Positions 1 through 64,000 of a DNA stretch of 64,000 nt are shown here, in pieces. Position 1 is the stretch's first letter, and each line of letters opens with the position of its first letter. A model generated the notes under the pieces. It had not been told where the DNA came from. It made no database searches and worked only from the letters and a program-made list of their open reading frames with translations. The position numbers and the translations under genes were made by a program. Source of the stretch: Anaerolineaceae bacterium (GTDB lineage: Bacteria > Chloroflexota > Anaerolineae > Aggregatilineales > Phototrophicaceae); contig PABP01000021.1 of the NCBI GenBank assembly GCA_002699585.1, positions 124,001-188,000 of the forward strand, given 5' to 3'.

Positions 1-1
1 G

Positions 2-841
2 ACTTATCTACGCCCGTGGGATTTCTCCGGCTCGTATTTCTTCTTCGATCATCCGACAGAGGACACAGACTGTGAAATCCTGTTAACGGTTGACCCGGAA
101 CCGGAATCGACCAATACGCCGGAAGGCTTTGAGCCTAGCCCGACCTTTACGCCAGATTGCGCATCCTCGACCCTGAGTGTTGAGTTTGTCAGCTTCGATC
201 CCTTAGGCGATGTGCGCTTCCGTATCGTGAATAACCGACCTGTGGTATCGAATCTGCTTGATTTCAACATCGTCTGGCCAACAGATATTGCGGGCCTTAA
301 GCTCCAGAGGGTGGTTGTGGGTGGTTCATCCGCTAATGATATTCCACCCGGTGCGGTTGTCTGGCAAAACACGGCAGGTGGTGATACATCTCCGCCAACG
401 CGAGGTTCAAATGCTAGCGATGGTCAATGGTTGCTGGACTATACATTCCCGCCGAACTCATCGACCTTCCTCCACTTGGACTTCACAGGTACAGGCGCTC
501 CTGCATTGAACCAGCTTGGCGCTGCACCTGCAGACTTCAATGGCTCATGGTTTGAGATTAGCTGTGGCCGTGAAGGTGTGGGTGATGGTAGTGGTACGCC
601 GCCAACCGGACGTATCTTCCCATCAGAGCTGCCAACACCGACCAATACGCCGGTTCCGCAGCCGACCAACACGCCGCGCCCGACGCACACACCTGGCCCG
701 ACAAACACGCCGCGTCCGACCCGTACGCCTGGCCCGACGGCTACGCCTGGCCCGACGAACACACCGCGTCCAACCGCTACGGATGTTCCGCCAACTGAAG
801 AAGAAGATGATGATCCAGGTGGCATCGGCCCGTCAGAATAG
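2..841 (+). CDS. Secreted or surface protein with Thr/Pro-rich C-terminal tail (5' end outside window)
   Basis: The frame is open from base 2 with no stop, so the gene starts before the window and its true N-terminus is not seen. I do not recognise the globular part. It contains short Asp/Phe-rich stretches such as DFSGSYFFFD and Cys residues spaced as in extracytoplasmic beta domains. The last 70 or so residues are repeats of the type PTNTPRPT and PGPTATPGPT, then an acidic EEEDDD patch and the end GPSE. No LPXTG motif or C-terminal membrane anchor follows. Such Thr/Pro linkers are common in exported Chloroflexota proteins, usually as stalks or glycosylated spacers. A strong terminator follows 24 bases after the stop. 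Function unknown. Confidence 0.7.
   Translation, partial: TYLRPWDFSGSYFFFDHPTEDTDCEILLTVDPEPESTNTPEGFEPSPTFTPDCASSTLSVEFVSFDPLGDVRFRIVNNRPVVSNLLDFNIVWPTDIAGLKLQRVVVGGSSANDIPPGAVVWQNTAGGDTSPPTRGSNASDGQWLLDYTFPPNSSTFLHLDFTGTGAPALNQLGAAPADFNGSWFEISCGREGVGDGSGTPPTGRIFPSELPTPTNTPVPQPTNTPRPTHTPGPTNTPRPTRTPGPTATPGPTNTPRPTATDVPPTEEEDDDPGGIGPSE
629..780 (+). repeat. Thr/Pro-coding tandem repeat
   Basis: Degenerate repeats of about 12-18 bases encode units such as PTNTPRPT, PTHTPGPT and PTATPGPT. The third codon position varies, so the repeat is conserved more as protein than as DNA. It forms the C-terminal stalk of the surface protein that ends at 841. Confidence 0.75.
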
Positions 842-864
842 GCGAAGAGTAAGATGATAAACGG

Positions 865-891
865 ACAGCTCCCTACTCAGGGAGCTGTTTT
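865..891 (+). terminator. Intrinsic terminator after the surface protein gene
   Basis: A perfect 10-bp stem (ACAGCTCCCT at 865-874 with AGGGAGCTGT at 879-888) has a 4-base loop and runs into TTTT. It lies between convergent genes, just after the stop at 841, and probably ends the plus-strand transcript. Confidence 0.85.
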
Positions 892-904
892 GTTATCAGG
901 TAAC

Positions 905-1471
905 TTATTCTGATGAAAGTGACTGAATATGTTGTTGTAGGGTAGCGTAGCTGATGGGGCCATAGTAAATGGTGACAATCTGTCCAGCGGGGTTGATAAC
1001 AACTGTTGTAGGTAAACCGCGCACTTGATAGGTTTCGCTCACCAAACCGTCACGGTCGATGGCAATGTCAAATGTTAGGTCCAGATCATGTACCCAGTTC
1101 ATGACATCTGTGCGCCTTTCTCCCGCGTTGATGCCAATGATGTGGATGCTATCCTCATAATCAGTATGAATTGCCTGTAAATCGGCCATTTCCGCTCTAC
1201 AAGGCCCACACCAGGTAGCCCAGAAGTTTAGCACTATGAGCTTGCCCGTTGTGACAGATAGACTGAACCTTGTGCCATCCAATAAATTGAGTGTGACATC
1301 TGGTGCTTTGGCTCCAGTCTCTGGTGCGATGAACAGGCCACTGTCATTGAGGTAGCCTGTGAATTCATACCGATCTGGCAAGCCACCTATCGCTAGCAAG
1401 AAGGCCCCTCCACTCGCTACTAAGGTTGCTAGAATGAGGGTAAAGGCTCTTATGATAGTTGAACGGCGCAT
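905..1471 (-). CDS. Membrane-anchored TlpA/ResA-like thioredoxin
   Basis: 188 residues. A hydrophobic N-terminal segment (about residues 9-30) should anchor or export the protein. A TlpA/ResA-type thioredoxin fold follows, with the active site WATWCGPC near residues 85-92 and the cis-proline region GLPTT near 154. Proteins of this family use the CxxC pair to reduce disulfides outside the membrane, for example in cytochrome c or protein maturation. The gene starts 24 bases after the end of the upstream CcdA-TlpA fusion on the same strand, so the two are probably co-transcribed; CcdA would supply the electrons. No good Shine-Dalgarno is visible before the ATG at 1471, so translation may be coupled. 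Client protein unknown. Confidence 0.88.
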   Translation of the reverse strand: MRRSTIIRAFTLILATLVASGGAFLLAIGGLPDRYEFTGYLNDSGLFIAPETGAKAPDVTLNLLDGTRFSLSVTTGKLIVLNFWATWCGPCRAEMADLQAIHTDYEDSIHIIGINAGERRTDVMNWVHDLDLTFDIAIDRDGLVSETYQVRGLPTTVVINPAGQIVTIYYGPISYATLQQHIQSLSSE

Positions 1472-1495
1472 CTAGATGCTACGATGGCTTTTGAC

Positions 1496-3466
1496 CTAGC
1501 TGGCCAAAATGGATGTAATGACTGGTACAAGCTGGGACTGCGTAACAATACCAAAGCTCTGGAATTGAATCACACCCTCAGGGTCGATCAAGATCGTACT
1601 GGGTTGGCTGGTGATGTTATACAGCTTGTTGACGACATCATCTTCATCCAGAGCCAATGGGAACGTCAAATCGAATTCTTCCTGGAATGCCAGAATGTCC
1701 TCAGTGGTATCGTTCACAGCGATAGCCAGTATCGTTAGCCCGTCATCCGCATATTGCTCGTATAATGCCTGCAAATCTGGCATTTCTCGGCGACAGGGGC
1801 CGCACCACGTTCCCCAGAAGTTCAGCAGCACGGTCTGTCCTCGAAGACTTTCCAAGCTGGTTTGCTCACCATCGATTGTAGTAATAGTAAAATCTGGTGC
1901 TGTGTTGCCTATTTCCAGGCCCTCTATTGCATCACTTTGCTGTGCCAGTGCTTCGATACTGCTGACGCCTTCGGTGGCAATATCGGTTAGAGGACCATCC
2001 GATGATTGTTCGGCATCGCCTGCTGGATTGGCCTCCTGGCTCCTGACAAAGCGTACCTGATATTTGGACCTGTCGTCCTCATTGCCATCGTTGCTAGCCT
2101 CATTGCTGGCTTTGGTGTTGTTTATGACCAATCGATAGAGGCCAGTTTGCTCGATGGGAATGGCACTCAAAATCTGGTAGCGATCATCCTCAAGCTGAAT
2201 GAGCACATCGCTCTGTGCGACGGTATCACCAGATGGATCATACAGGCTGACGGACGGTGTCATGTTATCTAGCCTAGATACTTCAACATCAAGGTAAAGC
2301 GGCTCCGCCAAGTCCTCATTGTCAATATGCAGCAGATACTGATGCGGATTGGAATCAGCCGCCATGATGCCGTGTAAGCCCTGGTTGATAGCGATGACCT
2401 CTAGTTCACCACCATAGCATGATCCCAGGTGTTCAAAGCCCATTTCACCCTGAACAAAGCCAATGGTGCATTCTTCAATACGGTAGGTCAGGTCTGAAAA
2501 TGACCCGGTGGAAAGCGTTGTGGATAGGCTTTGCAACTGACCGCTAGCCACCAGCACGCCGATGAAGATCAGGAAACTGCCGCTGATGATTTCGATGATG
2601 CGCATATGGCGTTGTAGTCGCCGCAAAATACCCTGTGCGCGTTCTAGTAGCAGTGCAGTTAGCATGAAGGGTATGCCTAGGCCGAGTGAATAAGCCGTCA
2701 GGCTCACGACGGCACTACCAACTTCACCCGTCAGAGATGCCGTATTTAAGATTGCGCCATAGATCGGACCAATACAAGGCGTCCAACCAGCGGCGAACAC
2801 GATGCCCATCACGAACGAACCGCTCAGGCCACCAGCATCGTTAGCATTCATTTGTTTGCGCGTGTCCGTATAAAAGATGCGCTCGAAGCCATTCATGAGC
2901 TGGCCCCAGAATTTGCCCGGTTCTGTGAAGGCACCGCCCAGGAATAACCAGATCAAAAAGGCCATGATGATCGGTAGGGCAATCAGAATTTCCACAAAAG
3001 CCCAGGGGATAATCAGTGAAATGACGAGGGCAATGACGATAGTCAATGCGACGCTATTGAGGATATTGTCATGTTTGCGCAGCCACCGGAACACAATCGG
3101 CACAATGCCCATAAAATGCAGGCCAAACAGGATAATCAACAGGCCGCCGACACGCCCGATAATGTCCGTAATCAAGAAGCGCACACTACCCAGGCTGCTG
3201 ATGATGCCGGTTGTCACCAGGCCCAGGATAACGAACACGGTCGTAAAGCCCAGGACGAATACCAGACTGTGTAACATAAGTCCCATACGAGAAGCCAGTG
3301 CGCTCCCTTGGGTTTCTACATTTGTGCCTGATGTCTGTACAGCCACAGAGCGCGTTACGCGCCCGCCCATATAGCCGATATAGGCCGGGATCAGCGGCAA
3401 GACACAGGGAGAAATGAAAGAAAGAAAGCCGGCAATGAGTGCCAGACCAATAGTGACTTCCTGCAT
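1496..3466 (-). CDS. CcdA/DsbD-type transmembrane thiol carrier fused to a PPC-like domain and a TlpA thioredoxin
   Basis: 656 residues. Residues 1-310 are a CcdA-like membrane domain with the two redox cysteines in their usual settings: SPCVLPLIP (Cys21) and GWTPCIGP (Cys about 230). Between the two halves lie about 80 extra residues, including a hydrophobic segment not typical of minimal CcdA. Residues of about 340-470 look like a pre-peptidase C-terminal (PPC) beta domain (YDPSGD, TGLYRLVI). Residues of about 515-656 are a TlpA-like thioredoxin with FWGTWCGPC near 549-557. The likely job is to carry reducing equivalents from cytosolic thioredoxin across the membrane to the fused domain and to the separate TlpA downstream. 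The fusion resembles DsbD in logic but has different parts. GAGG lies upstream of the ATG at suitable spacing. Confidence 0.87.
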   Translation of the reverse strand: MQEVTIGLALIAGFLSFISPCVLPLIPAYIGYMGGRVTRSVAVQTSGTNVETQGSALASRMGLMLHSLVFVLGFTTVFVILGLVTTGIISSLGSVRFLITDIIGRVGGLLIILFGLHFMGIVPIVFRWLRKHDNILNSVALTIVIALVISLIIPWAFVEILIALPIIMAFLIWLFLGGAFTEPGKFWGQLMNGFERIFYTDTRKQMNANDAGGLSGSFVMGIVFAAGWTPCIGPIYGAILNTASLTGEVGSAVVSLTAYSLGLGIPFMLTALLLERAQGILRRLQRHMRIIEIISGSFLIFIGVLVASGQLQSLSTTLSTGSFSDLTYRIEECTIGFVQGEMGFEHLGSCYGGELEVIAINQGLHGIMAADSNPHQYLLHIDNEDLAEPLYLDVEVSRLDNMTPSVSLYDPSGDTVAQSDVLIQLEDDRYQILSAIPIEQTGLYRLVINNTKASNEASNDGNEDDRSKYQVRFVRSQEANPAGDAEQSSDGPLTDIATEGVSSIEALAQQSDAIEGLEIGNTAPDFTITTIDGEQTSLESLRGQTVLLNFWGTWCGPCRREMPDLQALYEQYADDGLTILAIAVNDTTEDILAFQEEFDLTFPLALDEDDVVNKLYNITSQPSTILIDPEGVIQFQSFGIVTQSQLVPVITSILAS

Positions 3467-3559
3467 GACGATTTACCTCGTTACATTCGTGCCTACATTA
3501 TTATGGATAGCGGCAAAGTGTTACAAGAGCATTGTCAAAAGATGAGTAATTTGTCTAAC

Positions 3560-3586
3560 AAAAAAGAGGCTTTTATGCCCCTTTTT
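3560..3586 (-). terminator. Intrinsic terminator after the cupin gene
   Basis: Read on the minus strand, AAAAGGGGC (3585-3577) pairs with GCCTCTTTT (3570-3562), with one G-U pair, and runs into six T. It lies 31 bases after the cupin stop and so separates the cupin gene from the ccdA-tlpA pair. Confidence 0.75.
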
Positions 3587-3617
3587 GAATATCTAGACTA
3601 CCTAACGCTGTCGATTA

Positions 3618-3956
3618 TTACCGACGTGAGCGCCTAATACTGGCTTCTACGCACTTGGCACCTGTTGCACCCACCACCATCATATGGCGTGTACTGGCAG
3701 GAATCCAAATATGATCGCCGTTCTTCAGACGAACAATCTGGTTATTGTCAGGAAGGTGAACTTCAAGGGTTCCATCAACGACAAAAAGGGATTTGTCGTA
3801 ATTATGTGTGCGGATGCCATAGCGATGATTAGCGAGGTTGCTCCAGGTGTAAGGACGTAGCCCTTCATCTTTCATGATCCGCATGATATTGGACATGCTA
3901 GGGTGGGCACTACCTTGCCACCGTGTGACTGCAACCGCTGCTTCTCTAACTGCCAT
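3618..3956 (-). CDS. Small cupin-domain protein
   Basis: 112 residues forming a single cupin barrel. The first cupin motif is visible as HRYGIRTHNYDKSLFVVDG, with GTLEVHLP following, and the second as GDHIWIPASTRHMMVV. The histidines, and an acidic residue in motif 1, could bind one metal. Single-domain cupins range from enzymes to sugar or ligand sensors, and nothing here narrows the substrate. It is a monocistronic gene: 124 bases separate it from the GNAT gene upstream and a terminator follows. The C-terminus is basic (RRSRR). Confidence 0.75.
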   Translation of the reverse strand: MAVREAAVAVTRWQGSAHPSMSNIMRIMKDEGLRPYTWSNLANHRYGIRTHNYDKSLFVVDGTLEVHLPDNNQIVRLKNGDHIWIPASTRHMMVVGATGAKCVEASIRRSRR

Positions 3957-4080
3957 TCGGCCTTAGACCTCTCAATATGCTGACAAAACGAAATGCCGCA
4001 GACAAAAACATCAACGACATCAACAAAAAATCTAAAACAAGCGCATATTAAAATAAGTCATATTCAAGCTAATACTAACG

Positions 4081-4620
4081 CTATCCTAGTGCTTTTTCAA
4101 GCATCCAGCAAGGTTCCATAACCTTACGTAGCTGATTCAGATGGTCATAATACTCCCATTCTCCCGTATTTTCCGTGAAGATTTTGTAACCTCGGTGATG
4201 ATACAACCGCAGTGCTGCGTAATTTGTCTTGGCTACGGCAATGGTCGCAATCTCAAAGCCCTGTTCGATGAGGTATGTCTCCGCGAGTTCCATCAACTGT
4301 GTGCCGATGCCCATCCCCTGGAACTCATCCATCACCCGGAACGAATACAAATACGCTCGATGCATGCCATCAGCGACAACGCTATTGGGGCTTTTCAGCA
4401 GCACGAACAGCCGCCCAATCGGGTAGTTCTTGTATCGTGCGACCCACAATAGGCGACGTCCTCGATGCTGGTGCATCAATGCGCGGCGAAACACTTTTCG
4501 CAAATGGGCATACTCTCCACGCCACTCCAGCAGTTGGATGTCTTGACTGGTGGCGATATGAAACGAAATGGGGAGTTGGCTGTAGTGTGCTTTTGCAGGA
4601 TGAACATCATTCTGCGTCAT
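4081..4620 (-). CDS. GNAT-family N-acetyltransferase
   Basis: 179 residues. The GNAT core is clear: motif A with the acetyl-CoA loop EFQGMGIGTQLM (Q/RxxGxG/A type) near residues 97-108, and motif B with NYAALRLYHHRGYKIF near 132-147. Such enzymes move an acetyl group from acetyl-CoA to an amine; the acceptor cannot be read from sequence. The start overlaps the end of the upstream DHH-CBS-nucleotidyltransferase gene by 14 bases, so translation is probably coupled, and the acceptor might be linked to RNA or nucleotide metabolism. That link is only an inference. Confidence 0.85.
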   Translation of the reverse strand: MTQNDVHPAKAHYSQLPISFHIATSQDIQLLEWRGEYAHLRKVFRRALMHQHRGRRLLWVARYKNYPIGRLFVLLKSPNSVVADGMHRAYLYSFRVMDEFQGMGIGTQLMELAETYLIEQGFEIATIAVAKTNYAALRLYHHRGYKIFTENTGEWEYYDHLNQLRKVMEPCWMLEKALG

Positions 4621-7210
4621 GATGCTGCGCCTCTTTGACCAGTTTGTCTAGCAGGGCGTGCTCTTGCGACTCATTATCGACGATTCCATCAAGCCATGCA
4701 TTGCGCAATTGGGACAATATGTCTCGATATAGGGGTCCTGGTTCTAATCCGAGTGCCTTCAGGGTATTCCCGTTGCTGTGTGGCTTGATGTGCTGCCAAG
4801 TGTCCCTAAACATCTTGATATGGTCTACTGCTGGTTTGCTCATTAGGTTCTGTGCCATGTCGAGCGAAATCTCTGGCACGTTCTCTAGCGCCAGGACGAC
4901 ATCACTGGGTTTAGCTTGAGGATCATCCAACTGTGGAAGGTGATAGCGCACTTGTTGGGTGGCAATCACCGCCTGGATGAAGGGATGTCCAAATAGCAGA
5001 CGCTCTCCAATCGCGCGGATCTGATCTTCTGTCAGGTGGCTCAGCAGGACATGCCAGTAGGCGTCATGCCAGAGCGACTTGTCGAGTTGCTCCCGAACGC
5101 GCTTAAACAGTCCTACAAGGTGCTCAGGCGTATCAAAACCAGGGTGGATGGCTTCCAGGACGCCCATACGCTGCAATTTGCGGATCGCATATTCTGGAGC
5201 GTCTTCCGTGAGCAGCAGCGTGAGTTCGTTGCGTACGCGCTCGCCAGTGATTCGGCGCAGCATGGGCAGGGCGATGTCAATGAGTTCTTGAGTGCGTGGC
5301 TCAATCGTAAATTGCAGCCGATGCGCGAAACGAGCTGCGCGCAGTATGCGCGTGGGGTCATCGACGAAACTCAAGCTGTGCAGCACGCGGATGACCTTGT
5401 TTTGAAGGTCATTCACCCCGGAAAAATAATCGATGATTTGCCACATCTGGCTTTTGGGACTGATCTGTAAGGCGAGTGTGTTGATCGTAAAATCACGTCG
5501 TGTCAGGTCCAGCTTGATATTGGCGCTGTACACGGTCGGCAGCGCTGTCGGATGCACATAATATTCGTTGCGTGCCGATGCGAAATCGACATGATGGGGT
5601 AGAGCGTCCAATGCGACGCCAAGCGCATCTGCACTGCCTTCGTCAAAGTGCCACTTGGCTGTGCCAAAGGGTCGGTAGCTATGGATCTCTCCACCGAATG
5701 TATCCCGCATCTGTTCAGCAAACGCGATGGCATCGCCTTCGACAACGAAGTCGATGTCATTATTGGGGCGCTCCAAAAGCAGGTCACGGACAATGCCGCC
5801 GACAACATAGACGCTTAAATTAGCTTCCTGGGCTTTCGAGGCCACTAATTCAATGATCGATAGGATGCTGCTGCCCAGAATAGTTGCCGCGCTTGTCGCG
5901 CTGGCTTGTGGCTGGCTCTTCTCTGGCATCGGCGGATGGGTTTGTGCCCAGTATTGGATAAGATCTGTACGCGTGACGATCCCTGTAATCGTGCCATTTT
6001 CCATAACTGGGATTTGCCCCCAGCCACTCCTGACCATGATTTGCTCAAGCTCCGTAACAGAGTCCTCTGCGGAGAGCGCAAATTCACCAGCTTGCATCAC
6101 ATCCCGGATGCGAACGTCATCTAATTCATGCTCAATAGCGCGGTTGGCATCACGCAGTGACAGTAAACCGACCAGACGCCCATCAGATAACACAGGATAG
6201 CCCTCATGGCCAATCCGCCGCAGCCTTGGTAGCAAATCACGAACGGATTCATCAATGTCCACCGTTTGCGCACCATACGACATGAGTTCACCGATTCGCT
6301 TGGCAGGGATCACAATGTTTTGCAGCAGGTCACGAATTGCTTCCGTAATCTCAGGAAGGCTCTTGCTGTAGATGGCTGCTGCTGCCGCCCGTGTATGACC
6401 GCCGCCACCTAATTCCTGGGCGACAGCCCCGGCGTCGATATTGTCATACTGGCTGCGTGCGACCAGCTGAATGTGTGATGGGAGTTCCACCAGCACGAAC
6501 AACGCGGCGGCGTCCAGCACATCGCGTAATTGTGTGGTTACAGCACTGATTTCGCCGATCATCTTGTCGGACTTGGCAGTGCAGATGACGATGTCGTACC
6601 CGGCGATTTGCTGGTGATCCTGCTTGCCAAGGAGTTGCTCCAATAGCTGCTGCTGATCTTCGCCCAGTGGTGTTGTCATGAACTTACGCAGCGTATCCAG
6701 GGACGCTCCCTGATCCAATAACCAGGCGGCAGCGCTAATGTCCCTGCTGGTGGTATGGCCATAGGTCAGCATACCCGTATCGGCATAGATACCCAGCATC
6801 ATCAGCGTGGCCTCAATAGGCGTAACCGGAATATGTCGCTGGCGCATTTTTTCAATGAGCAGGGTCGTGGCAGCACCCGTATCATCCCCAGCCCATGTTT
6901 CGTGTGGACGTAGTTTTCGCTCTAGCTCATGGTGCTCAACGATGAGCGTCGGCGTACCATCGGCAACATCATAGACTTCTGGGATAGTCTGGGCATCCGT
7001 GAGTGTGACATGCGTAATTAACTGGCGGTCGGGCATGTCTTCGATGGCGATGAATGGTAATTCACTGTGATAGAGCGTCAGATAATTGGACACGCCGCGT
7101 AGCTGCCGGGGCGGTAGCACGGGCGTGGCATCCGGCGCCAGCTTATGCGCTGCTAGCATCGATGCGATGGCGTCAAAATCTGCGTTGTTGTGCGTCAGAA
7201 TGAATTTCAT
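4607..7210 (-). CDS. DHH/DHHA1 - CBS pair - tRNA nucleotidyltransferase (poly(A) polymerase family) fusion
   Basis: 867 residues in three parts. Residues 1-310 are a DHH/DHHA1 phosphoesterase: NNADFDAIAS, VEHHELE, YADTGML and the DHHA1 motif GGGGHTRAAA. Residues of about 312-425 are two CBS domains. From about 460 comes a class II nucleotidyltransferase head with GGIVRDLLL and the metal-binding DIDFVVEGDA, the loop VDDPTRILRAARFAHR, and a helical neck and body. This arrangement is known in several phyla, where the C-terminal part adds the CCA end of tRNA or only A. The DHH part may hydrolyse short RNA or a nucleotide, and the CBS pair may sense an adenine nucleotide. Whether this copy adds CCA or A only cannot be decided by eye. 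ATG start at 7210. Confidence 0.9.
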   Translation of the reverse strand: MKFILTHNNADFDAIASMLAAHKLAPDATPVLPPRQLRGVSNYLTLYHSELPFIAIEDMPDRQLITHVTLTDAQTIPEVYDVADGTPTLIVEHHELERKLRPHETWAGDDTGAATTLLIEKMRQRHIPVTPIEATLMMLGIYADTGMLTYGHTTSRDISAAAWLLDQGASLDTLRKFMTTPLGEDQQQLLEQLLGKQDHQQIAGYDIVICTAKSDKMIGEISAVTTQLRDVLDAAALFVLVELPSHIQLVARSQYDNIDAGAVAQELGGGGHTRAAAAAIYSKSLPEITEAIRDLLQNIVIPAKRIGELMSYGAQTVDIDESVRDLLPRLRRIGHEGYPVLSDGRLVGLLSLRDANRAIEHELDDVRIRDVMQAGEFALSAEDSVTELEQIMVRSGWGQIPVMENGTITGIVTRTDLIQYWAQTHPPMPEKSQPQASATSAATILGSSILSIIELVASKAQEANLSVYVVGGIVRDLLLERPNNDIDFVVEGDAIAFAEQMRDTFGGEIHSYRPFGTAKWHFDEGSADALGVALDALPHHVDFASARNEYYVHPTALPTVYSANIKLDLTRRDFTINTLALQISPKSQMWQIIDYFSGVNDLQNKVIRVLHSLSFVDDPTRILRAARFAHRLQFTIEPRTQELIDIALPMLRRITGERVRNELTLLLTEDAPEYAIRKLQRMGVLEAIHPGFDTPEHLVGLFKRVREQLDKSLWHDAYWHVLLSHLTEDQIRAIGERLLFGHPFIQAVIATQQVRYHLPQLDDPQAKPSDVVLALENVPEISLDMAQNLMSKPAVDHIKMFRDTWQHIKPHSNGNTLKALGLEPGPLYRDILSQLRNAWLDGIVDNESQEHALLDKLVKEAQHHDAE

Positions 7211-7262
7211 GAGGCCATTATAGCTTGTTCAAAGGGTGTTTGCTGGCCGCAATATCGCTGAA

Positions 7263-8117
7263 TCAAGACGTGGGCGTAGGTGTAACCGAGGCTGTACTGG
7301 CTGTACGCTGGGGGATTGGCCAACCCGTATCCGTAAATGTCACGCTGATGCTGCTATCGCGTAGTTCATAGCTGATAGGCAGTGTGTACAGCTCAATGAC
7401 ATGCTCGCTGCCATAGGCGTCAATGAGTTCAGCCCGCGCTGCTTCGGACACGTTGACGAACGCCAGATGAAAACGCTCGGCATCTAGCAGTGCTTGCATG
7501 TCGGGCACAGTCTGTGATGTCTGCAACGTGACGTTGGCATCAGCTAGCTGCGATGTCCAGGCATCAAAGCCCGGTAGCGGATCAAGCAGGGTATTCAGCA
7601 CAATGCCATCGGGATAACCTTTGTTGGCCAGTAGCGCCCGCAGTGTCTCTCGGTTGAGCTGCGTCGAATCATCAGCCGTTGCTCCCAGGGATTGCAGACC
7701 GCGTACGAGGTTTTCCGCGCGGCTGTTCTGGATGATGGCATCAACGATTTCAGGATCATCCAATGGTGATAGAGTCGTATTGACGATGAGTAGCACAGTC
7801 TGGTCTGTAGCGGAGCGCTCCCAGCCATCATATGTGCCATAGCCCGCAATGATGTCGTAGGCATCCTGCGCTAGGATGCTGTCACTTGTTTGTTGGATTT
7901 GCTCCACCAGGGCAAACTCTGCTAATTGGGTTCGTTCATCAGCCGCTATGAAGCCTTCAGTGTTGGGTAAGAGGCCGTAGCGCAGTGGCGGGGCTGCTGT
8001 TGCCGTGCTTGGTGCGGCTGTGGGCGTATCCGGGACCACAACGGCGGCTGGTGTTGCTTCTGCTTCGCAAGCAGCGAGTGCCAGTGCCATCAATGCCAAA
8101 ACCAGCAGCTTCCACAT
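7263..8117 (-). CDS. Lipoprotein resembling a periplasmic phosphonate/phosphate-type binding protein
   Basis: 284 residues. The signal peptide ends in a lipobox LALAAC with Cys17 as the expected lipid-bearing residue, followed by a low-complexity Ala/Thr/Pro linker. The body has the look of a type 2 periplasmic-binding fold: LRYGLLPNTEGF near the start and DAERFHLAFVNVSEAA near residues 210-225, as in PhnD-like proteins. I cannot confirm that family by eye. The C-terminus has a short TPTPTS tail. The small membrane protein gene (8128-8532) ends 10 bases upstream on the same strand, so the two are probably one operon; no ABC transporter genes are adjacent. Confidence 0.6.
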   Translation of the reverse strand: MWKLLVLALMALALAACEAEATPAAVVVPDTPTAAPSTATAAPPLRYGLLPNTEGFIAADERTQLAEFALVEQIQQTSDSILAQDAYDIIAGYGTYDGWERSATDQTVLLIVNTTLSPLDDPEIVDAIIQNSRAENLVRGLQSLGATADDSTQLNRETLRALLANKGYPDGIVLNTLLDPLPGFDAWTSQLADANVTLQTSQTVPDMQALLDAERFHLAFVNVSEAARAELIDAYGSEHVIELYTLPISYELRDSSISVTFTDTGWPIPQRTASTASVTPTPTS

Positions 8118-8127
8118 GGCTCTATGC

Positions 8128-8532
8128 CTAACTCGCAGTTGTCAGTATCCAGGTGGTTAATCCGCGTTCGGCCATGCTGAGGGCTACAGCAGCATTGAAT
8201 AAGGCTAACATAGCAAAGTACATCGCGGCACTTCGGTCATCGCGGCCCTGTAAGAAGCTAAACAATCCGGGCATGATGACGATCATGAACAGCATATACA
8301 GGATATAGATGATGATGCGGCCGCCGGATTCAACAGTATAGCCGCTCAGGATCAGAATGACGCCGACTATCAGTGTTATCGACGTTAAGACCACGTAAAC
8401 GCCAATCGCACCCCAAAAATTGCCGGAGATAGATCCGTTTCTTGCAGCCAGGACAGCAGCATACACACCCAGCAAGAACGAATACAGAATGACCATGTTA
8501 AATAGAATACTGTGAATATCAGCCAGTTGCAT
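8128..8532 (-). CDS. Small four-helix membrane protein of unknown function
   Basis: 134 residues with four hydrophobic helices (about 10-30, 42-65, 72-95 and 108-128) and short loops. I do not recognise a family. It sits 10 bases upstream of the lipoprotein gene ending at 7263 and 88 bases after the UbiA gene, all on the minus strand. It may serve as a membrane partner of the lipoprotein, but that is only context. Confidence 0.6.
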   Translation of the reverse strand: MQLADIHSILFNMVILYSFLLGVYAAVLAARNGSISGNFWGAIGVYVVLTSITLIVGVILILSGYTVESGGRIIIYILYMLFMIVIMPGLFSFLQGRDDRSAAMYFAMLALFNAAVALSMAERGLTTWILTTAS

Positions 8533-8620
8533 GCGGATGTTCCTACGTTACAGTGGCAATCGGCGCTATTGTAGCATAGCGCCTATAGCGATGGTATGTA
8601 ACACTGGACTACATCACAGG

Positions 8621-9556
8621 CTAACCCAGGGTTGTGAACAAACCCACTTCCGCGGCCACCCACATCAGCACAATCATGTTGGCAACGAGTAGGGCCGGTT
8701 TCTGGATCGCTGCGCTGCCTATTGCGCTGTTGCCGCGCATGTCCGTTTCCCAGACGAAGAGGCCTGATGCAAATGCCGTTATCAGAGCGACAGTCCCCAG
8801 CCATACTGGGAAAACGCCATTCAGGATGGCGGCAGCAAAGCATAACAATGCGCCAATGGCCGAGCTATACATGAGGATGCTCGTGCCTGTCTTGCCTAGC
8901 AAAACAACTGTATTTTTGAGGCCCGCCTCTTTGTCAACCTCGTAATCGTCTACCTGATTATAGAATTGCCCATACGCAGAAAAGAGGGTAGCACCGGCGA
9001 TTACAAACCAGGCCATCCCCGGGCTGCTGTCATAGGTAAAATAGCCTGTCATGACGAGCAAACCACTTAGCATCAAGATATGCGAGAGCACATCCGTGAT
9101 CGGGCGGGCTTTTAGCCGGAAAGGGTAGGCGGAGTACATATAGCACAATACCAACATCAGGCCGCCCCAGATGAGTGTCCAACTACCACCCAGGCTGAAA
9201 AGGGCCAGTGATAACGCAAAAGTCGTCGCAGAGGCAATATTGCCTTCTCGTGGCGATAGTATGCCGCTGCTGATCACATTGTTGAGCTTCTTCTTGGGGT
9301 TGAGTGCGTCGTCAGGTGCATCAGCAACATCATTAATCATGAATGCGAAGGACATCGCCAGGATATTGGCGATGACCACCGGGATGATGCGCCAGTCGAG
9401 GGTTGCTGTTTCGTGCAGGTGGACCGCTGTCATCGCACCGACCGTGACCGCAGGAATGGTATAGGGGACGTGTTCGCGCCAGCGTGTCAAACGGATAAAG
9501 GCTTTCGCTTTATCACTCAGTTGGAGTGTCGTGGGTGGTTCGATGGTTGTAGTCAC
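8621..9556 (-). CDS. UbiA-family prenyltransferase
   Basis: 311 residues with about nine membrane helices. Both Asp-rich motifs that bind the Mg-prenyl diphosphate are present: NDVADAPDD near residues 75-83 and NQVDDYEVDKEAG near 202-214. UbiA enzymes attach a polyprenyl chain to an aromatic or other acceptor inside the membrane, for example in quinone, heme O, chlorophyll or archaeal-type lipid synthesis. The sequence alone does not show which acceptor is used, and no quinone pathway genes are adjacent. It is divergent from the metallopeptidase gene at 9740 with 183 bases between. Confidence 0.87.
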   Translation of the reverse strand: MTTTIEPPTTLQLSDKAKAFIRLTRWREHVPYTIPAVTVGAMTAVHLHETATLDWRIIPVVIANILAMSFAFMINDVADAPDDALNPKKKLNNVISSGILSPREGNIASATTFALSLALFSLGGSWTLIWGGLMLVLCYMYSAYPFRLKARPITDVLSHILMLSGLLVMTGYFTYDSSPGMAWFVIAGATLFSAYGQFYNQVDDYEVDKEAGLKNTVVLLGKTGTSILMYSSAIGALLCFAAAILNGVFPVWLGTVALITAFASGLFVWETDMRGNSAIGSAAIQKPALLVANMIVLMWVAAEVGLFTTLG

Positions 9557-9667
9557 AATACCCTCTTAATATCATCATGGATAGAGAAATGGCCAGATTG
9601 CACCCATTTAGCACCATGAAATATGTTGCTAAATACTTTGCTATGCTAAACAAACTGCCAACTAGAA

Positions 9668-9700
9668 TAACACACTCAACAATGATGTGTTACGTATAAT
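9668..9700 (+). promoter_or_regulatory. Probable promoter with overlapping inverted repeat
   Basis: A perfect -10 box TATAAT lies at 9695-9700, about 40 bases before the ATG at 9740. No good -35 is present. Instead a 7-bp inverted repeat TAACACA (9668-9674) and TGTGTTA (9686-9692) covers the -35 region, as expected for an activator or repressor site. The site could also affect the divergent UbiA gene. Confidence 0.45.
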
Positions 9701-9739
9701 CGTGAAAAGTGTCGCAAAATGCCATAGAATAGCGACCTT

Positions 9740-11380
9740 ATGATCTTTGTCAGGTTATTTACCAGGAAAGAGTCCTGTTTGAAAAAGTTGCCTCCGTCAA
9801 TCTATGCGTTTTTGATGAGCCTGCTCTTGTTGGTCGCCTGTTCATCTGCGATGGAAACGGCCCTGGTTGTTGCACAAACCGATGTGATTGCAACCCGACC
9901 TGTGTCATCGCCTGTACCGACGACCATCCGTGATATACAAACGGTACCGACATCCTTTGCGACCAATACTCCCCAGGCCATAGATCAATCCCGCTATGAT
10001 TGTTCCCTCGACCTGACGCACGCCAGTCGCCAGTACACGGTCATCGCGACAGTAGATTACGCGGCTAAGTCGGCTGATGTCGCCCAGCGTGTTGTCTACC
10101 GCAACGACAACGGCGATGACCTCATGAGTTTGGCCTTTGCTATCGAAGCCAATCATTATCATGCCTTCAACCTGGGAAAAGTCATTTATGAAGGTACTGA
10201 GCTTGCGACAAACTTATCTTCTAATCAGCTGACTGTGAGCTTACTAGAGGCTTTGCCTTCCGGCTGTACGGTGATGCTGGATATGCAATTTAGCGTCCAG
10301 TTGATGCCCATTGCTGTCGAGAATGCCTACAAAGGTTATCTGGGCTATAGCGAACGTCAGATGAACCTGGGCCATTGGCTGCCGACTATCGCCCCTCGAC
10401 GCAGTGGTGAATGGCTCATTCATCAGCCACAGCAAGTCGGCGAGCAATCCGTATTAGAGCAGGCCGATTGGGATGTCATCGTCCATGTAGACAACGCCAG
10501 TGACAGCGTCAATGTGGCAGCTCCGGGGCGTGTGGCACGCATTGATGACAATGGCTGGCGCTTTCAGCTCCAAGGTGGGCGTGACTTTGCGATGAGCATT
10601 GGTGAAGATTATCGTATCGATACGGTGACAACGGCTAGTGGTGTGACCATCGACCTTTTTTCCTTCCCTGATGCCGTTGTTCAGACCGATAGCGGTTTGC
10701 TTGATGGCGCCAAGCACGCCCTGGAACAGGCCCATCTTGCGTTCGATCAGTATGAAGCACTCTATGGACCCTATCCCTACGAGCGAGCTGTTATCGTTCA
10801 GGGCGATTTTGCGGATGGCATGGAGTTCAGCGGGTTGGTCTATGTTGGCACACGCTGGTTCTATGGTTTTACAGGTGGCATTCGTAATTACCTGACGCTT
10901 ATTACAGTCCATGAGCTATCGCATCAGTGGTGGTATGCCAAAGTGGGCAACGACTCCGCGCTGGATCCCTGGCTGGATGAGTCGTTAGCAACCTACAGCG
11001 AATACATTTTTCTGGAAGAATACTATCCAGACGATAAAGCCTGGTGGTGGACCTTCCGCGTTGATACCTATTTGCCAAGCGGCTATGTTGACCAGGATGT
11101 TTACTGTTTCAGTGATGTCAGAAGCTACATCAACGCCATTTATCTACGTGGCGTACATATGCTGCATGATGTCCGCGAAACCATTGGCACTGAGCAATTT
11201 TTTGCCTGGATTGCCCAATATGCTGTATCAGGTTCGGGGCGGATCGCTACGCCAACGTTGATCTGGTCGCTGTTGCAAGCCACAGATTACGCCAGCACGG
11301 ACGAAGTGCGCAGCGAGTATTTCAGCCAACCAGACATCCTGCCACAAAACGCTGACGGTGATTCTTTTACTTCGCCATAA
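9740..11380 (+). CDS. M1-like (gluzincin) metallopeptidase lipoprotein
   Basis: 546 residues. A lipobox LLVAC near residues 30-34 indicates an exported lipoprotein, followed by a short Thr/Pro linker. The catalytic region has HELSHQWW with His391, Glu392 and His395, and the third zinc ligand Glu414 in WLDESLATYSE exactly 18 residues on, the M1 aminopeptidase spacing. I do not see the usual GAMEN motif intact; the corresponding place reads GMEFSGLVY, as in many M1-like proteins of uncertain specificity. It probably trims peptides at the cell surface. The lipobox sits late, so an internal start is possible. Confidence 0.87.
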   Translation: MIFVRLFTRKESCLKKLPPSIYAFLMSLLLLVACSSAMETALVVAQTDVIATRPVSSPVPTTIRDIQTVPTSFATNTPQAIDQSRYDCSLDLTHASRQYTVIATVDYAAKSADVAQRVVYRNDNGDDLMSLAFAIEANHYHAFNLGKVIYEGTELATNLSSNQLTVSLLEALPSGCTVMLDMQFSVQLMPIAVENAYKGYLGYSERQMNLGHWLPTIAPRRSGEWLIHQPQQVGEQSVLEQADWDVIVHVDNASDSVNVAAPGRVARIDDNGWRFQLQGGRDFAMSIGEDYRIDTVTTASGVTIDLFSFPDAVVQTDSGLLDGAKHALEQAHLAFDQYEALYGPYPYERAVIVQGDFADGMEFSGLVYVGTRWFYGFTGGIRNYLTLITVHELSHQWWYAKVGNDSALDPWLDESLATYSEYIFLEEYYPDDKAWWWTFRVDTYLPSGYVDQDVYCFSDVRSYINAIYLRGVHMLHDVRETIGTEQFFAWIAQYAVSGSGRIATPTLIWSLLQATDYASTDEVRSEYFSQPDILPQNADGDSFTSP

Positions 11381-11469
11381 TGCGTGTCTGTGCGTTGGCT
11401 CATTACAAGTTGCTATGCTAGCGAGGCGTTGCAATCTGTCTACATTAGCTATCTTGGATTGATACCACT

Positions 11470-12315
11470 ATGGATGTTTTCGCAAAATCGTCGCTGGGAC
11501 GCCCGCTGGACCCGGCCTACAAAACCAACATCGCCATCATGATATTGACGTTGCTGACAGGCGTCGTGATGGGTGGCGTGTCTCTCCTTCAATCCGGTGA
11601 TTTTGGGTTAGCCATCGGAGCTGGGCTGCTCTATGGGGCGATAGTTTTTGTGGCCTGGGTCATCACGCGAGAAATTGACCCCGACCATGACTTATCAGCA
11701 TTCGTGTCAGTTGCGTTGGCATTCGGCGCGGCGCTCTGGCTGATGCCATCCACGATTGCATTGTGGCCGCTAGGCTTGGTTATTTTAGGGTCACGCATGC
11801 TAACGCGGGTTGTTGGGGTTCGTGCGACCCTCATCGACAGTCTTATTCTGGTGGCTTTCATCGGCCTGACAGCTTATTCAGGGTATATTGCTGTCGCCCT
11901 GGCCGCAACAGCATTCTTTTTTCTAGATGCTTGGCTGCAAGAACCCTTACGCCGCCAATGGGCTTTTGGCGCCCTGGCACTTGTCATAACTTTCTTAGTA
12001 GCGTTGATCACTAACCAAGGTATGAGCCTGGTTCCGGTATCGATGCCTTATATGCTCGTTATTGGAGTGATTTCTCTGGCATTTCTGCTCACTATTTTGC
12101 TGAAAGGTCAAATTACAACCCATTCTGACTTTGGAAATAGACCCCTTTCACTCAGCCGTGTTCGGGTAGCGATGTTGATGACCTTGGCCATCGGCCTGGT
12201 TCAGGCAGTTACAAATAGCGATGGCGGCGTTCTCTCGATGATCACATTGTGGGCCAGTTTGGCTGCTGTGCCGCTTTATCGTCTGATAGTTCGTATTGGG
12301 TTAATTGGGGAGTAG
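11470..12315 (+). CDS. Polytopic membrane protein of unknown function
   Basis: 281 residues, almost all hydrophobic, with about nine predicted helices separated by very short loops. No catalytic motif or transporter signature is visible and I do not recognise the family. It lies 89 bases after the metallopeptidase gene and 3 bases before the VOC-protein gene, so it is probably co-transcribed with the latter. Confidence 0.6.
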   Translation: MDVFAKSSLGRPLDPAYKTNIAIMILTLLTGVVMGGVSLLQSGDFGLAIGAGLLYGAIVFVAWVITREIDPDHDLSAFVSVALAFGAALWLMPSTIALWPLGLVILGSRMLTRVVGVRATLIDSLILVAFIGLTAYSGYIAVALAATAFFFLDAWLQEPLRRQWAFGALALVITFLVALITNQGMSLVPVSMPYMLVIGVISLAFLLTILLKGQITTHSDFGNRPLSLSRVRVAMLMTLAIGLVQAVTNSDGGVLSMITLWASLAAVPLYRLIVRIGLIGE

Positions 12316-12318
12316 TGT

Positions 12319-12696
12319 ATGTTGCCTGTGGATGCTTTTATCACATTCATTTACGTAGAAGACTTATCGCGCTCAACTGTATTTTACGAAGAAATTTTGC
12401 AACTACCTCTGGCGGCTGATCAGGGTAGTTGCAGAATTTATCGAATCGTATCGGGAAATGCGTATGTCGGCATTTGTGAGCGTGGCGAACGACCTGTGAC
12501 AGAAAACCTCATCATGACAATTGTCACCGACGCGGTTGATGCTTGGTATCAGCGCCTGATGGATAGGGGAGTATCATGCGAGAGTGCCCCCAAGACAAAT
12601 GATACGTACGGCATCTATCATTTCTTTGCCCGCGATCCCGATGGCTATCGTATCGAAATTCAACGATTCCTGGCCGATGCCTGGGATCAAAGCTGA
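12319..12696 (+). CDS. Glyoxalase/bleomycin-resistance (VOC) family protein
   Basis: 125 residues. The fold is shown by FITFIYVEDLSRSTVFYEEIL at the start and by the closing pattern YHFFARDPDGYRIEIQRF near residues 100-117, typical of single-domain VOC proteins. The DPDGY...IEIQ segment carries the glutamate usual for metal binding. Members include isomerases, dioxygenases and drug-binding proteins, and the substrate is not predictable here. The start codon follows the stop of the membrane protein by 3 bases; GGGGAG at 12308-12313 supports it. Confidence 0.85.
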   Translation: MLPVDAFITFIYVEDLSRSTVFYEEILQLPLAADQGSCRIYRIVSGNAYVGICERGERPVTENLIMTIVTDAVDAWYQRLMDRGVSCESAPKTNDTYGIYHFFARDPDGYRIEIQRFLADAWDQS

Positions 12697-12725
12697 TGTG
12701 TCAGATACAAGCCAGAGCGTATTGA

Positions 12726-13193
12726 CTAGCCTTCAGTATCCTCAAATTCGTCATCCAGGATCGTCGTTTCCCCCTGGTTTTCATCCGTCATCAAGTGGGT
12801 TGGCAGCGGGTGAAAGTGCTCATTGGCCTCGACTACGGCTTCATCGACTGCGATCTCATCGGGGTCTGTATCCTGCGTCTCAAAGATAATCTTGATGCCC
12901 TTGATGCGCGTTGGCTTGGCATTGGTGAAAATGCGCACCAGACGTTTGTCCGGTGCGATATTGTTCCGACGGAAGATCAACTGGGCCATGTATTCTTCAA
13001 TGTCACGCATATCATGGTGCAACGAAACCGTGTAGCGATTGCTCTGGCTACCAAGGTCTTGCCAGAAGACACAAACTGGCGAGCGAAGAATGTCGATCAG
13101 GTCGGGTCGACTGGGATAGTCTTCATCGCCCCAGGACCGCTCGTGATATTGTACGAACTCCATAAATGCTTTGAGTTTTGGTGGTTGGCTCAT
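12726..13193 (-). CDS. Conserved-looking hypothetical protein with acidic C-terminus
   Basis: 155 residues, soluble, no signal peptide. The N-terminal 110 residues mix basic and aromatic residues (LRSPVCVFWQDLGSQSNRY, MAQLIFRRNNIAPDKRLVRIF) and the last 25 are strongly acidic (DDEFEDTEG). I do not recognise it. It is convergent with the VOC gene (29 bases apart) and lies 92 bases downstream of the PEP carboxylase gene on the same strand. Confidence 0.55.
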   Translation of the reverse strand: MSQPPKLKAFMEFVQYHERSWGDEDYPSRPDLIDILRSPVCVFWQDLGSQSNRYTVSLHHDMRDIEEYMAQLIFRRNNIAPDKRLVRIFTNAKPTRIKGIKIIFETQDTDPDEIAVDEAVVEANEHFHPLPTHLMTDENQGETTILDDEFEDTEG

Positions 13194-13285
13194 GATCTAT
13201 TTGACCTCGACTACGCATTTGCAGCAGGGTAAGACACCATTGCGTGATGTCTGCCTGAATAAACAACATTACTAAGCATTATAGC

Positions 13286-15964
13286 CTATCCTGTTGTTTT
13301 CATACCTGCTGCAATACCATTAATTGTTCCCAAAACCTGCTCCAACAGCGCTTGATATGTTGCATCATCGTCTTTTAGCGCCCGCAGTTGGTGTAAGAGA
13401 TCCACCTGAACGACATTCAGTGGGTCGACGTACGGGTTGCGGCGTTCGATGGAGCGTTGTAGGGCAGGTGCTAGCTCGAGTAATGTCGTCTGACCCGTAA
13501 CAGCACAGATCATTTCCTGTGTCAGTTGGTGCTCGTCAGCGATGCGGTTGAACATCTGGTCACGCAGCTCAACATCTGTGACCAGTTCGCTGTACAGCTT
13601 GGCGATGCCCATATCGGCTTTGGCAACGTCTAACTCCGTGTTACGAATCAAAGCGTCGAAGAAATGCCACTTCTGGTACATTTCTTGCAAGGTTTCTAGG
13701 CCGTCTTCGTGCGCATCACAATAGCTCTTGATGGCTGTACCAACGCCAAACCAACTGGGGACAATAGCCCGACTCTGCATCCAGGAGAACACCCAAGGGA
13801 TGGCACGCATTGCCGCGAACCCACCGCCACCCTTACGTTTGGCCGGGCGCGAAGAAATTCGCAGTTGCGATAGTTCGTTGATGGGCGTAGCCTGCTGCCA
13901 GTACTCCAAGAAGCCGTCTGTCTCATAGACAAAGTCACGGTAATGAATTCGCCCAGCCTCTGATAATGCACTCATGGCCTCTGACCAGGTCTTATCGACC
14001 TCATCGTGTTTCATATTGCCCAACACCAGCATGACGGCATTGAGAACCTGATGGAGATGTCGCCGCGCGATGTCACGGTTGCTATAGCGATAGGCGATCA
14101 CTTCACCTTGTTCGGTGATTTTGATGCCGCCCCGCATGGATGCCGCTGGTTGGGATAGAATCGCCCGATTGGCTGGGCCACCACCACGCCCGATGCTGCC
14201 GCCACGCCCGTGAAAGAGTTCCACTTCGATGCCATAGCCATCACAGGCTTTGCTGAGCTGCCGCTGCGCCTGGTACAGATGCCAATTTGAGGCGATATAG
14301 CCACCGTCCTTACTGCTATCAGAGTATCCAATCATGATGGATTGACGCATATCACGTTTGGCGAGGTGTTCCGCATAAGTTGGGTTCTCAAACAGGGTTT
14401 TCATGACCTCGGGTGCATTACGCAGATCGTCAATTGACTCGAACAGGGGCGCAATGTCGATATCATCCTGTACACCGACCTCTTTTGCGAACAATAGCAT
14501 GGTGAGCACATCACTGGGCTGCTCGCTCATGCTGGCGATAGCCGCGTCAATGCACTCAGTGCCGAAGCGTTTGTGGGCAACCGCAATCATGCGCCACGTT
14601 GAGATAATATGCTGAACCGTGTCACTGAATTGTGACGGGTCAGGTGGAAAGAATGGCCTGGGATTCTTGATTTCTGCAAGTAGGAGTGCCTGTTTTTCAG
14701 TTTCCGGCAACTCGGTAAAGTCCTCAGCGATGCCATACGAAGCCATTAGCTCTGCGATAGCTGCTGCATACAGACGGGCATCTTCGCGTATGTCGAGCGG
14801 CATGAGTTGGAGGCCAAAGAGCCGGACCTTGCGCAACAAACGACGCAGCTTACCGGCTGCGGCCCGTTTGCCCCGGTTGATGGACAGACTATTCTGAACT
14901 TGCTTGATGTCGTCGAAGAGATCCTGGTAGTTGATGTATTCATCGCGTTCCAGCCGACCAATGATCGTTGCGAGGCTTTCACGATAAAGTTCATCATTAT
15001 AGGCCCGGTTTTCTTCATCTTCCGGTACCGAATCCGCCAGCAATTCCTGATGATGAGCGTGCTCTGTTGCCTGCGTCAAATGATCAAGCAGACCGCGTAA
15101 ATCATTCAGGTAAACAGCTCGCGCGGCATCGCGCTGAATTTGTAGTGTTTCCAGGGTGATGTCAGTCGTGACATTCGGGTTACCATCGCGGTCGCCGCCG
15201 ATCCACGACCCATAACGCAAAAACCGATGCAGATCAGACCAATCGCGTTCGGGGAAGTGTTTCTGTAGGCTAGCATAAAATTCGTCGTAAATTTCGACGA
15301 CCACATCCATAATGACTGATGTGACAAAATAAAGGCCGAAGTTGACCTCATCCAGCACGGTCTTCTTCTGGCTGCGTACGGCCCGTGTTTGCCACAGGGT
15401 TTCGATTTCTTCTGCCATCGTACTGACGAGTTCGTCTTCTTCAGATGGGATCAGATTCTCGCGTTCTTTGCGGATCATCATCTGGGCGATGTGCCGCAGC
15501 TTAATCAAGATTTCCTGGCGTTTGGCTTCACTGGGGTGGGCTGTCAGCACGAAGCGCAGCCGCAATTGGCTGAGCAGCTTATACATATTTTCTGCTGTGT
15601 AGCCACTGGCTTTCAGAGCGCTGATAGCCCCATCGATGGTTTCCTCAAGCCGGTTGTCGCGTTCGCGCTCCCGCAGGACGCGGATGCGTTGCTGATCTTC
15701 GGCGATGTTGATGAGCTGAAAATAGTTGCTGAACGCCTTAACCAGCACGGACTTTTCTTCCAGACTGGTCTTCTTAATCAGTGAAATCAACTCCTGGGCT
15801 GCCGCTTCGTCACCAGCGCGTCGTGCTTTGGCATTCAGGCGTACTTTTTCTACTAAATCAAATGATGATATGCCTTGCTGCTCTTGGATAATCATGCCCA
15901 GCAAATCGCCAAGCAGGCGGATGTCTGCACTGAGTAACGCGCTAGGTGTGGTTGATGTCCCCAT
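13286..15964 (-). CDS. ppc: Phosphoenolpyruvate carboxylase
   Basis: 892 residues, normal length for the bacterial enzyme. It makes oxaloacetate from phosphoenolpyruvate and bicarbonate to refill the TCA cycle. The diagnostic motifs are present in order: LTAHPSEAKRQ (catalytic His), GSWIGGDRDGNPNVT, MIGYSDSSKDGGYIAS, and the mobile loop FHGRGGSIGRGGGP. The C-terminus ends in TTG, close to the usual NTG, which contributes to the active site. LTAHPSE replaces the more common LTAHPTE, a conservative change. The Nudix-like gene ends 25 bases upstream on the same strand, so the two may form an operon. Confidence 0.96.
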   Translation of the reverse strand: MGTSTTPSALLSADIRLLGDLLGMIIQEQQGISSFDLVEKVRLNAKARRAGDEAAAQELISLIKKTSLEEKSVLVKAFSNYFQLINIAEDQQRIRVLRERERDNRLEETIDGAISALKASGYTAENMYKLLSQLRLRFVLTAHPSEAKRQEILIKLRHIAQMMIRKERENLIPSEEDELVSTMAEEIETLWQTRAVRSQKKTVLDEVNFGLYFVTSVIMDVVVEIYDEFYASLQKHFPERDWSDLHRFLRYGSWIGGDRDGNPNVTTDITLETLQIQRDAARAVYLNDLRGLLDHLTQATEHAHHQELLADSVPEDEENRAYNDELYRESLATIIGRLERDEYINYQDLFDDIKQVQNSLSINRGKRAAAGKLRRLLRKVRLFGLQLMPLDIREDARLYAAAIAELMASYGIAEDFTELPETEKQALLLAEIKNPRPFFPPDPSQFSDTVQHIISTWRMIAVAHKRFGTECIDAAIASMSEQPSDVLTMLLFAKEVGVQDDIDIAPLFESIDDLRNAPEVMKTLFENPTYAEHLAKRDMRQSIMIGYSDSSKDGGYIASNWHLYQAQRQLSKACDGYGIEVELFHGRGGSIGRGGGPANRAILSQPAASMRGGIKITEQGEVIAYRYSNRDIARRHLHQVLNAVMLVLGNMKHDEVDKTWSEAMSALSEAGRIHYRDFVYETDGFLEYWQQATPINELSQLRISSRPAKRKGGGGFAAMRAIPWVFSWMQSRAIVPSWFGVGTAIKSYCDAHEDGLETLQEMYQKWHFFDALIRNTELDVAKADMGIAKLYSELVTDVELRDQMFNRIADEHQLTQEMICAVTGQTTLLELAPALQRSIERRNPYVDPLNVVQVDLLHQLRALKDDDATYQALLEQVLGTINGIAAGMKTTG

Positions 15965-15989
15965 GGTCGCTTCCCTACAATGGTTATGT

Positions 15990-16868
15990 TTACGATTCGT
16001 TGTCAGATTGACTATCTACTAGTGCGGCTAAGCCACCTGGGATGGCTTCATGAATGCGTAGGAAAATATCATTATTCTGGAACGGATATGTTTGGCCGTC
16101 TTCGATAGTGACAGCGCCGCTTAATATCTGCTCGACTGGCACCCAGCGGTCATCGGCTTGCAGTGCCAGGGGCATTGCCAGGTCTTGCATGTGGTAAATC
16201 CAGAAGTGATACTCTGTCAGGGCACCAAACGTCGGTGACAGGACCAGATTCGGAACCAGGTCATCGGCCACCGTACCGAGCTTATAGGTCTTCCCGTGGA
16301 TGAGGTCGTTGCCTTCCAGTTCTTCCTCAATTTCCCGGACCATTGTATTGATGACTGGCCCGTCACTTTCTCGCCAGCGCCCACCAATGAACTGATATTG
16401 ATTCGCGTTGCGATCAAACTGTAACAAGAGTTCCGCTTGGCCCGTCTGCTGGTTCGTGCGCTTAATGAGTACTTGGGCGACCTTCTCCTGGCGAGATGGC
16501 TGCGGATGGTCTTCGTGGGTAACTCGGTAGGCATCCAACAGAGCCAGGAACGTGGCCCCATTCTGGAATGGGCCAGCAGCTTCGTCTCGGTTGACGCCCC
16601 GTGTTTTCCAGTCGCTGATGAGGGTTAAATCGTTAGCGATGAATTCCGCCAGACTGTTTAGCGTATACTTGGCCGCCTGGCTGGTTGCCTGGATGCGCAT
16701 ATGTTCTTCATCAAACCAGACGATGCCCCACATCTTGAGGAAATAAGCCACACCCGTGACGAAGAGGGTAGCTTCCATTGTGTCGCCCTGGACCAACTTA
16801 GCGATAGATGCTGCTTCCTGATTAGATTGTGGAATGGCTCGTAAGAACTCCGCAAGGACCTGACGCAT
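15990..16868 (-). CDS. Nudix-like protein with helical N-terminal domain
   Basis: 292 residues. Residues 1-130 are helical and unrecognised. From about 135 there is a Nudix-type fold; the box reads GGRWRESDG...REIEEELEG near residues 168-192. The REUxEE core is complete, but the upstream Gly and Glu of the strict Nudix consensus are not at their standard spacing. Hydrolysis of a nucleoside diphosphate derivative is therefore possible but not assured; a sensor or regulator role is also possible. It is probably co-transcribed with ppc, 25 bases downstream. Confidence 0.7.
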   Translation of the reverse strand: MRQVLAEFLRAIPQSNQEAASIAKLVQGDTMEATLFVTGVAYFLKMWGIVWFDEEHMRIQATSQAAKYTLNSLAEFIANDLTLISDWKTRGVNRDEAAGPFQNGATFLALLDAYRVTHEDHPQPSRQEKVAQVLIKRTNQQTGQAELLLQFDRNANQYQFIGGRWRESDGPVINTMVREIEEELEGNDLIHGKTYKLGTVADDLVPNLVLSPTFGALTEYHFWIYHMQDLAMPLALQADDRWVPVEQILSGAVTIEDGQTYPFQNNDIFLRIHEAIPGGLAALVDSQSDNES

Positions 16869-16991
16869 GCACTTCTCCGACTTTGATGATCCACAAAGGG
16901 ATTATAGCGCGTTGAATGATTTTTTCAGCCTGTGATGTCGCTGTGTTGTTAAGCAGTCCATGAGGACAATACAAACGGAGTGTTGGTCATG

Positions 16992-17465
16992 TCACCATAA
17001 GCCCATAACAGCCCGCAGAATCCCCATCTCCCCGATGTGATACGCATTGTGTGTAGCAACAATGTTGATTTCTCTTAGGATGGTGTGCCCAGGGTGCGCA
17101 TGGGGAATTTGAGCGTATAAGTCCTGTTGTGGGTCTTCGACAATCTGAACCAATTTCTGTAAATCAGAGCGAAAACCACTGACCGTATTTTGCCACATTT
17201 CTTCAGCGGCTTGGCTATCAGGAGCAGGCCAGTAGCCCACAGGCCAATCACGATGTTGATACTCTGGGTTGACGATATAGTCCAGGATGTCCCATTGCGC
17301 GATACGAATATGCTCCAGCAAATGCCAGAACGAATAGGGCACATTAGTAGGGAACGTATTATAGTGCTCCGCTGGAAAATCCTTGATGACATCATCGAAC
17401 ATTTGATGGGCTTGCTGTTTGGTGAGTGCATTGATGAGTTGCTCACGGACATGCTGATCGTTCAA
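16992..17465 (-). CDS. DinB/YfiT-like four-helix protein
   Basis: 157 residues, helical. The metal-binding histidines of the DinB fold are in place: HLLEH near residues 49-53 and HNAYHIGE near 139-146, with WDIL between. Family members are often thiol-dependent transferases or damage-induced proteins with unknown substrates. The gene is alone: 123 bases separate it from the Nudix-like gene, and the next plus-strand gene starts at 17682. Confidence 0.8.
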   Translation of the reverse strand: MNDQHVREQLINALTKQQAHQMFDDVIKDFPAEHYNTFPTNVPYSFWHLLEHIRIAQWDILDYIVNPEYQHRDWPVGYWPAPDSQAAEEMWQNTVSGFRSDLQKLVQIVEDPQQDLYAQIPHAHPGHTILREINIVATHNAYHIGEMGILRAVMGLW

Positions 17466-17681
17466 AATTGAATCTCCCTTTTGTACTCATTGTGTTTTGC
17501 TACTTCTGTTTATCTACTTTACAGCACATGCAAATATGAACCATGATTTGTAATGATTGTGTAGTTGGCAAGCGAGACATGTCACGCATGAGAGGCATGT
17601 CTTATTTATGAATTGTGGTTGCGGCTTCATAGTGCAGCCTCCATAATAAGCTCATGACTTACATCGTTGGAGTGCAATCAA

Positions 17682-19220
17682 GTGCTCGCAATTGTACATG
17701 CCTGTGCAGTAGTTGGCCTAGATGGCCATATCATTGAAGTACAGGTCGATTTTAATCCCAAAGCAGGAATCCCTTCTTTCACTATCGTTGGCTTGCCAGA
17801 TAGTGCCGTCCGCGAGAGCCGCGAACGGGTGCGATCAGCCATCAAAAACAGTCGTTTGCGCTTCCCAAATAAAGGCTATGTGGTCAATCTTTCTCCGGCA
17901 GACCTGCCGAAGCATGGCCCAGCCTATGATCTGGCGATTGCTATTGGTGTGTTGGCGGCAACCGATCAAGTGCCTATGCCTGCATTAGATAATACGCTCT
18001 TTATTGGCGAACTGAGCCTCGACGGGCGCATCAACCATGTCAAAGGTGTCATGCCGATGACCTATGCGGCTGTCCAGAACGGCATTCAGGCGGTGCATGT
18101 GCCCGCGATGGACGCCCCCCAAGCATCGCTCATTGAGGAAGCCACTGTTTACCCGACTGAAACACTGGGCCAACTGGTTGAGCATCTCTATGATCTGAAC
18201 CCAATCGGACCCTTCCACTCGGACGATAATCGTTTGAATCAGGATGAAGATTGGCCTGCGGACCTGGTCGATTTTGCCGATGTAAAGGGGCAGGAGCATG
18301 TCAAGCGTGCGCTGGAGATTGCCGCAGCGGGCAATCATAACGTGCGCATGGTGGGGCCGCCTGGTGTTGGCAAAAGCCTGCTGGCCAGGGCAATGCCCGG
18401 TATTATGCCGATCATGTCCCGTGAAGAAGCCCTTGAAGTCACCCGCATCTATTCCGTTGCCGATATTCTGGATGCATCACAGCCCTTAAAGCGGCACCGC
18501 TCATTTCGTTCCCCCCATCATACCATTTCTCAGGCGGGGTTGGTCGGTGGTGGGACAATGCCTAAACCGGGTGAGGTCTCGCTAGCGCACTTGGGTGTGC
18601 TGTTCCTGGACGAAATAAACGAATTTGGTACCCGTGCTCTTGAGGTTCTGCGCCAGCCGTTGGAAGATAAAGAAGTGACCATCAGCCGTGCCAAAGGCTC
18701 CTTGACGTTCCCGGCCAACTTCCAGTTAATTGCAGCCCATAACCCATGCCCCTGTGGCTACTACGGCGATAGCTCTCGTGAATGCACTTGCACGCCGACC
18801 ATGATTAAGCGCTACGAAGCCCGTTTGTCCGGCCCTCTGCTGGATCGTATCGACATCCATGTGACGGTCCCACGCGTGGACTATGACAAACTCATGGGTT
18901 CAGAGCAAGCTGAATCATCGACAACCATTCGTGAGCGCGTACAATCAGCGCGTGCGTTACAGAGTCGTCGTTTTGCCAACATGCCAGGTGTCTACGCCAA
19001 TTCCGATATGAGCGTTGGCGATGTTCAGCGGATGTGTATCCTGACGCCGCAAGCCAAACAAGTCCTTGAGCTATCCGTTCGCCGTATGCAACTCAGCGCC
19101 AGGGCCTACCATCGTGTGCTCAAGCTCAGCCGGACCATTGCCGATCTAGCCGCCAGTGAGTTCATTGAGGTCAACCATGTCGCGGAGTCGTTACAATACC
19201 GTCCGCAAAATGAACGATAG
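17682..19220 (+). CDS. YifB/ComM-type Mg-chelatase-like AAA+ ATPase
   Basis: 512 residues from the GTG at 17682. An in-frame TTG at 17667 is less likely: GGAG at 17669-17672 sits nine bases before the GTG, and the resulting start MLAIVHACAVVGLDG matches the family. The N-terminal Lon-like domain (residues 1-175) is followed by the AAA+ module with Walker A GPPGVGKS, Walker B LFLDEINEF, the four-cysteine stretch CPCGYYGDSSRECTC, and a C-terminal Mg_chelatase_C domain. ComM, the best studied member, is a helicase for branch migration in natural transformation; other members are uncharacterised. Confidence 0.92.
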   Translation: MLAIVHACAVVGLDGHIIEVQVDFNPKAGIPSFTIVGLPDSAVRESRERVRSAIKNSRLRFPNKGYVVNLSPADLPKHGPAYDLAIAIGVLAATDQVPMPALDNTLFIGELSLDGRINHVKGVMPMTYAAVQNGIQAVHVPAMDAPQASLIEEATVYPTETLGQLVEHLYDLNPIGPFHSDDNRLNQDEDWPADLVDFADVKGQEHVKRALEIAAAGNHNVRMVGPPGVGKSLLARAMPGIMPIMSREEALEVTRIYSVADILDASQPLKRHRSFRSPHHTISQAGLVGGGTMPKPGEVSLAHLGVLFLDEINEFGTRALEVLRQPLEDKEVTISRAKGSLTFPANFQLIAAHNPCPCGYYGDSSRECTCTPTMIKRYEARLSGPLLDRIDIHVTVPRVDYDKLMGSEQAESSTTIRERVQSARALQSRRFANMPGVYANSDMSVGDVQRMCILTPQAKQVLELSVRRMQLSARAYHRVLKLSRTIADLAASEFIEVNHVAESLQYRPQNER

Positions 19221-19275
19221 CCGTATTGTTGCCTGGAATGGGTTATTCATTGAATCAACGTAGTCATGTGAGCCT

Positions 19276-20178
19276 ATGCCCCAAATCATAGAATGTGTTC
19301 CCAATTTCTCAGAAGGTCGTGATCGTGCAGTCATTGAAAAGCTTGTTGCTGCGGTGAAGTCTGTACCGGATGTGCGCTTTCTGCACCAAACCAGCGATGA
19401 AGACCATAATCGTACAGTGTTGACCTTCGCCGGTGAGCCAAGTCCTGTTGTCGAAGCTGCTTTTCGCGCCATTAAGGTCGCTTCGGAGCGCATCGACTTG
19501 AGCCGACATGAGGGCCAGCATCCGTTTGTTGGTGCAGCGGATGTCGTTCCACTGGTTCCCATCCAGAATGTCACCATGCAGGCGTGTGCTGAATATGCTC
19601 ACGTACTGGGGCGACGTGTGGCGTCAGATCTCAATCTGCCAGTATTCCTGTATGAAGAAGCTTTTACACGCGCAGATTGCCGCAATCTGGCTGATATTCG
19701 GAAAGGGGGTTATGAAGGCCTGAATCAGCGTATGCAGGCCGATCCGCCTTTTACGCCGGATTACGGACCGAACCAGTTGGGGCCAGCGGGAGCGGTGGTC
19801 ATCGGCGCAAGGGATTTTCTGATTGCATTCAACATCTTCTTGCAAACCGATGACGTCACGATAGCTAAGGCGATTGCCTCGCGCATTCGGGAACGTGATG
19901 GGGGCCTGCCGAAAGTAAAAGCGCTGGGCTTACTTGTCGATGGCCGCGCCCAAGTGTCAATGAACTTGACTGACTATCGCGTCACACCACCCCATGTAGT
20001 TGTTGATGCAGTGACGCGCTTGGCCCACGAAATCGGTGTTGAAGTCGCCGAATCGGAACTCATTGGCTTGATGCCAGAAGCAGCTATTCTGGCAGCCGCG
20101 CAACAGGCGCTTGGCCTTCCCCAACTGCTGCCGGATCGGATTCTTGAGAACGCTTTGCGATCAGACACTGATTCTTAA
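19276..20178 (+). CDS. ftcD: Glutamate formimidoyltransferase (FtcD N-terminal type)
   Basis: 300 residues, the length of the stand-alone transferase without the cyclodeaminase domain. It starts MPQIIECVPNFSEGRD and has HNRTVLTFAGEP, SRHEGQHPFVGAADVVP and YGPNQLGPAGAVVIGARDFL, all typical of the family. The reaction passes the formimino group between formiminoglutamate and tetrahydrofolate. No other histidine-degradation gene is in the window, so the role may be in one-carbon salvage. The gene begins 55 bases after the YifB-like gene. Confidence 0.92.
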   Translation: MPQIIECVPNFSEGRDRAVIEKLVAAVKSVPDVRFLHQTSDEDHNRTVLTFAGEPSPVVEAAFRAIKVASERIDLSRHEGQHPFVGAADVVPLVPIQNVTMQACAEYAHVLGRRVASDLNLPVFLYEEAFTRADCRNLADIRKGGYEGLNQRMQADPPFTPDYGPNQLGPAGAVVIGARDFLIAFNIFLQTDDVTIAKAIASRIRERDGGLPKVKALGLLVDGRAQVSMNLTDYRVTPPHVVVDAVTRLAHEIGVEVAESELIGLMPEAAILAAAQQALGLPQLLPDRILENALRSDTDS

Positions 20179-20209
20179 TGATTCACCATATTCACTCGCA
20201 ACCTAACTT

Positions 20210-20238
20210 TTGTCTGATTTGTTTCGCACCTATACTAT
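20210..20238 (+). promoter_or_regulatory. Candidate promoter for the ammonium sensor kinase
   Basis: TTGTCT (20210-20215) and TACTAT (20233-20238) are 17 bases apart and each matches the sigma-70 type consensus at four of six positions. The site lies in the 192-base gap before the kinase gene and would give a leader of about 125 bases. Nothing else is recognised in that leader. Confidence 0.4.
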
Positions 20239-20370
20239 TAGGCATAAGGTCGGTAGAACGTGGATGACAGCTTCATGCCGCTTGCGCGCATGTTGTCAGT
20301 AGTGCGTTCAATGACCGGGCGACGAATACTTGATCGCCTCTGAATCGATTTTCTGGGGACGCCAGACCAC

Positions 20371-23300
20371 ATGAACCCATCATCAGACGCCTTGAATTAC
20401 CTGTGGATCCTTGTGTGTGCTGCACTTGTTTTTCTGATGCAGGCGGGTTTCCTATGTTTGGAAACAGGTGTGACGCGCTCGAAGAACAATATCAACGTCG
20501 CGCTCAAAAATCTTGTGGATTTTGGCATCACGACGATCTTGTTTTGGGCCTTCGGCTATGGGCTGATGTTTGGCCTCAGCCAGAGTGGCTTGTTAGGAAC
20601 GGACCAGTTCTTCCTGGAATTCAATGGCGACAACATTGATACCGTTGTGTTTTTCGTCTTCCAGGTGATGTTTTGTGGGACTGCCGTCACCATTCTTTCA
20701 GGAGCCGTTGCTGAGCGACTGCGATTCTCCTCCTATATTCTGATTACGATTGTGGTAAGCGGGCTCATCTATCCCATTTTTGGCCATTGGGCAAAGAATG
20801 GCTTGCTAGATGGGCTAGTCACGGGTTGGCTTGGGCAAGCGGGTTTCAGGGATTTTGCGGGCTCGACGTTCGTACATAGCCTGGGTGGTTGGGCTGCTCT
20901 GGCCATTCTGCTGATTATTGGTACACGGCGTCACCGTTTCAATGCGGATGGCAGTACGAATCCGATTCCGGGTTCCAATGTGCCCTTAGCTGCTTTCGGT
21001 GTACTGATCTTGTGGATTGGATGGTTTGGCTTCAATGGAGGTAGCACGCTTGCACTGAATGCAGATGTGGTCATCATCATTACAAACACCCTGGCCGCAG
21101 GTGCATCCGGCATGATCGTCGCGCTACTTGTCAGCCAGATGACTACGGGCCGTGTTCAGGCGAGTGACATCATGAATGGTGTGCTTGCCGGGTTGGTTGC
21201 GATAACAGGTAGCGTCAATGCGGTCGGCGTGGGTCAGTCTATCATCATTGGTGGTGTGGGCGCGCTTGCCATGCTGGCTGTAGATCGGCTTTTGCTGCGG
21301 CTCAGGATTGATGATGCTGTTGGCGCGGTTCCAGTCCATTTGGGTGCGGGCATTTGGGGTACGCTGGCTGTTGGCCTCTTTGCTGATATGACGCAGCTCG
21401 GATTTGATACTGGCATGACGCGCATCAATTTGCTTGTGATGCAGCTTGTAGGTGTTGTCGTCTGTGGCGTATGGGCTTTTGGTTTGACATATATCATTTT
21501 CCGCATTATTGACCGCTTTATGCCCCTGCGTATCTCTGAAGATGATGAAAAGATTGGCCTCAATATTAGTGAACATGGTGCTCGCAATGACCTTTTCAAC
21601 TTATTTAGCGTCATGGAGCAGCAACAGCGGACAGGCGACCTTAGTTTACGAGCACCGGAAGAGCCGCTTACACATGTTGGCCAGATTGGCGCGCGGTATA
21701 ACGCTGTGATGTCCGCTTTGGAAGAGGCGGTCATGCGTACCGAATCTATCGTACGTACCGCGATGGATGCGATTGTGACATTCTCATATGACTCGTTGCA
21801 GATCGATACACTAAACCCCGCTGCGGAAGCCATTTTTGGTTATCGCGCTGAGCAACTATTGGGCCAACCTATTTCGTCACTTATTGCACCTTTTGCAGAA
21901 AAAAACACAGAGGAAGAAAAATTCTTAGAACTAAGCCAATTAATCAAAGATTGGATGGGCCAAGAGACGTACCATGAACTCACTGGCATGCGTGCCGATG
22001 GGTCTGTATTTCCAATGGAGGTCATGCTCGTCCAGAGTGGGGTGGCTGACGCGCGCTTTTACACGGGGACTTTCCGCGACATCACGGAGCGCAAACAGGC
22101 CCAGACAGCTTTAGAACACAGCGAACAGTATTTTCGGCGGTTGATTGAGAATGCGTCTGACTTGATTAGCATTATTGATAAAGACCTGATTGTCTTTTAT
22201 CAGAGTGCCTCAATCAAGCGCATCTTTGGCTATGATGCCGAAGCAATCATTGGGACGAGCATTCTCGTTTATGTACATCCCGATGACTACAGTGATGTGA
22301 TCGACGCGCTGACACGCATCATGCGCCACAAACAAGCCCGCGCCATACTCGAGTTCCGCATGCGTCATGCTGGCGGGGCGTGGCGCGATGTCCAGGCCAT
22401 CTTCACCAATTTGCTGGCTGAAGATGTGGTCCAGGGCATTGTCATCAATACCCGTGATGTTACGCATATCAAGCAAGCACAATCTGCTCAGAAGGTGAGT
22501 GAAACGCGCTCACAATCCATCATTGATGCCATTGAAGAAGGTTATTTTGAGATTGACCTTGATGGACGTTTCTTGTTGGCCAACAACGCCCTGTTGTTGA
22601 TCTTGGAGCTATCTGAGCAGCAGGTATTGGGGGCGCATGTGTACGATTACATGGATGCCCAAAATATGGAAAGATTGCAGTCCGCATTGGAGGAAATACA
22701 GCGCACACGGCAGGCTTTACCGGCTGCGGACTACGCCTTTGTCACAGGGCAAAGTACAGCGCGTGCTTTGGAAATGTCAGTTGCGCCGATTTGGGACCAG
22801 GCGAATAACTTGATTGGCTATCGGAGTGTCGCCCGTGATGTTACCGAACGCCGTGCTTCAGAAGATATGCTGCGCCGCCAGAACGAATTCATGGCCACGC
22901 TTCATGAAGTCGCTGTCTCCCTGCTGGATCGGCTTGAGCTGGCTGATTTGCTGAATCAAGTCATCGTACGGGCAGCCCAGTTGCTGGATGTGCCTCATGG
23001 TTTTATCTATTTGGTGAATGAAGGTCAAAACAGCTTCCGGCTGGCTGCGGGTATCGGCCTTTTTACCAGTCGTATAGGGCAAATACTGGGTGACTCTACG
23101 GGCGTGCTTGGATATTTGGTTGAGCACAAGGCCGTTCTCAACGTTGATGATTATGCTACGTGGCCCGGTCGGCTGACAGATACGGCTTATGACCATACAC
23201 ATGCCGTGATTGCAATTCCTTTTTTTGATAATAAATCGTTGACAGGCGTCATCGGTCTTGCCCACACGGAACCGCGCTTAGTCTTTGACGATAATGATCA

Positions 23301-25395
23301 AGAATCACTGGTGTTATTCTCAGAGCTGGCCGCTGTAGCAATCGACAATGCTCGCTTGTATCAACATGCACAGGATGAGCTACGGGAGCGTATCAATGCG
23401 CAAGAGGCACTCCAACGCAATCAAGCAAATTTGCGCGCGCTCATTGAGAATACCCAGGACCTTATCTGGTCGATTGATAATGAATATCGGATCGTCATTC
23501 ATAATACCAATGCCGAAGCTGGTTTCAAGCGATTATACGGCATCAACTTGGAACAGGGCACGCATATCATAGAGGCGCTGCCAGCCCATATTCGCGGTGA
23601 TGCAGTGGAATCGTATCATCGTGCGCTTGCCGGCGAGCGTTTTAGCTTTGAACAGCGCATTGATTTGGATGATGAGCATGTTGTCTTAGAGATATCCTTC
23701 AATCCGATATTTGATACAGATGGGAATGTTAGCGGCGTGACGTGCTTTGCCCAGGATATTACCTTGCGCAAAGGCTATGAGCGCCAGCTCGTCCAGGCGC
23801 GTGATGCTGCCGAAACGGCCAACCGTGCCAAGAGTACGTTCCTCGCTAATATGAGCCATGAACTTCGGACGCCGCTTAATGCGATTATTGGTTACAGTGA
23901 AATGATGGCAGAAGAAGTCGAAGCGGATGGCAAGCTTGCCAACGTGCAAGACCTGAACAAGATAAAGTCAGCGGGGCGGCACCTTCTCGATCTGGTTTCC
24001 AGCGTTTTGGATTTGAGCAAAATTGATTCCGGTCGTATGGAACTAGACTATGAAACAGTCAATATTGGTGAGTTGATTCGGCATGTCGTCGCTGTCACGG
24101 AACCCGTCACTGCTGCCAATGGTAATAAGCTCGTTGTTGAAGAAGTCAATGCTATTGGTGTGATGGATGCGGATCACTTGAAATTGCGCCAAACGCTGAT
24201 GAATCTTTTGAGTAATGCGGCTAAATTCACGCAAGAAGGCGAAATACGGTTGGCGGCGAATCGCACGATTGATGACGAGGGGGTGGACTGGGTCTTGTTC
24301 ACGGTGGCTGATACTGGCATCGGCATGAGCAAAGAACAGATGCAGACCGTGTTCGATGCCTTTACCCAGGCGGATGCTTCCACAACCCGTAAATACGGTG
24401 GAACGGGCCTGGGCCTGACAATCAGTCGACAGTTCGCTCGGCTCATGGGTGGTGATATTCATGTCGAGTCCGACCCCGGACGGGGCACAACCTTCACCGT
24501 CTATTTGCCTGCCAAAAAACCACATGTAACGACCCAACATCCTGATGACATAACCCAAGAGCTTGATTTGGTTCAGGCACAGTCTGCTGAAGACACCCTG
24601 GACAAGCCCGTTGCTGCAAATGCCATCGAAGGCGATGTAGTGCTGTTTGTATCTGATAGCGAATCACGATTCAAGCAGCTAGAGAGCCAATGGTCAGTTG
24701 ATGACGTCCAGCTTATTTATGCATCAACCAACCTGGGCAATCTGTTCGACAAACACCTTCCTGTAGCCATCGTCGTAGATATGATGCTCAATAATCAGAA
24801 TGCATGGTCTCTCGTCACCGACTTAAAGAGTGAACCCCGTTTGGCCCAGGTTGCGCTTGTTTTGACGGCTTATAATCTGCGTCAGGGCATGTTGCTGGAT
24901 GTCGCTGACTACGTGAGCCGTCCGATTGATCGGCAGGCTTTTTTACAGCAGATTGAACGTGTTTTTGCTATGAATAGGGCTGGAGCTAGCGACGAAGCCG
25001 CAAAAACTGTCTTGGTCGTTAGCCAGGATGATGATTTGGGCGAAGTTCTGGGGCATACGTTACACTTGAACGGTTGGGAAGTTGAACTCACATTTAATCG
25101 TGAGGATGCCAAGCAGGCCTTGTCTGATAAGTGGTCGAATGTGATGTTATTGGACGCAGATTTGCCCGATAGTAATGCCTTTAAGCTTATCGCTGAGCTA
25201 AAGAAGGATGCAGCTACAAGCCACATAATCATTATGCTTCTGGTCAATAGTATGCTCACGACGGAGCACTATCGGCGCATGACATACGATGCGTTGCAGG
25301 CCATGCGTGTCAGTGTATTGCCCCTTAATCAGTTGTTTAGTTTGCTGAGCAAAAGGGTACAAACTTACAAGCGGGATCAGCTTGAAGAAACATAA
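20371..25395 (+). CDS. Ammonium transporter - PAS/GAF - hybrid sensor histidine kinase fusion
   Basis: 1674 residues. Residues 1-395 are a complete Amt/MEP/Rh domain with the paired pore histidines His169 (FVHSLGGW) and His323 ([10 protein letters not shown]). Next come a linker, PAS domains at about 457-575, 583-705 and 709-830, a GAF domain at about 838-998, and a fourth PAS at about 1015-1140. The kinase has HisKA with His1163 in [11 protein letters not shown] and a HATPase with NAAKF, DTGIGM and GTGLGL up to about 1384. Two receiver-like domains follow (about 1421-1534, 1544-1665); each has a central Asp, but the conserved Lys is Arg in the first and missing in the second. Transporter-kinase fusions of this logic are known as ammonium sensors in anammox bacteria. 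The pore may report ammonium, and the regulator at 25441 is the likely partner. Confidence 0.93.
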
Positions 25396-25440
25396 TACAC
25401 ATTTTTCTTGGTACGGGACTGAATTCTTAGGATAGGCATC

Positions 25441-25821
25441 ATGGTGCGCATTTTGGTTGTAGAAGACAACCCCATGAATGTAGATATGTTGACCCGACGC
25501 CTGCAAAAACGTGGCTTCGAGATCTTAACGACCCAGGATGGGGCATCTGCTGTGGAATTGGCCTTAATAGAGCAACCTGATTTGATTCTGATGGACCTGA
25601 GTTTGCCCGTTATGGATGGTTGGGAAGCGACAAGCCGGATCAAGGCCGACCCCAGGACAAAGTCCATTCCCATCATTGCCTTGACCGCTCATGCTGTCGC
25701 CGGAGATCGAGAAAAGGGGCTGGCTGCGGGTTGTGATGAATATGAGACAAAACCCGTCAATTTTGCATCTCTCACAAGCAAAATGCGCCAGTTACTCAAT
25801 CCGACTAGCTCGGAAGAATAG
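25441..25821 (+). CDS. CheY-like single-domain response regulator
   Basis: 126 residues forming one receiver domain. All key residues are present: the acidic pair in VVEDNPMN, the phosphorylated Asp in LILMDLSLPVMDGW, Thr in ALTAHAV, and Lys in ETKPVNF. No output domain is attached. It starts 45 bases after the ammonium sensor kinase, with AGGA upstream of the ATG. The kinase's own receivers lack the Lys, so this protein is the likely phosphate acceptor. Its target is unknown. Confidence 0.93.
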   Translation: MVRILVVEDNPMNVDMLTRRLQKRGFEILTTQDGASAVELALIEQPDLILMDLSLPVMDGWEATSRIKADPRTKSIPIIALTAHAVAGDREKGLAAGCDEYETKPVNFASLTSKMRQLLNPTSSEE

Positions 25822-25825
25822 CCAC

Positions 25826-26668
25826 CTACAAGAATCGACGTAGTGTTTGCTTGGCCATGCTCTCGTAGGGGCCACCAAAATGCCTTACGTGGACCAGCGT
25901 CGGATACAGATTGTAGATGGCCATTCGTATCTCGAAAAACCCGTCTTCAATGGGCCTCAGTTGATGATAGTGATTGAAGAACACGTTGCTGAATGTCCCT
26001 GTCCAGGCAATATAGGCCAGTTCCATTTCTGAATGCCCATAATAAATAGCCGGGTCCACAAAGCCAGTGATAGTGTCGCCATCTGCCAGCACGTTTGTTG
26101 TCCATATATCGCCATGTATCAATGATGGTGCGGATGGCTCGATCAAGAAGTCATCCAGCTTGCTTGCTAACTGGTGGATTTGTACCATCGTGGACTGGTC
26201 GATTTCATGGGCATCGTAGGCTACCCGTGCCATATGCAAGAGGCGCATATCTCTGAAGAACGAGATCCACTGCGTATACTCTGTGTTTGGTTGATGCAGC
26301 TTGCCAATCAGCGTGTCAAATGCGAGGCCATATGACGCCTGTGTTTGATTGTGAAGTAATACCAATAGTTCTGCTGCATGACGTTCTGCCACCTGTGTAA
26401 ATTGACTACGCCCCGTAATATGGCTCAGGATGAGTAAATCGGCTGATGAGTAGAGCACATCTGGTACGGGCAATTGGCTGTGCGTCTTTAAATAGGTCAG
26501 CATGTGACCTTCGATGTCCAATCGTTGTGTGCCAGTGCTATCCAACTTGAACACGACCAGTGAACCATCTTCCAATTGAGCTTCTGCGACTTCTGCGACC
26601 ATCCCCCCATGTAGAGGCCGAATCTGCTGGATAGGTTGGCCAATTGCGGCTTCGATGCGTTCTCTCAC
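25826..26668 (-). CDS. Fructosamine kinase-like / aminoglycoside phosphotransferase-fold protein
   Basis: 280 residues. The kinase fold is clear from LHGGMVAEVA near the start, the ATP-binding Lys in VVFKLD, the catalytic loop HGDIWTTN near residues 190-197, and DPAIYYGHSEMELAY near 208-222. These are the features of the fructosamine-3-kinase family, which removes sugars from glycated amines by phosphorylating them. It is convergent with the response regulator gene (4 bases between stops) and divergent from the SDR gene. Substrate is inferred from family only. Confidence 0.85.
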   Translation of the reverse strand: MRERIEAAIGQPIQQIRPLHGGMVAEVAEAQLEDGSLVVFKLDSTGTQRLDIEGHMLTYLKTHSQLPVPDVLYSSADLLILSHITGRSQFTQVAERHAAELLVLLHNQTQASYGLAFDTLIGKLHQPNTEYTQWISFFRDMRLLHMARVAYDAHEIDQSTMVQIHQLASKLDDFLIEPSAPSLIHGDIWTTNVLADGDTITGFVDPAIYYGHSEMELAYIAWTGTFSNVFFNHYHQLRPIEDGFFEIRMAIYNLYPTLVHVRHFGGPYESMAKQTLRRFL

Positions 26669-26761
26669 TGCTACCTCATCCTATAAATAGGTGTTCTGGA
26701 AATATTATTGTTATGATTGTGACGCAAAATGCATATATCTCCTAACGAAACGGAGCGCACA

Positions 26762-27544
26762 ATGAAGACAGTCGTCATCACAGGTGGCACGCGCGGTATT
26801 GGTTATGGCATGGCCTCAGAGTTTTTGAAGCGCGATTGTCAGGTTGTCATCTGTGGGCGCAGCAGCGACAGCACCCAGGCAGCCGTACAATCGCTCGCAG
26901 AGCAATATGGTGCCGATCATATCCTGGGGCAAGCCTGCGATGTAAGCGATTATGCGCAAGTCCAAGCCTTATGGGATGCTGCTGTTTCTCGCTTTGGTGC
27001 GGTGGATATTTGGGTCAACAATGCCGGACTCAGCCATCCACCACACCAACTATGGCAAATTGATGCCGAGCGCACCAAAGCAGTCGTCGATACGAATATG
27101 CTTGGCGTGATTTACTGCAATCAGGTCGTTATCAGTGCGATGAACGAACAAGGGCATGGCTTCATCTACAACATGGAAGGCTCCGGTAGCAGTGGCCGAC
27201 CTATGCCGACGCTGTTGCTCTACCAATTGACCAAACGTGCCCTCAAGTTTATGACCGATGGTCTGGTCAAAGCCACAAAAGACCTGCCCGTCAATGTGTG
27301 TTATCTTAGCCCTGGCATCGTCATCACCGACCTGTTGATGGAAGGCTATACTGATGCTGAACTGGAACGGGTCAAGCGAATTTTCAATATTCTCGGTGAT
27401 AAAGTCGAAACGGTGACGCCTTATCTTGTGGAAGAAATGCTAAAGAACGATCAGCACGGGGCGCGTATTGCGTGGCTCAAAACGCCCGGTATTATCTGGC
27501 GCTTCCTGACATCGCCATTTAACAAGCGCGATTTATTTTCTTAG
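26762..27544 (+). CDS. Short-chain dehydrogenase/reductase
   Basis: 260 residues from the ATG at 26762. GGAG at 26752-26755, six bases upstream, favours it over the in-frame ATG at 26729. The Rossmann fold begins directly with VVITGGTRGIGYGM; NNAG lies near residue 88. The usual catalytic YxxxK is read as YQLTKRA, with the preceding Ser region EGSGSSGRPM. A C-terminal extension follows (EEMLKNDQHGARIAWL). This suggests an NAD(P)-dependent oxidoreductase of unknown substrate. It leads a short plus-strand set with the Dabb and MOSC genes. Confidence 0.85.
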   Translation: MKTVVITGGTRGIGYGMASEFLKRDCQVVICGRSSDSTQAAVQSLAEQYGADHILGQACDVSDYAQVQALWDAAVSRFGAVDIWVNNAGLSHPPHQLWQIDAERTKAVVDTNMLGVIYCNQVVISAMNEQGHGFIYNMEGSGSSGRPMPTLLLYQLTKRALKFMTDGLVKATKDLPVNVCYLSPGIVITDLLMEGYTDAELERVKRIFNILGDKVETVTPYLVEEMLKNDQHGARIAWLKTPGIIWRFLTSPFNKRDLFS

Positions 27545-27588
27545 CCGATAAATGTACTTACACTCTCTACTCTACAGGAGTCTGATTT

Positions 27589-27882
27589 ATGCTCGTCCAT
27601 GTCGTTATGTTTAAGCTAAAAGATCGTACCCAGGAACAGGCGCAAGCGCTCAAGGCAAAGCTGGACGCATTGCCTGCCAAGATTGATCTGATTCAATCGT
27701 TCGAGGTGGGGATCAATACGGTGGAATCTGCCCGTGCCTATGATGTCGTGCTCATCTCCAAATTTGATTCGATGGAGTCGATGCAAGCTTACCAGGTGCA
27801 TGCCGATCATCAGGAAGTGCTCGCTTACGTCCGGGAAGTCACCGATGGCATCGTCGCGGTGGATTATGAGGATGTATCCTAG
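27589..27882 (+). CDS. Stress-responsive alpha/beta barrel (Dabb) domain protein
   Basis: 97 residues. The start LVHVVMFKLKDRTQEQA, the middle VGINTVESARAYDVVLISKF and the end HADHQEVLAYVREVTDGIVAVDYE match the dimeric alpha/beta-barrel Dabb family. Some members are cyclases or heme-degrading enzymes, and many are uncharacterised. AGGAG lies 9 bases upstream of the ATG. The next gene starts 2 bases after its stop, so the two are translated from one mRNA. Confidence 0.87.
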   Translation: MLVHVVMFKLKDRTQEQAQALKAKLDALPAKIDLIQSFEVGINTVESARAYDVVLISKFDSMESMQAYQVHADHQEVLAYVREVTDGIVAVDYEDVS

Positions 27883-27884
27883 TC

Positions 27885-28463
27885 ATGCGGGAAATTGGGC
27901 GTATTGAGTTTGTTCAGGTCCAGAGTGACCCGCTTAAAGCGACAGTTGACGGGGTCCATATTTACCTACCGACCCCTTTACTGCATGTCGAGTCACTCAA
28001 ACTAACCTCGGATGGCATTTTTGGCATCACTACAGAAGGCGACGAAGTCATAGACGCCCATCATGCCCATCACCCAAAGTCGCGCCATCGGGGCATAAAT
28101 GGTATCTCGCTGGGATTTATTCATCATTATGACGCCATGCGTGACCGATTCGGTGCGCATCTGGTGGAGGGCATCGCTGGTGAAAACATCATCGTGCGTG
28201 CTTTTGAAGATGCCTTACCGCTCAATCTGGGCGATACGCTCTATATCCGCTGTCAGGCGGGCAATCTCATCCAACTTGATGAGGTTATGGTGGCCACGCC
28301 GTGTAATGAATTCAGCCGTTTTTGTGCTGGACAGGATATACAAGCCGCCGAACTCAAAGCAACGCTCCAGTTTTTGGGCGATGGTCGCCGAGGCTACTAT
28401 GCGACCCTCAATGGGCCACTTTGCACAATTCACCCCGGCGATACCCTGCTTTCTGTTGATTAA
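27885..28463 (+). CDS. MOSC-domain-like protein
   Basis: 192 residues. The pattern HRGINGISLGFIHHYDAM, then VEGIAGENIIV, LGDTLYIR, TPCNEFSRFC, GRRGYYATL and IHPGDTLL follows the C-terminal MOSC domain of molybdenum cofactor sulfurases and YiiM-like proteins. The Cys in TPCNEF is at the place expected for a sulfur- or cofactor-binding residue. It may bind molybdenum cofactor or a related thiol ligand; no molybdopterin genes are near. It is translationally close to the Dabb gene (2-base gap) and convergent with the MFS gene (1 base). Confidence 0.8.
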   Translation: MREIGRIEFVQVQSDPLKATVDGVHIYLPTPLLHVESLKLTSDGIFGITTEGDEVIDAHHAHHPKSRHRGINGISLGFIHHYDAMRDRFGAHLVEGIAGENIIVRAFEDALPLNLGDTLYIRCQAGNLIQLDEVMVATPCNEFSRFCAGQDIQAAELKATLQFLGDGRRGYYATLNGPLCTIHPGDTLLSVD

Positions 28464-28464
28464 T

Positions 28465-29766
28465 CTAGGTCGCCGCTCGTAGTGAAGGGGTCGCTCGGAA
28501 AACCAATCCGGCGATGATTACCAGAACAGTCATCAGGATGCCGCCGATTAAGAACGGCATACCTTCCCCATATTGCTGGAAGATGAGGCCCATGACGATG
28601 GGCGCGGCTGCGTTGGCTGCGCTTACCGTCGCCGAACTAAAACCCAGCACCACGCCATAAGACGATCCGCCTGCGATTTTGGTGAGCAGTGTGTTCAACA
28701 ATGGGCGAATCAACCCGGCGCCAATAGACAGCGGTATCAACGCCACCAGGAACCAGAGTAAGCCCCCCAGACCATTATTGCCCGTTTCCGGCAATGTGAT
28801 GCCAATGTCCCCAACGATGGCTTCCGTATTGGTTTGCGCCTGGTCGATCAGGTTATTTTCCACGATGGCCTTGACATAGAAGGGGTGTGTTTGCTCTGGC
28901 GTGGTCGCTACCAGTAGCAATCCTGCCGCCAAAAGCCCCAGCGCCACCAGCACCATGCGTGCCTCGCCATGGCGGCTGGCCCACTTGCCGATGAAGCGCG
29001 TTTGCACAACCACCAGCAAGATGCCTATAAACAAAAACAGCGCGGCATTCCCTTGCCCCAGTAATCCCAATCGCGTCAGCGTGAAAAGCCCCATCAACGT
29101 TTCAAAACCATAGAAGATAAATTGCTGGCCGAACATCAACAGCAGCAATACGATGATGATGGGCATCACAGCACGCGCGATATGTGGCTTGCCTTGCTTT
29201 TTTTCGCGGGCCTTTTGCCGTTCTTCTGGGGGCAATGTCTCCTTGAAGACGAATAACGTCAGCAGAATCGAAATGAAGGAATAACCCGCCGCGCTAAACG
29301 CCGGAATTGCCAGCGAGTCACCCAGCTCTAATGCCAGGATCGACAGAATTGGCCCGAAGATAAACCCTAAGCCGAATGCCGCTCCCGTGAGTCCTAGTCC
29401 CCGTGCCCGGTTCTTCTCGTCTGTGGAATCGCTGAGGGCCGCCTGGGCAGTCGCGATATTCGCCCCGAACAAGCCATCCAGCACCCGCGAGAGAATGACC
29501 ATCGTCAGCGAATTGGCCATTCCCAGCATGATAAAGCTAAGGCAGGTCGTCACCTGGCTGATGAGCAGCAACGGTTTGCGGCCAAAGCGATCACTGAGTG
29601 CGCCCATCGCGGGTACGCCGACGAGTTGGGCCAATGGGAACGCCGCCGCCACAATGCCGATTTCTAAAGCTGTCGCACCGAAGGCCGCCGCATACAGATG
29701 TAACAGCGGCAAAATGACCGTCAGCCCCAGCACATCGACAAAAACCAGTGCGAAGATGGGCATCAC
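28465..29766 (-). CDS. Major facilitator superfamily transporter (DHA1-like)
   Basis: 433 residues from the GTG at 29766, with 12 expected helices. The loop between helices 2 and 3 has the MFS signature GALSDRFGRKPLLL, and helix 5 carries the antiporter-like motif GAAFGLGFIFGP, as in TetA and other drug:proton antiporters. A long periplasmic loop (about residues 275-325) is inserted in the second half. The reading frame stays open upstream for 22 sensible, hydrophilic residues to a CTG at 29832, so the real start may be earlier at a rare codon. The enoyl-CoA hydratase-like gene ends just upstream. Substrate unknown. Confidence 0.88.
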   Translation of the reverse strand: MMPIFALVFVDVLGLTVILPLLHLYAAAFGATALEIGIVAAAFPLAQLVGVPAMGALSDRFGRKPLLLISQVTTCLSFIMLGMANSLTMVILSRVLDGLFGANIATAQAALSDSTDEKNRARGLGLTGAAFGLGFIFGPILSILALELGDSLAIPAFSAAGYSFISILLTLFVFKETLPPEERQKAREKKQGKPHIARAVMPIIIVLLLLMFGQQFIFYGFETLMGLFTLTRLGLLGQGNAALFLFIGILLVVVQTRFIGKWASRHGEARMVLVALGLLAAGLLLVATTPEQTHPFYVKAIVENNLIDQAQTNTEAIVGDIGITLPETGNNGLGGLLWFLVALIPLSIGAGLIRPLLNTLLTKIAGGSSYGVVLGFSSATVSAANAAAPIVMGLIFQQYGEGMPFLIGGILMTVLVIIAGLVFRATPSLRAAT

Positions 29767-29834
29767 CCGGTTGAAGTCCAGGCCGCCGTTATCTTTTTCG
29801 GGGTGTTCATTTTGTGGTGTTGATGTATTCAGGG

Positions 29835-30638
29835 TTACTTACCCTTCCATTCGACAGGGTAGGTCTTGGTTAGCATGGCGTTGACCCCATTACGGCAGTC
29901 TTCAGTCCGCAGCAGTTGCGCCTGTGCCCACGCTTCGATCTTCAGATTGCTGCGATCATCCAGCATGTCGTTGATCATGCGCTTGGTAAAACTGACAGCC
30001 ATTGGCGCACTCAGCATGATCTCTTTGGCGCGTTCCTCTGCTTTGCTGAGGAGTTCGTCCTTGGGCACGACGTAGTTAATCAGGCCCCAGCGCTCGGCAT
30101 CGGTGATGTCGATATTGCCACCTGTCATGATGATCTCTTTAGCCCTTGAAGGACCGACAAGCCGCAGCAGGCGCGTGGTGCCGCCCACATCCGGGATCAT
30201 ACCGAGGCGTGATTCCGGCAAGGCCATTTTGGTGCGTTCCGCTGCAATGCGGAAGTCGCAAGCCAGCGCGATCTCTAAGCCCAAGCCCAGGCAGTACCCT
30301 TGCATCAAGCAGAATGTCGGCAGTGAGCAGTCTTCGATCTTGTTGGTGACGCTTTGCAGCGCATATGTCGTTGGGAAGAGGTTATCCTGCCAGTTGTCCC
30401 CGAAGGGGTTCGATTCCTGTACAAAGCTGGCCAGGTCAATCCCGGATGAAAAGACGCGACCTGCCGCCTTGATAAAGATAACCCGTGCTTCACCATCCAG
30501 ATAAGCACGTTCCGCGATGTCGATGGCCTCGCCCAATTCGTCGATCATCTGCCAATTGAGGGCGTTACGCTGATCGGCGCGATCTAATGTGATGTGGCAT
30601 ATTTGCTCATGTATCTCAGTCGTGATGAATTCAGCCAT
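29835..30638 (-). CDS. Enoyl-CoA hydratase/isomerase (crotonase) family protein
   Basis: 267 residues. Crotonase signatures are present: DRADQRNALNWQMIDEL near residues 18-34, the first oxyanion-hole region GRVFSSGIDLASF, and the second CLGLGLEIALACDFRIAAE with LPESRLGMIPDVGGT. The two glutamates used by hydratases fall near EIALA and PESRLG; the second is kept, suggesting hydratase or isomerase activity. The natural acyl-CoA is unknown. It is transcribed into the MFS gene and divergent from the aminotransferase gene. Confidence 0.88.
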   Translation of the reverse strand: MAEFITTEIHEQICHITLDRADQRNALNWQMIDELGEAIDIAERAYLDGEARVIFIKAAGRVFSSGIDLASFVQESNPFGDNWQDNLFPTTYALQSVTNKIEDCSLPTFCLMQGYCLGLGLEIALACDFRIAAERTKMALPESRLGMIPDVGGTTRLLRLVGPSRAKEIIMTGGNIDITDAERWGLINYVVPKDELLSKAEERAKEIMLSAPMAVSFTKRMINDMLDDRSNLKIEAWAQAQLLRTEDCRNGVNAMLTKTYPVEWKGK

Positions 30639-30761
30639 AGAAGAAGCATTTCTCTAATCAGTGGATTTCAGTGGATTGATTTGCGGCTAAAGTATACCGA
30701 GCGTTGCCGACTTTAGCATCTTGCACAAACAAAGTTGTGGGATTATGAGAGGCTTGGTCCG

Positions 30762-30790
30762 TTGACAGGGCTTGCGCAACGTGTCACAAT
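30762..30790 (+). promoter_or_regulatory. Candidate promoter of the aminotransferase leader
   Basis: A perfect -35 TTGACA (30762-30767) and a -10-like CACAAT (30785-30790, four of six) are separated by 17 bases. It lies in a 334-base gap between divergent genes. The expected transcript starts near 30797 and first crosses a small ORF and a terminator before reaching the aminotransferase gene. In 30639-30761 I see nothing specific beyond the upstream end of the divergent crotonase gene. Confidence 0.6.
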
Positions 30791-30828
30791 CACCCTCACA
30801 TTCGAGCGTAAGTCATTTGGACCATTAA

Positions 30829-30882
30829 ATGCGCATGTTTGCACGTAATACCACTGATACTATGAATCGCCGGAGAAGCTAA
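30829..30882 (+). CDS. Possible 17-codon leader peptide
   Basis: An ATG at 30829 opens 17 codons ending in TAA at 30880-30882 (MRMFARNTTDTMNRRRS). It has five Arg and three Met codons, with Arg-Arg-Arg just before the end. A weak GGA lies about seven bases upstream. It sits between the candidate promoter and the terminator at 30921, as a leader peptide would. No codon run points clearly to one regulatory amino acid, so chance occurrence is possible. Confidence 0.3.
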   Translation: MRMFARNTTDTMNRRRS

Positions 30883-30920
30883 CGCTCGGGGTGTTTTGGT
30901 ATCAACTTTTTTGTGAACAC

Positions 30921-30942
30921 AGCCCCGTTACGGGGCTTTTTT
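30921..30942 (+). terminator. Intrinsic terminator inside the aminotransferase leader (attenuator candidate)
   Basis: The stem AGCCCCG (30921-30927) with CGGGGCT (30931-30937) has a 3-base loop and six T (30937-30942). It is 30 bases before the aminotransferase ATG. No plus-strand gene lies upstream until 28463, so it can only act on a transcript begun in this gap. CGGGGTGT at 30887-30894 can pair with ACAGCCCCG at 30919-30927 with one bulged G, which would prevent the terminator from forming. Confidence 0.8.
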
Positions 30943-30972
30943 ATTGGCTAGAAAAGGAACTTGGAAAACATC

Positions 30973-32274
30973 ATGACAGATTTATCTTCGCCCGAATATG
31001 CCGTGGCAGAGCCACACCGTATTCCGGTCAGCGGGCATCTACAAAACATGGTCGCCATCCCGCCATCACGTATGTTCACCATCAAAGAAGCACTGAAGAA
31101 ATATCAGCAGAAAGCTGGGGCAGGTGCTATCGTTTTCGATGCCTCCCAGGGCGATGGCGGCGCGAGCCTGCCAGGTGTTCCCCAGAGCATCCTGGAAACC
31201 GCGCTGGAAATCCAGATTGAGCACGGTACAGGCTATGACAAGCCCTTTGGCACCGACCTTTTCCGTCAGGTAGCCGCGGAAGACTATTGGCAGCTCGATA
31301 GTGCCACCGGATGGGGCCCAGGGAATATCATTTTTGCCCAGGGTGGGCGTGATGGTCTCGTTAAGGCCTACAATGCCATGAACTTCCTGGGGCATGGTCG
31401 CCTGGGTGATGTGTTGGTCGTCAGCCGCGTACCCTGGATTAGCTACAACTGGGGTCCCTATGGCATCGGCATGAACGTCATGCGTGCTCCTGGCGACCCT
31501 GTAGAGGGTTGGCGTTACACGCCGGAAGGCATCAAAGCCTGTGTCGAGATGGCCGCGAAGGATGGCCGCAAAGTCGCGGGTATTGTCATCACCTCACCGG
31601 ACAACCCCACAGGCCGCACTCTGCCGATTGAAGAACAAATCACCCTCGGCAAGACGGCTATCGAAGCGGGTATTCCCTTTGTGCTCTATGACTGGATGTA
31701 CCACTACGTCACCGATGGCGGCCCAACCGACCTGAACCAGGTGTTGCTGGCCTTCACGCCGGAAGAACGCAAGAGCATTATGGTGCTAGATGGCATCACC
31801 AAGAGCCTGGGTGGGTCGAATGTCCGTAGCGCCCATTTGCTCGCTGATGAAAAGGTTATCAAGTTCATCAATAGCCAGTCATCACATGGCGTCATTCCCA
31901 GCTTCTACGCCCAGGCTGTTGCCATTGCAGCTTATCGTCAGGGCTTCGGCGAAGCGGCCAAATCGATTATTGAACCCTGCCGTGCCAGCCGCAAGGTCCT
32001 GCGTAGCGCTCTGGAAGCATCCGACTTGCCCTTCGTGATGGGTGACGGATACTATGCTTTTATGGATCTGGGCAAATACATTGAAGCAGGCGAGTTTGGT
32101 ACCAGTGAAGGTATCGGCCAGTACCTAGCAGAAGAACATGGTGTTGCCGTCGTCCCAGGGGCCTTCTTTAGCGCCGCGGGCAACGACTGGGTACGTTTTA
32201 GCTATGCGCTCCCGCCAGAACGCACCGCAGCCGCATTTGAACGCTTGATGAGTGGCTTGCAAGAAATTGGCTAG
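30973..32274 (+). CDS. PLP-dependent aminotransferase, class I/II
   Basis: 433 residues from the ATG at 30973, with GGA seven bases upstream; an in-frame TTG at 30961 would add four residues. Fold-type I features are visible: the cofactor-binding loop AQGGRDGLVKA, TSPDNPTGRTLP, YDWMYHYV with the Asp and Tyr that hold the PLP ring, and the Schiff-base Lys277 in DGITKSLGGSNVR. The second half reads GVAVVPGAFFS and WVRFSYALPPE. The amino donor is not defined. It is convergent with livF (3 bases apart) next to a branched-chain amino acid transporter, so an amino acid substrate of that type is plausible but unproven. Confidence 0.92.
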   Translation: MTDLSSPEYAVAEPHRIPVSGHLQNMVAIPPSRMFTIKEALKKYQQKAGAGAIVFDASQGDGGASLPGVPQSILETALEIQIEHGTGYDKPFGTDLFRQVAAEDYWQLDSATGWGPGNIIFAQGGRDGLVKAYNAMNFLGHGRLGDVLVVSRVPWISYNWGPYGIGMNVMRAPGDPVEGWRYTPEGIKACVEMAAKDGRKVAGIVITSPDNPTGRTLPIEEQITLGKTAIEAGIPFVLYDWMYHYVTDGGPTDLNQVLLAFTPEERKSIMVLDGITKSLGGSNVRSAHLLADEKVIKFINSQSSHGVIPSFYAQAVAIAAYRQGFGEAAKSIIEPCRASRKVLRSALEASDLPFVMGDGYYAFMDLGKYIEAGEFGTSEGIGQYLAEEHGVAVVPGAFFSAAGNDWVRFSYALPPERTAAAFERLMSGLQEIG

Positions 32275-32277
32275 CTG

Positions 32278-32988
32278 CTAACCACCAAGATAAGCTTCAA
32301 TGATGGCCTTGTCATTTTGCAGCTCTTTGGCAGGGCCATCATGCGTAATCCGACCAGATTGCAGTACATAACCTCGATTAGCGACTTCTAGCGCCATCCG
32401 CGCATTTTGTTCAACCAGCAAAATCGTCGTGCCATTCTGCCGATTGAGATACTCAATTGCCTCAAAGACTTGCTTCACCAGCAGGGGAGCAAGCCCCATA
32501 CTGGGTTCATCCAGCAGCAAAATACGTGGCTTGGCCATCAACGCACGGCCCATCGCCAGCATTTGCTGCTCACCACCGGACATGGTCCCACTGAGCTGAT
32601 TTTCGCGCTCCTTTAGACGTGGGAAGCGCTTGAAAACGTCTTCCAGATCGCGCTCAATGCCACCGTCCGTGCGCGTAAATGCACCCATTTCCAGGTTTTC
32701 TCGCACAGTCAGACGTGTAAAGACCTTGCGTCCTTCCGGGGACTGCACGACGCCTGCGCGCACGATATTGTGGGGAGCCATGGTGGTGATGTCTTGCTCA
32801 GCCAGCGTAACTTGGCCTTCTGTAGCCGGGGTAATACCGCTGATGGTATTCAGTGTGGTTGTTTTACCGGCACCATTACCACCAATCAGTGTCACGATTT
32901 CACCCTCGTTGACATGCAGCGAAATACCTTTTAGCGCATGGATATTGCCGTAGTATGTGTGAATGTCATTGACGGTCAGCAGGCTCAT
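32278..32988 (-). CDS. livF: Branched-chain amino acid ABC transporter ATP-binding protein LivF
   Basis: 236 residues, a standard ABC ATPase: Walker A GGNGAGKTT, signature MSGGEQQMLAMGRAL, Walker B RILLLDEPSMGLAPLL, and H-loop region LLVEQNA. The start LLTVNDIHTYYGNIHALKGI and the MGLAP wording are those of LivF. It powers amino acid import together with LivG. Its start overlaps the end of livG by 4 bases. It is the last gene of the livKHMGF cluster. Confidence 0.94.
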   Translation of the reverse strand: MSLLTVNDIHTYYGNIHALKGISLHVNEGEIVTLIGGNGAGKTTTLNTISGITPATEGQVTLAEQDITTMAPHNIVRAGVVQSPEGRKVFTRLTVRENLEMGAFTRTDGGIERDLEDVFKRFPRLKERENQLSGTMSGGEQQMLAMGRALMAKPRILLLDEPSMGLAPLLVKQVFEAIEYLNRQNGTTILLVEQNARMALEVANRGYVLQSGRITHDGPAKELQNDKAIIEAYLGG

Positions 32989-33776
32989 GCTTCGGCCTCC
33001 ATTTCCTCGTCCTCAATGTTTGTACCCAGGTAAGCTGCAATCACGGTCGGGTCATTCTGGATCTCTTTGGGCGTACCCTCTGCGATTTTGCGGCCATAAT
33101 CCATCACGCTGACTTGATCGGAGATGGTCATTACCAGCTTCATATCGTGCTCAATTAAGAAGATCGTCAGGCCCAGTTCATCCCGCAATTGCCGGATGAA
33201 AGCCATCATGGTATCCGTCTCAATCGGGTTCATACCTGCTGTCGGTTCATCCAGCAGCAGCAGCTTGGGCTTGGATGCCAACGCCCGTGCGATTTCCAGA
33301 CGGCGCTGCATGCCGTAGGGGAGATTGGCTGCCATATAATCGCCCTGTCCTTCCAAACCGACAAATTCCAAAAGGCGAATCGCTTCGGTAATGGCATCGG
33401 CTTCTTCTGCCCGGTCGAGACCCAGGATTGGCCGCCACATGCCGGCTGTCAGGCGATGATGCATGCCCACTAGGATGTTCTCAAGCACGGTCATATCACC
33501 GAAGAGCCGGATATTCTGATAGGTCCGAGCGATACCGCGCTTGGCGATCTTATCTGTTGACATCCCCTGAATTGGGCGGTCATCAAAGATGATCTTGCCC
33601 TCGTTCGGTGTATAGAAGCCGGTAACACAGTTAAAGAACGTGGTCTTACCAGCGCCGTTTGGGCCGATCAAGCTGGCAATTAGACCTGGCTTGATGCTCA
33701 GGTCGATGCTGTTAACAGCGGTCAGGCCGCCGAATTGTTTGGTGACGTCAATGACGTTTAGCAATGGCTGATCCAT
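32985..33776 (-). CDS. livG: Branched-chain amino acid ABC transporter ATP-binding protein LivG
   Basis: 263 residues. Walker A GPNGAGKTTF, the LivG-typical insert RTYQNIRLFGDMTVLENI, signature LPYGMQRRLEIARALA, Walker B LLLLDEPTAGMNP, and IEHDM with the switch His. The C-terminus ends in an acidic tail (EDEEMEAEA). It overlaps livF by 4 bases and begins 11 bases after livM ends, consistent with one polycistronic mRNA. Confidence 0.94.
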   Translation of the reverse strand: MDQPLLNVIDVTKQFGGLTAVNSIDLSIKPGLIASLIGPNGAGKTTFFNCVTGFYTPNEGKIIFDDRPIQGMSTDKIAKRGIARTYQNIRLFGDMTVLENILVGMHHRLTAGMWRPILGLDRAEEADAITEAIRLLEFVGLEGQGDYMAANLPYGMQRRLEIARALASKPKLLLLDEPTAGMNPIETDTMMAFIRQLRDELGLTIFLIEHDMKLVMTISDQVSVMDYGRKIAEGTPKEIQNDPTVIAAYLGTNIEDEEMEAEA

Positions 33777-33787
33777 AATCGGTGCCC

Positions 33788-35929
33788 TTATTGCGTATTG
33801 GGTTGAGGTGACGCGGACTGCGGCACTTTTTGCTGTTTAGAAAGCTGTCGAATGGGCGGCGGGATCAAGCCATCTGGCTTGAGCAGCATCACCACTACCA
33901 GCAGGACGCCGAATACAAGCAGGCGATAGTCTTGTATTTCGCGCAAGACTTCTGGCAGGCCGACGAGCATGAGCGCGCCCACAACCACACCCGGTATCGA
34001 ACCCAAACCGCCAATGATAATCAAGCTCAGCACGTTAATTGATACCAGCAGCGTAAAGCTATCCGGGAAGATACCGCGTAACTGTGCTGCAAATATGGCC
34101 CCGCCCAGGCCCGCGAACGCTGAACTGACGCCAAACGCTAGCAGCTTGGTGCGGACTAGCGGGACACCCATTGCTTGTGCCACATCCTCATCGGCCTTCA
34201 TGGCACGCCAAGCACGGCCTAATCTCGAGCCGGACAATCGCCATACGACTAACGCGGCTGCCAATACGCTAAAGATATACAGATAGTAGATCGTGCTGGC
34301 ATTGCTTAGTTCAAAGTACCAATCCGGGTTCAGACTGGTCAAATCGATGACCGGGAAGGGAACCGGAGAGATGCCCTGGGCCGCACCCAGTACCGGAGCT
34401 GTAATCTGCGCACGGGTGAGGACGCGCGTCATTTCACCGAAGCCCAGCGTCACAATTGCCAGATAGTCACCGCGTAATCGCAGAACGGGTACACCCAGCG
34501 CCATACCGGTAAATGCGCTGACCACAATGGCGATGGGCCATGCTTGCCAGAAGGTGAGTATGCCGACGCCCTGCCAGTTTGTCAGGATGCCTGTACACAT
34601 TTCAGCGTAGCGTGCATCGGCGATGGGTTCAAAGGGGATGCATCCGGTAGTGAAGATACTCGGCGTGGTCAGGATAGCTGAGGTATACGCGCCAATAGCG
34701 AAAGAGGCCACATAGCCCAGGTCGAGCAGCCCAGCATAACCTACCATCACATTTAGGCCGATACCCATAATGATGTACAACATCACGAGATCGAGTACGT
34801 TGGTGATGTATTGGCCCATAAACACAGGTGCGACCAGTGCCAGTACCAACGCTAGCACGCCCGTAATCACATCAATGCTGCGTTTTTGCTGTGGGGATAG
34901 CGTTCTGTATTGCTTGTTAGATTGGGTCCCCAACGGTGGGATGAAGATCGTTGCGGCTGCAAACGCGATGAACGTCACAATAGCCATAATGACCGTCATG
35001 CGCTGCTGCACGTTCAACATGCCGAGTAAGGCGAACACCACTGCTAGGAAGATGGCACTGTTGTGGACGAAGGAACTCGCAGAGGTGACGATGAGTCCTG
35101 CTAGCCCCACAATGCCAAAGCCAATAATCATGGTCAGTGAGGAGTTAACAGCGCCGCCCATGATGATCGAGGGATCACCGCCCAATAGCAAGGCTCCATT
35201 TTGGGCAAATGCCCCGGTATTGCCTAGCACCAGGAAAACGATGCCAACAGCGCCACCAGCGATGAAGCCTAATAAGCGCCGTAACCAGGGATTGGCTATC
35301 GTGCGCGTGGCATAGCCTGCTCCATAGCCTGCGACGAAGGCCCCCACAACGCCCAGCGCATCGGAAGGCGTCACCAGATTACGAATCTGCCCAGCCATCA
35401 AGCCGATGATGACCATACTGCCCAGGCCGCTCAAGATAGCGAGCATCCAGCGTTGAGGCAGGCTGAGGATGCCGCCGACGATGCCGCCCAGGATCAGGCT
35501 CAAAGCAAGCAGTCCCAGGATACCCATTATCAGGTTATCTTGTCCTGCTCCCAGGGTCGCTACGCCGCCGATGATGGGGCGATAGTTGTTGAAGACGAAC
35601 ATCAACTCTTCCTGGGGCACGATGGTTTCCAACAACACAACCAGGATAACTGCCGTTGCGGCGATCAATCCGGCAATTGCGCTGTTGAGTATCGTGATGA
35701 CAGGCTTATCCGATTGACTGCTTCGTCCGGCAACCAGTGCTGGAACCCCAATGACGAGTACCAGGGCAACCAGGTCCAGTGACAGTGTGTCTTGAATGAC
35801 ATCGCGCTGGGCAAATGTACCGAAGATGCCCGTCAATGTCAGGATGAAAATGGCGATGGCAGCATAAAAGCTGTAGCGAAGTGTGTTTGTTTCCAGAAAA
35901 CCGAAGCGTAAATTGTTTTGGTTCATCAT
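33788..35929 (-). CDS. livM: LivM-type permease with a large membrane extension
   Basis: 713 residues, about twice the usual 300-430 of LivM. The permease core runs from about residue 355 (GLNVMVGYAGLLDLGYVASF, RLRGDYLAIVTLGFGE, RAWRAMKADEDVAQAMG, GLGSIPGVVVGA). Residues 1-350 are an added region with about ten hydrophobic helices in Gly/Ala/Ile-rich segments that I do not recognise. A stretch there (AGLIVTSASSFVHNSAIFLAVVF) has no obvious homology to the core. The core should form the membrane channel with LivH. The gene is 11 bases before livG and 3 bases after livH. Confidence 0.9.
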   Translation of the reverse strand: MMNQNNLRFGFLETNTLRYSFYAAIAIFILTLTGIFGTFAQRDVIQDTLSLDLVALVLVIGVPALVAGRSSQSDKPVITILNSAIAGLIAATAVILVVLLETIVPQEELMFVFNNYRPIIGGVATLGAGQDNLIMGILGLLALSLILGGIVGGILSLPQRWMLAILSGLGSMVIIGLMAGQIRNLVTPSDALGVVGAFVAGYGAGYATRTIANPWLRRLLGFIAGGAVGIVFLVLGNTGAFAQNGALLLGGDPSIIMGGAVNSSLTMIIGFGIVGLAGLIVTSASSFVHNSAIFLAVVFALLGMLNVQQRMTVIMAIVTFIAFAAATIFIPPLGTQSNKQYRTLSPQQKRSIDVITGVLALVLALVAPVFMGQYITNVLDLVMLYIIMGIGLNVMVGYAGLLDLGYVASFAIGAYTSAILTTPSIFTTGCIPFEPIADARYAEMCTGILTNWQGVGILTFWQAWPIAIVVSAFTGMALGVPVLRLRGDYLAIVTLGFGEMTRVLTRAQITAPVLGAAQGISPVPFPVIDLTSLNPDWYFELSNASTIYYLYIFSVLAAALVVWRLSGSRLGRAWRAMKADEDVAQAMGVPLVRTKLLAFGVSSAFAGLGGAIFAAQLRGIFPDSFTLLVSINVLSLIIIGGLGSIPGVVVGALMLVGLPEVLREIQDYRLLVFGVLLVVVMLLKPDGLIPPPIRQLSKQQKVPQSASPQPNTQ

Positions 35930-35932
35930 GGG

Positions 35933-37126
35933 TTACGCTTTCTTTTCTGAGAGAACTTCGCCGAAGATACCCGTCGGTCGGAAGATCATGAACACGATGA
36001 GTAAGCCGAACGCGACCACGTCCTTAAGCTGGTTGGGCAGTCCCAACGCCGAGGGGAAGACTGATTCTGCGACACCCAGGAACAAGCCGCCGAACATCGC
36101 ACCGGGCACATTGCCAATGCCACCGAGTACCGCCGCCGTAAACGCCTTGATACCCGGTATAAAGCCCATGAATGGCGTCACCTGCCTGTTGTATAGGGCG
36201 AAGAGAACCGCGCCAGCCCCCGCCAACGCTGCACCCAGCATGAAGGTAATCACAATGGTTCGATCCACATTGATGCCCATCAGCGAGGCTGTATCTTTGT
36301 CTTCAGCAACGGCACGCATGGCCTTGCCCGTTTTCGTGCGTTGGATGAAGAACCACAAGGCACTCATCAATAGCAGTGACACAAACAGAATCACAAAGAA
36401 GAAGGGCCGGATGCGTACTTCCTGGTTGAAGATCAGGACATCATAGCTCTTACTGATGAGGTCAATGCCCTCACAGACGGTTGTGCCATCAACGGGTTCA
36501 CACCCCCACATCCCTTGGCCAACAAACAGGCTAATGCGTGGATAGGTGCGCGGGCTGCTGCCAAATAGCCGTAGGAACAACTGCTGTAACGTGATGGATG
36601 CGCCAATAGCAGTAATCAGGGGTACGAGGCGTGGCGCGCCACGCAAGGGTCGATAGGCGATGCGCTCCAATAGGATCGCAACGATTACTGATCCCATTAC
36701 AGCCACCCCCATGGTCAACAGAATCGCGAGTGCTGTTTGGCTCTCCAGGAAACCTGATTGTTCTGCCGCGTTGATCGCAAAGAAGCCGATATACGCCCCG
36801 GCCATGAATACTTCGCCATGAGCGAAGTTAATCATGAACAAGATACCGTACACCAGCGTATAGCCGAGTGCGATCAAGGCATAGATACTGCCCTGTGCCA
36901 GCCCGATGATGAACTGGCTGATGAACGTGTCCCAGGCGTAACGTGCTCGTTCACCTTCTTGCAGGTAGAACTGGGGTTCAATTTCGATAACGAAGAATAC
37001 CCAGGCAAAGATTACAATCAGTACGAGTCCGATGAATGCATAGGCATTCTGAACACGCAAAAATGATAGTGCGCGTTTAGGCCTGGATTTAGATCCCGAT
37101 GGGCCAGAATCCGTCGTCTCTTGCAT
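35933..37126 (-). CDS. livH: LivH-type permease of the branched-chain amino acid ABC transporter
   Basis: 397 residues. After a basic cytoplasmic N-terminus and one extra helix (about 28-50), the LivH core begins with GLAQGSIYALIALGYTLVYG and MINFAHGEVFMAGAY and ends with GIKAFTAAVLGGIGNVPGAM and FRPTGIFGE. A loop of about 60 residues near 205-245 carries two Cys (GMWGCEPVDGTTVCEG) that may form an external disulfide. It pairs with LivM as the translocation channel. A strong terminator separates it from livK upstream. Confidence 0.93.
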   Translation of the reverse strand: MQETTDSGPSGSKSRPKRALSFLRVQNAYAFIGLVLIVIFAWVFFVIEIEPQFYLQEGERARYAWDTFISQFIIGLAQGSIYALIALGYTLVYGILFMINFAHGEVFMAGAYIGFFAINAAEQSGFLESQTALAILLTMGVAVMGSVIVAILLERIAYRPLRGAPRLVPLITAIGASITLQQLFLRLFGSSPRTYPRISLFVGQGMWGCEPVDGTTVCEGIDLISKSYDVLIFNQEVRIRPFFFVILFVSLLLMSALWFFIQRTKTGKAMRAVAEDKDTASLMGINVDRTIVITFMLGAALAGAGAVLFALYNRQVTPFMGFIPGIKAFTAAVLGGIGNVPGAMFGGLFLGVAESVFPSALGLPNQLKDVVAFGLLIVFMIFRPTGIFGEVLSEKKA

Positions 37127-37213
37127 AGGCTAGCCCCTAACAATATGAACGGGTAATTTACCCGTTGCGATGTGATAAACAATGTGGCCCCAGATTATGA
37201 CAAATATCGGCGC

Positions 37214-37246
37214 AAAAAAACAGAGATAGGCCAAAGCCCATCTCTG
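37214..37246 (-). terminator. Intrinsic terminator between livK and livH
   Basis: On the minus strand CAGAGATGGGC (37246-37236) pairs with GCCTATCTCTG (37231-37221), 11 bp with one G-U, and runs into seven T. It follows livK by about 50 bases and precedes livH by about 90. Partial termination would give more binding protein than permease. Confidence 0.87.
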
Positions 37247-37294
37247 AATTCGGTAATGAAGTGATATTTTGCCTGATATGGCAAACTTACGTCA

Positions 37295-38497
37295 CTACTC
37301 TTCCATCATTTCTAGTTCTTGTTGGACGAAAGCACCATCGGTAATCTGGTAGAAACCGATGTCGGCGCTGGAGCATTCACCCGTGCCGTCGCACTCGATG
37401 ACGCCCGTCAGGCCGTCGAAGCTGGCGCTGCGGATGAACTCAGACAGAGTTTCACGTTCAATGACCAGATCACCTTGATCGTCGATATAACCAACGGCTT
37501 CGATGGCATCGAGCATCAGGTTGGTAGCATCGTAGGAGTTGGTGTTGAATGCTGAAGGCGGTTCTTCACCAAAGGTTTCGATGTAACGTTCTGCAAAAGC
37601 GTCCAGTTCATCGCTGGAAGCCGGGATCGGACGGGTCGCGTAGACGCCTTCGGCAAAGTCACCAGCCAGGTCAACCAATTCCGAGCCGTAGATGCCATCG
37701 GCACCCATGAACGGAACGTCTTCCAGACCAACGTCGAAGCGCTGTTCGATCAGACGAGCGCCTTCAGCGTTAAAGCCAGCGAAGTAAATCAGATCAGGAT
37801 CGGTTGCAGAGATGTCTTCCAGCAGCGCACGGAAGTCTGTGTCGCCGACGGTAACAGCATCACGGATGGCAACGGTGCCACCCAGTTCTTCATAGGCGTC
37901 AATGATAACATCGACTAAGCCAGTACCATAAGCTGACCCATCGTCAATGAAGGCAACGTTGGTTGCGCCCAGGACGTTCACGATGATGTCAGCAGCCGCG
38001 AGGCCCTGAGCCGCATCGGTCGGGACGGTACGGTTGAAGGATGTGAAGTCGCTGGTGGTCAACGAAGCAGCCGTTGCACTGGCGCTGATTGTCGAGAAAC
38101 CAGCTTCGTCGAAGATCGGTGCCGCGGCTTCTGCAGCCGATGAGCACATCAGGCCGATAACGCCAACAATCGAGTCGTCAGAGACGAAACGGTTAGCGAC
38201 AGTCTGGCCACCTTCTGGTGAGCACATGGAGTCTTGAACATCCAGAGCAACGTTGAATTCGACATCGTCGACAGTCACAGTCGGACGATCTTCGAGGGCG
38301 AGTTCAACACCACGACGGATGTCGATACCAAACGGGGCAAGTCCTTCACCCGTCAGTGCTGCGCCAAAACCAATTACCAGATCCTCGCCTGGGGCCAGCA
38401 TGACCGAGGGGCCCATCATGTCATCTTGGGCGGCCAACGGTGCAATGCCAACTGTTGCCAGGGCAAGGACACAAATTAAAAGAATCATCTTACGCAT
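37295..38497 (-). CDS. livK: Branched-chain amino acid ABC transporter substrate-binding protein
   Basis: 400 residues. A signal peptide (MRKMILLICVLALA..., cut near APLAAQ) precedes a type I periplasmic-binding fold: VIGFGAALTGEGLAPFGID, DDSIVGVIGLMCSSAAEAAAP, FNRTVPTDAAQGLAAADII and IYFAGFNAEGARLIEQ. This is the Leu/Ile/Val-binding (Peripla_BP_6) family. No lipobox Cys follows the signal, so it may be free or held by another route. AGGAG lies 8 bases before the ATG. The livHMGF genes follow after a terminator. The true ligand could be another amino acid or an amide. Confidence 0.92.
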   Translation of the reverse strand: MRKMILLICVLALATVGIAPLAAQDDMMGPSVMLAPGEDLVIGFGAALTGEGLAPFGIDIRRGVELALEDRPTVTVDDVEFNVALDVQDSMCSPEGGQTVANRFVSDDSIVGVIGLMCSSAAEAAAPIFDEAGFSTISASATAASLTTSDFTSFNRTVPTDAAQGLAAADIIVNVLGATNVAFIDDGSAYGTGLVDVIIDAYEELGGTVAIRDAVTVGDTDFRALLEDISATDPDLIYFAGFNAEGARLIEQRFDVGLEDVPFMGADGIYGSELVDLAGDFAEGVYATRPIPASSDELDAFAERYIETFGEEPPSAFNTNSYDATNLMLDAIEAVGYIDDQGDLVIERETLSEFIRSASFDGLTGVIECDGTGECSSADIGFYQITDGAFVQQELEMMEE

Positions 38498-38653
38498 AGT
38501 AGTCTCCTAAGCTCCTCTATGTTAGGTACAGGAGTCAAAATATCCTCTATGATTATTGCGAAGTTTGGCGAAAAATGCTAACTAGTAATTGATTAATGAA
38601 TAATGTCATATTGGTTTGCGTGTCATTTGGCAAGCGAACAATCCGTAAGAAAC

Positions 38654-38680
38654 AAAAAAGAGGAGCGATTTGCCCCTCTT
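38654..38680 (-). terminator. Intrinsic terminator after the fasciclin lipoprotein gene
   Basis: On the minus strand AAGAGGGGC (38680-38672) pairs with GCTCCTCTT (38666-38658), with one G-U pair, and runs into six T. It lies about 30 bases after the fasciclin gene stop and isolates that gene from livK. Confidence 0.8.
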
Positions 38681-38711
38681 CGTTGATGATTGCGTAAATC
38701 CTGGCGACTTA

Positions 38712-40244
38712 CTATTCGTCGCTGGGCGGCAGGAGCACGGCATCAATCACATGGATGACGCCATTTGACCCCAGGATGTCAGTTTCAGTCACTTTGACTG
38801 TGTCATTCAGCATGACGCCATCATCGGTGATACTGATGGTGAGCATCTCTCCGCTCAAGGTTTCGACTTCTTCACCGTCCATTTCCATGACAGCTTCTGC
38901 CAGGACTTCGCCCTCAACCACATGGTAAGTCAGGATGGATGTCAGCAGTTCGGTGTCGCTAAACAGCTCATCAGTTGTGATGTCCAGTTCTTCCAGCGCT
39001 GCTGCGAAGGCATCGTTGGTCGGTGCGAACACCGTGTACGGGCCTTCTTCGCTCAGTGTTTCCGTCAGGTCGGCAGCGGCGATAGCAGCGATCAGTGTGC
39101 TGATGTCTTCGTTTTCAACTGCGACATCGACGATGGTTTCCATGACGTCTTCATCTGCCGCTTCTTCGGTAGCCGTTTCTTCATCGGTAGTCTCAGCGTC
39201 AGTGGTTTCTTCGTCGGTAGCTTCCTCGTCGGTAGCTTCCTCAGTTGCTTCTGTTTCGTCGGCTGGCTCTTCCGTGGCTTCGACTTCTTCGTCAGTCGCT
39301 TCTTCGGTTGCTTCTTCAGTAGCAGTTTCCTCGTCAGCAGCTTCCTCAGTTGCCTCTTCCGTGGCTTCCTCGGTTTCTTCCTCAACTGGTTCTTCGACAG
39401 CCTCTTCTTCGGGAACCTCAGGCGCCGGGACGACCAGGCTATCAAGAATGGTGCTCGCGAGGGTGCTTGTATCGGTTTCGCCTTCGCTCAGTTCAATGAC
39501 GACAGCAACCTGGTCATTGTCGACATCGACGAGGGTGGCGGTACCACTCTGATTACGACGAGGCAGGGCGACTTCTACTGCGGCGAGTGCATCCGTTTCT
39601 ACGGGTTCACCAACATCATAGCCGCTGCGATCCAGGAAGAATGCCAGGGCGTCGGCATCGCTTTCTGCTTCATGTGTCCCCAGAACGTAGGCATAGTTCG
39701 CCGGGCTAGCAACGATAACGGTCGCATCTTCATTTGTCAGACGAACGAGGTCGTTGCCTTCTGTGAGTGTCCAGTCGTCAGTATAGCTAAAGCTAAATGG
39801 CCCTTCATAAGCAGCTTCTTCGCCCATCATACCCTGAGTTTCAACGTCACTGGTTTCTTCGGTGGGTTCTTCTGTGGCCGTCGGTTCTTCAGTTGGCTCG
39901 TCTGTGGGTTCCTCAGTCGGTTCTTCTGTAGCCGTCGGCTCCTCAGTCGGCTCGTCGGTGGCCGTGGGCTCTTCAGTCGGCTCGTCGGTGGGTTCCTCAG
40001 TCGGTTCTTCTGTAGCCGTCGGCTCTTCAGTCGGCTCGTCCGTAGGTTCTTCAGTCGGCTCGCCTGTTGGTTCTTCAGTCGGCTCGTCTGTTGGTTCTTC
40101 AGTTGCAGCCTGAGCAACCTCTTCTGTCGTAGCAGTAGCGACCGGTTCATCGGTCGGGGCCGCTTCGCCAGAAGCACATGCAGTCAAGACCAGAACTAGC
40201 ACCAACAACAACGTAACCGTAATGCGCAAGTTCTTCGATTTCAT
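38712..40244 (-). CDS. Fasciclin (FAS1) domain lipoprotein with long acidic Glu/Pro/Thr repeats
   Basis: 510 residues from the ATG at 40244; AAGGAG eight bases upstream favours it over a TTG two codons earlier. The signal peptide ends in the lipobox VLTAC. A repeat region follows (about residues 35-130: TEEPTDEPTEEPTATEEP), then a globular domain (about 145-275; FSFSYTDDWTL) that may be PsbP/Mog1-like. A second acidic low-complexity region (about 275-370, TEEATDEE type) leads to one FAS1 domain at 375-510 (TVFAPTNDAFAAAL, TYHVVEGEV, NGVIHVIDAVLLP). FAS1 domains act in adhesion. The very acidic stalks suggest a cell-surface or cation-binding role; that is inference. Confidence 0.88.
   Translation of the reverse strand: MKSKNLRITVTLLLVLVLVLTACASGEAAPTDEPVATATTEEVAQAATEEPTDEPTEEPTGEPTEEPTDEPTEEPTATEEPTEEPTDEPTEEPTATDEPTEEPTATEEPTEEPTDEPTEEPTATEEPTEETSDVETQGMMGEEAAYEGPFSFSYTDDWTLTEGNDLVRLTNEDATVIVASPANYAYVLGTHEAESDADALAFFLDRSGYDVGEPVETDALAAVEVALPRRNQSGTATLVDVDNDQVAVVIELSEGETDTSTLASTILDSLVVPAPEVPEEEAVEEPVEEETEEATEEATEEAADEETATEEATEEATDEEVEATEEPADETEATEEATDEEATDEETTDAETTDEETATEEAADEDVMETIVDVAVENEDISTLIAAIAAADLTETLSEEGPYTVFAPTNDAFAAALEELDITTDELFSDTELLTSILTYHVVEGEVLAEAVMEMDGEEVETLSGEMLTISITDDGVMLNDTVKVTETDILGSNGVIHVIDAVLLPPSDE
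39858..40113 (-). repeat. Glu/Pro/Thr-coding tandem repeats
   Basis: Units of 12 bases coding for EEPT or DEPT, in a higher-order period of about 36-60 bases with inserted ATEEPT. Near-identical copies at DNA level, for example around 39870-39940 and 39960-40030, suggest recent duplication, so length may vary between strains. Confidence 0.8.
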
Positions 40245-40495
40245 TCGCAACTCTCCTTGATGTGAGATTCAATGATGATAGATTCAACTATGTAGATAAG
40301 ATTTGCGTCGTGCCCGTTTGAATAAGCGTGATCTATGCAGGATGGGAACAACCGCAAAGAATTGTTGATCCTGCAAATTACTCTTGTCATCTTATCACTA
40401 TGCAATTTTAGACACAACGGGGGCAGGACCATTGGGCAAATAGATTTATCAACCTTTCATACAAGCTAATAAATTCTATATGCCGTCAACATGGC

Positions 40496-41455
40496 CTATT
40501 CAGAGACGGTAGCGACAAAAGCTTGCAGCGAAGCGACATCGCTGACGTTGATTCGGGTGACCGATTTGTCAATTCTGCGGATCAAACCTGTCAAAACGCT
40601 CTGGGGGCCAACCTCGACAAAGGTTTGTATGCCTGCCTCAATCATGTTCTGGATACTGCGCGTCCATTGGACGGCGCCCGTAAGCTGGCCTTCTAATTCC
40701 TGATCGATGGCTTCCAGGCTGGTTAGCGGGTTTGCGCTGAGGTTAGCGTATACGGGTATGTTTGGCACATTGAACGGAGTCGCGGCCAGATGATGCTTGA
40801 ACTCAGTCTGTGCGGGTTGCATCAGCGGTGAATGCGTTGCCACGCTGACAGCAAGGGGTATCACGCGCTTGGCACCGCTTTCCGTTGCGCGTTGGTTGAG
40901 TGCGTCCAACGCCACAGGGTCACCACTGACGACAATCTGACCAGGGCAGTTGTCATTGGCCAACACGACCACTTTGCCAAGTTCGCTCGTTACTTGCTCG
41001 CATAATTGGATAATGGCATCTGCATCCATGCCGAGAATCGCTGACATAGCCCCTGGATTTTCGTCGCCGGCCATGCCCATCAGGCGCCCACGCTCTTTAA
41101 CAAGCTTTAAAGCATCTGCAAAATCAAGGGCACCCGCAGCGACCAAGGCGGTCAATTCGCCCAGGCTGTGCCCAGCGACTGCGGCAGGTTTGATCTCTGG
41201 TAGCAGCGATTGCAGAGTGCGTACCAGCGCTATGCTGGTTACGAATACGGCCGGTTGGGTGATGGCTGTCTCGTTGAGCCTTTCTTCTGGCCCATTCAGG
41301 ATGACATCCGATAACGAAAAACCCATGATTTGGTCAGCTTGCTCATAAACTGCTTTTGCGACCTCATATGTTGCAACAAGATCGCTGCCCATGCCGACGA
41401 CCTGTGAACCTTGCCCAGGGAAGACAAATGCGGTAGCTGACCAATCGAATGCCAT
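40496..41455 (-). CDS. fabD: Malonyl-CoA:ACP transacylase
   Basis: 319 residues. It loads malonate onto acyl carrier protein for fatty acid synthesis. Visible signatures are FVFPGQGSQVVGMG at the start, the nucleophile Ser in AVAGHSLGELTALVAAG near residue 95, and QIVVSGDP with SVATHSPLM carrying the catalytic His. It lies 180 bases downstream of rpmF; plsX and fabH, often found between these two, are not present. A 9-bp inverted repeat sits about 50-70 bases before the start. The fasciclin gene follows after 251 bases. Confidence 0.94.
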   Translation of the reverse strand: MAFDWSATAFVFPGQGSQVVGMGSDLVATYEVAKAVYEQADQIMGFSLSDVILNGPEERLNETAITQPAVFVTSIALVRTLQSLLPEIKPAAVAGHSLGELTALVAAGALDFADALKLVKERGRLMGMAGDENPGAMSAILGMDADAIIQLCEQVTSELGKVVVLANDNCPGQIVVSGDPVALDALNQRATESGAKRVIPLAVSVATHSPLMQPAQTEFKHHLAATPFNVPNIPVYANLSANPLTSLEAIDQELEGQLTGAVQWTRSIQNMIEAGIQTFVEVGPQSVLTGLIRRIDKSVTRINVSDVASLQAFVATVSE

Positions 41456-41505
41456 TCTTGACCTTTCTGTATTTAGAAATATCGGTATAGAAAATTAAGG
41501 GCCTC

Positions 41506-41527
41506 ATGATTGATAACAATCAATCAT
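41506..41527 (-). promoter_or_regulatory. Inverted repeat upstream of fabD, possible operator
   Basis: ATGATTGAT (41506-41514) and ATCAATCAT (41519-41527) form a perfect 9-bp inverted repeat with a 4-base spacer, 51-72 bases before the fabD start. There is no T tract for termination. The TTGAT-N4-ATCAA core has the shape of sites used by TetR-like repressors, but no regulator can be named. Confidence 0.45.
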
Positions 41528-41584
41528 AGGAAAAGGTACGGTTTGTCGACGATCAAACATCCCGCATGATACCATCCAGAAACG

Positions 41585-41607
41585 AAAAAACCACACGATG
41601 TGTGTGG
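41585..41607 (-). terminator. Intrinsic terminator after rpmF
   Basis: On the minus strand CCACAC (41607-41602) pairs with GTGTGG (41596-41591) around a 5-base loop and runs into six T. It lies about 30 bases after the rpmF stop, so fabD probably has its own promoter. Confidence 0.75.
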
Positions 41608-41635
41608 CTTCTCCAAAAGTCTAGATAGCGTCGTT

Positions 41636-41821
41636 TTAGTCTTCGTCGACTTCAATCACATCTTTGCCGTTGTACGAACCGCACTTCGGGCAAACGTGGT
41701 GTGCCATGTGGTATTCACCACAGCTTTCGCAAACAACCAGGTGATTGAGCGTCAGCGCGTCATGCGCCCGACGACGATTACGCCGCGATTTAGAAACTTT
41801 GCGCTTCGGCAGGGGGCCCAT
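41636..41821 (-). CDS. rpmF: 50S ribosomal protein L32
   Basis: 61 residues, typical length. The basic N-terminus MGPLPKRKVSKSRRNRRRAH is the L32 signature, followed by a zinc ribbon with four Cys in CESCGEYHMAHHVCPKCG, so this is the zinc-binding form. The acidic tail DVIEVDED is common in the family. It lies 95 bases downstream of glmS and ahead of fabD on the same strand. Confidence 0.95.
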   Translation of the reverse strand: MGPLPKRKVSKSRRNRRRAHDALTLNHLVVCESCGEYHMAHHVCPKCGSYNGKDVIEVDED

Positions 41822-41916
41822 GCGGCTAGCTCCTTATTGCATACATTATCTTATAGAACCCAGGCATTATATGGATAGTTGGCCTGTACTTCAAGGCCCT
41901 TTTGAATATAGATGCC

Positions 41917-43761
41917 TCACTCGACCGTCACACTCTTGGCTAAATTGCGTGGTTGATCAACGTCTGCGCCCCGCAAACTGGCAATATGATAGGCCAGCAG
42001 TTGCAAAGGAACCACATTCACAATGGGGCTGAGAAGGGTGGGCATTTTCGGCAGATACAGGACGTGGTCTGCTTTATCAACTATGAGCGTATCGCCCTCG
42101 GTTGCTAATGCGATCACGATACCTCCGCGCGCTCGTGCCTGCTCCACCTGGCTTATCATTTTTTCGTAGAGATCATCCTGTGGAACGATGGCCAAAACAG
42201 GCATATTTTCGTCGATAAGCGCAATGGGGCCGTGTTTCATTTCGCCTGCTGGGTATCCCTCAGCATGGATATAGCTAATCTCTTTTAGCTTAAGTGCGCC
42301 TTCCAGCGCGATAGGGTAGTTGATGCCTCGGCCCAGGTAAAGGAAGTCCGTATATTGATACAGATCGTGGGCGACATCTTCGATCTGGCTATCCAGGTCA
42401 AGCGCCTGACTGACCAGGTTGGGTAGCAGGCTCAGATCATGAATGTGTTCTGTGATGGATTCCTGAGAGAGCGTTCCCCGTGCTTGGCCCAGATAGAGTG
42501 CGAGCAGGTACTGATCGACCATGCTGGTGACAAATGCCTTAGTCGATGCCACCCCGATTTCCGGTCCAGCGTGCATAGCAATCGTGCCATCGCTGATGCG
42601 CATGGCTTGGCTGCCAATGGCATTGACGATACTCCATACGGTGGAGTCCGCCTCTCTAGCGGCCTCGATGGCAGCCAGGGTATCAACCGTTTCACCACTT
42701 TGCGTGATAGCTAGCACAGCGGTATTTGCATCGAGGATAGGCTCACTATAGCGATACTCACTCCCATAGGCGACTTCTACCGTCAGTCGAGCCAGTTTTT
42801 CGATGAAGAATTTCCCGACTAGACCGCTGTAGTAGCTAGTCCCGCAAGCGACTGTGACCATGCGCGTGATGCGTCTGGCCAACTCGGCATCGCAATTTAG
42901 CCCTGGCAATAGCACCTCCATCGCATCGAAATCAACCCGTCCACGGATCGTGTCTGTTATGGCCCTTGGCTGCTCGTACATTTCCTTCTGCATAAAGTGC
43001 TTGTACTCGCCTTTGACTGCACTCACGGGGTCATAAGGGATGCGATGAATTTCTAGTTCAACGGGTTCGCAATCCAGGGTCTGTATCTGGAAAGCATTTG
43101 AGGTGATGATGGCCATCTGGCGGCTTTCCAGGAAGATGAGATCGCGTGTGTGCTCCAATATCGCTGGAATATCCGATGCGACGAACATTTCGCCGTGCCC
43201 TAACCCCAATGCGACCCCGCCAGCATTACCAATCCGAACCGCGACAAAACGATCCGGCTGGTGGCGGCTCATGATGACGATAGCGTGTGCGCCGCGCAGG
43301 CGGCTAGCAGCTTGCCGGGTCGCTTCTGCGATGTCACGGATGCCTTGGTCGGCATAATGTTGCACCAACTGCACGATGACTTCCGTATCCGTATCAGAAG
43401 AAAAGACAATACCCAGATCCTGTAGCTCAGCCTTCAGTTCGAGGTAATTCTCGACGATGCCATTGTGGACGACTACGAATTCCTGGTTCATGCTGATTTG
43501 CGGATGGGCGTTGTGCTCGGCTGGTTCGCCATGGGTGGCCCAACGTGTATGACCGATGGCAATATGGCCCTCAAGCGGCTCACGCTCGACTTTATCCCGC
43601 AAGCGATGTAACTTGCCGACATCACGGCGAATCGTTATTTGCCCCTCGTTGATAACGGCGATACCCGCGGAATCATAGCCCCGATATTCGAGTCGTTGTA
43701 GTCCTTCGAGAACGATAGCCGTTGCATCGTTTGGACCAATATAGCCGACAATACCACACAT
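41917..43761 (-). CDS. glmS: Glutamine--fructose-6-phosphate aminotransferase (isomerizing)
   Basis: 614 residues, normal length. It makes glucosamine-6-phosphate from fructose-6-phosphate and glutamine, the first step to UDP-GlcNAc and peptidoglycan. MCGIVGYIG carries the N-terminal nucleophile Cys2; GHTRWATHGEP and NGIVENY complete the glutaminase site. Two SIS domains follow (VACGTSYYSG, TQSGETVDTLAAI, STKAFVTSM) and the protein ends in LAKSVTVE as usual. GGGGAGAG lies upstream of the ATG. A glmS ribozyme is in the leader, so expression is probably repressed by the product. Confidence 0.97.
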   Translation of the reverse strand: MCGIVGYIGPNDATAIVLEGLQRLEYRGYDSAGIAVINEGQITIRRDVGKLHRLRDKVEREPLEGHIAIGHTRWATHGEPAEHNAHPQISMNQEFVVVHNGIVENYLELKAELQDLGIVFSSDTDTEVIVQLVQHYADQGIRDIAEATRQAASRLRGAHAIVIMSRHQPDRFVAVRIGNAGGVALGLGHGEMFVASDIPAILEHTRDLIFLESRQMAIITSNAFQIQTLDCEPVELEIHRIPYDPVSAVKGEYKHFMQKEMYEQPRAITDTIRGRVDFDAMEVLLPGLNCDAELARRITRMVTVACGTSYYSGLVGKFFIEKLARLTVEVAYGSEYRYSEPILDANTAVLAITQSGETVDTLAAIEAAREADSTVWSIVNAIGSQAMRISDGTIAMHAGPEIGVASTKAFVTSMVDQYLLALYLGQARGTLSQESITEHIHDLSLLPNLVSQALDLDSQIEDVAHDLYQYTDFLYLGRGINYPIALEGALKLKEISYIHAEGYPAGEMKHGPIALIDENMPVLAIVPQDDLYEKMISQVEQARARGGIVIALATEGDTLIVDKADHVLYLPKMPTLLSPIVNVVPLQLLAYHIASLRGADVDQPRNLAKSVTVE

Positions 43762-43871
43762 AGACGCACTCTCCCCATGTTAGATAGGCATAAGCTGTGG
43801 CGGCGCATAACAAACGCAAAATACGCCTGGTAACGCATTCAGTTGATCGATATTTGGAGCTTATAAACCAC

Positions 43872-44075
43872 GCATACCATCGTTGTGACCACCGTTACCG
43901 GGGATTTTCTGAAAGCATGCTGTGTTGGGGAGAATTGCAGTCAGGGTTGTGGTTGTACCCTGGGCGGCATCCGCCGAAAAGTCGATTTTCCTCGCTTAAA
44001 CAACCTTCTGTATCAGCGAGTTAGCACACTGGAACCGCCACCTCGTCATCCTACACACAGGCAGGATCAGGCGCT
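43872..44075 (-). ncRNA. glmS ribozyme: glmS self-cleaving ribozyme in the glmS leader
   Basis: In the 419-base gap upstream of glmS the minus strand reads, in order, AAGCGCCTG (cleavage expected between A44075 and G44074), a P1-like hairpin (ATCCT 44067-44063 with AGGAT 44052-44048), GACGAGG (44047-44041), GGCGG (44039-44035), ATCGA (43986-43982), TTCGGCGGATG (43978-43968), CCGCC closing with GGCGG, a P3.1-like hairpin (CAGGGT 43962-43957 with ACCCTG), and a P4-like stem (GCATGC 43920-43915 with GTATGC 43877-43872). Block order and wording match the known glmS ribozyme. The family cleaves itself when glucosamine-6-phosphate binds. An extra hairpin (43991-44020) is inserted in the core. In the remainder (43762-43871, 44076-44180) I see only the glmS Shine-Dalgarno and no confident promoter. 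Confidence 0.88.
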
Positions 44076-44180
44076 TACTGGTCTCCCAAATCAATTTGCG
44101 GATATACCTCCAAAGCGTATGAGCAATTGCTATCACCATGCATCATAGCACAGATTCATGCACATACACTTGTAGATTTG

Positions 44181-44903
44181 CTATAGAAAGTTCAGGTATT
44201 CGGTTGTGATGTTCGCCAAATCCTGGAAGTTTCCGCGTTTTTCGGCTTCCTCATCGGGGATAAGCTGGGCGATCTGATACATGGCTTCTTGCATCATATC
44301 CTCGCGCATGGCTTTTGTCAGCCTGGGCGCACCATTCAGGCTAAAGCGAAATGGCTGCCCAAACGTGACGCTGGCATAGGCCTTATTTAAACGCTTGAGT
44401 CGATCTTTCCAGTCCTGGGCGCCGACAATGGCCGTAGGCACAACAACTGCATCGGTCTTGTGCGCGATGTAGGCAACGCCATCTTTGGGTTCACCAAGGC
44501 CATTGGGGCAGCGCGTACCCTCCGCTGCGATCATCAACAGTCGGCCATCATGCAACAAATCAATCGACTGTTTGAGTGCTTTGCGGTCCACTTCGCCCCT
44601 ACGAATAATGTAATTGCCCCATAGATTGATGACGCCGCGTGTGAACCACCCACGATACGCTTCGGCTTTGGCCATAGCGATCAGGTAACGATGGGGGATG
44701 ATGGCTGTTAAGACGATGGGGTCGATCACAGAGATGTGATTTGTCATGATGATTGTAGGCCCGGAATCGGGAATATTCTCCAGGCCTTGGACGTCGACAT
44801 TGCACAATCGAAAGCCGACAAACCGCAGTGCCTTATGTAGATACTTCCGGCGCTGGTCATAGAGGGCTTGTTTCTCGACAAAATCTAGAGCGACATTTGC
44901 CAT
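44181..44903 (-). CDS. plsC: 1-acyl-sn-glycerol-3-phosphate acyltransferase (PlsC family)
   Basis: 240 residues. The acyltransferase motif I is TNHISVIDP (NHx4D with Ser in place of the middle residue), motif II includes IIRRGEVDRKAL, motif III EGTRCPNGLGEPKDGVAYIA, and motif IV VVPTAIVGA. It adds the second acyl chain in phosphatidic acid synthesis at the membrane. It starts 21 bases after the pseudouridine synthase gene and its stop is 105 bases before the ribozyme cleavage site, so read-through into glmS is possible. Confidence 0.88.
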   Translation of the reverse strand: MANVALDFVEKQALYDQRRKYLHKALRFVGFRLCNVDVQGLENIPDSGPTIIMTNHISVIDPIVLTAIIPHRYLIAMAKAEAYRGWFTRGVINLWGNYIIRRGEVDRKALKQSIDLLHDGRLLMIAAEGTRCPNGLGEPKDGVAYIAHKTDAVVVPTAIVGAQDWKDRLKRLNKAYASVTFGQPFRFSLNGAPRLTKAMREDMMQEAMYQIAQLIPDEEAEKRGNFQDLANITTEYLNFL

Positions 44904-44924
44904 CGCTGTTCGATCCGATCTAGT

Positions 44925-45806
44925 TTAGGTCGATTGTTTATTGCTACGTTGTTTTTGTGCGCCCTTAGTCGATGATTTGCGCGGACGCCGCTTATTGCCA
45001 CCACTACGCGGTTTGTTCTTTGAAGAACTGTTGTTGCGAGCAGGGCGTTGTTTGCGATTTTTGCGCCGAATATACTTGACTTCCTCGGCGGGTATCTTCA
45101 TGGCTGCGACTTCTTCATCGCTGAGTTCGTAGTACGCGCCTTTTTTGAGCGTCCCCAACCCAAGTTGCCCGATATGGGTACGCACGAGCCGTTGTACAGG
45201 ATGCCCCAGCAAGCTGGCCACACGACGAATTTGGCGTTTGCGCCCTTCGATCATGATGACACGTAGGGTAGTTGTCTTTGGATTTTGCTCCAAAACGCGG
45301 ACATAGCATGGTGCAGTCCGGCTGCCATCGATCCACAGCCCTTGTTCCCAACGTTCGAGTGTTTCCTCATCTGGTTGACCATAGACCGTAACTTTATAGG
45401 TCTTGGTGTGCTCAAAACTGGGATGGGATAACTCATGGGTGAGTTCGCCATCATTGGTGAGCACCATCAGGCCTTCGCTGTCTGCATCCAGTCGGCCAAT
45501 CGTGAAGAAGTGGCCCTCAACCGGGATAAGATCGCGCATGGCTGGGCGAGAATCGCCTTCGGGCTGCTTGTTGGTGGAGAGTACGTTTTTCGGCTTATTG
45601 AAGACGATATAGCGTTTGGTAAACAGATCGATACGGATTTCCTGACCATCGACGGTAATGGTGTCCGTATCAGGGTCGGCTTTGTCACCCAGTGTGGCTT
45701 TTTGGCCATTCACCTTGACGCGGCCTTGCTCAATGATCGTTTCACAGGATCGCCGCGAACCGAGGTCGGCACGCGCCATAATCTTTTGGAGGCGTTCTTC
45801 TGACAT
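44925..45806 (-). CDS. rluB: RluB-type 23S rRNA pseudouridine synthase
   Basis: 293 residues. An N-terminal S4 domain (ERLQKIMARADLGSRRSCE) leads to the RsuA/RluB catalytic core with the Asp in IGRLDADSEGLMVLTNDGEL, then IEGRKRQIRRVASLLGHPV. The last 60 residues are a Lys/Arg-rich disordered tail (RRKNRKQRPARNN and SGGNKRRPRKSS) that probably adds RNA affinity. The exact rRNA position is by family only; RsuA or RluE specificity is not excluded, though the S4 domain and tail favour RluB. It lies directly upstream of plsC. Confidence 0.88.
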   Translation of the reverse strand: MSEERLQKIMARADLGSRRSCETIIEQGRVKVNGQKATLGDKADPDTDTITVDGQEIRIDLFTKRYIVFNKPKNVLSTNKQPEGDSRPAMRDLIPVEGHFFTIGRLDADSEGLMVLTNDGELTHELSHPSFEHTKTYKVTVYGQPDEETLERWEQGLWIDGSRTAPCYVRVLEQNPKTTTLRVIMIEGRKRQIRRVASLLGHPVQRLVRTHIGQLGLGTLKKGAYYELSDEEVAAMKIPAEEVKYIRRKNRKQRPARNNSSSKNKPRSGGNKRRPRKSSTKGAQKQRSNKQST

Positions 45807-45935
45807 AGATTTGTCCTTACACTATGTGTCTCACGACACACGCTGTCAATTGCGTTTCACAACGCTGGCCTAAATCATACGCAAATTACGAATAACTTAC
45901 TAGTGGCGACTGCCGCTGACGACCGAATAAGCCAA

Positions 45936-47570
45936 CTAAACTTTGCGCGTCACCCGGAATTGGAGAGGTGTACCCAGGAGCAGACGTGTTTGGGCCTGGA
46001 TCGTCGGCAGTGCGACGACGAACAGCGTAAGGACGGGCAGCAGCGGGAAGCTTAACAGCGTCCAGAATCGCTCTGTCCATGTCATAGGCGCTTCACGTTT
46101 GGGGCGGACAATGACATCTTGATACCAGAACACGATACCAAGAATCACCACCATCGCACCTGCGACCATCAACATTAACCATGTTGGTTGTTCAATGAGA
46201 TGATTGAATGCATCTTGTAAGCCGACTTGCGGTTGTGCCAATACAGTTGCGATGTCAATTGGGGCGATTTGGGGGTGTAGTAGTACCGGCAATTGCGACC
46301 CTGCTGTTAAGATGATCCAGCCCGCACCTGCCAGCAGAATATCGTGCGAGATGCGGATCAGCAGCCGGAACGACGGTATAAAGGGCGCATGGGGATTGTC
46401 GATCATTTTGGCGATCATGTATCCCATTTCTTTACTGCCCCAGGCATGCCGCAAAGTTTGAGAATAGCGATTTCTGAGTTCGCTCCACAGTGTATCGCCT
46501 ATGGTTGCATCGGCCATAAACGGTAGCATGAGCGATTTCAAGCGAACCTGACCTTCACTTGAGAAATACGCTTTGATGAACATGTGCCATTCATCAGCGA
46601 TGACATCCCCATCCCAGTATTCACTTTGGTCGAGTAGTTTCATACTCAGTGAATAAGAAGACATCGGCATGGCCAGCCAGTAGGGCGCAGCCAGATAAGC
46701 CAGTTCCATAGCTGTCGCATAAGCATTAACAATGCGCAGCAGCGGATTAATCTCCCAGATATTGCCATGATAGCGAATCGGTGCCTGCCAGAAGCGATTA
46801 TAGCGATCAGGATCGAGGGCAAAAAGGCAGGTGAGGGCGTAAAAATGCTGTGGATGCCAGCGCGTATCGGCATCCATCGTTGTGACGCAAATATGGTCGA
46901 TGCTGTACCCTAGCTCATCAACCAGCCGCCTTTTGATCCAGCGACCCGCCCAGGCTTCGTTAGCTGACTTACACTGCATCTCGCCCGGTAAGCCGCGCGG
47001 ATGGACTGTATAATGGAAATGTGCGAAGCGGTCTTCATACTCATTTTGGAGCTGCTCGGCTTTGCTGATCGATTCTGACTCGGCAGCTTCCATCGCCAGG
47101 ACAATCGTAAGCCTTTTTTTAGCTTCGTATTGCTGGGCTAGTGCATCCAGTGTGCGTCGCAAGACGCGCAGCGGTTCTTTGTAGGCAGGCACAATCACTG
47201 CGTGATGCACCACATCCCAGGGTAGGGCTGCATCAGTCGCTTCTAACAGATATTTTTCGTGCCAGTTTGTTTGTTCCCATTCTTTGATGAGGCGTAGGCC
47301 GCGCATGTTGGCGTAGCCCGCTAGCAAGAATCGGACAGAGGTATAAACGCCGACCAATGCCGCTATAAAGAGCAATGTCCTTGGGAAGGCAACAGCGCTC
47401 GCTATGCAGAATAGCAGGGCAAACCAAGCTAAAAAGCCAGGGATACCGTCCAGGACACGCTCTGGAATAGGCGTAGGCGGCAGCCCACCCCAGGCCGAAG
47501 ATCCAATTTGTACGTTATTACGACGGTCACCACTGGTGCGATACGGCACTGAACTATCCAACAGATGCAT
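45936..47570 (-). CDS. Family 2-like membrane glycosyltransferase
   Basis: 544 residues from the ATG at 47570; an in-frame ATG at 47618 would add 16 residues and neither has a clear Shine-Dalgarno. Two helices near the N-terminus and four near the C-terminus bracket a GT-A domain: VIVPAYKEPLRVLRRTLDAL, then a TTMDADTRWHP motif with the metal-binding DAD. The nearby sequence AFVEIL-type signals of cellulose synthases (QxxRW) are not seen; instead GDVIADEWHMFIKAYF could supply the acidic base. It probably builds or modifies a surface polysaccharide or glycolipid. It is divergent from the OmpR-type regulator gene. Confidence 0.8.
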   Translation of the reverse strand: MHLLDSSVPYRTSGDRRNNVQIGSSAWGGLPPTPIPERVLDGIPGFLAWFALLFCIASAVAFPRTLLFIAALVGVYTSVRFLLAGYANMRGLRLIKEWEQTNWHEKYLLEATDAALPWDVVHHAVIVPAYKEPLRVLRRTLDALAQQYEAKKRLTIVLAMEAAESESISKAEQLQNEYEDRFAHFHYTVHPRGLPGEMQCKSANEAWAGRWIKRRLVDELGYSIDHICVTTMDADTRWHPQHFYALTCLFALDPDRYNRFWQAPIRYHGNIWEINPLLRIVNAYATAMELAYLAAPYWLAMPMSSYSLSMKLLDQSEYWDGDVIADEWHMFIKAYFSSEGQVRLKSLMLPFMADATIGDTLWSELRNRYSQTLRHAWGSKEMGYMIAKMIDNPHAPFIPSFRLLIRISHDILLAGAGWIILTAGSQLPVLLHPQIAPIDIATVLAQPQVGLQDAFNHLIEQPTWLMLMVAGAMVVILGIVFWYQDVIVRPKREAPMTWTERFWTLLSFPLLPVLTLFVVALPTIQAQTRLLLGTPLQFRVTRKV

Positions 47571-47731
47571 GCTTATTAAACCATGGGAAGCATAGCACAA
47601 GCCCCTATGGCCAACCAATACGCAGTTGTAGCAATTTGCTTGGTGGGCTTTGGCTTCGCGCGATTTTGATGGTGGTGGTAATATGGAGTGAAATATCTAT
47701 GCTTTCCCTGATTTGGTTGGGAGTCGATAAG

Positions 47732-48448
47732 ATGAGCCAGAATCCAAGTGTTTTGATTATTGAGGATGACCGTGAATTATCTCGGTTGTTACAACTAGAT
47801 TTACAGCGCCATAATTTCAACGTGGCGGTCACCAACAATGGCTTGGATGGTTTGCGCATGTTCCAGAATGATCGACATGATCTGGTCGTATTGGATGTTG
47901 CATTGCCCATGATGGATGGCCTGACAGTTTGTGAGCGCATTCGGGAGATTTCCAATGCGCCTATTTTGATGATGACAGCCCATGCCGTTAGTGAGCATGA
48001 CATCGCCGAGGGATTGAACCGGGGCGCGGATGAATACATGCTGAAGCCCCTCGGCAAAATCGAATTCCACGCGCGTATTAAAGCCTTGCTACGCCGTGCT
48101 CGCCTGTCAGAAGAACCCGCAGAAACCATTACCCGCTTTGACGATGACTATCTTTCTGTCGATTTGAATACGCGCCGTGTACTCATTAATGGCGAAGAAA
48201 TCCGCCTGACACCCACTGAATTCAAACTGCTGGCGACATTCATCCGTAACCCGGATTCAGTCCTGAGTTTTCAGCAATTATTGGAGACAGTATGGGGACC
48301 AGAATATACCAGCGAACACCATTACCCGCGTATCTATGTCTCGCACCTGCGCCGCAAAATAGAGCCGGACGCCAAAAATCCCTCATACGTTCATAATGAG
48401 TACGGCGTAGGCTATCGTTTTGTCGGCAAAAACACGGCTGAACAGTAG
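47732..48448 (+). CDS. OmpR/PhoB-family response regulator
   Basis: 238 residues from the ATG at 47732, backed by GGGAG eight bases upstream; an earlier in-frame start would add an unlikely hydrophobic leader. The receiver domain has the acidic pair in LIIEDDRE, the phosphorylated Asp in LVVLDVALPMMDGL, Thr in MMTAHAV and Lys in MLKPLGK. The C-terminal winged helix (about residues 135-235) reads IRLTPTEFKLLATFIRNP and RIYVSHLRRKIEPD. No histidine kinase is adjacent, so its partner is elsewhere. It is divergent from the glycosyltransferase gene, a possible target. Confidence 0.93.
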   Translation: MSQNPSVLIIEDDRELSRLLQLDLQRHNFNVAVTNNGLDGLRMFQNDRHDLVVLDVALPMMDGLTVCERIREISNAPILMMTAHAVSEHDIAEGLNRGADEYMLKPLGKIEFHARIKALLRRARLSEEPAETITRFDDDYLSVDLNTRRVLINGEEIRLTPTEFKLLATFIRNPDSVLSFQQLLETVWGPEYTSEHHYPRIYVSHLRRKIEPDAKNPSYVHNEYGVGYRFVGKNTAEQ

Positions 48449-48481
48449 CACGAATAGAGTTAGCCTAATCAGAATCAAATG

Positions 48482-48514
48482 ATGCACAGCGCTGTTTACG
48501 GGCTGTGCATTTTC
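48482..48514 (+). terminator. Terminator between convergent genes
   Basis: ATGCACAGC (48482-48490) pairs perfectly with GCTGTGCAT (48502-48510) and is followed by TTTCT on the plus strand. It lies 34 bases after the response regulator stop and just before the stop of the convergent lipoprotein gene. The minus strand has a poorer T tract. Confidence 0.65.
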
Positions 48515-48523
48515 TATTGGTAG

Positions 48524-49663
48524 CTATGCATCATTTACAGAGCGTTCCAGTGTCAGGTCGAAGCGCCCTGTGGTGGTTCCCAGGTTCTGTTGGAAGCGTG
48601 TGGCTACAATGGTATATGTTCCACTTCGGGGCAGAGTGAATCCTGATATGCGTGCATTACGGTCGCCACCCCCATCGTCGTCCTGGATAAGCGTATCGCC
48701 GTTTTCATTGACGATCAGCAGCAAGGGGTCAAGGTCGCCCTGAACATGATCCATTGAGATGGTCACGATGTCTCCAACTTGGCCATCAAATGTAAATTCT
48801 ACCGTGTACATTGCATCTGAGATGCTGCCACTGACGCTGTCTCCGTAGGCAATTTCTGATTGGTCCGGGTCAACTTCCTCAGGAGTGCTCGTGGCGACGA
48901 GCGTCCCATCCCCCTCATAGAGGTCAAAATACAGGTCAAAATCGCCTCGGCTTGTCCCCAAATCTCGTTGGAAGCGCGTCGCAATCACCGTATATTCGCC
49001 ATCTTCCGTGAGCAGATATGACTCCAGATAGGCGTTACGTGTACCCCCATCTGGGTCGTCGTCATTTTCTGCGATGATCTCGCCGTCGCTGTCCATAACC
49101 AGAAGCAGGGGGTCGAGGTCACCGCTGATGCGGTCCATACTGACTTCGATTTCGTCGCCAGCCAGGGCCTCAAAGACGAAAAATGCTTCGTAGTTTGTAT
49201 CCGTTAGTGTGCCCGTATAGTCAAAGGCCAAATCGTCGATATACACAGTGACGGGGTCATAAGTTTCTGATGTTTGGGTGCGTGGTAAGGCGACGGAAAT
49301 GGTCGCCTGTGTAGGCAACGACAGATCTATACCCGATGTGGCTGTAGCAGTAGGGGCGTCCGTTTCGGTAGCGGTTGCAGTAGCAGTAGCTGTTGCGGTC
49401 GCGCTGGCGGTTGGCGTTTCAGTCGATGTTGATGTCTCGGTAGCCGTGTTTGTGGGTGTCTGAGTTTCGGTTGGCGTCGTGGTCGGTGTATTGGTTAAGG
49501 TGGGCGTTGGCGTATCTGTTGAAATGCGCGTGGGTACAACAGCCCCGGCGAGCATGGGTGTAGGATTGCCTTCAGGCGCACATGCAGACACTATGCCGAG
49601 TACAATCACAACCAGAATAGTCAAAACCAGATATTTGCGATGCAAACCGCTCTTCAACAACAA
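48524..49663 (-). CDS. Lipoprotein with Thr-rich stalk and two PPC-like domains
   Basis: 379 residues. The signal peptide ends in the lipobox GIVSAC. A low-complexity Thr/Pro/Ala stalk spans about residues 42-110 (TETQTPTNTATETST and TATATAT). Two copies of a bacterial pre-peptidase C-terminal-type beta domain follow at about 140-255 and 270-375. Each has the pattern GDEIEVSMDRISGDLDPLLL / GDIVTISMDHVQGDLDPLLL, then an Asp-rich loop and GxYTVIATRFQ. The Asp loops may bind calcium. No enzymatic domain is present, so a surface adhesion or scaffolding role is likely. Confidence 0.85.
   Translation of the reverse strand: MLLKSGLHRKYLVLTILVVIVLGIVSACAPEGNPTPMLAGAVVPTRISTDTPTPTLTNTPTTTPTETQTPTNTATETSTSTETPTASATATATATATATETDAPTATATSGIDLSLPTQATISVALPRTQTSETYDPVTVYIDDLAFDYTGTLTDTNYEAFFVFEALAGDEIEVSMDRISGDLDPLLLVMDSDGEIIAENDDDPDGGTRNAYLESYLLTEDGEYTVIATRFQRDLGTSRGDFDLYFDLYEGDGTLVATSTPEEVDPDQSEIAYGDSVSGSISDAMYTVEFTFDGQVGDIVTISMDHVQGDLDPLLLIVNENGDTLIQDDDGGGDRNARISGFTLPRSGTYTIVATRFQQNLGTTTGRFDLTLERSVNDA
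49337..49537 (-). repeat. Thr/Pro/Ala-coding low-complexity repeat
   Basis: Short imperfect repeats of 6-12 bases coding for PT, TETxT and a run of AT dipeptides (about 49367-49410). They form the stalk of the PPC-domain lipoprotein. Confidence 0.7.
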
Positions 49664-49752
49664 AATAGATGCTCCTGATGTTAATCGGCACCACGCTAGC
49701 GCTTCAAAAGAGGCCCTATATCATTGTAATGGGCTGTCAGGTGTTTGGCGAA

Positions 49753-50958
49753 TTAAGAGCGGACGGCTTTTGTGCCTCCCTTGGCCCCTTTTAGGCCGCG
49801 GCCCGCAGCTACATCCACTAGATTGGTCTTGTAGTCATAGACGTTGCGGCGTTTATCAGCATAGGCATCCTGGGCTAGCTCGACCAGCCTATGCACCACG
49901 TCCGCAGCTGTCATGCCCGTCTCTTGCCAGAGATACAGAGCAAGCGACCCTGGCAGCGAGTTAATTTCGTTGAGATAGAATGTCTCGGTCTCTGGCTCTA
50001 CCAGGAAGTCGATGCGGCAGATGCCACGGCCATCAACGGCTTGATAGGCATCGCGGCTGGCCTGCTGGATAGCTGCTGTGAGGCTGTCGCTAATCGGTGC
50101 CGGGATGATGCGGTCGGCACTTTTCATGCCATCGCCACCCCGCAGATACTTGTCCTCGAAGGCTAGGAAATCCGCCCAGCTCAGGGGCTGCTCCAGCACC
50201 GATGTCTGGATGTCGTCGCCATAGCCCATTACAGAGCAGTTGATCTCGATCCCCTGAATAGCTCCCTCGACCAGCACGCGACGGTCAAAGTTGGTTGCGA
50301 CATCGAGCGATGCCCGCAACAGGTCATCATTATCAGCACGGCCCACACCAATGCTAGACCCCAAGGTAGCTGGCTTAACAAAAACAGGGTAGTCGAATTT
50401 TGCTTTGATCTGTTCGACGATGGCATTGCTATCGCTGCGCCAAGCATTGCGTATAACCGTCATTCCATCGACAACGGGCACATTATTCTGAGTCAGGATT
50501 TGCTTGGTGATGATCTTGTCGTTGCTAAGCGCGCTACCCATTGTGCCGAAGCCCACATAGGGAATATCGGCAAGTTCAAACAGGCCCTGCAATGTGCCAT
50601 CTTCGCCATGTGTGCCGTGAATTGCCGGGAACATAACGTCAATGCGCTTGACTTCGCTTTTACTAAAGCGTCCAGCCAGCGGATTGAGTATCAGCCCATG
50701 ATGGCGCACATCCGGCGAAAGTACGACGGATTCGACGCCTTCCTGGGAAAGAACGCCATCGTTCTTGAAGCTATCGATTTTCCGCAGCGGGTCGCCCGTA
50801 TACCATTTGCCCTCGCGGCTGATATAAATCGGCACAATCGTATAGCGGCTTGTGTCGAAGGCGTCCATGATTTGCTGTGCTGTGACGATACTAACATCAT
50901 GCTCGACACTGCGTCCGCCAAAAACGACACCAACAGTCAATATGCGGTTCTGGGCCAT
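49753..50958 (-). CDS. ddl: D-alanine--D-alanine ligase
   Basis: 401 residues. It joins two D-Ala for the peptidoglycan stem. Motifs in order: VGVVFGGRSVEHDVSIVTAQ at the N-terminus, HGTHGEDGTLQGLFELADIPYVG, the ATP-grasp segment FVKPATLGSSIGVGR, and the metal site CRIDFLVEPETETFYLNEINSLPG. The length fits the DdlA/VanA-like group, plus about 30 C-terminal residues of basic, Gly-rich sequence not needed for catalysis. The wording VFVKPATLGSSIG is of the D-Ala-specific type. A MurF-like gene lies about 1.5 kb upstream on the same strand. Confidence 0.94.
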   Translation of the reverse strand: MAQNRILTVGVVFGGRSVEHDVSIVTAQQIMDAFDTSRYTIVPIYISREGKWYTGDPLRKIDSFKNDGVLSQEGVESVVLSPDVRHHGLILNPLAGRFSKSEVKRIDVMFPAIHGTHGEDGTLQGLFELADIPYVGFGTMGSALSNDKIITKQILTQNNVPVVDGMTVIRNAWRSDSNAIVEQIKAKFDYPVFVKPATLGSSIGVGRADNDDLLRASLDVATNFDRRVLVEGAIQGIEINCSVMGYGDDIQTSVLEQPLSWADFLAFEDKYLRGGDGMKSADRIIPAPISDSLTAAIQQASRDAYQAVDGRGICRIDFLVEPETETFYLNEINSLPGSLALYLWQETGMTAADVVHRLVELAQDAYADKRRNVYDYKTNLVDVAAGRGLKGAKGGTKAVRS

Positions 50959-51045
50959 GAGTGAACTTCCTCAAGTAGTAGGATGGCCAAAGTGTGGGCA
51001 AGCATAACCGAAAGCGGCTAGGCTGCAAAGTCATAACATGGTGGG

Positions 51046-52335
51046 TTATGCCTTGTGGGTGATGAGCACCTTATCGATGCGATTACCGTCCATATCCACA
51101 ATTTCAAAGACAAAATCACCATACTCGATTTGGTCGGTCACGGCAGGGATATTACCCGTGCGCGCCATCAGGAATCCAGCCAGCGTATGGTAATCGCTGG
51201 CTTCATCGTCAGGAATCTCGAATTTTGCGATGGTATGGTTGATTTCGTGCAGACCAATTTGGCCGCTGACGAGCCATGTGCCATCCCGTCGTTGGATCGC
51301 GTCGGCTTCTTCATCAGCGTAAAGGCCGCCGTCGAGTTCACCGACGATTTGCTCGATCAGATCGTGCATACGTACCAGACCAGCGACGCCACCATATTCA
51401 TCGAGGATGACGGCTGTATGGATGCCTGTTTTCTTGAAATGTGTCAGAACATCGGAAACCGGTACGGTTTCAGGGACGACGACTGGTTTCAATAGAATGT
51501 CCTGCAGGTTGATGTCATGGTCACTCAATACCTGCAGTAGCAAGTCCTTGCTGCGGACGACGCCCGTGATGTTATCGACGCTATCTTCCGCAACAGGATA
51601 AATCGAATAGGTATTGTCGCGCAAAATAGCTTGGATTTCGTCTTCGGTGGCATCAAGCGGGATCCAGACCAGCTCATTGCGGGGCGTGATCGCTGTCGAA
51701 ACAGGCTGGTCATCTAACCGCATGACGCTCTCGACCATAACATCTTCGCCCTCTTCAAAAATCCCCGCGCCGACGCCTTCGCGCATGAGCGATAGAATTT
51801 CTGCTTCGGATACTGAATCAGCATCATCCGGTCGCACGCCCAGCAGCCGCAACGTCACATTCGTCGATATGGTCAAAAACCATACGATGGGGGTCGCTAG
51901 CACCGACAGCGATTTCATGGGCCGCGCGATGAATTTTGACAGGGTTTCCGGGTAGCGCAAGGCCAACCGTTTGGGGACGAGTTCACCAAATACCAGCGAT
52001 AAATACGTAATCATGCCGACGACGATGGCTACGCCAATGGCATCAGCGGAAGCAGCCAGTGTGGGTACGGCTTCGCGGATGGCATCGGCAATGCCGGTGG
52101 CGATGGTGGAGCCACCAAAAGCGCCAGCCAGGATGCCGACAAGGGTGATACCAATTTGCACGGTAGATAGAAAACGAGTCGGTTCTTCGCTCAGGCTGAG
52201 CGCCGTCTCAGCGCGTTTGTCGCCGTCTTCGAGATCAGCTTGCAATCGGCTGCGACGTGCCGACACAACGGCCATTTCCGATAAGGCAAACAGGCCGTTA
52301 ACTAGAATAAGCACCAGTATGATAAGGATTTCCAT
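51046..52335 (-). CDS. HlyC/CorC-family membrane protein (CNNM-type domain, CBS pair, CorC domain)
   Basis: 429 residues. Residues 1-185 are a CNNM/DUF21 membrane domain (LILVNGLFALSEMAVVSARR, FLSTVQIGITLVGILAGAFGG, VFGELVPKRLALRYPE). Two CBS domains lie at about 215-340 and a CorC_HlyC domain at about 355-429 (WLVSGQIGLHEINHTI). Members are linked to magnesium or other cation export and homeostasis. It stands between ddl and the MurF-like gene, all on the minus strand, with 88 and 98 bases of spacing; this suggests separate promoters or a loose operon. Confidence 0.92.
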   Translation of the reverse strand: MEILIILVLILVNGLFALSEMAVVSARRSRLQADLEDGDKRAETALSLSEEPTRFLSTVQIGITLVGILAGAFGGSTIATGIADAIREAVPTLAASADAIGVAIVVGMITYLSLVFGELVPKRLALRYPETLSKFIARPMKSLSVLATPIVWFLTISTNVTLRLLGVRPDDADSVSEAEILSLMREGVGAGIFEEGEDVMVESVMRLDDQPVSTAITPRNELVWIPLDATEDEIQAILRDNTYSIYPVAEDSVDNITGVVRSKDLLLQVLSDHDINLQDILLKPVVVPETVPVSDVLTHFKKTGIHTAVILDEYGGVAGLVRMHDLIEQIVGELDGGLYADEEADAIQRRDGTWLVSGQIGLHEINHTIAKFEIPDDEASDYHTLAGFLMARTGNIPAVTDQIEYGDFVFEIVDMDGNRIDKVLITHKA

Positions 52336-52432
52336 ATTGGACCTTGTGTGTGAATCTATGGCCCTATTTTAGCTTAACAACATCAGAGCAGCATTATTGT
52401 GCAATACGTTTATACGGCGCGATTGGTTGCTA

Positions 52433-54076
52433 CTAGTAGGTATCTGGTAAGTCATTGAGGAACAGCACAGTATCGCCAGGTCTCAGATTGGTCTGATACC
52501 AGGCGGTTGCTTCGCCCAGCTCGTCGACAACCAGGACGCGATCTTGTGGAAAATCGGTCTGTTTGATGCCTGCCTGGATCGCCTGTGTTTGTCGCTCCCC
52601 AACCAGAATAATGTCGGTTGCATATGCCGCTGCCGCCACACCCAGTTTGTGATTTTCCGCATCCTGGACATCGCCTAGTTCGACCATGCCAGGTGTAATC
52701 AGCACCCGCCGCCCTTGCTGGTTCATGCCCAAAACGCGCAGCGCACTAATGGCACCAATGGGGTTTGTGCTGTAGGAATCGTTGATGATGGTGATGCCGC
52801 TGGCAGTCGTCTGCTGGACAAGGCGGCTTTCTGTCGGTTGTAGTGTGCGCACCCGATAGGCGACATCACTCAATGACATGCCCTCATACAGTGCGACGGC
52901 GGTTGCCAATAGCAAGTTGGTCACATTATGCAGGCCAACAATGGGCGTCGTGAATGTTTCAGATTGGTCTGTTTCGGTATCCCATACTGTGAACGATAAG
53001 CCAGCAGCATTTTCGCTGACATCGCTCGCCACAAGCCGGATGCTTTTTGCTTTGGCCTCGTCAGGCGTTAGCTGCTGAGTGATGGCGATTCGTGTCGCAG
53101 GATAACCGCGCTCGTACATCGCGCGGATATAGTCGTTATCCCAGTTGAAGATGCCCACGCCATCGGGCTGCAAGCCTTCGATGATTTCATACTTGGCATT
53201 GGCGATGGCTTCCATACTACCAGCACGCTCTAAATGCTGCGGCCCAACCTCGACGACAATGCTGACGTCCGGTGGCGTAAACTTGCACAATTCCCGGATT
53301 TCCCCAGGCACGTACATGCCCATTTCCGCGACAAAATAGTCGATGCTGTAGTCATCCGCCAGATCACGATTGATGGCTAGGCTCACGCCCATCAGCGTGT
53401 TGTAGCTCTTAGGCGTGGCATAAGCTTTGAAACGCCCATTCAAAATATCGCGCACGAAATTCTTGGTTGTGGTCTTGCCGTAGCTGCCCGTAATTGCAAT
53501 TACACGTGGGTTGATGTCGACCATAATGCGTTTGGCTTGATTCAAAAAGCGCTGGCGCATAAAGCTTTCTACGGGCTTCATCGCTAGGTTGCCTAATACC
53601 AACCAAAACGGTGCTAGCACAAATAGGCCCAACCCGACAAGCGTTCCCACTGCGGTTTCGCTGCGACTGCTGTCGAGCGACAAGTTACCTGCGACGATCA
53701 GCGCATTCACAAGGACAATTGTGGCAATGACGAATGCGGCACCTAATAATCGTGTCGCCCGCTGCGTCCGAACAAAGGCTTTCTTGATTTCGCCTTCGTT
53801 CTGTGGCCAGATTGCGATGATAGCCGCAATGGCAGCAAACACAAAAGGCAGTAGATTTTGTTGGCCAGGAATGCTATCTGTAAAGAACGCCAGCACAATG
53901 CCAACAGCAGCGGCACCAATCGACCAAATGGACCAGTGCTCACGGTGCTGGCTGAACCAGCGCAGGTACCGCAGCGATTGATACTCTTCGATCTGGAAGA
54001 AACGCGCTTGGCGATAGATTCGGATGAAGGTGCCAGCTAGCCACAATAAGGCCAGCCCAGGCAAAGACAGGGACAT
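52433..54076 (-). CDS. MurF-like ligase with N-terminal membrane region
   Basis: 547 residues. Residues 1-170 contain about four to five membrane helices, not found in classical MurF. The Mur ligase then follows: ATP loop AITGSYGKTTTKNF near residues 192-205, YNTLMGVSLAIN, VAEMGMYVPGEI, the central region VGPQHLERAGSM with the Mur His, and a C-terminal domain INDSYSTNPIGAISALRVL with VLITPGMVELG. MurF joins D-Ala-D-Ala to the UDP-MurNAc tripeptide; the substrate here is inferred from the family and from nearby ddl. It ends 98 bases before the CorC-type gene and begins 3 bases after the hydrolase gene. Confidence 0.85.
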   Translation of the reverse strand: MSLSLPGLALLWLAGTFIRIYRQARFFQIEEYQSLRYLRWFSQHREHWSIWSIGAAAVGIVLAFFTDSIPGQQNLLPFVFAAIAAIIAIWPQNEGEIKKAFVRTQRATRLLGAAFVIATIVLVNALIVAGNLSLDSSRSETAVGTLVGLGLFVLAPFWLVLGNLAMKPVESFMRQRFLNQAKRIMVDINPRVIAITGSYGKTTTKNFVRDILNGRFKAYATPKSYNTLMGVSLAINRDLADDYSIDYFVAEMGMYVPGEIRELCKFTPPDVSIVVEVGPQHLERAGSMEAIANAKYEIIEGLQPDGVGIFNWDNDYIRAMYERGYPATRIAITQQLTPDEAKAKSIRLVASDVSENAAGLSFTVWDTETDQSETFTTPIVGLHNVTNLLLATAVALYEGMSLSDVAYRVRTLQPTESRLVQQTTASGITIINDSYSTNPIGAISALRVLGMNQQGRRVLITPGMVELGDVQDAENHKLGVAAAAYATDIILVGERQTQAIQAGIKQTDFPQDRVLVVDELGEATAWYQTNLRPGDTVLFLNDLPDTY

Positions 54077-54079
54077 GTT

Positions 54080-54868
54080 CTACTCGTCTGCTTTGAAAAA
54101 ATAATCCATGATGCGCACAGTTTCCGGTAGGCGGTCCAGGTAACTATAGTGACCCGCACCCTCATGTACAATCAGCCCCGCATCGGGAATTAGTTTCTCG
54201 AAAGTCTTCGCGTATGACAATGGCGTATCTTCGTCCTGGTCACCCCAGATTAACAGAGTCGACGGCTGTATGCGTTTGGCATAGTCCTGCAAATCCTGAT
54301 TGACGACGTTGATGAACGTCTCACGCATGACGCCGCTGGTCGACTGCAAATCGCTGGAACCATATTTGGCGTTATAGGCCGCGCGTAGTTGATCTGCTGT
54401 ACCCTTGGCACCGACTTTGTATAACCCGTCGCGGATGGACTTGTAGGTGTTCAAGCGCAGACGCTTGCCCAGTGGTGCTTTGGTGACGATGCCTGCGCTA
54501 TCGGCCAGTACGATTTTTTTGATACGGTGGCTCTGCTCAGCGCCCAGAATCAAGCTAAGTCGCCCACCAAAGCTGTGTCCGAACAAGAAGACCGAGCCTA
54601 GCCCGTGATGATCCAGATAGTCGATGGCGAAATTCGCATAGTCAAATACGGACCAGGCAGCAGGGGGTTCGTCGCTTTCACCAAATCCCGGTAAATCGAG
54701 AGCGTATACTTGATAGCCTAATGGGGCCAGTCGCTCGGCCAGCGGCCATACCAGGTCGATATTTGCTCCCCAGCCATGCAGCATTAACAACGGCTGACCT
54801 TCACCGACGATTGCTTCGGCAACGGCTATTCCATTGAGTTCAATCTTTTTCCGAGTTGGTTGTGACAT
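54080..54868 (-). CDS. Alpha/beta hydrolase
   Basis: 262 residues. The oxyanion-hole motif LLMLHGWGANIDLVWPL near residue 28 and the nucleophile elbow FLFGHSFGGRLSLI near residues 91-104 are clear. The acid lies in IWGDQDEDTPL and the His in HEGAGHYSYLDRLPE. It could be an esterase, C-C hydrolase or similar. It starts the unit with the MurF-like gene (3-base gap), so a role linked to cell wall precursor handling is possible but unproven. Confidence 0.87.
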   Translation of the reverse strand: MSQPTRKKIELNGIAVAEAIVGEGQPLLMLHGWGANIDLVWPLAERLAPLGYQVYALDLPGFGESDEPPAAWSVFDYANFAIDYLDHHGLGSVFLFGHSFGGRLSLILGAEQSHRIKKIVLADSAGIVTKAPLGKRLRLNTYKSIRDGLYKVGAKGTADQLRAAYNAKYGSSDLQSTSGVMRETFINVVNQDLQDYAKRIQPSTLLIWGDQDEDTPLSYAKTFEKLIPDAGLIVHEGAGHYSYLDRLPETVRIMDYFFKADE

Positions 54869-54984
54869 CGTTATATGCAGGATTCTGTTGATGTTTCAGT
54901 AAACATATGTTTTCTCAAGGCATTCCCTGGAATTCGCATCCTTAGACTTTGGCAGTGAAAATTTTGATTTGCCAGTCTAGAGCT

Positions 54985-55024
54985 TTTTGGTGTCACCTTT
55001 TTTGCAAAAAAGGTGACACCAAAA
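54985..55024. repeat. Perfect 40-base palindrome
   Basis: The left arm TTTTGGTGTCACCTTTTTT (54985-55003), centre GC and the matching right arm (55006-55024) form a perfect palindrome of 40 bases. It lies in the 164-base gap between the radical SAM gene and the hydrolase gene, both minus strand, 9 bases after the radical SAM stop. On the minus strand no T tract follows the whole hairpin, so it is not a standard terminator, though the internal T run could act in that way. A repeated element or a cruciform protein-binding site is an alternative. Confidence 0.85.
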
Positions 55025-55032
55025 GAAAATTC

Positions 55033-56979
55033 CTAATTGAGTAAGGTCACATTCGGCGTGCGCTCTGATGATTTGCCGCGCTCGCTGATGGGCTTAATCG
55101 GCGGGCACTCCCAGGCCATGTCGTCTGTACCCTGGCGCAGCTTGGTGAATTTAGGCAGGATGCCGCAGGCAAAGCAGCGATCCCGGCAGTCAACGCGCGT
55201 CTCACGGTTGAGGCTCATCAGATAGTCTTCTTTGAGGAATTTCTTGTGAACAGCCACGTCGATGTGCTCCCAGGGGAAGACCTCATCCAGGCCACGTGTG
55301 CGATGATTGTAAAAATCCGGTTCAAGACCGTTATCAGCGAAGGCTTGCAACCAGCGGTCATGATAATGTAAGTCGTTCCAGGCATCGAACTTGCAGCCCA
55401 GTTCCCAGGCGCGTTCGACAACATTGGCCATACGCCGATCTCCACGAGTAAGAAAACCTTCAAAGTTGCTGCTGCTGAGGTCAGTCCAGCGCAGGTGCAT
55501 ACCGCGTTCCTGCCTGATTTGCTCCTTCAGCATCTTCTGCTTGGCCAGAATCTGATCGCCTGTATCCTGTGCGACCCATTGGAAGGGCGTGTGCGGCTTG
55601 GGAATAAACGTGCTGACGCCGACGTTGACGTTGGCCTTCATTCCGAGTAGACGACGGCCCTCTTTGAGCACTGCTTTGCACAGGTTGATGATGGCCTGCA
55701 CGTCTTCCAGCGTTTCTTCCGGGTGGCCGATCATGAAGTAGAATTTGATCGTGCGCCAACCCCGTGAATAGACATCGCGTGCGGTTTGTAGCACCTGCTC
55801 ATCGGATACCGACTTGTTGATGATGTCGCGCATGCGCTCGGTAGCAGCCTCTGGCGCGAAGGTAAAGCCACTGCGACGTGTATCCCCAATGCGGTCCAGC
55901 AATTCCGAGCTAGCTGTTTCGATGCGTAAAGAGGGCAGGCTCATCGTCAGACCGGCTTCTTTGTACTCATCTTGAATGCGCTGCGTCAATTCATGGACGT
56001 ACACATAGTCCGACGAGGACAAACTCAGCAGGCTGATTTCTTCAAAGCCCGTGTTTTTGACGATTTCTGCAATGGACGTCATGACTTCTTCAACAGGACG
56101 TTCTCGCACTGGGCGAGTGACCATCCCCGCATGGCAAAAACGGCAGCCGCGTGTGCAGCCGCGCATGATCTCTATCGGCGCACGATTATGCACCGTGTCG
56201 ATGTTGGGCACGATGAATTTGGTAAAAGGCTTGGGTAGGGTCGTTACCACGCGCTTGAGCACGCGCTGGGGGATGCCCTCTATATTGGGCATGATGGCTT
56301 CAATTGTGCCATCATCATGGTAGCTGACATCATAAAAGCGCGGCACATACATGCCCTGTATTTTGGCGACTTCCCGTAGCTGTTCTTCTCGGCTGGCCCC
56401 GCGCATGCGTTGCACCAGTTGCGCCACTTCCACGATGATTTCTTCGCCCTCACCGATGACAAACGCATCGATAAAAGCGTGCATTGGTTCTGGATTGTAG
56501 CAAGCATGGCCGCCAGCAATAATCAGTGGATAGCTACTGTCGCGCTCCAGGCTGCGGATGGGCATGCCAGCTAAATAAATGAGGTTGAGCACGTTGGTAT
56601 ATAGTTGCTCATAAGGCAGGCTGATGCCCAATAAGTCGAAGTCGCGGATGGCGTGTTTGCTCTCCAACGAATACAGCGGAATGTTGTGCTGTCGCATCTG
56701 GTCTTCCATATCGGCCCAGGGGCTGAAGACGCGCTCCGCCAGCATATCCGCTTGCTGGTTGATCTGGTTATACAGCAGCATGATGCCCAGGTTGGACATG
56801 CCCAGATCGTAAATATCGGGGAATGCCAACGCCACTTTCAGGTCGATGTCGTTCCAATTCTTGGTGACGCTGTTCCACTCACCGCCGACATAACGACCGG
56901 GCTTATCGACCTTCAACAAGACACGTTCTAATTGACGTTCCAGCACTTCCGGCTGCATACGGACATCCTCAAAAGCCAA
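55033..56979 (-). CDS. Radical SAM protein of the TIGR03960 type
   Basis: 648 residues. An N-terminal cobalamin-binding-like region (about 1-230, including FPDIYDLGMSNLGIMLL and GGHACYNPEPM) leads to the radical SAM cluster motif RGCTRGCRFCHAGMVTRP near residues 273-290 (Cx3Cx2C). A typical (beta/alpha)6 barrel follows (FAPEAATERMRDIINK). The C-terminal end has CRDRCFACG, perhaps a second cluster. This family usually sits beside, or is fused to, DUF2344, which is present at 59163. Its reaction is unknown; methylthiolation or a methyltransfer is a plausible class. Confidence 0.87.
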   Translation of the reverse strand: MAFEDVRMQPEVLERQLERVLLKVDKPGRYVGGEWNSVTKNWNDIDLKVALAFPDIYDLGMSNLGIMLLYNQINQQADMLAERVFSPWADMEDQMRQHNIPLYSLESKHAIRDFDLLGISLPYEQLYTNVLNLIYLAGMPIRSLERDSSYPLIIAGGHACYNPEPMHAFIDAFVIGEGEEIIVEVAQLVQRMRGASREEQLREVAKIQGMYVPRFYDVSYHDDGTIEAIMPNIEGIPQRVLKRVVTTLPKPFTKFIVPNIDTVHNRAPIEIMRGCTRGCRFCHAGMVTRPVRERPVEEVMTSIAEIVKNTGFEEISLLSLSSSDYVYVHELTQRIQDEYKEAGLTMSLPSLRIETASSELLDRIGDTRRSGFTFAPEAATERMRDIINKSVSDEQVLQTARDVYSRGWRTIKFYFMIGHPEETLEDVQAIINLCKAVLKEGRRLLGMKANVNVGVSTFIPKPHTPFQWVAQDTGDQILAKQKMLKEQIRQERGMHLRWTDLSSSNFEGFLTRGDRRMANVVERAWELGCKFDAWNDLHYHDRWLQAFADNGLEPDFYNHRTRGLDEVFPWEHIDVAVHKKFLKEDYLMSLNRETRVDCRDRCFACGILPKFTKLRQGTDDMAWECPPIKPISERGKSSERTPNVTLLN

Positions 56980-57026
56980 CGACTCATGTACGATATGAGT
57001 ATAACGTTATTCCAGGAGATACCACA

Positions 57027-58220
57027 GTGCGACGTTTTTGGATAGTCGTTTTGCTTTTACTGGCAACCTTGCCCATCTCAGCCCAGGATGGCCTGCCCCC
57101 TATCATTTCCGCTGACAATGTGGCTCAGTTGCAATCTGTTATGATGATGAATTTCCATGAACCAAATAGGGTGATTCAAAATTCTGTTGCAGGGTATACA
57201 GTTCCTCGTCCAAAGGAAGAGCTTCATCAAGAGTACTGGAAACCAGATTTTCAGACAGGTTGGTTTTCACTTATCTATGGCTCAAATAGTGTTCTTCTCT
57301 CAACGACTAGAGCGATTTATTTCGTGTCAATAAGGAGTGACGAGGCAGTATATACGTCTTGGAGCGGTCTGAAAGTCGATTCAATTGGCGGACTTATTGA
57401 CTTCTACTATCAGTATGATATGTCGGCATCTGTTCACCGCGGTGAGAATATGTTCTATGTAAAACTGGATGACCTTCAGTATAGGGGAATCGGAGCTTCT
57501 TTTGAGGTATTGTCGGATGGCATACCAACAGGAATCTGGACAGACTGTAATTCAGATGCTTGGGGCGATTGTGGTGCATGGCTAGAAGTAGAATTCTTAG
57601 GTAATAAGTCTCGCTCCGAAGTGATTCGTCTGCCCTATATTGCTGAGTTGGATGGTGGACATTACGAGGTACAGCTTGAATACGAAGATCTCGAAACCAT
57701 CCCTTATGCTCCCGCACAGGACCCCCAAGCAGTCGTCCGAATAGGGCGTATTCCCTTGCCCTACGTCGTGACCTCATCGGTGACAGGCATCGTCAAGCTG
57801 TGGAACATCCAGACGGGCGAGGTGCTTTACGAAGTCGACAATGGCACAGGGCAACCTAGCGTATTCGGCAACATCAACGCCGATGCGACTCACTTCGTCT
57901 GGCGCGACAATGCCAGCGAAACCCTCTATCTGCTCGACTTTGAAACAGGCGAAAATCGAGAAGTTGCACAGCTCAATGGCGAATACGCCCAGTGGTTCTT
58001 CCTGAGCAATGACGCCAGCACGATTCTAGCGGTCAATCTCAACTTTGAGCCGATTGTGGTCGCGTGGGATGTGGAAACGGGCGAAAAGACAGTCCTGGGT
58101 GAGTACCGCCAGTGCAATCGCCCGCAGCCAGATATGGCCCGCCTCAGCCGTGATGGTACTACTCTGGTCATCGGCTGTGATACGGGCCTGGATGTCTGGC
58201 GCGTTGTCGAAGATGAATAG
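57027..58220 (+). CDS. Secreted protein, partly WD40/beta-propeller-like, of mosaic composition
   Basis: 397 residues from a GTG; AGGAG lies eight bases upstream. A signal peptide (residues 1-19) is cut near PISAQ. Residues from about 235 to the end resemble propeller blades (TSSVTGIVKLWNIQTGEVL, VVAWDVETGEKTVL, LDVWRVVE). Residues of about 35-225 do not look like propeller blades and I do not recognise them. The DNA from about 57120 to 57700 is visibly richer in A and T than both flanks. That fits a replaced segment. The gene is convergent with psuG (adjacent stops) and divergent from the radical SAM gene. Confidence 0.7.
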   Translation: MRRFWIVVLLLLATLPISAQDGLPPIISADNVAQLQSVMMMNFHEPNRVIQNSVAGYTVPRPKEELHQEYWKPDFQTGWFSLIYGSNSVLLSTTRAIYFVSIRSDEAVYTSWSGLKVDSIGGLIDFYYQYDMSASVHRGENMFYVKLDDLQYRGIGASFEVLSDGIPTGIWTDCNSDAWGDCGAWLEVEFLGNKSRSEVIRLPYIAELDGGHYEVQLEYEDLETIPYAPAQDPQAVVRIGRIPLPYVVTSSVTGIVKLWNIQTGEVLYEVDNGTGQPSVFGNINADATHFVWRDNASETLYLLDFETGENREVAQLNGEYAQWFFLSNDASTILAVNLNFEPIVVAWDVETGEKTVLGEYRQCNRPQPDMARLSRDGTTLVIGCDTGLDVWRVVEDE

Positions 58221-59138
58221 CTAAATCGTCACGGGCTGGCTGAGTTCGGCGGCGATCTGTGCAGCCACGAAAGCGTTGTTCCGTAGCAGCGCAACGTTAG
58301 CCTTCATCGACTGGCCCTCTGTGATTTCCAGCACGCGGCCCAATACGAACGGTGTCACATCCTTACCATGAATGCCTTGGGTATCGGCTTCTTCCGTCGC
58401 CTGCTGAATGGCGCTCTCGGCCAGTTCATCGGAAATGGCTTCTTCCGCAGGAACCGGAACCGTAATCAGGATGCCGTGTTGGGCTTTTAGCTCATTGGCG
58501 GCCTTGATGATGCTGGCAACCTGAACTGGACCGTCGACGCGCACATCGACGCGTAGGCCGCTGCTACGGCTGAAGAAAGCCGGTAGCTCATCCGTCTGGT
58601 AGCCGAGCACAGGCACGCCCTGGGTTTCCAATGTTTCCATGGTCAGCGGCAGATCAAGAATGGATTTGGCCCCGCCACAAACAACAGCCACAGGCGTACG
58701 CCCCAGCTCAATCAAATCTGCCGACACATCGAAGGGATGGCCGCGATGCACGCCGCCGATGCCGCCCGTCGCAAAAACTTTGATTCCGGCCATGTTGGCG
58801 ACGATCATCGTGCCTGCAACCGTGGTTGCGCCATCTTCGCCCAATCCAACCGCAATCGGCAGATCGCGGCGGCTGCACTTGCGCACATCTTCGCTCGATG
58901 TCTGTGCCAGACGTTCAACATCATCTTCGCTGATGCCAACCGTAATTTGGCCCTTGAGCACAGCAATCGTCGCTGGGACTGCGCCGCCTTCACGGGCGGC
59001 TTTTTCCATGGAAAGGGCCGTATCGCGGTTATGCGGATAGGGCAGCCCATGCGTAATCAAGGTCGATTCCAGGGCGATTACCGGGCGGTTTTCCGCCAGC
59101 GCTTGTTGGACTTCTTCTGAGATATGCAAGTGTGACAT
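58221..59138 (-). CDS. psuG: Pseudouridine-5'-phosphate glycosidase
   Basis: 305 residues, normal length. It splits pseudouridine 5'-phosphate into uracil and ribose 5-phosphate, using a catalytic Lys. Family wording is strong: ALESTLITHGLPYPHN near the start, GVHRGHPFDVSADLIELGRTPVAVVCGGAKSILD in two parts, GTMIVANMAGIKVFATGGIGG, and GVPVLGYQTDELPAFFSRSSG. No psuK kinase is adjacent. It is 24 bases downstream of the DUF2344 gene, so the two are probably co-transcribed. GAAGGAA lies before the ATG. Confidence 0.94.
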   Translation of the reverse strand: MSHLHISEEVQQALAENRPVIALESTLITHGLPYPHNRDTALSMEKAAREGGAVPATIAVLKGQITVGISEDDVERLAQTSSEDVRKCSRRDLPIAVGLGEDGATTVAGTMIVANMAGIKVFATGGIGGVHRGHPFDVSADLIELGRTPVAVVCGGAKSILDLPLTMETLETQGVPVLGYQTDELPAFFSRSSGLRVDVRVDGPVQVASIIKAANELKAQHGILITVPVPAEEAISDELAESAIQQATEEADTQGIHGKDVTPFVLGRVLEITEGQSMKANVALLRNNAFVAAQIAAELSQPVTI

Positions 59139-59162
59139 TTTGATTCCTTCTATAGGGAATGT

Positions 59163-59816
59163 TTAATCTCGAATGTGCAGTTGGGTGCGATGAACGTGGA
59201 CAAAGGCATCGTCATAGCCGAGTTCGGCCAGGAGCATATCGGGTCGCACGTTACCGCGTGTTCCAGTGGCGACATGTATATGGAGCTGGCCTTCTTCATT
59301 CACCTGCATATCATGAATGAGCGGCCTCAGATCGTAGGCTGTCTTTTTGCCGCGCCGATTATACTCGATTTTCATGATGCGGTCCTGGGCCAGCATCTCG
59401 CTGACCCGCTTTTGCAGGTCTTTCTGATCGACCTCATCAACAAACGTGATGCGATATTCGGCACTTTCGACTTCACGTTCGAGCGCGTTGCCGTGGATTG
59501 CAACCTCTTCGATGTCATATACGTAAAGGCCTTCAGGACTCGTTGACATAATGCGTTCAGCGAGGCCATCTATGTCGATACGCTCTCGTAGGGCGACATC
59601 CAGCAGTTCGCATTCGCTGGTGATCCCCAGTGGCAGGGCAATCGCAATCTGTAGCCGGGGACGGGCGTTAAACCCCTGGGTATACAGGATCGGCAACTGG
59701 GCACGTCTTAAAACGCGCTCCCAGACTTTTGCAAGATCAAGGTTGCTCGTGTATTTGAGACCCCCTTGCTTGCCAAAGGTAATGCGTAGCCGCTGGACCA
59801 TCGGGGTATCTGACAT
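59163..59816 (-). CDS. TIGR03936/DUF2344 protein, partner of the radical SAM protein
   Basis: 217 residues. The start QRLRITFGKQGGLKYTSNLDLAKVWERVLRRA and the phrase GFNARPRLQIAIALPLGI are diagnostic of the DUF2344 family, whose members are often fused to or adjacent to TIGR03960 radical SAM proteins. Here a stretch of two genes separates the two, with psuG between. The end RPDMLLAELGYDDAFVHVHRTQLHIRD matches the family. It may bind RNA or form a complex with the radical SAM enzyme; no reaction is known. It leads the psuG transcript. Confidence 0.88.
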   Translation of the reverse strand: MSDTPMVQRLRITFGKQGGLKYTSNLDLAKVWERVLRRAQLPILYTQGFNARPRLQIAIALPLGITSECELLDVALRERIDIDGLAERIMSTSPEGLYVYDIEEVAIHGNALEREVESAEYRITFVDEVDQKDLQKRVSEMLAQDRIMKIEYNRRGKKTAYDLRPLIHDMQVNEEGQLHIHVATGTRGNVRPDMLLAELGYDDAFVHVHRTQLHIRD

Positions 59817-59937
59817 AGGGTTTTCTCACCAAATCTAACGATTGATATATGCAACGCTTCTTTTATGTTGGGTGGCATTTAGGTACAATGCATAGACGGA
59901 AACCATTCTATCCAAACGCGCAAAGAACGGAAGATGC

Positions 59938-60432
59938 ATGACTGATTCCAACCCAACCGAACTGCGAGCACAACGTCGCCGTTCCGGGGCAGACCTGCAT
60001 CGTCGGGAGACCCGACGCCATATCTGGCTGCCGTTTTTACTGGTGTGCTTGGCGCTCTTGGGGCTATTTTTGCTGGTTGCTTTGCCCAGCGACCCCTCCT
60101 GGCGCACGCGCGTTTCTTTCATCGCTGACTTTATGTCCAGCATCCTGATTGTTTGCCCAGCGATTATTTGCAGCTTCCTATTCTACCTGTTGATTGTCGT
60201 TGGCATCTATGGCATGAATCGGCTGCACAGTGGGGCACGCTCCCCGCTGGAAAAAGTAGAGAATATCACGGCGAACATCGCCACCCGTGTCGATCAAACG
60301 ACCGAGAAGCTTAACGAAAAAGTAGTTGATGCCAATAGTCGCATTGCATCGCTGACGCATTTTATGAGCGTTTTTGACCAACCTGATGATACAGATCCAC
60401 ATAACCCATCCGGGGATACGAAGGAGAGCTAA
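59938..60432 (+). CDS. Small membrane protein with two helices and a coiled-coil-like tail
   Basis: 164 residues. A basic N-terminus (residues 1-26, RAQRRRSGADLHRRETRRH) precedes a first helix (about 28-48) and a second (about 62-88). The segment from about 98 to 140 has a heptad-like, hydrophilic pattern (VDQTTEKLNEKVVDANSRIA), with an acidic C-terminus. I do not recognise the family; the segment resembles DUF948-like proteins. It starts 121 bases from the divergent DUF2344 gene and lies 5 bases before the next gene. Confidence 0.6.
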   Translation: MTDSNPTELRAQRRRSGADLHRRETRRHIWLPFLLVCLALLGLFLLVALPSDPSWRTRVSFIADFMSSILIVCPAIICSFLFYLLIVVGIYGMNRLHSGARSPLEKVENITANIATRVDQTTEKLNEKVVDANSRIASLTHFMSVFDQPDDTDPHNPSGDTKES

Positions 60433-60437
60433 ATCTC

Positions 60438-60713
60438 ATGGCAGATCAGAATAATGTCGTTGAAGCCATTACCGATCCTGTGACAGGCGAAGATGCCTGG
60501 AAAAATCGCACCTATATCGTGGGTGTCGTCGGTGGCGCTATCGTAGGTGCGCTGTCCGCATTGCTCTACGTTCGCAGCGCGGAAGAATCCATTGAAGAAA
60601 CAGGCGAGCCGCCTTCAGTTTCTACCGGGACGCTGCTCAGCCTGGTACTGGCTGCATTAGGACTTATTCGCCAGATCGCAGAAAGTGGTAAGTCAAAAGG
60701 TAAAAAGAAATAG
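60438..60713 (+). CDS. Small single-pass membrane protein
   Basis: 91 residues. A helix at about residues 25-46 (IVGVVGGAIVGALSALLYV) has many small residues suited to helix packing, and a second weakly hydrophobic stretch lies at 66-80. The C-terminus is Lys-rich (KSKGKKK). Not recognised. It lies 5 bases after the previous membrane protein and 3 bases before the SRAP gene, so it is part of the same transcript. Confidence 0.6.
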   Translation: MADQNNVVEAITDPVTGEDAWKNRTYIVGVVGGAIVGALSALLYVRSAEESIEETGEPPSVSTGTLLSLVLAALGLIRQIAESGKSKGKKK

Positions 60714-60716
60714 CCT

Positions 60717-61403
60717 ATGTGTGGACGATACGTTCTCAACGCCACGCCGGAGCAAATGCAGCTCGCATTCAATCTGGACGCTGCGCCCCGTATTGAGCCG
60801 AGGTTCAACATCGCTCCGACACAGCCTGTGCCCATTGTCACCGATGCGCGTCCTGGTGAACTTACGCTGGTGCAATGGGGACTGGTTCCTTCATGGTCCA
60901 AGGACCCCGCTATTGGTGGGCGCATGTTCAATGCCCGTTCGGAAACCGCTGCTGAAAAACCATCGTTCCGTAGTGCTTTCAAGCGCCGCCGTTGCCTCGT
61001 TCCGACAACGGGCTTCTATGAATGGCAAAAAGACGGCAAGGCCAAGAAACCGCAGTATATCCATCTTAGCGATCAGCAAGTTTTTGCATTTGCTGGCCTG
61101 TGGGAAATCTGGAACGGTCCAGAAGGTGAGGAATTGTGGTCCTGCACCATCCTCACTGGCGAACCAAATGAGAAGATCAAAGACTTGCACCATCGCATGG
61201 CTGTCATCCTTGACCCTGAAGAATATGATGTGTGGTTGGATGACGACACGCCTAAAGATGTGCTGCAAGACCTGATTACGACACCGTATCCTGCTGAAAA
61301 AATGGATTACTATGCGGTTTCGACCGAGGTCAACAATGCTCGTAACGAAGGCCCGGGCTTGATCGAACCCTATAACCCGCCAGAGCAACAGAGTTTGCTT
61401 TAG
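60717..61403 (+). CDS. SRAP-family (YedK/HMCES-like) abasic-site DNA-protein crosslink protein
   Basis: 228 residues. It begins MCGRYVLNATPEQM, where Cys2 becomes the N-terminal residue that forms a stable thiazolidine crosslink with abasic sites in single-stranded DNA. RFNIAPTQPVPIV, the wide patch MFNARSETAAEKPSFRSAFKRRRCLVPTTGFYEW in pieces (with the conserved Glu in GFYEW) and HHRMAVIL with the active-site His are all present. The stop overlaps the start of the endonuclease III gene by one base, so the two repair proteins are translated together. Confidence 0.93.
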   Translation: MCGRYVLNATPEQMQLAFNLDAAPRIEPRFNIAPTQPVPIVTDARPGELTLVQWGLVPSWSKDPAIGGRMFNARSETAAEKPSFRSAFKRRRCLVPTTGFYEWQKDGKAKKPQYIHLSDQQVFAFAGLWEIWNGPEGEELWSCTILTGEPNEKIKDLHHRMAVILDPEEYDVWLDDDTPKDVLQDLITTPYPAEKMDYYAVSTEVNNARNEGPGLIEPYNPPEQQSLL

Positions 61404-62083
61404 TGACAACCCCGCTGTTCCCTGATGAAGACTTGGTGCGCACGCGCGAGATTATGGCGCGTGTGCAGCCCATTCTTGATGAGATGGGCGAACGGACGAC
61501 TGTGCAGCTTTTTAGAGGTCAACCGTTTCCCGTCCTGATAAGCTCTTTGCTCAGTGCGCGCACCCGCGAAGAAGATACCAAAACGGCAATGGATCACCTT
61601 TTCGCGTTGGCTGATAACCCGGCGGATATGGCCAAGCTGGCTTACGAAGACGTGCTAAAAGCCATTGATGCGGTGCAGTATCCGGGCAACAAAGCCGAAT
61701 ACATTCTCAAAACGAGTGCCCTTGTTGCTGAGCAGGGGCGCGTTCCTGATACGTTAGACGAATTGATGGCGCTCCCTGGTATTGGCTGGAAATCGGCTGT
61801 GCTCGTTTTGTGGTTGGCATTTGGCCTCGCGCCGGAAATCTGTGTGGATGTCCATGTAGCGCGTATTGGCAAACGGCTGGGATTGGTCAACACTTCGACC
61901 AAGCAGCCGCAAAAGGTCAGCCAGGAATTGATGACCAAGGTTCCAAAAGAAATTTGGGGTCCGTGGAACCCGATGATGGTCAATTTTGGCCGCACGATTT
62001 GTCTACCGACTTATCCGAAGTGCCCCACATGCCCCATCAACGACTTGTGCCCCAAAGTAGGGGTAAAGGGCATCACGCGCTAG
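61403..62083 (+). CDS. nth: Endonuclease III (DNA glycosylase / AP lyase)
   Basis: 226 residues from a GTG that shares one base with the SRAP stop. It removes oxidised pyrimidines and nicks at abasic sites. The helix-hairpin-helix motif LPGIGWKSA carries the Schiff-base Lys130, and Asp149 in CVDVHVARIGKRLGLV is the second catalytic residue. A [4Fe-4S] cluster site is given by CLPTYPKCPTCPINDLC (Cx6Cx2Cx5C). The usual VDTHV reads VDVHV. It is convergent with ftsK, 19 bases apart. Confidence 0.94.
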   Translation: MTTPLFPDEDLVRTREIMARVQPILDEMGERTTVQLFRGQPFPVLISSLLSARTREEDTKTAMDHLFALADNPADMAKLAYEDVLKAIDAVQYPGNKAEYILKTSALVAEQGRVPDTLDELMALPGIGWKSAVLVLWLAFGLAPEICVDVHVARIGKRLGLVNTSTKQPQKVSQELMTKVPKEIWGPWNPMMVNFGRTICLPTYPKCPTCPINDLCPKVGVKGITR

Positions 62084-62102
62084 TTAAGCTATTAGAGACG
62101 AG

Positions 62103-64000
62103 CTAATCCTCATCTTCTATTGGTTGTTCGGCCTTTTCCTTCATACGCTTTTCAATGATGCGCTTGAAGGGATCTTCGCCTTTAGGGATCATCACGCGCC
62201 GTGCACGACCACCGCCAACAGCTTCACCGACCACGCCCAGTTCAGCCAACATATCGACCAGACGGGCGGCACGCGGGTAGCCTAGCCCCATACGCCGTTG
62301 GATCATGGACGCACTGGCTTCCTGTGTTTCAACGACCAGTTCGATGACATCTTCTAGCATGGGGTCGGTTTCAGCCAGGAACTCGCGCCGTGTCAGGCCG
62401 CGTTCCCAGGGCGCACGGTCTTGGGTCATCTTGCCGCTATCGAGCTGTTCCTGATACCACTCGCGCCAGAATTCGGTGATTTGCCGGACCTCATCATCGC
62501 TGACGAAGCAGCCCTGCACACGCTTAGGTCCCGCTGCACCGGGGTCCTGGAAGAGCATATCCCCATTGCCGAGCAATGTTTCCGCGCCCACAGCATCCAG
62601 AATCACGCGCGAATCTACGCCGGATGCGACTGAGAAGGCGATGCGTCCAGGGAAGTTAGCCTTAATCAAGCCTGTGATGACATCAACACTGGGGCGCTGC
62701 GTAGCCACGACCAGATGCATACCGACCGCACGCGCCATCTGTGCCAGTCGTGTGATGGCCATTTCCGTTTCTTCTGGCTGGCTCATCATCATATCGCCGA
62801 CCTCGTCAATCAGAATGACGATATAAGGCATGAAATCGGCCCCGCGGCGGCGTGAGCCAAATTTTTCATTGTAGAGGTCGATGTTGCGGACAGCGTGTTC
62901 TTCCAGCAGCTTATAGCGCCGATCCATTTCGCGGGTACACCACTTCAACACGCCGACGATACGCTCCATATCGGTTTCGACTGGCCCAACCAGATGTGGA
63001 ATGCCGTTAAAACGGCTTAACTCGACCATCTTCGGGTCGAGCATCACCATCTGCACCGTATCAGGCGAATTGTTCATGATGATGGCTGTCGCCAGGGCTG
63101 CAATACATACCGACTTGCCCGACCCGGTCGTGCCTGCGATCAGCAAGTGGGGCATCTTGGCCAGGTCAACAGGCACAGGCCGGCCAGCGACATCACGTCC
63201 TAGCGGGATTGTCAGGGGTGTTCCCTTGCGCTGAGAAAATTCGTAGTAATCCTTGCTCTCATACACCGACCGCAGATGGACCATGCTGGGACTGCTATTC
63301 GGCACTTCGATGCCCATATAGGTCGTACCCGGTACGGGTGTTTCCAAACGCAGCCGCTTAGCTGATAGCGCAAGCGAAAGGTCATTATGATACGAGGCAA
63401 TCTTGCTCAGACGTGTGCGTTCGGTTGTACCATCGCGCTTGCGCTGATAAGGTTGGATAGCATACCGAGTCACTGTTGGCCCCACCTGAACGTCCACCAC
63501 ATCAATATCAATGTCGAACTCAAGCAGCGTATTCTCAATGAGCACCACATTGCGGTTGATTTCGTCCTCATCGGGTGGCGTCATTGGTTCATCAGCCAGG
63601 ATTTCCAGGGCGGGTAGCTTCTTGCTGCGCTTGCCGACCTTCTTGGCTTCTTCCATCTTCTTGACTTCAAAGTAGCGTTTTTCACGTCCATCCGGGCGGG
63701 TCACAACCAGATGACCATCGTCCGTCTTCTTCTTGCCCACTTCACCAATCAAGTTGAATTCTGTGACCATTTCTTCACGGCTTTTGGTGAACAGCGGGTG
63801 ATTTTCGATATCTTCGTAGTCTTCTTTACGGCGCTTCTTGGTGCGCTTACCTGCGCGTCTGCGCAATTCACGTAAGGACGGTGGCAAACTATCGGGGTTT
63901 GGCCGAATACGGAGCAGGGGCGCTTCTCGGCTGGAGAGAATTTCTTCAGGGATACCGTATGTATCGGCGCGGCTGAATATCTCCGCCAAGTCATTATCCG
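62103..64000 (-). CDS. ftsK: FtsK/SpoIIIE-type DNA translocase (N-terminal part outside window)
   Basis: At least 632 residues; the frame is open to the window edge, so the membrane-bound N-terminus is not seen. After a basic segment (RRRAGKRTKKRRKEDYEDI) comes the alpha/beta motor: VGPTVTRYAIQP, Walker A IAGTTGSGKSVCI, Walker B YIVILIDEVGDMMM, and VVATQRPSVDVITGLIKANF. The gamma winged helix at the C-terminus (EASASMIQRRMGLGYPRAARLVDML) binds orienting DNA sequences. It pumps chromosome DNA at the septum during division. A TTG at 63989 is not a likely start. It is convergent with nth. Confidence 0.94.
   Translation of the reverse strand, partial: DNDLAEIFSRADTYGIPEEILSSREAPLLRIRPNPDSLPPSLRELRRRAGKRTKKRRKEDYEDIENHPLFTKSREEMVTEFNLIGEVGKKKTDDGHLVVTRPDGREKRYFEVKKMEEAKKVGKRSKKLPALEILADEPMTPPDEDEINRNVVLIENTLLEFDIDIDVVDVQVGPTVTRYAIQPYQRKRDGTTERTRLSKIASYHNDLSLALSAKRLRLETPVPGTTYMGIEVPNSSPSMVHLRSVYESKDYYEFSQRKGTPLTIPLGRDVAGRPVPVDLAKMPHLLIAGTTGSGKSVCIAALATAIIMNNSPDTVQMVMLDPKMVELSRFNGIPHLVGPVETDMERIVGVLKWCTREMDRRYKLLEEHAVRNIDLYNEKFGSRRRGADFMPYIVILIDEVGDMMMSQPEETEMAITRLAQMARAVGMHLVVATQRPSVDVITGLIKANFPGRIAFSVASGVDSRVILDAVGAETLLGNGDMLFQDPGAAGPKRVQGCFVSDDEVRQITEFWREWYQEQLDSGKMTQDRAPWERGLTRREFLAETDPMLEDVIELVVETQEASASMIQRRMGLGYPRAARLVDMLAELGVVGEAVGGGRARRVMIPKGEDPFKRIIEKRMKEKAEQPIEDED

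Follow-up and report, generated by a model that had tools for sequence, protein, structure and literature searches.

Is the RNA that precedes glmS in this Anaerolineaceae bacterium a glmS ribozyme, and if so, is it an ordinary copy? The class is familiar mainly from Bacillota, and accounts of it usually present a uniform structure. The window studied here, the whole 64,000-nucleotide stretch of contig that was analysed, carries a minus-strand candidate of about 210 nt, flanked by glmS and a gene for a PlsC-type acyltransferase. The original prediction treated it as a standard copy. That view does not hold: the element is a structural variant with a 46-nt insert (44032-43987) that the prediction did not mention.

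Anatomy and detection of the element

The core blocks A^GCGCC, GACGAGG, AUCGA, and UCGGCGGAUG are all present, in order, on the minus strand (Table 1). The blocks as first proposed at the DNA level (AAGCGCC, GACGAGG, ATCGA, and UUCGGCGGAUG) are likewise all found in order, and the four stems proposed with them, ATCCT/AGGAT (P1), GGCGG/CCGCC (P2), CAGGGT/ACCCTG (P3), and GCATGC/GTATGC (P4), pair as claimed. The predicted cut at 44075/44074 is in the right place for the class, judging from the A^GCGCC block. All seven pairs of the P2.1 and P2.2 double pseudoknot can form, and P1, P3, P3.1, and P4 with a GNRA L4 loop are present. Thus, P1, P2, P2.1, P2.2, P3, P3.1, and P4 are intact, as are the catalytic residues that can be checked. 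The available text of PMC7125110 gives mutants (ten in all) at G1, C2, G3, A27, C28, G56, and G57 as non-cleaving references, and the window's element keeps the active base at all seven positions. According to the same text, the AUCGA strand contributes both to P2.1 and to the cofactor pocket. The end originally placed at 43872 is too short, as it omits the 3' strand of P3.1 (43871-43866). The estimate of about 110 bases to the glmS ATG is roughly right; we measure 105 nt between the 3' end of P3.1 and the start codon at 43761. Minimum-free-energy folding, in which pseudoknots are not possible, recovers hairpin B of the insert, P3, and P4 and returns no pairs of P1, P2, P2.1, P2.2, or P3.1; its z-score is -2.97, with 1 of 200 shuffles as low.

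Table 1. Features of the element and the flanking genes, in window coordinates; G26 to G32, C52 to G60, the G7-C52 pair, and the P2.1 nomenclature follow the available text of PMC7125110
Feature	Position	Strand	Sequence or partner	Basis
PlsC-type acyltransferase gene	44903-44181	minus		Pfam PF01553
glmS-type ribozyme, A-1 through P3.1 end	43866..44075	minus		RF00234 and R1 matches, base-by-base check
Predicted cleavage site	44074..44075	minus	A-1 (44075) / G1 (44074)	place in conserved A^GCGCC block
P2.2 5' strand, pseudoknot	44070..44073	minus	CGCC, partner GGCG 43975-43972	pairing; positions 5 and 53 correlated in relatives
G7-C52 pair	44068 with 43976	minus		numbering of PMC7125110
P1 hairpin	44048..44067	minus	ATCCT 44067-44063 / AGGAT 44052-44048	pairing; covariation in relatives
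Block GACGAGG (G26 to G32)	44047-44041	minus		sequence; numbering of PMC7125110
P2.1 5' strand, pseudoknot, cofactor pocket strand	44043..44045	minus	CGA, partner UCG 43985-43983	nomenclature of PMC7125110
P2	43963..44039	minus	GGCGG 44039-44035 / CCGCC 43967-43963	pairing; covariation in relatives
J2/2.1 insert, 46 nt	43987..44032	minus		defined against insert-free relative L008
Hairpin B	43991..44020	minus	CTCGCT 44020-44015 / AGCGAG 43996-43991	folding; covariation in relatives
Block AUCGA	43986-43982	minus		sequence
Block UUCGGCGGAUG	end at 43968	minus		sequence
Core strand C52-G60, contains G56 and G57	43968..43976	minus	CGGCGGATG	sequence; PMC7125110
P3	43942..43962	minus	CAGGGT / ACCCTG	base-by-base pairing check
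P3.1 L3 strand	43949..43954	minus	AACCAC, partner GTGGTT 43871-43866	anchored pairing test
P4 with A-rich internal loop, P4a, and GNRA loop	43872..43920	minus	GCATGC/GTATGC; loop GTAA 43898-43895	RF00234 match, pairing
P3.1 3' strand, beyond the original coordinates	43866..43871	minus	GTGGTT	anchored pairing test
Shine-Dalgarno-like site, 9 nt 5' of ATG	43771..43776	minus	GGGGAG	sequence
glmS, 614 aa, glutamine-fructose-6-phosphate transaminase	41917..43761	minus		translation, homology, Pfam

The search with Rfam model RF00234, proposed as the check on the original prediction, gives 33.0 bits against a gathering score of 37, which is an operational cut-off rather than a structural feature. At that cut-off the element goes unreported, the very outcome that the prediction had named as its refutation. 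At a lowered cut-off, the model matches the element from 43863 to 44086 over its full length (model positions 1-167), with an E-value of 1.3e-5 over the whole 6.7-Mb genome; it is the best of five matches at E<=10 genome-wide, the runner-up scoring 15.4 bits. We judge the sub-threshold score to be outweighed by the evidence from relatives. Model R1 was built from 25 relatives (alignment A1), with the window and the only other genome seen from its genus excluded. It scores the element at 74.0 bits (E 1.9e-14; runner-up in the window 10.3 bits), and over the 6.7-Mb genome the element is its single match at E<=10. An RNA of the glmS-ribozyme class does stand upstream of a real glmS, as predicted. 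Relatives that carry an insert of this kind exceed the RF00234 cut-off (for example, 44.9 bits in G015 and 59.6 in G023; inserts seen in L013 and L021), so we ascribe the low score to a limitation of the model and class the element as a structural variant. The 46-nt insert in J2/2.1 likely explains that score.

R1 was also run on a control of 30 glmS loci whose records bear the names of other phyla (17 + 13 loci, including ones with short upstream DNA, 13 nt in L160 and 261 nt in L151), and it found nothing above 15.2 bits. Its two weak matches in all, at 15.2 and 13.8 bits, are both on the other strand of L151. Left out of this control were L119, labelled Spirochaetaceae and R1-positive at 65.7 bits, and the insert-free Paenibacillus locus L251 (R1 33.5 bits).

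The element resembles the Bacillus and Thermoanaerobacter type described by RF00234 in its P2/P2.1/P2.2 double pseudoknot, P1, P3/P3.1, P4 internal loop, GNRA L4 loop, A^GCGCC cleavage-site block, and place before glmS, the structure being compared as given in the available text of PMC11602151. It differs in its 46-nt J2/2.1 insert and in its score under the gathering cut-off. The one Bacillota copy examined, from Paenibacillus cellulosilyticus (L251), is without the J2/2.1 insert.

McCown et al. reportedly described, in RNA in 2011, glmS ribozymes of Deinococcus-Thermus whose catalytic core contains additional stems. Extra core stems are the likeness to the present element, and the inserts of the two groups may be one and the same. 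Deinococcus plasmid records matching GlmS number 19; both of the matches listed are SIS-domain proteins. Because the class is well known and extra core stems are reported from Deinococcus-Thermus, we place the window's element within a known ribozyme class, as a structural variant, rather than in a new class.

Relatives, covariation, and the J2/2.1 insert

Within its class the variant is widespread and no isolated case. Across 396 genomes of the same class, R1 finds such RNAs in 230 at E<=0.001, whereas RF00234 finds 116 over its cut-off and 216 at E<=0.1. This is a large second population of glmS ribozymes, half of which is missed at the Rfam cut-off. Over the phylum, RF00234 matches 99 of 301 at E<=0.01. 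The host had been called a probable Chloroflexota member, which agrees with the labels of its closest 30 named GlmS relatives (74 to 60% identity): Chloroflexi, Anaerolineae, Anaerolineales, or Anaerolinea is the label of 29, and the remaining record is Candidatus Aquidulcis, making the class Anaerolineae very probable.

For structural comparison, 189 R1 matches were taken and 8 identical sequences removed, leaving 181; the set omits four second matches of low significance (E 0.15 to 0.62) as well as nine repeats of listed places. The J2/2.1 insert is present in 136 of these, a biased frequency given that the loci were chosen via RF00234 matches and GlmS searches. Neither core insert is found in 32, and 6 could not be parsed; three rows (L043, L059, and L237) were reassigned by eye. 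The remaining seven (L045, L049, L062, L125, L127, L174, and L237) have an insert only at a second place in the core, the loop between P2.1 and P2.2 after AUCGA. These second-place inserts are mostly hairpins, and J2/2.1 is ordinary in their carriers. The J2/2.1 insert also occurs in four loci outside the class (L244, L245, L246, and L248).

Alignment A1 contains 25 of the 35 sequences found with a pattern demanding exact core blocks; the ten unused are the window, its sister, and eight long or near-duplicate sequences (L063, L069, L172, L178, L184, L191, L204, and L221). P2.1 and P2.2 are invariant in A1 because the pattern required those columns. Changes on both sides are seen at 6 of 6 pairs in P1, 7 of 7 in hairpin A, and 5 of 5 in hairpin B. 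P2 covaries at two of its five pairs, the remaining three being invariant. Paired cells amount to 96.0% in hairpin A and 91.0% in hairpin B. For the whole structure the value is 96.6%, compared with 77.0% for shuffles and 34 to 47% for slid partners, although the sliding control flatters the structure, which was read from one A1 sequence. Between the window and its sister genome (G001), the sequences of P1, P3, P3.1, and P4 differ with pairing kept; P2 is identical.

For P3.1, true partners extend 2.23 pairs past a CAC/GTG anchor versus 1.53 (sd 0.08) for mismatched partners, and none of 200 shuffles is as high. This anchored test covers the 107 of 181 sequences that were usable, the 74 without the anchor, the sister genome among them, falling outside it. 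It was adopted after the result of an unanchored and uninformative test was known, in which the longest helix over wide stretches was 6.43 for matched versus 6.29 for mismatched partners (sd 0.09, highest 6.46). A kissing contact between GGUUGU of the window's hairpin B and ACAACC of L3 was considered and dropped, because P3.1 (AACCAC/GUGGUU 43871-43866), backed across relatives, explains L3 better. By eye, the contact is also unmatched in the L3 and hairpin B of the sister genome.

Positions 5 and 53 of P2.2 show a correlated switch between a Watson-Crick C-G pair and an A.A mismatch. Among the 162 RNAs labelled glmS, a label given to every row unlisted under another gene, the pair is C-G in 71, A.A in 77, A-U in 5, U-A in 4, and other in 5.

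The insert enters between the UU that follows the P2 5' strand and A42 of the AUCGA strand, just before the cofactor-pocket strand. A domain inserted there offers a natural experiment on the extent to which the catalytic core tolerates remodelling. The usual plan in relatives is GGUU, hairpin A, CUAA, hairpin B, and GAAAAUCGA. The window's insert consists of the 8-nt CCAGTGTG in the place of hairpin A, CUAA (44024-44021), hairpin B, and AAA. Its hairpin B has a folding energy of -11.5 kcal/mol, a value that none of 200 shuffles reached, and at 31 nt with the closing G it is the second longest hairpin B among the 35 inserts examined (32 nt in G001). The other 33 of the 35 inserts examined have hairpin A; in the window and G001, eight unpaired nucleotides occupy its place (CCAGTGTG and CCATTGTG, respectively). 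We define a Chloroflexota J2/2.1-insert subtype by a hairpin A of about 7 bp with a tetraloop after GGUU and by the CUAA linker, hairpin B, and then AAAAUCGA. The window's element has the second feature and lacks the first, so we count it as a reduced relative rather than as a full member of the subtype.

Of 123 parsed cases, 88 have a hairpin A of 18 nt, and the loop of these 88 is GCGA in 33 and GCAA in 25 (58 of 88). Such constancy of length and loop suggests that hairpin A docks elsewhere in the RNA. Hairpin B varies in length and sequence across relatives. The insert is most likely a scaffold that props the cofactor pocket. It could instead be a second sensor or a protein-binding site, such that cleavage needs two signals, a reading compatible with a working ribozyme but one we consider unlikely. 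The insert does enter beside the cofactor-pocket strand, and in relatives its hairpin, often of constant length, and conserved CUAA linker exceed what a spacer needs. However, a fixed-length GNRA hairpin is equally explained as an intramolecular docking element, the hairpin is absent in the window's genus, and the variability of hairpin B also speaks against a sensor.

glmS and its proposed control

The glmS gene downstream was the sole full-length copy that a search of the genome turned up; four further matches are partial and 20 to 37% identical. By position, the element would lie in the 5' leader of this gene. The genes rpmF and fabD, named from their translations, follow glmS on the same strand and might be affected too if co-transcribed with it. 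The genome also has an RNase J gene (585 bits against a cut-off of 400). In Bacillus, RNase J degrades cut glmS mRNA. Promoter- and terminator-like sites were not found (terminator scan 43700-44300); the promoter scan says little because Chloroflexota promoters may differ.

Homology, covariation, full anatomy, position, the single full-length glmS, and the RNase J gene together argue that the window's element is very probably a working ribozyme, dependent on glucosamine-6-phosphate (GlcN6P), that represses the genome's only full-length glmS. Plentiful GlcN6P would bind the ribozyme core and act as the catalyst for cleavage of the RNA between 44075 and 44074. Degradation of the cleaved mRNA, probably by RNase J, would follow and leave less GlmS. 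The simplest mechanism would be negative feedback, in which GlcN6P, the product of GlmS, cuts glmS mRNA.

Several observations speak against a working ribozyme. The RF00234 score of 33.0 is under the cut-off of 37, the minimum-free-energy fold leaves out P1, P2, P2.1, P2.2, and P3.1, and the scan showed no promoter- or terminator-like site. Another point concerns the window's family: of 28 genomes drawn from it, 12 have a match with one model or the other and 16 do not, 11 of the latter belonging to one genus, under strict filters that may lose weak matches. Absence or loss thus occurs, and both genomes seen of the window's genus are without hairpin A, which possibly entails some loss of function. 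The element might accordingly be a ribozyme in decay, with an inherited fold, a lost hairpin A, and cutting too slow to matter, glmS being controlled otherwise. We think this quite improbable. None of the core residues checked is altered, and every named helix is preserved. P1, P3, P3.1, and P4 have diverged between the genus's two genomes with pairing maintained, indicating that the fold is under maintenance. Moreover, 32 of 181 relatives have no core insert at all, so hairpin A is non-essential to the class. That the leader is an ordinary attenuator or an element masking the ribosome-binding site, as a structured leader directly 5' of glmS might suggest, is highly unlikely: the scan of 43700-44300 shows no terminator-like site, the Shine-Dalgarno-like site lies about 90 nt past the last helix and outside it, and the conserved parts are those of the catalytic core, which an attenuator does not need. 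Chance resemblance, with the sub-threshold Rfam score as the sole point in its favour, is refuted by the 74 bits from an independent model with a single match in the genome and by the 15.2-bit ceiling of the other-phylum control.

Copies before other genes

The window's element precedes glmS, as do most of its relatives. The next gene in the 181 matches is glmS in 162, glnA in 6, a DegT/StrS aminotransferase in 4, and a GTPase-SIS gene followed by glmS in 3. It is a CofD-like/phosphohexomutase protein, a glutamate-synthase-like protein, an FAD oxidase, or a transposase-like gene in one case each, and at a contig edge, undefined, in 2. A match counts as glmS-linked when the GlmS start lies within 600 nt by tblastn (from the ORF in L247), intervening small genes being allowed. 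Pfam confirmed one protein of each linked kind and two for glnA; the GTPase-SIS label is outside this confirmation and comes from reading the translation. The four single cases are carried by L058, L072, L067, and L043, the gene in L043 being a helix-turn-helix (transposase-like) one.

Seven RNAs precede glnA, the gene for glutamine synthetase (L066, L068, L071, L073, L080, L271, and L122 at 1235-1346). Among the matches listed, they occur in 6 of 10 genomes searched from family f58, each with a second copy before glmS. The seventh, L122, is from Anaerolineaceae bacterium UBA6133, its gene being read from the translation. G357 and UBA6133 each carry both copies, the one before glnA and the one before glmS, within about 2 kb on a single contig. 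All seven share an altered P2.2 with a purine at position 4 and A53 (GCGGC or GCGAC with UCAGCGG). The 4-54 pair is thereby broken in 7 of 7, whereas C4-G54 is kept in 156 of the 162 RNAs labelled glmS. RF00234 matches six of the seven loci over positions 1-167, four of them above the cut-off; L271 has no Rfam match at E<=0.01. Like these RNAs, the glnA RNA RF01739, a glutamine riboswitch, precedes nitrogen genes, and the available text of PMC3766115 treats glnA RNA as a separate glutamine riboswitch. In contrast to RF00234, RF01739 gives no match at E<=0.01 in any of the seven loci. Neither the variant nor the glnA-linked copies are described in the accessible portions of the glmS-ribozyme literature on Chloroflexi, Anaerolineae, Deinococcus, glutamine synthetase, and glnA (including PMC3766115 and PMC2258182), a weak absence with most subscription papers outside that scope.

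The RNAs linked to DegT/DnrJ/EryC1/StrS aminotransferase genes (L176, L181, L187, and L246) have the A.A form at 5-53 and a normal 4-54 pair, and each is the sole R1 match at E<=0.001 in its genome. An oxidoreductase-like gene, so named from its translation, follows the DegT gene in L176, L181, and L246.

The RNAs before other genes may be relocated GlcN6P ribozymes, a form with a new cofactor, or non-cutting copies. If the glnA and DegT copies cleave, the role of the ribozyme would widen from one enzyme to nitrogen and amino-sugar supply. A broader reading, which we offer tentatively and regard as somewhat doubtful, is that the Chloroflexota RNA forms a separate branch of glmS ribozymes. Its two-hairpin pocket domain would have allowed reuse before glnA, amino-sugar DegT aminotransferases, and other genes as an amino-sugar and nitrogen regulon. 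The cofactor or reaction would have changed in the glnA-linked form, with its broken 4-54 pair, and the window would hold a simple, glmS-only member.

Two further observations concern the glnA-bearing loci. The glmS-side RNA of UBA6133 (L122 2843-2952) has changed core blocks (GACCAGG and AAGGGCGG), possibly through decay or sequence error; the glnA-side copy keeps GACGAGG. Just 5' of the glnA-linked RNA of G382, L080 1294-1469 matches 6S RNA at 47.1 bits (cut-off 46.4).
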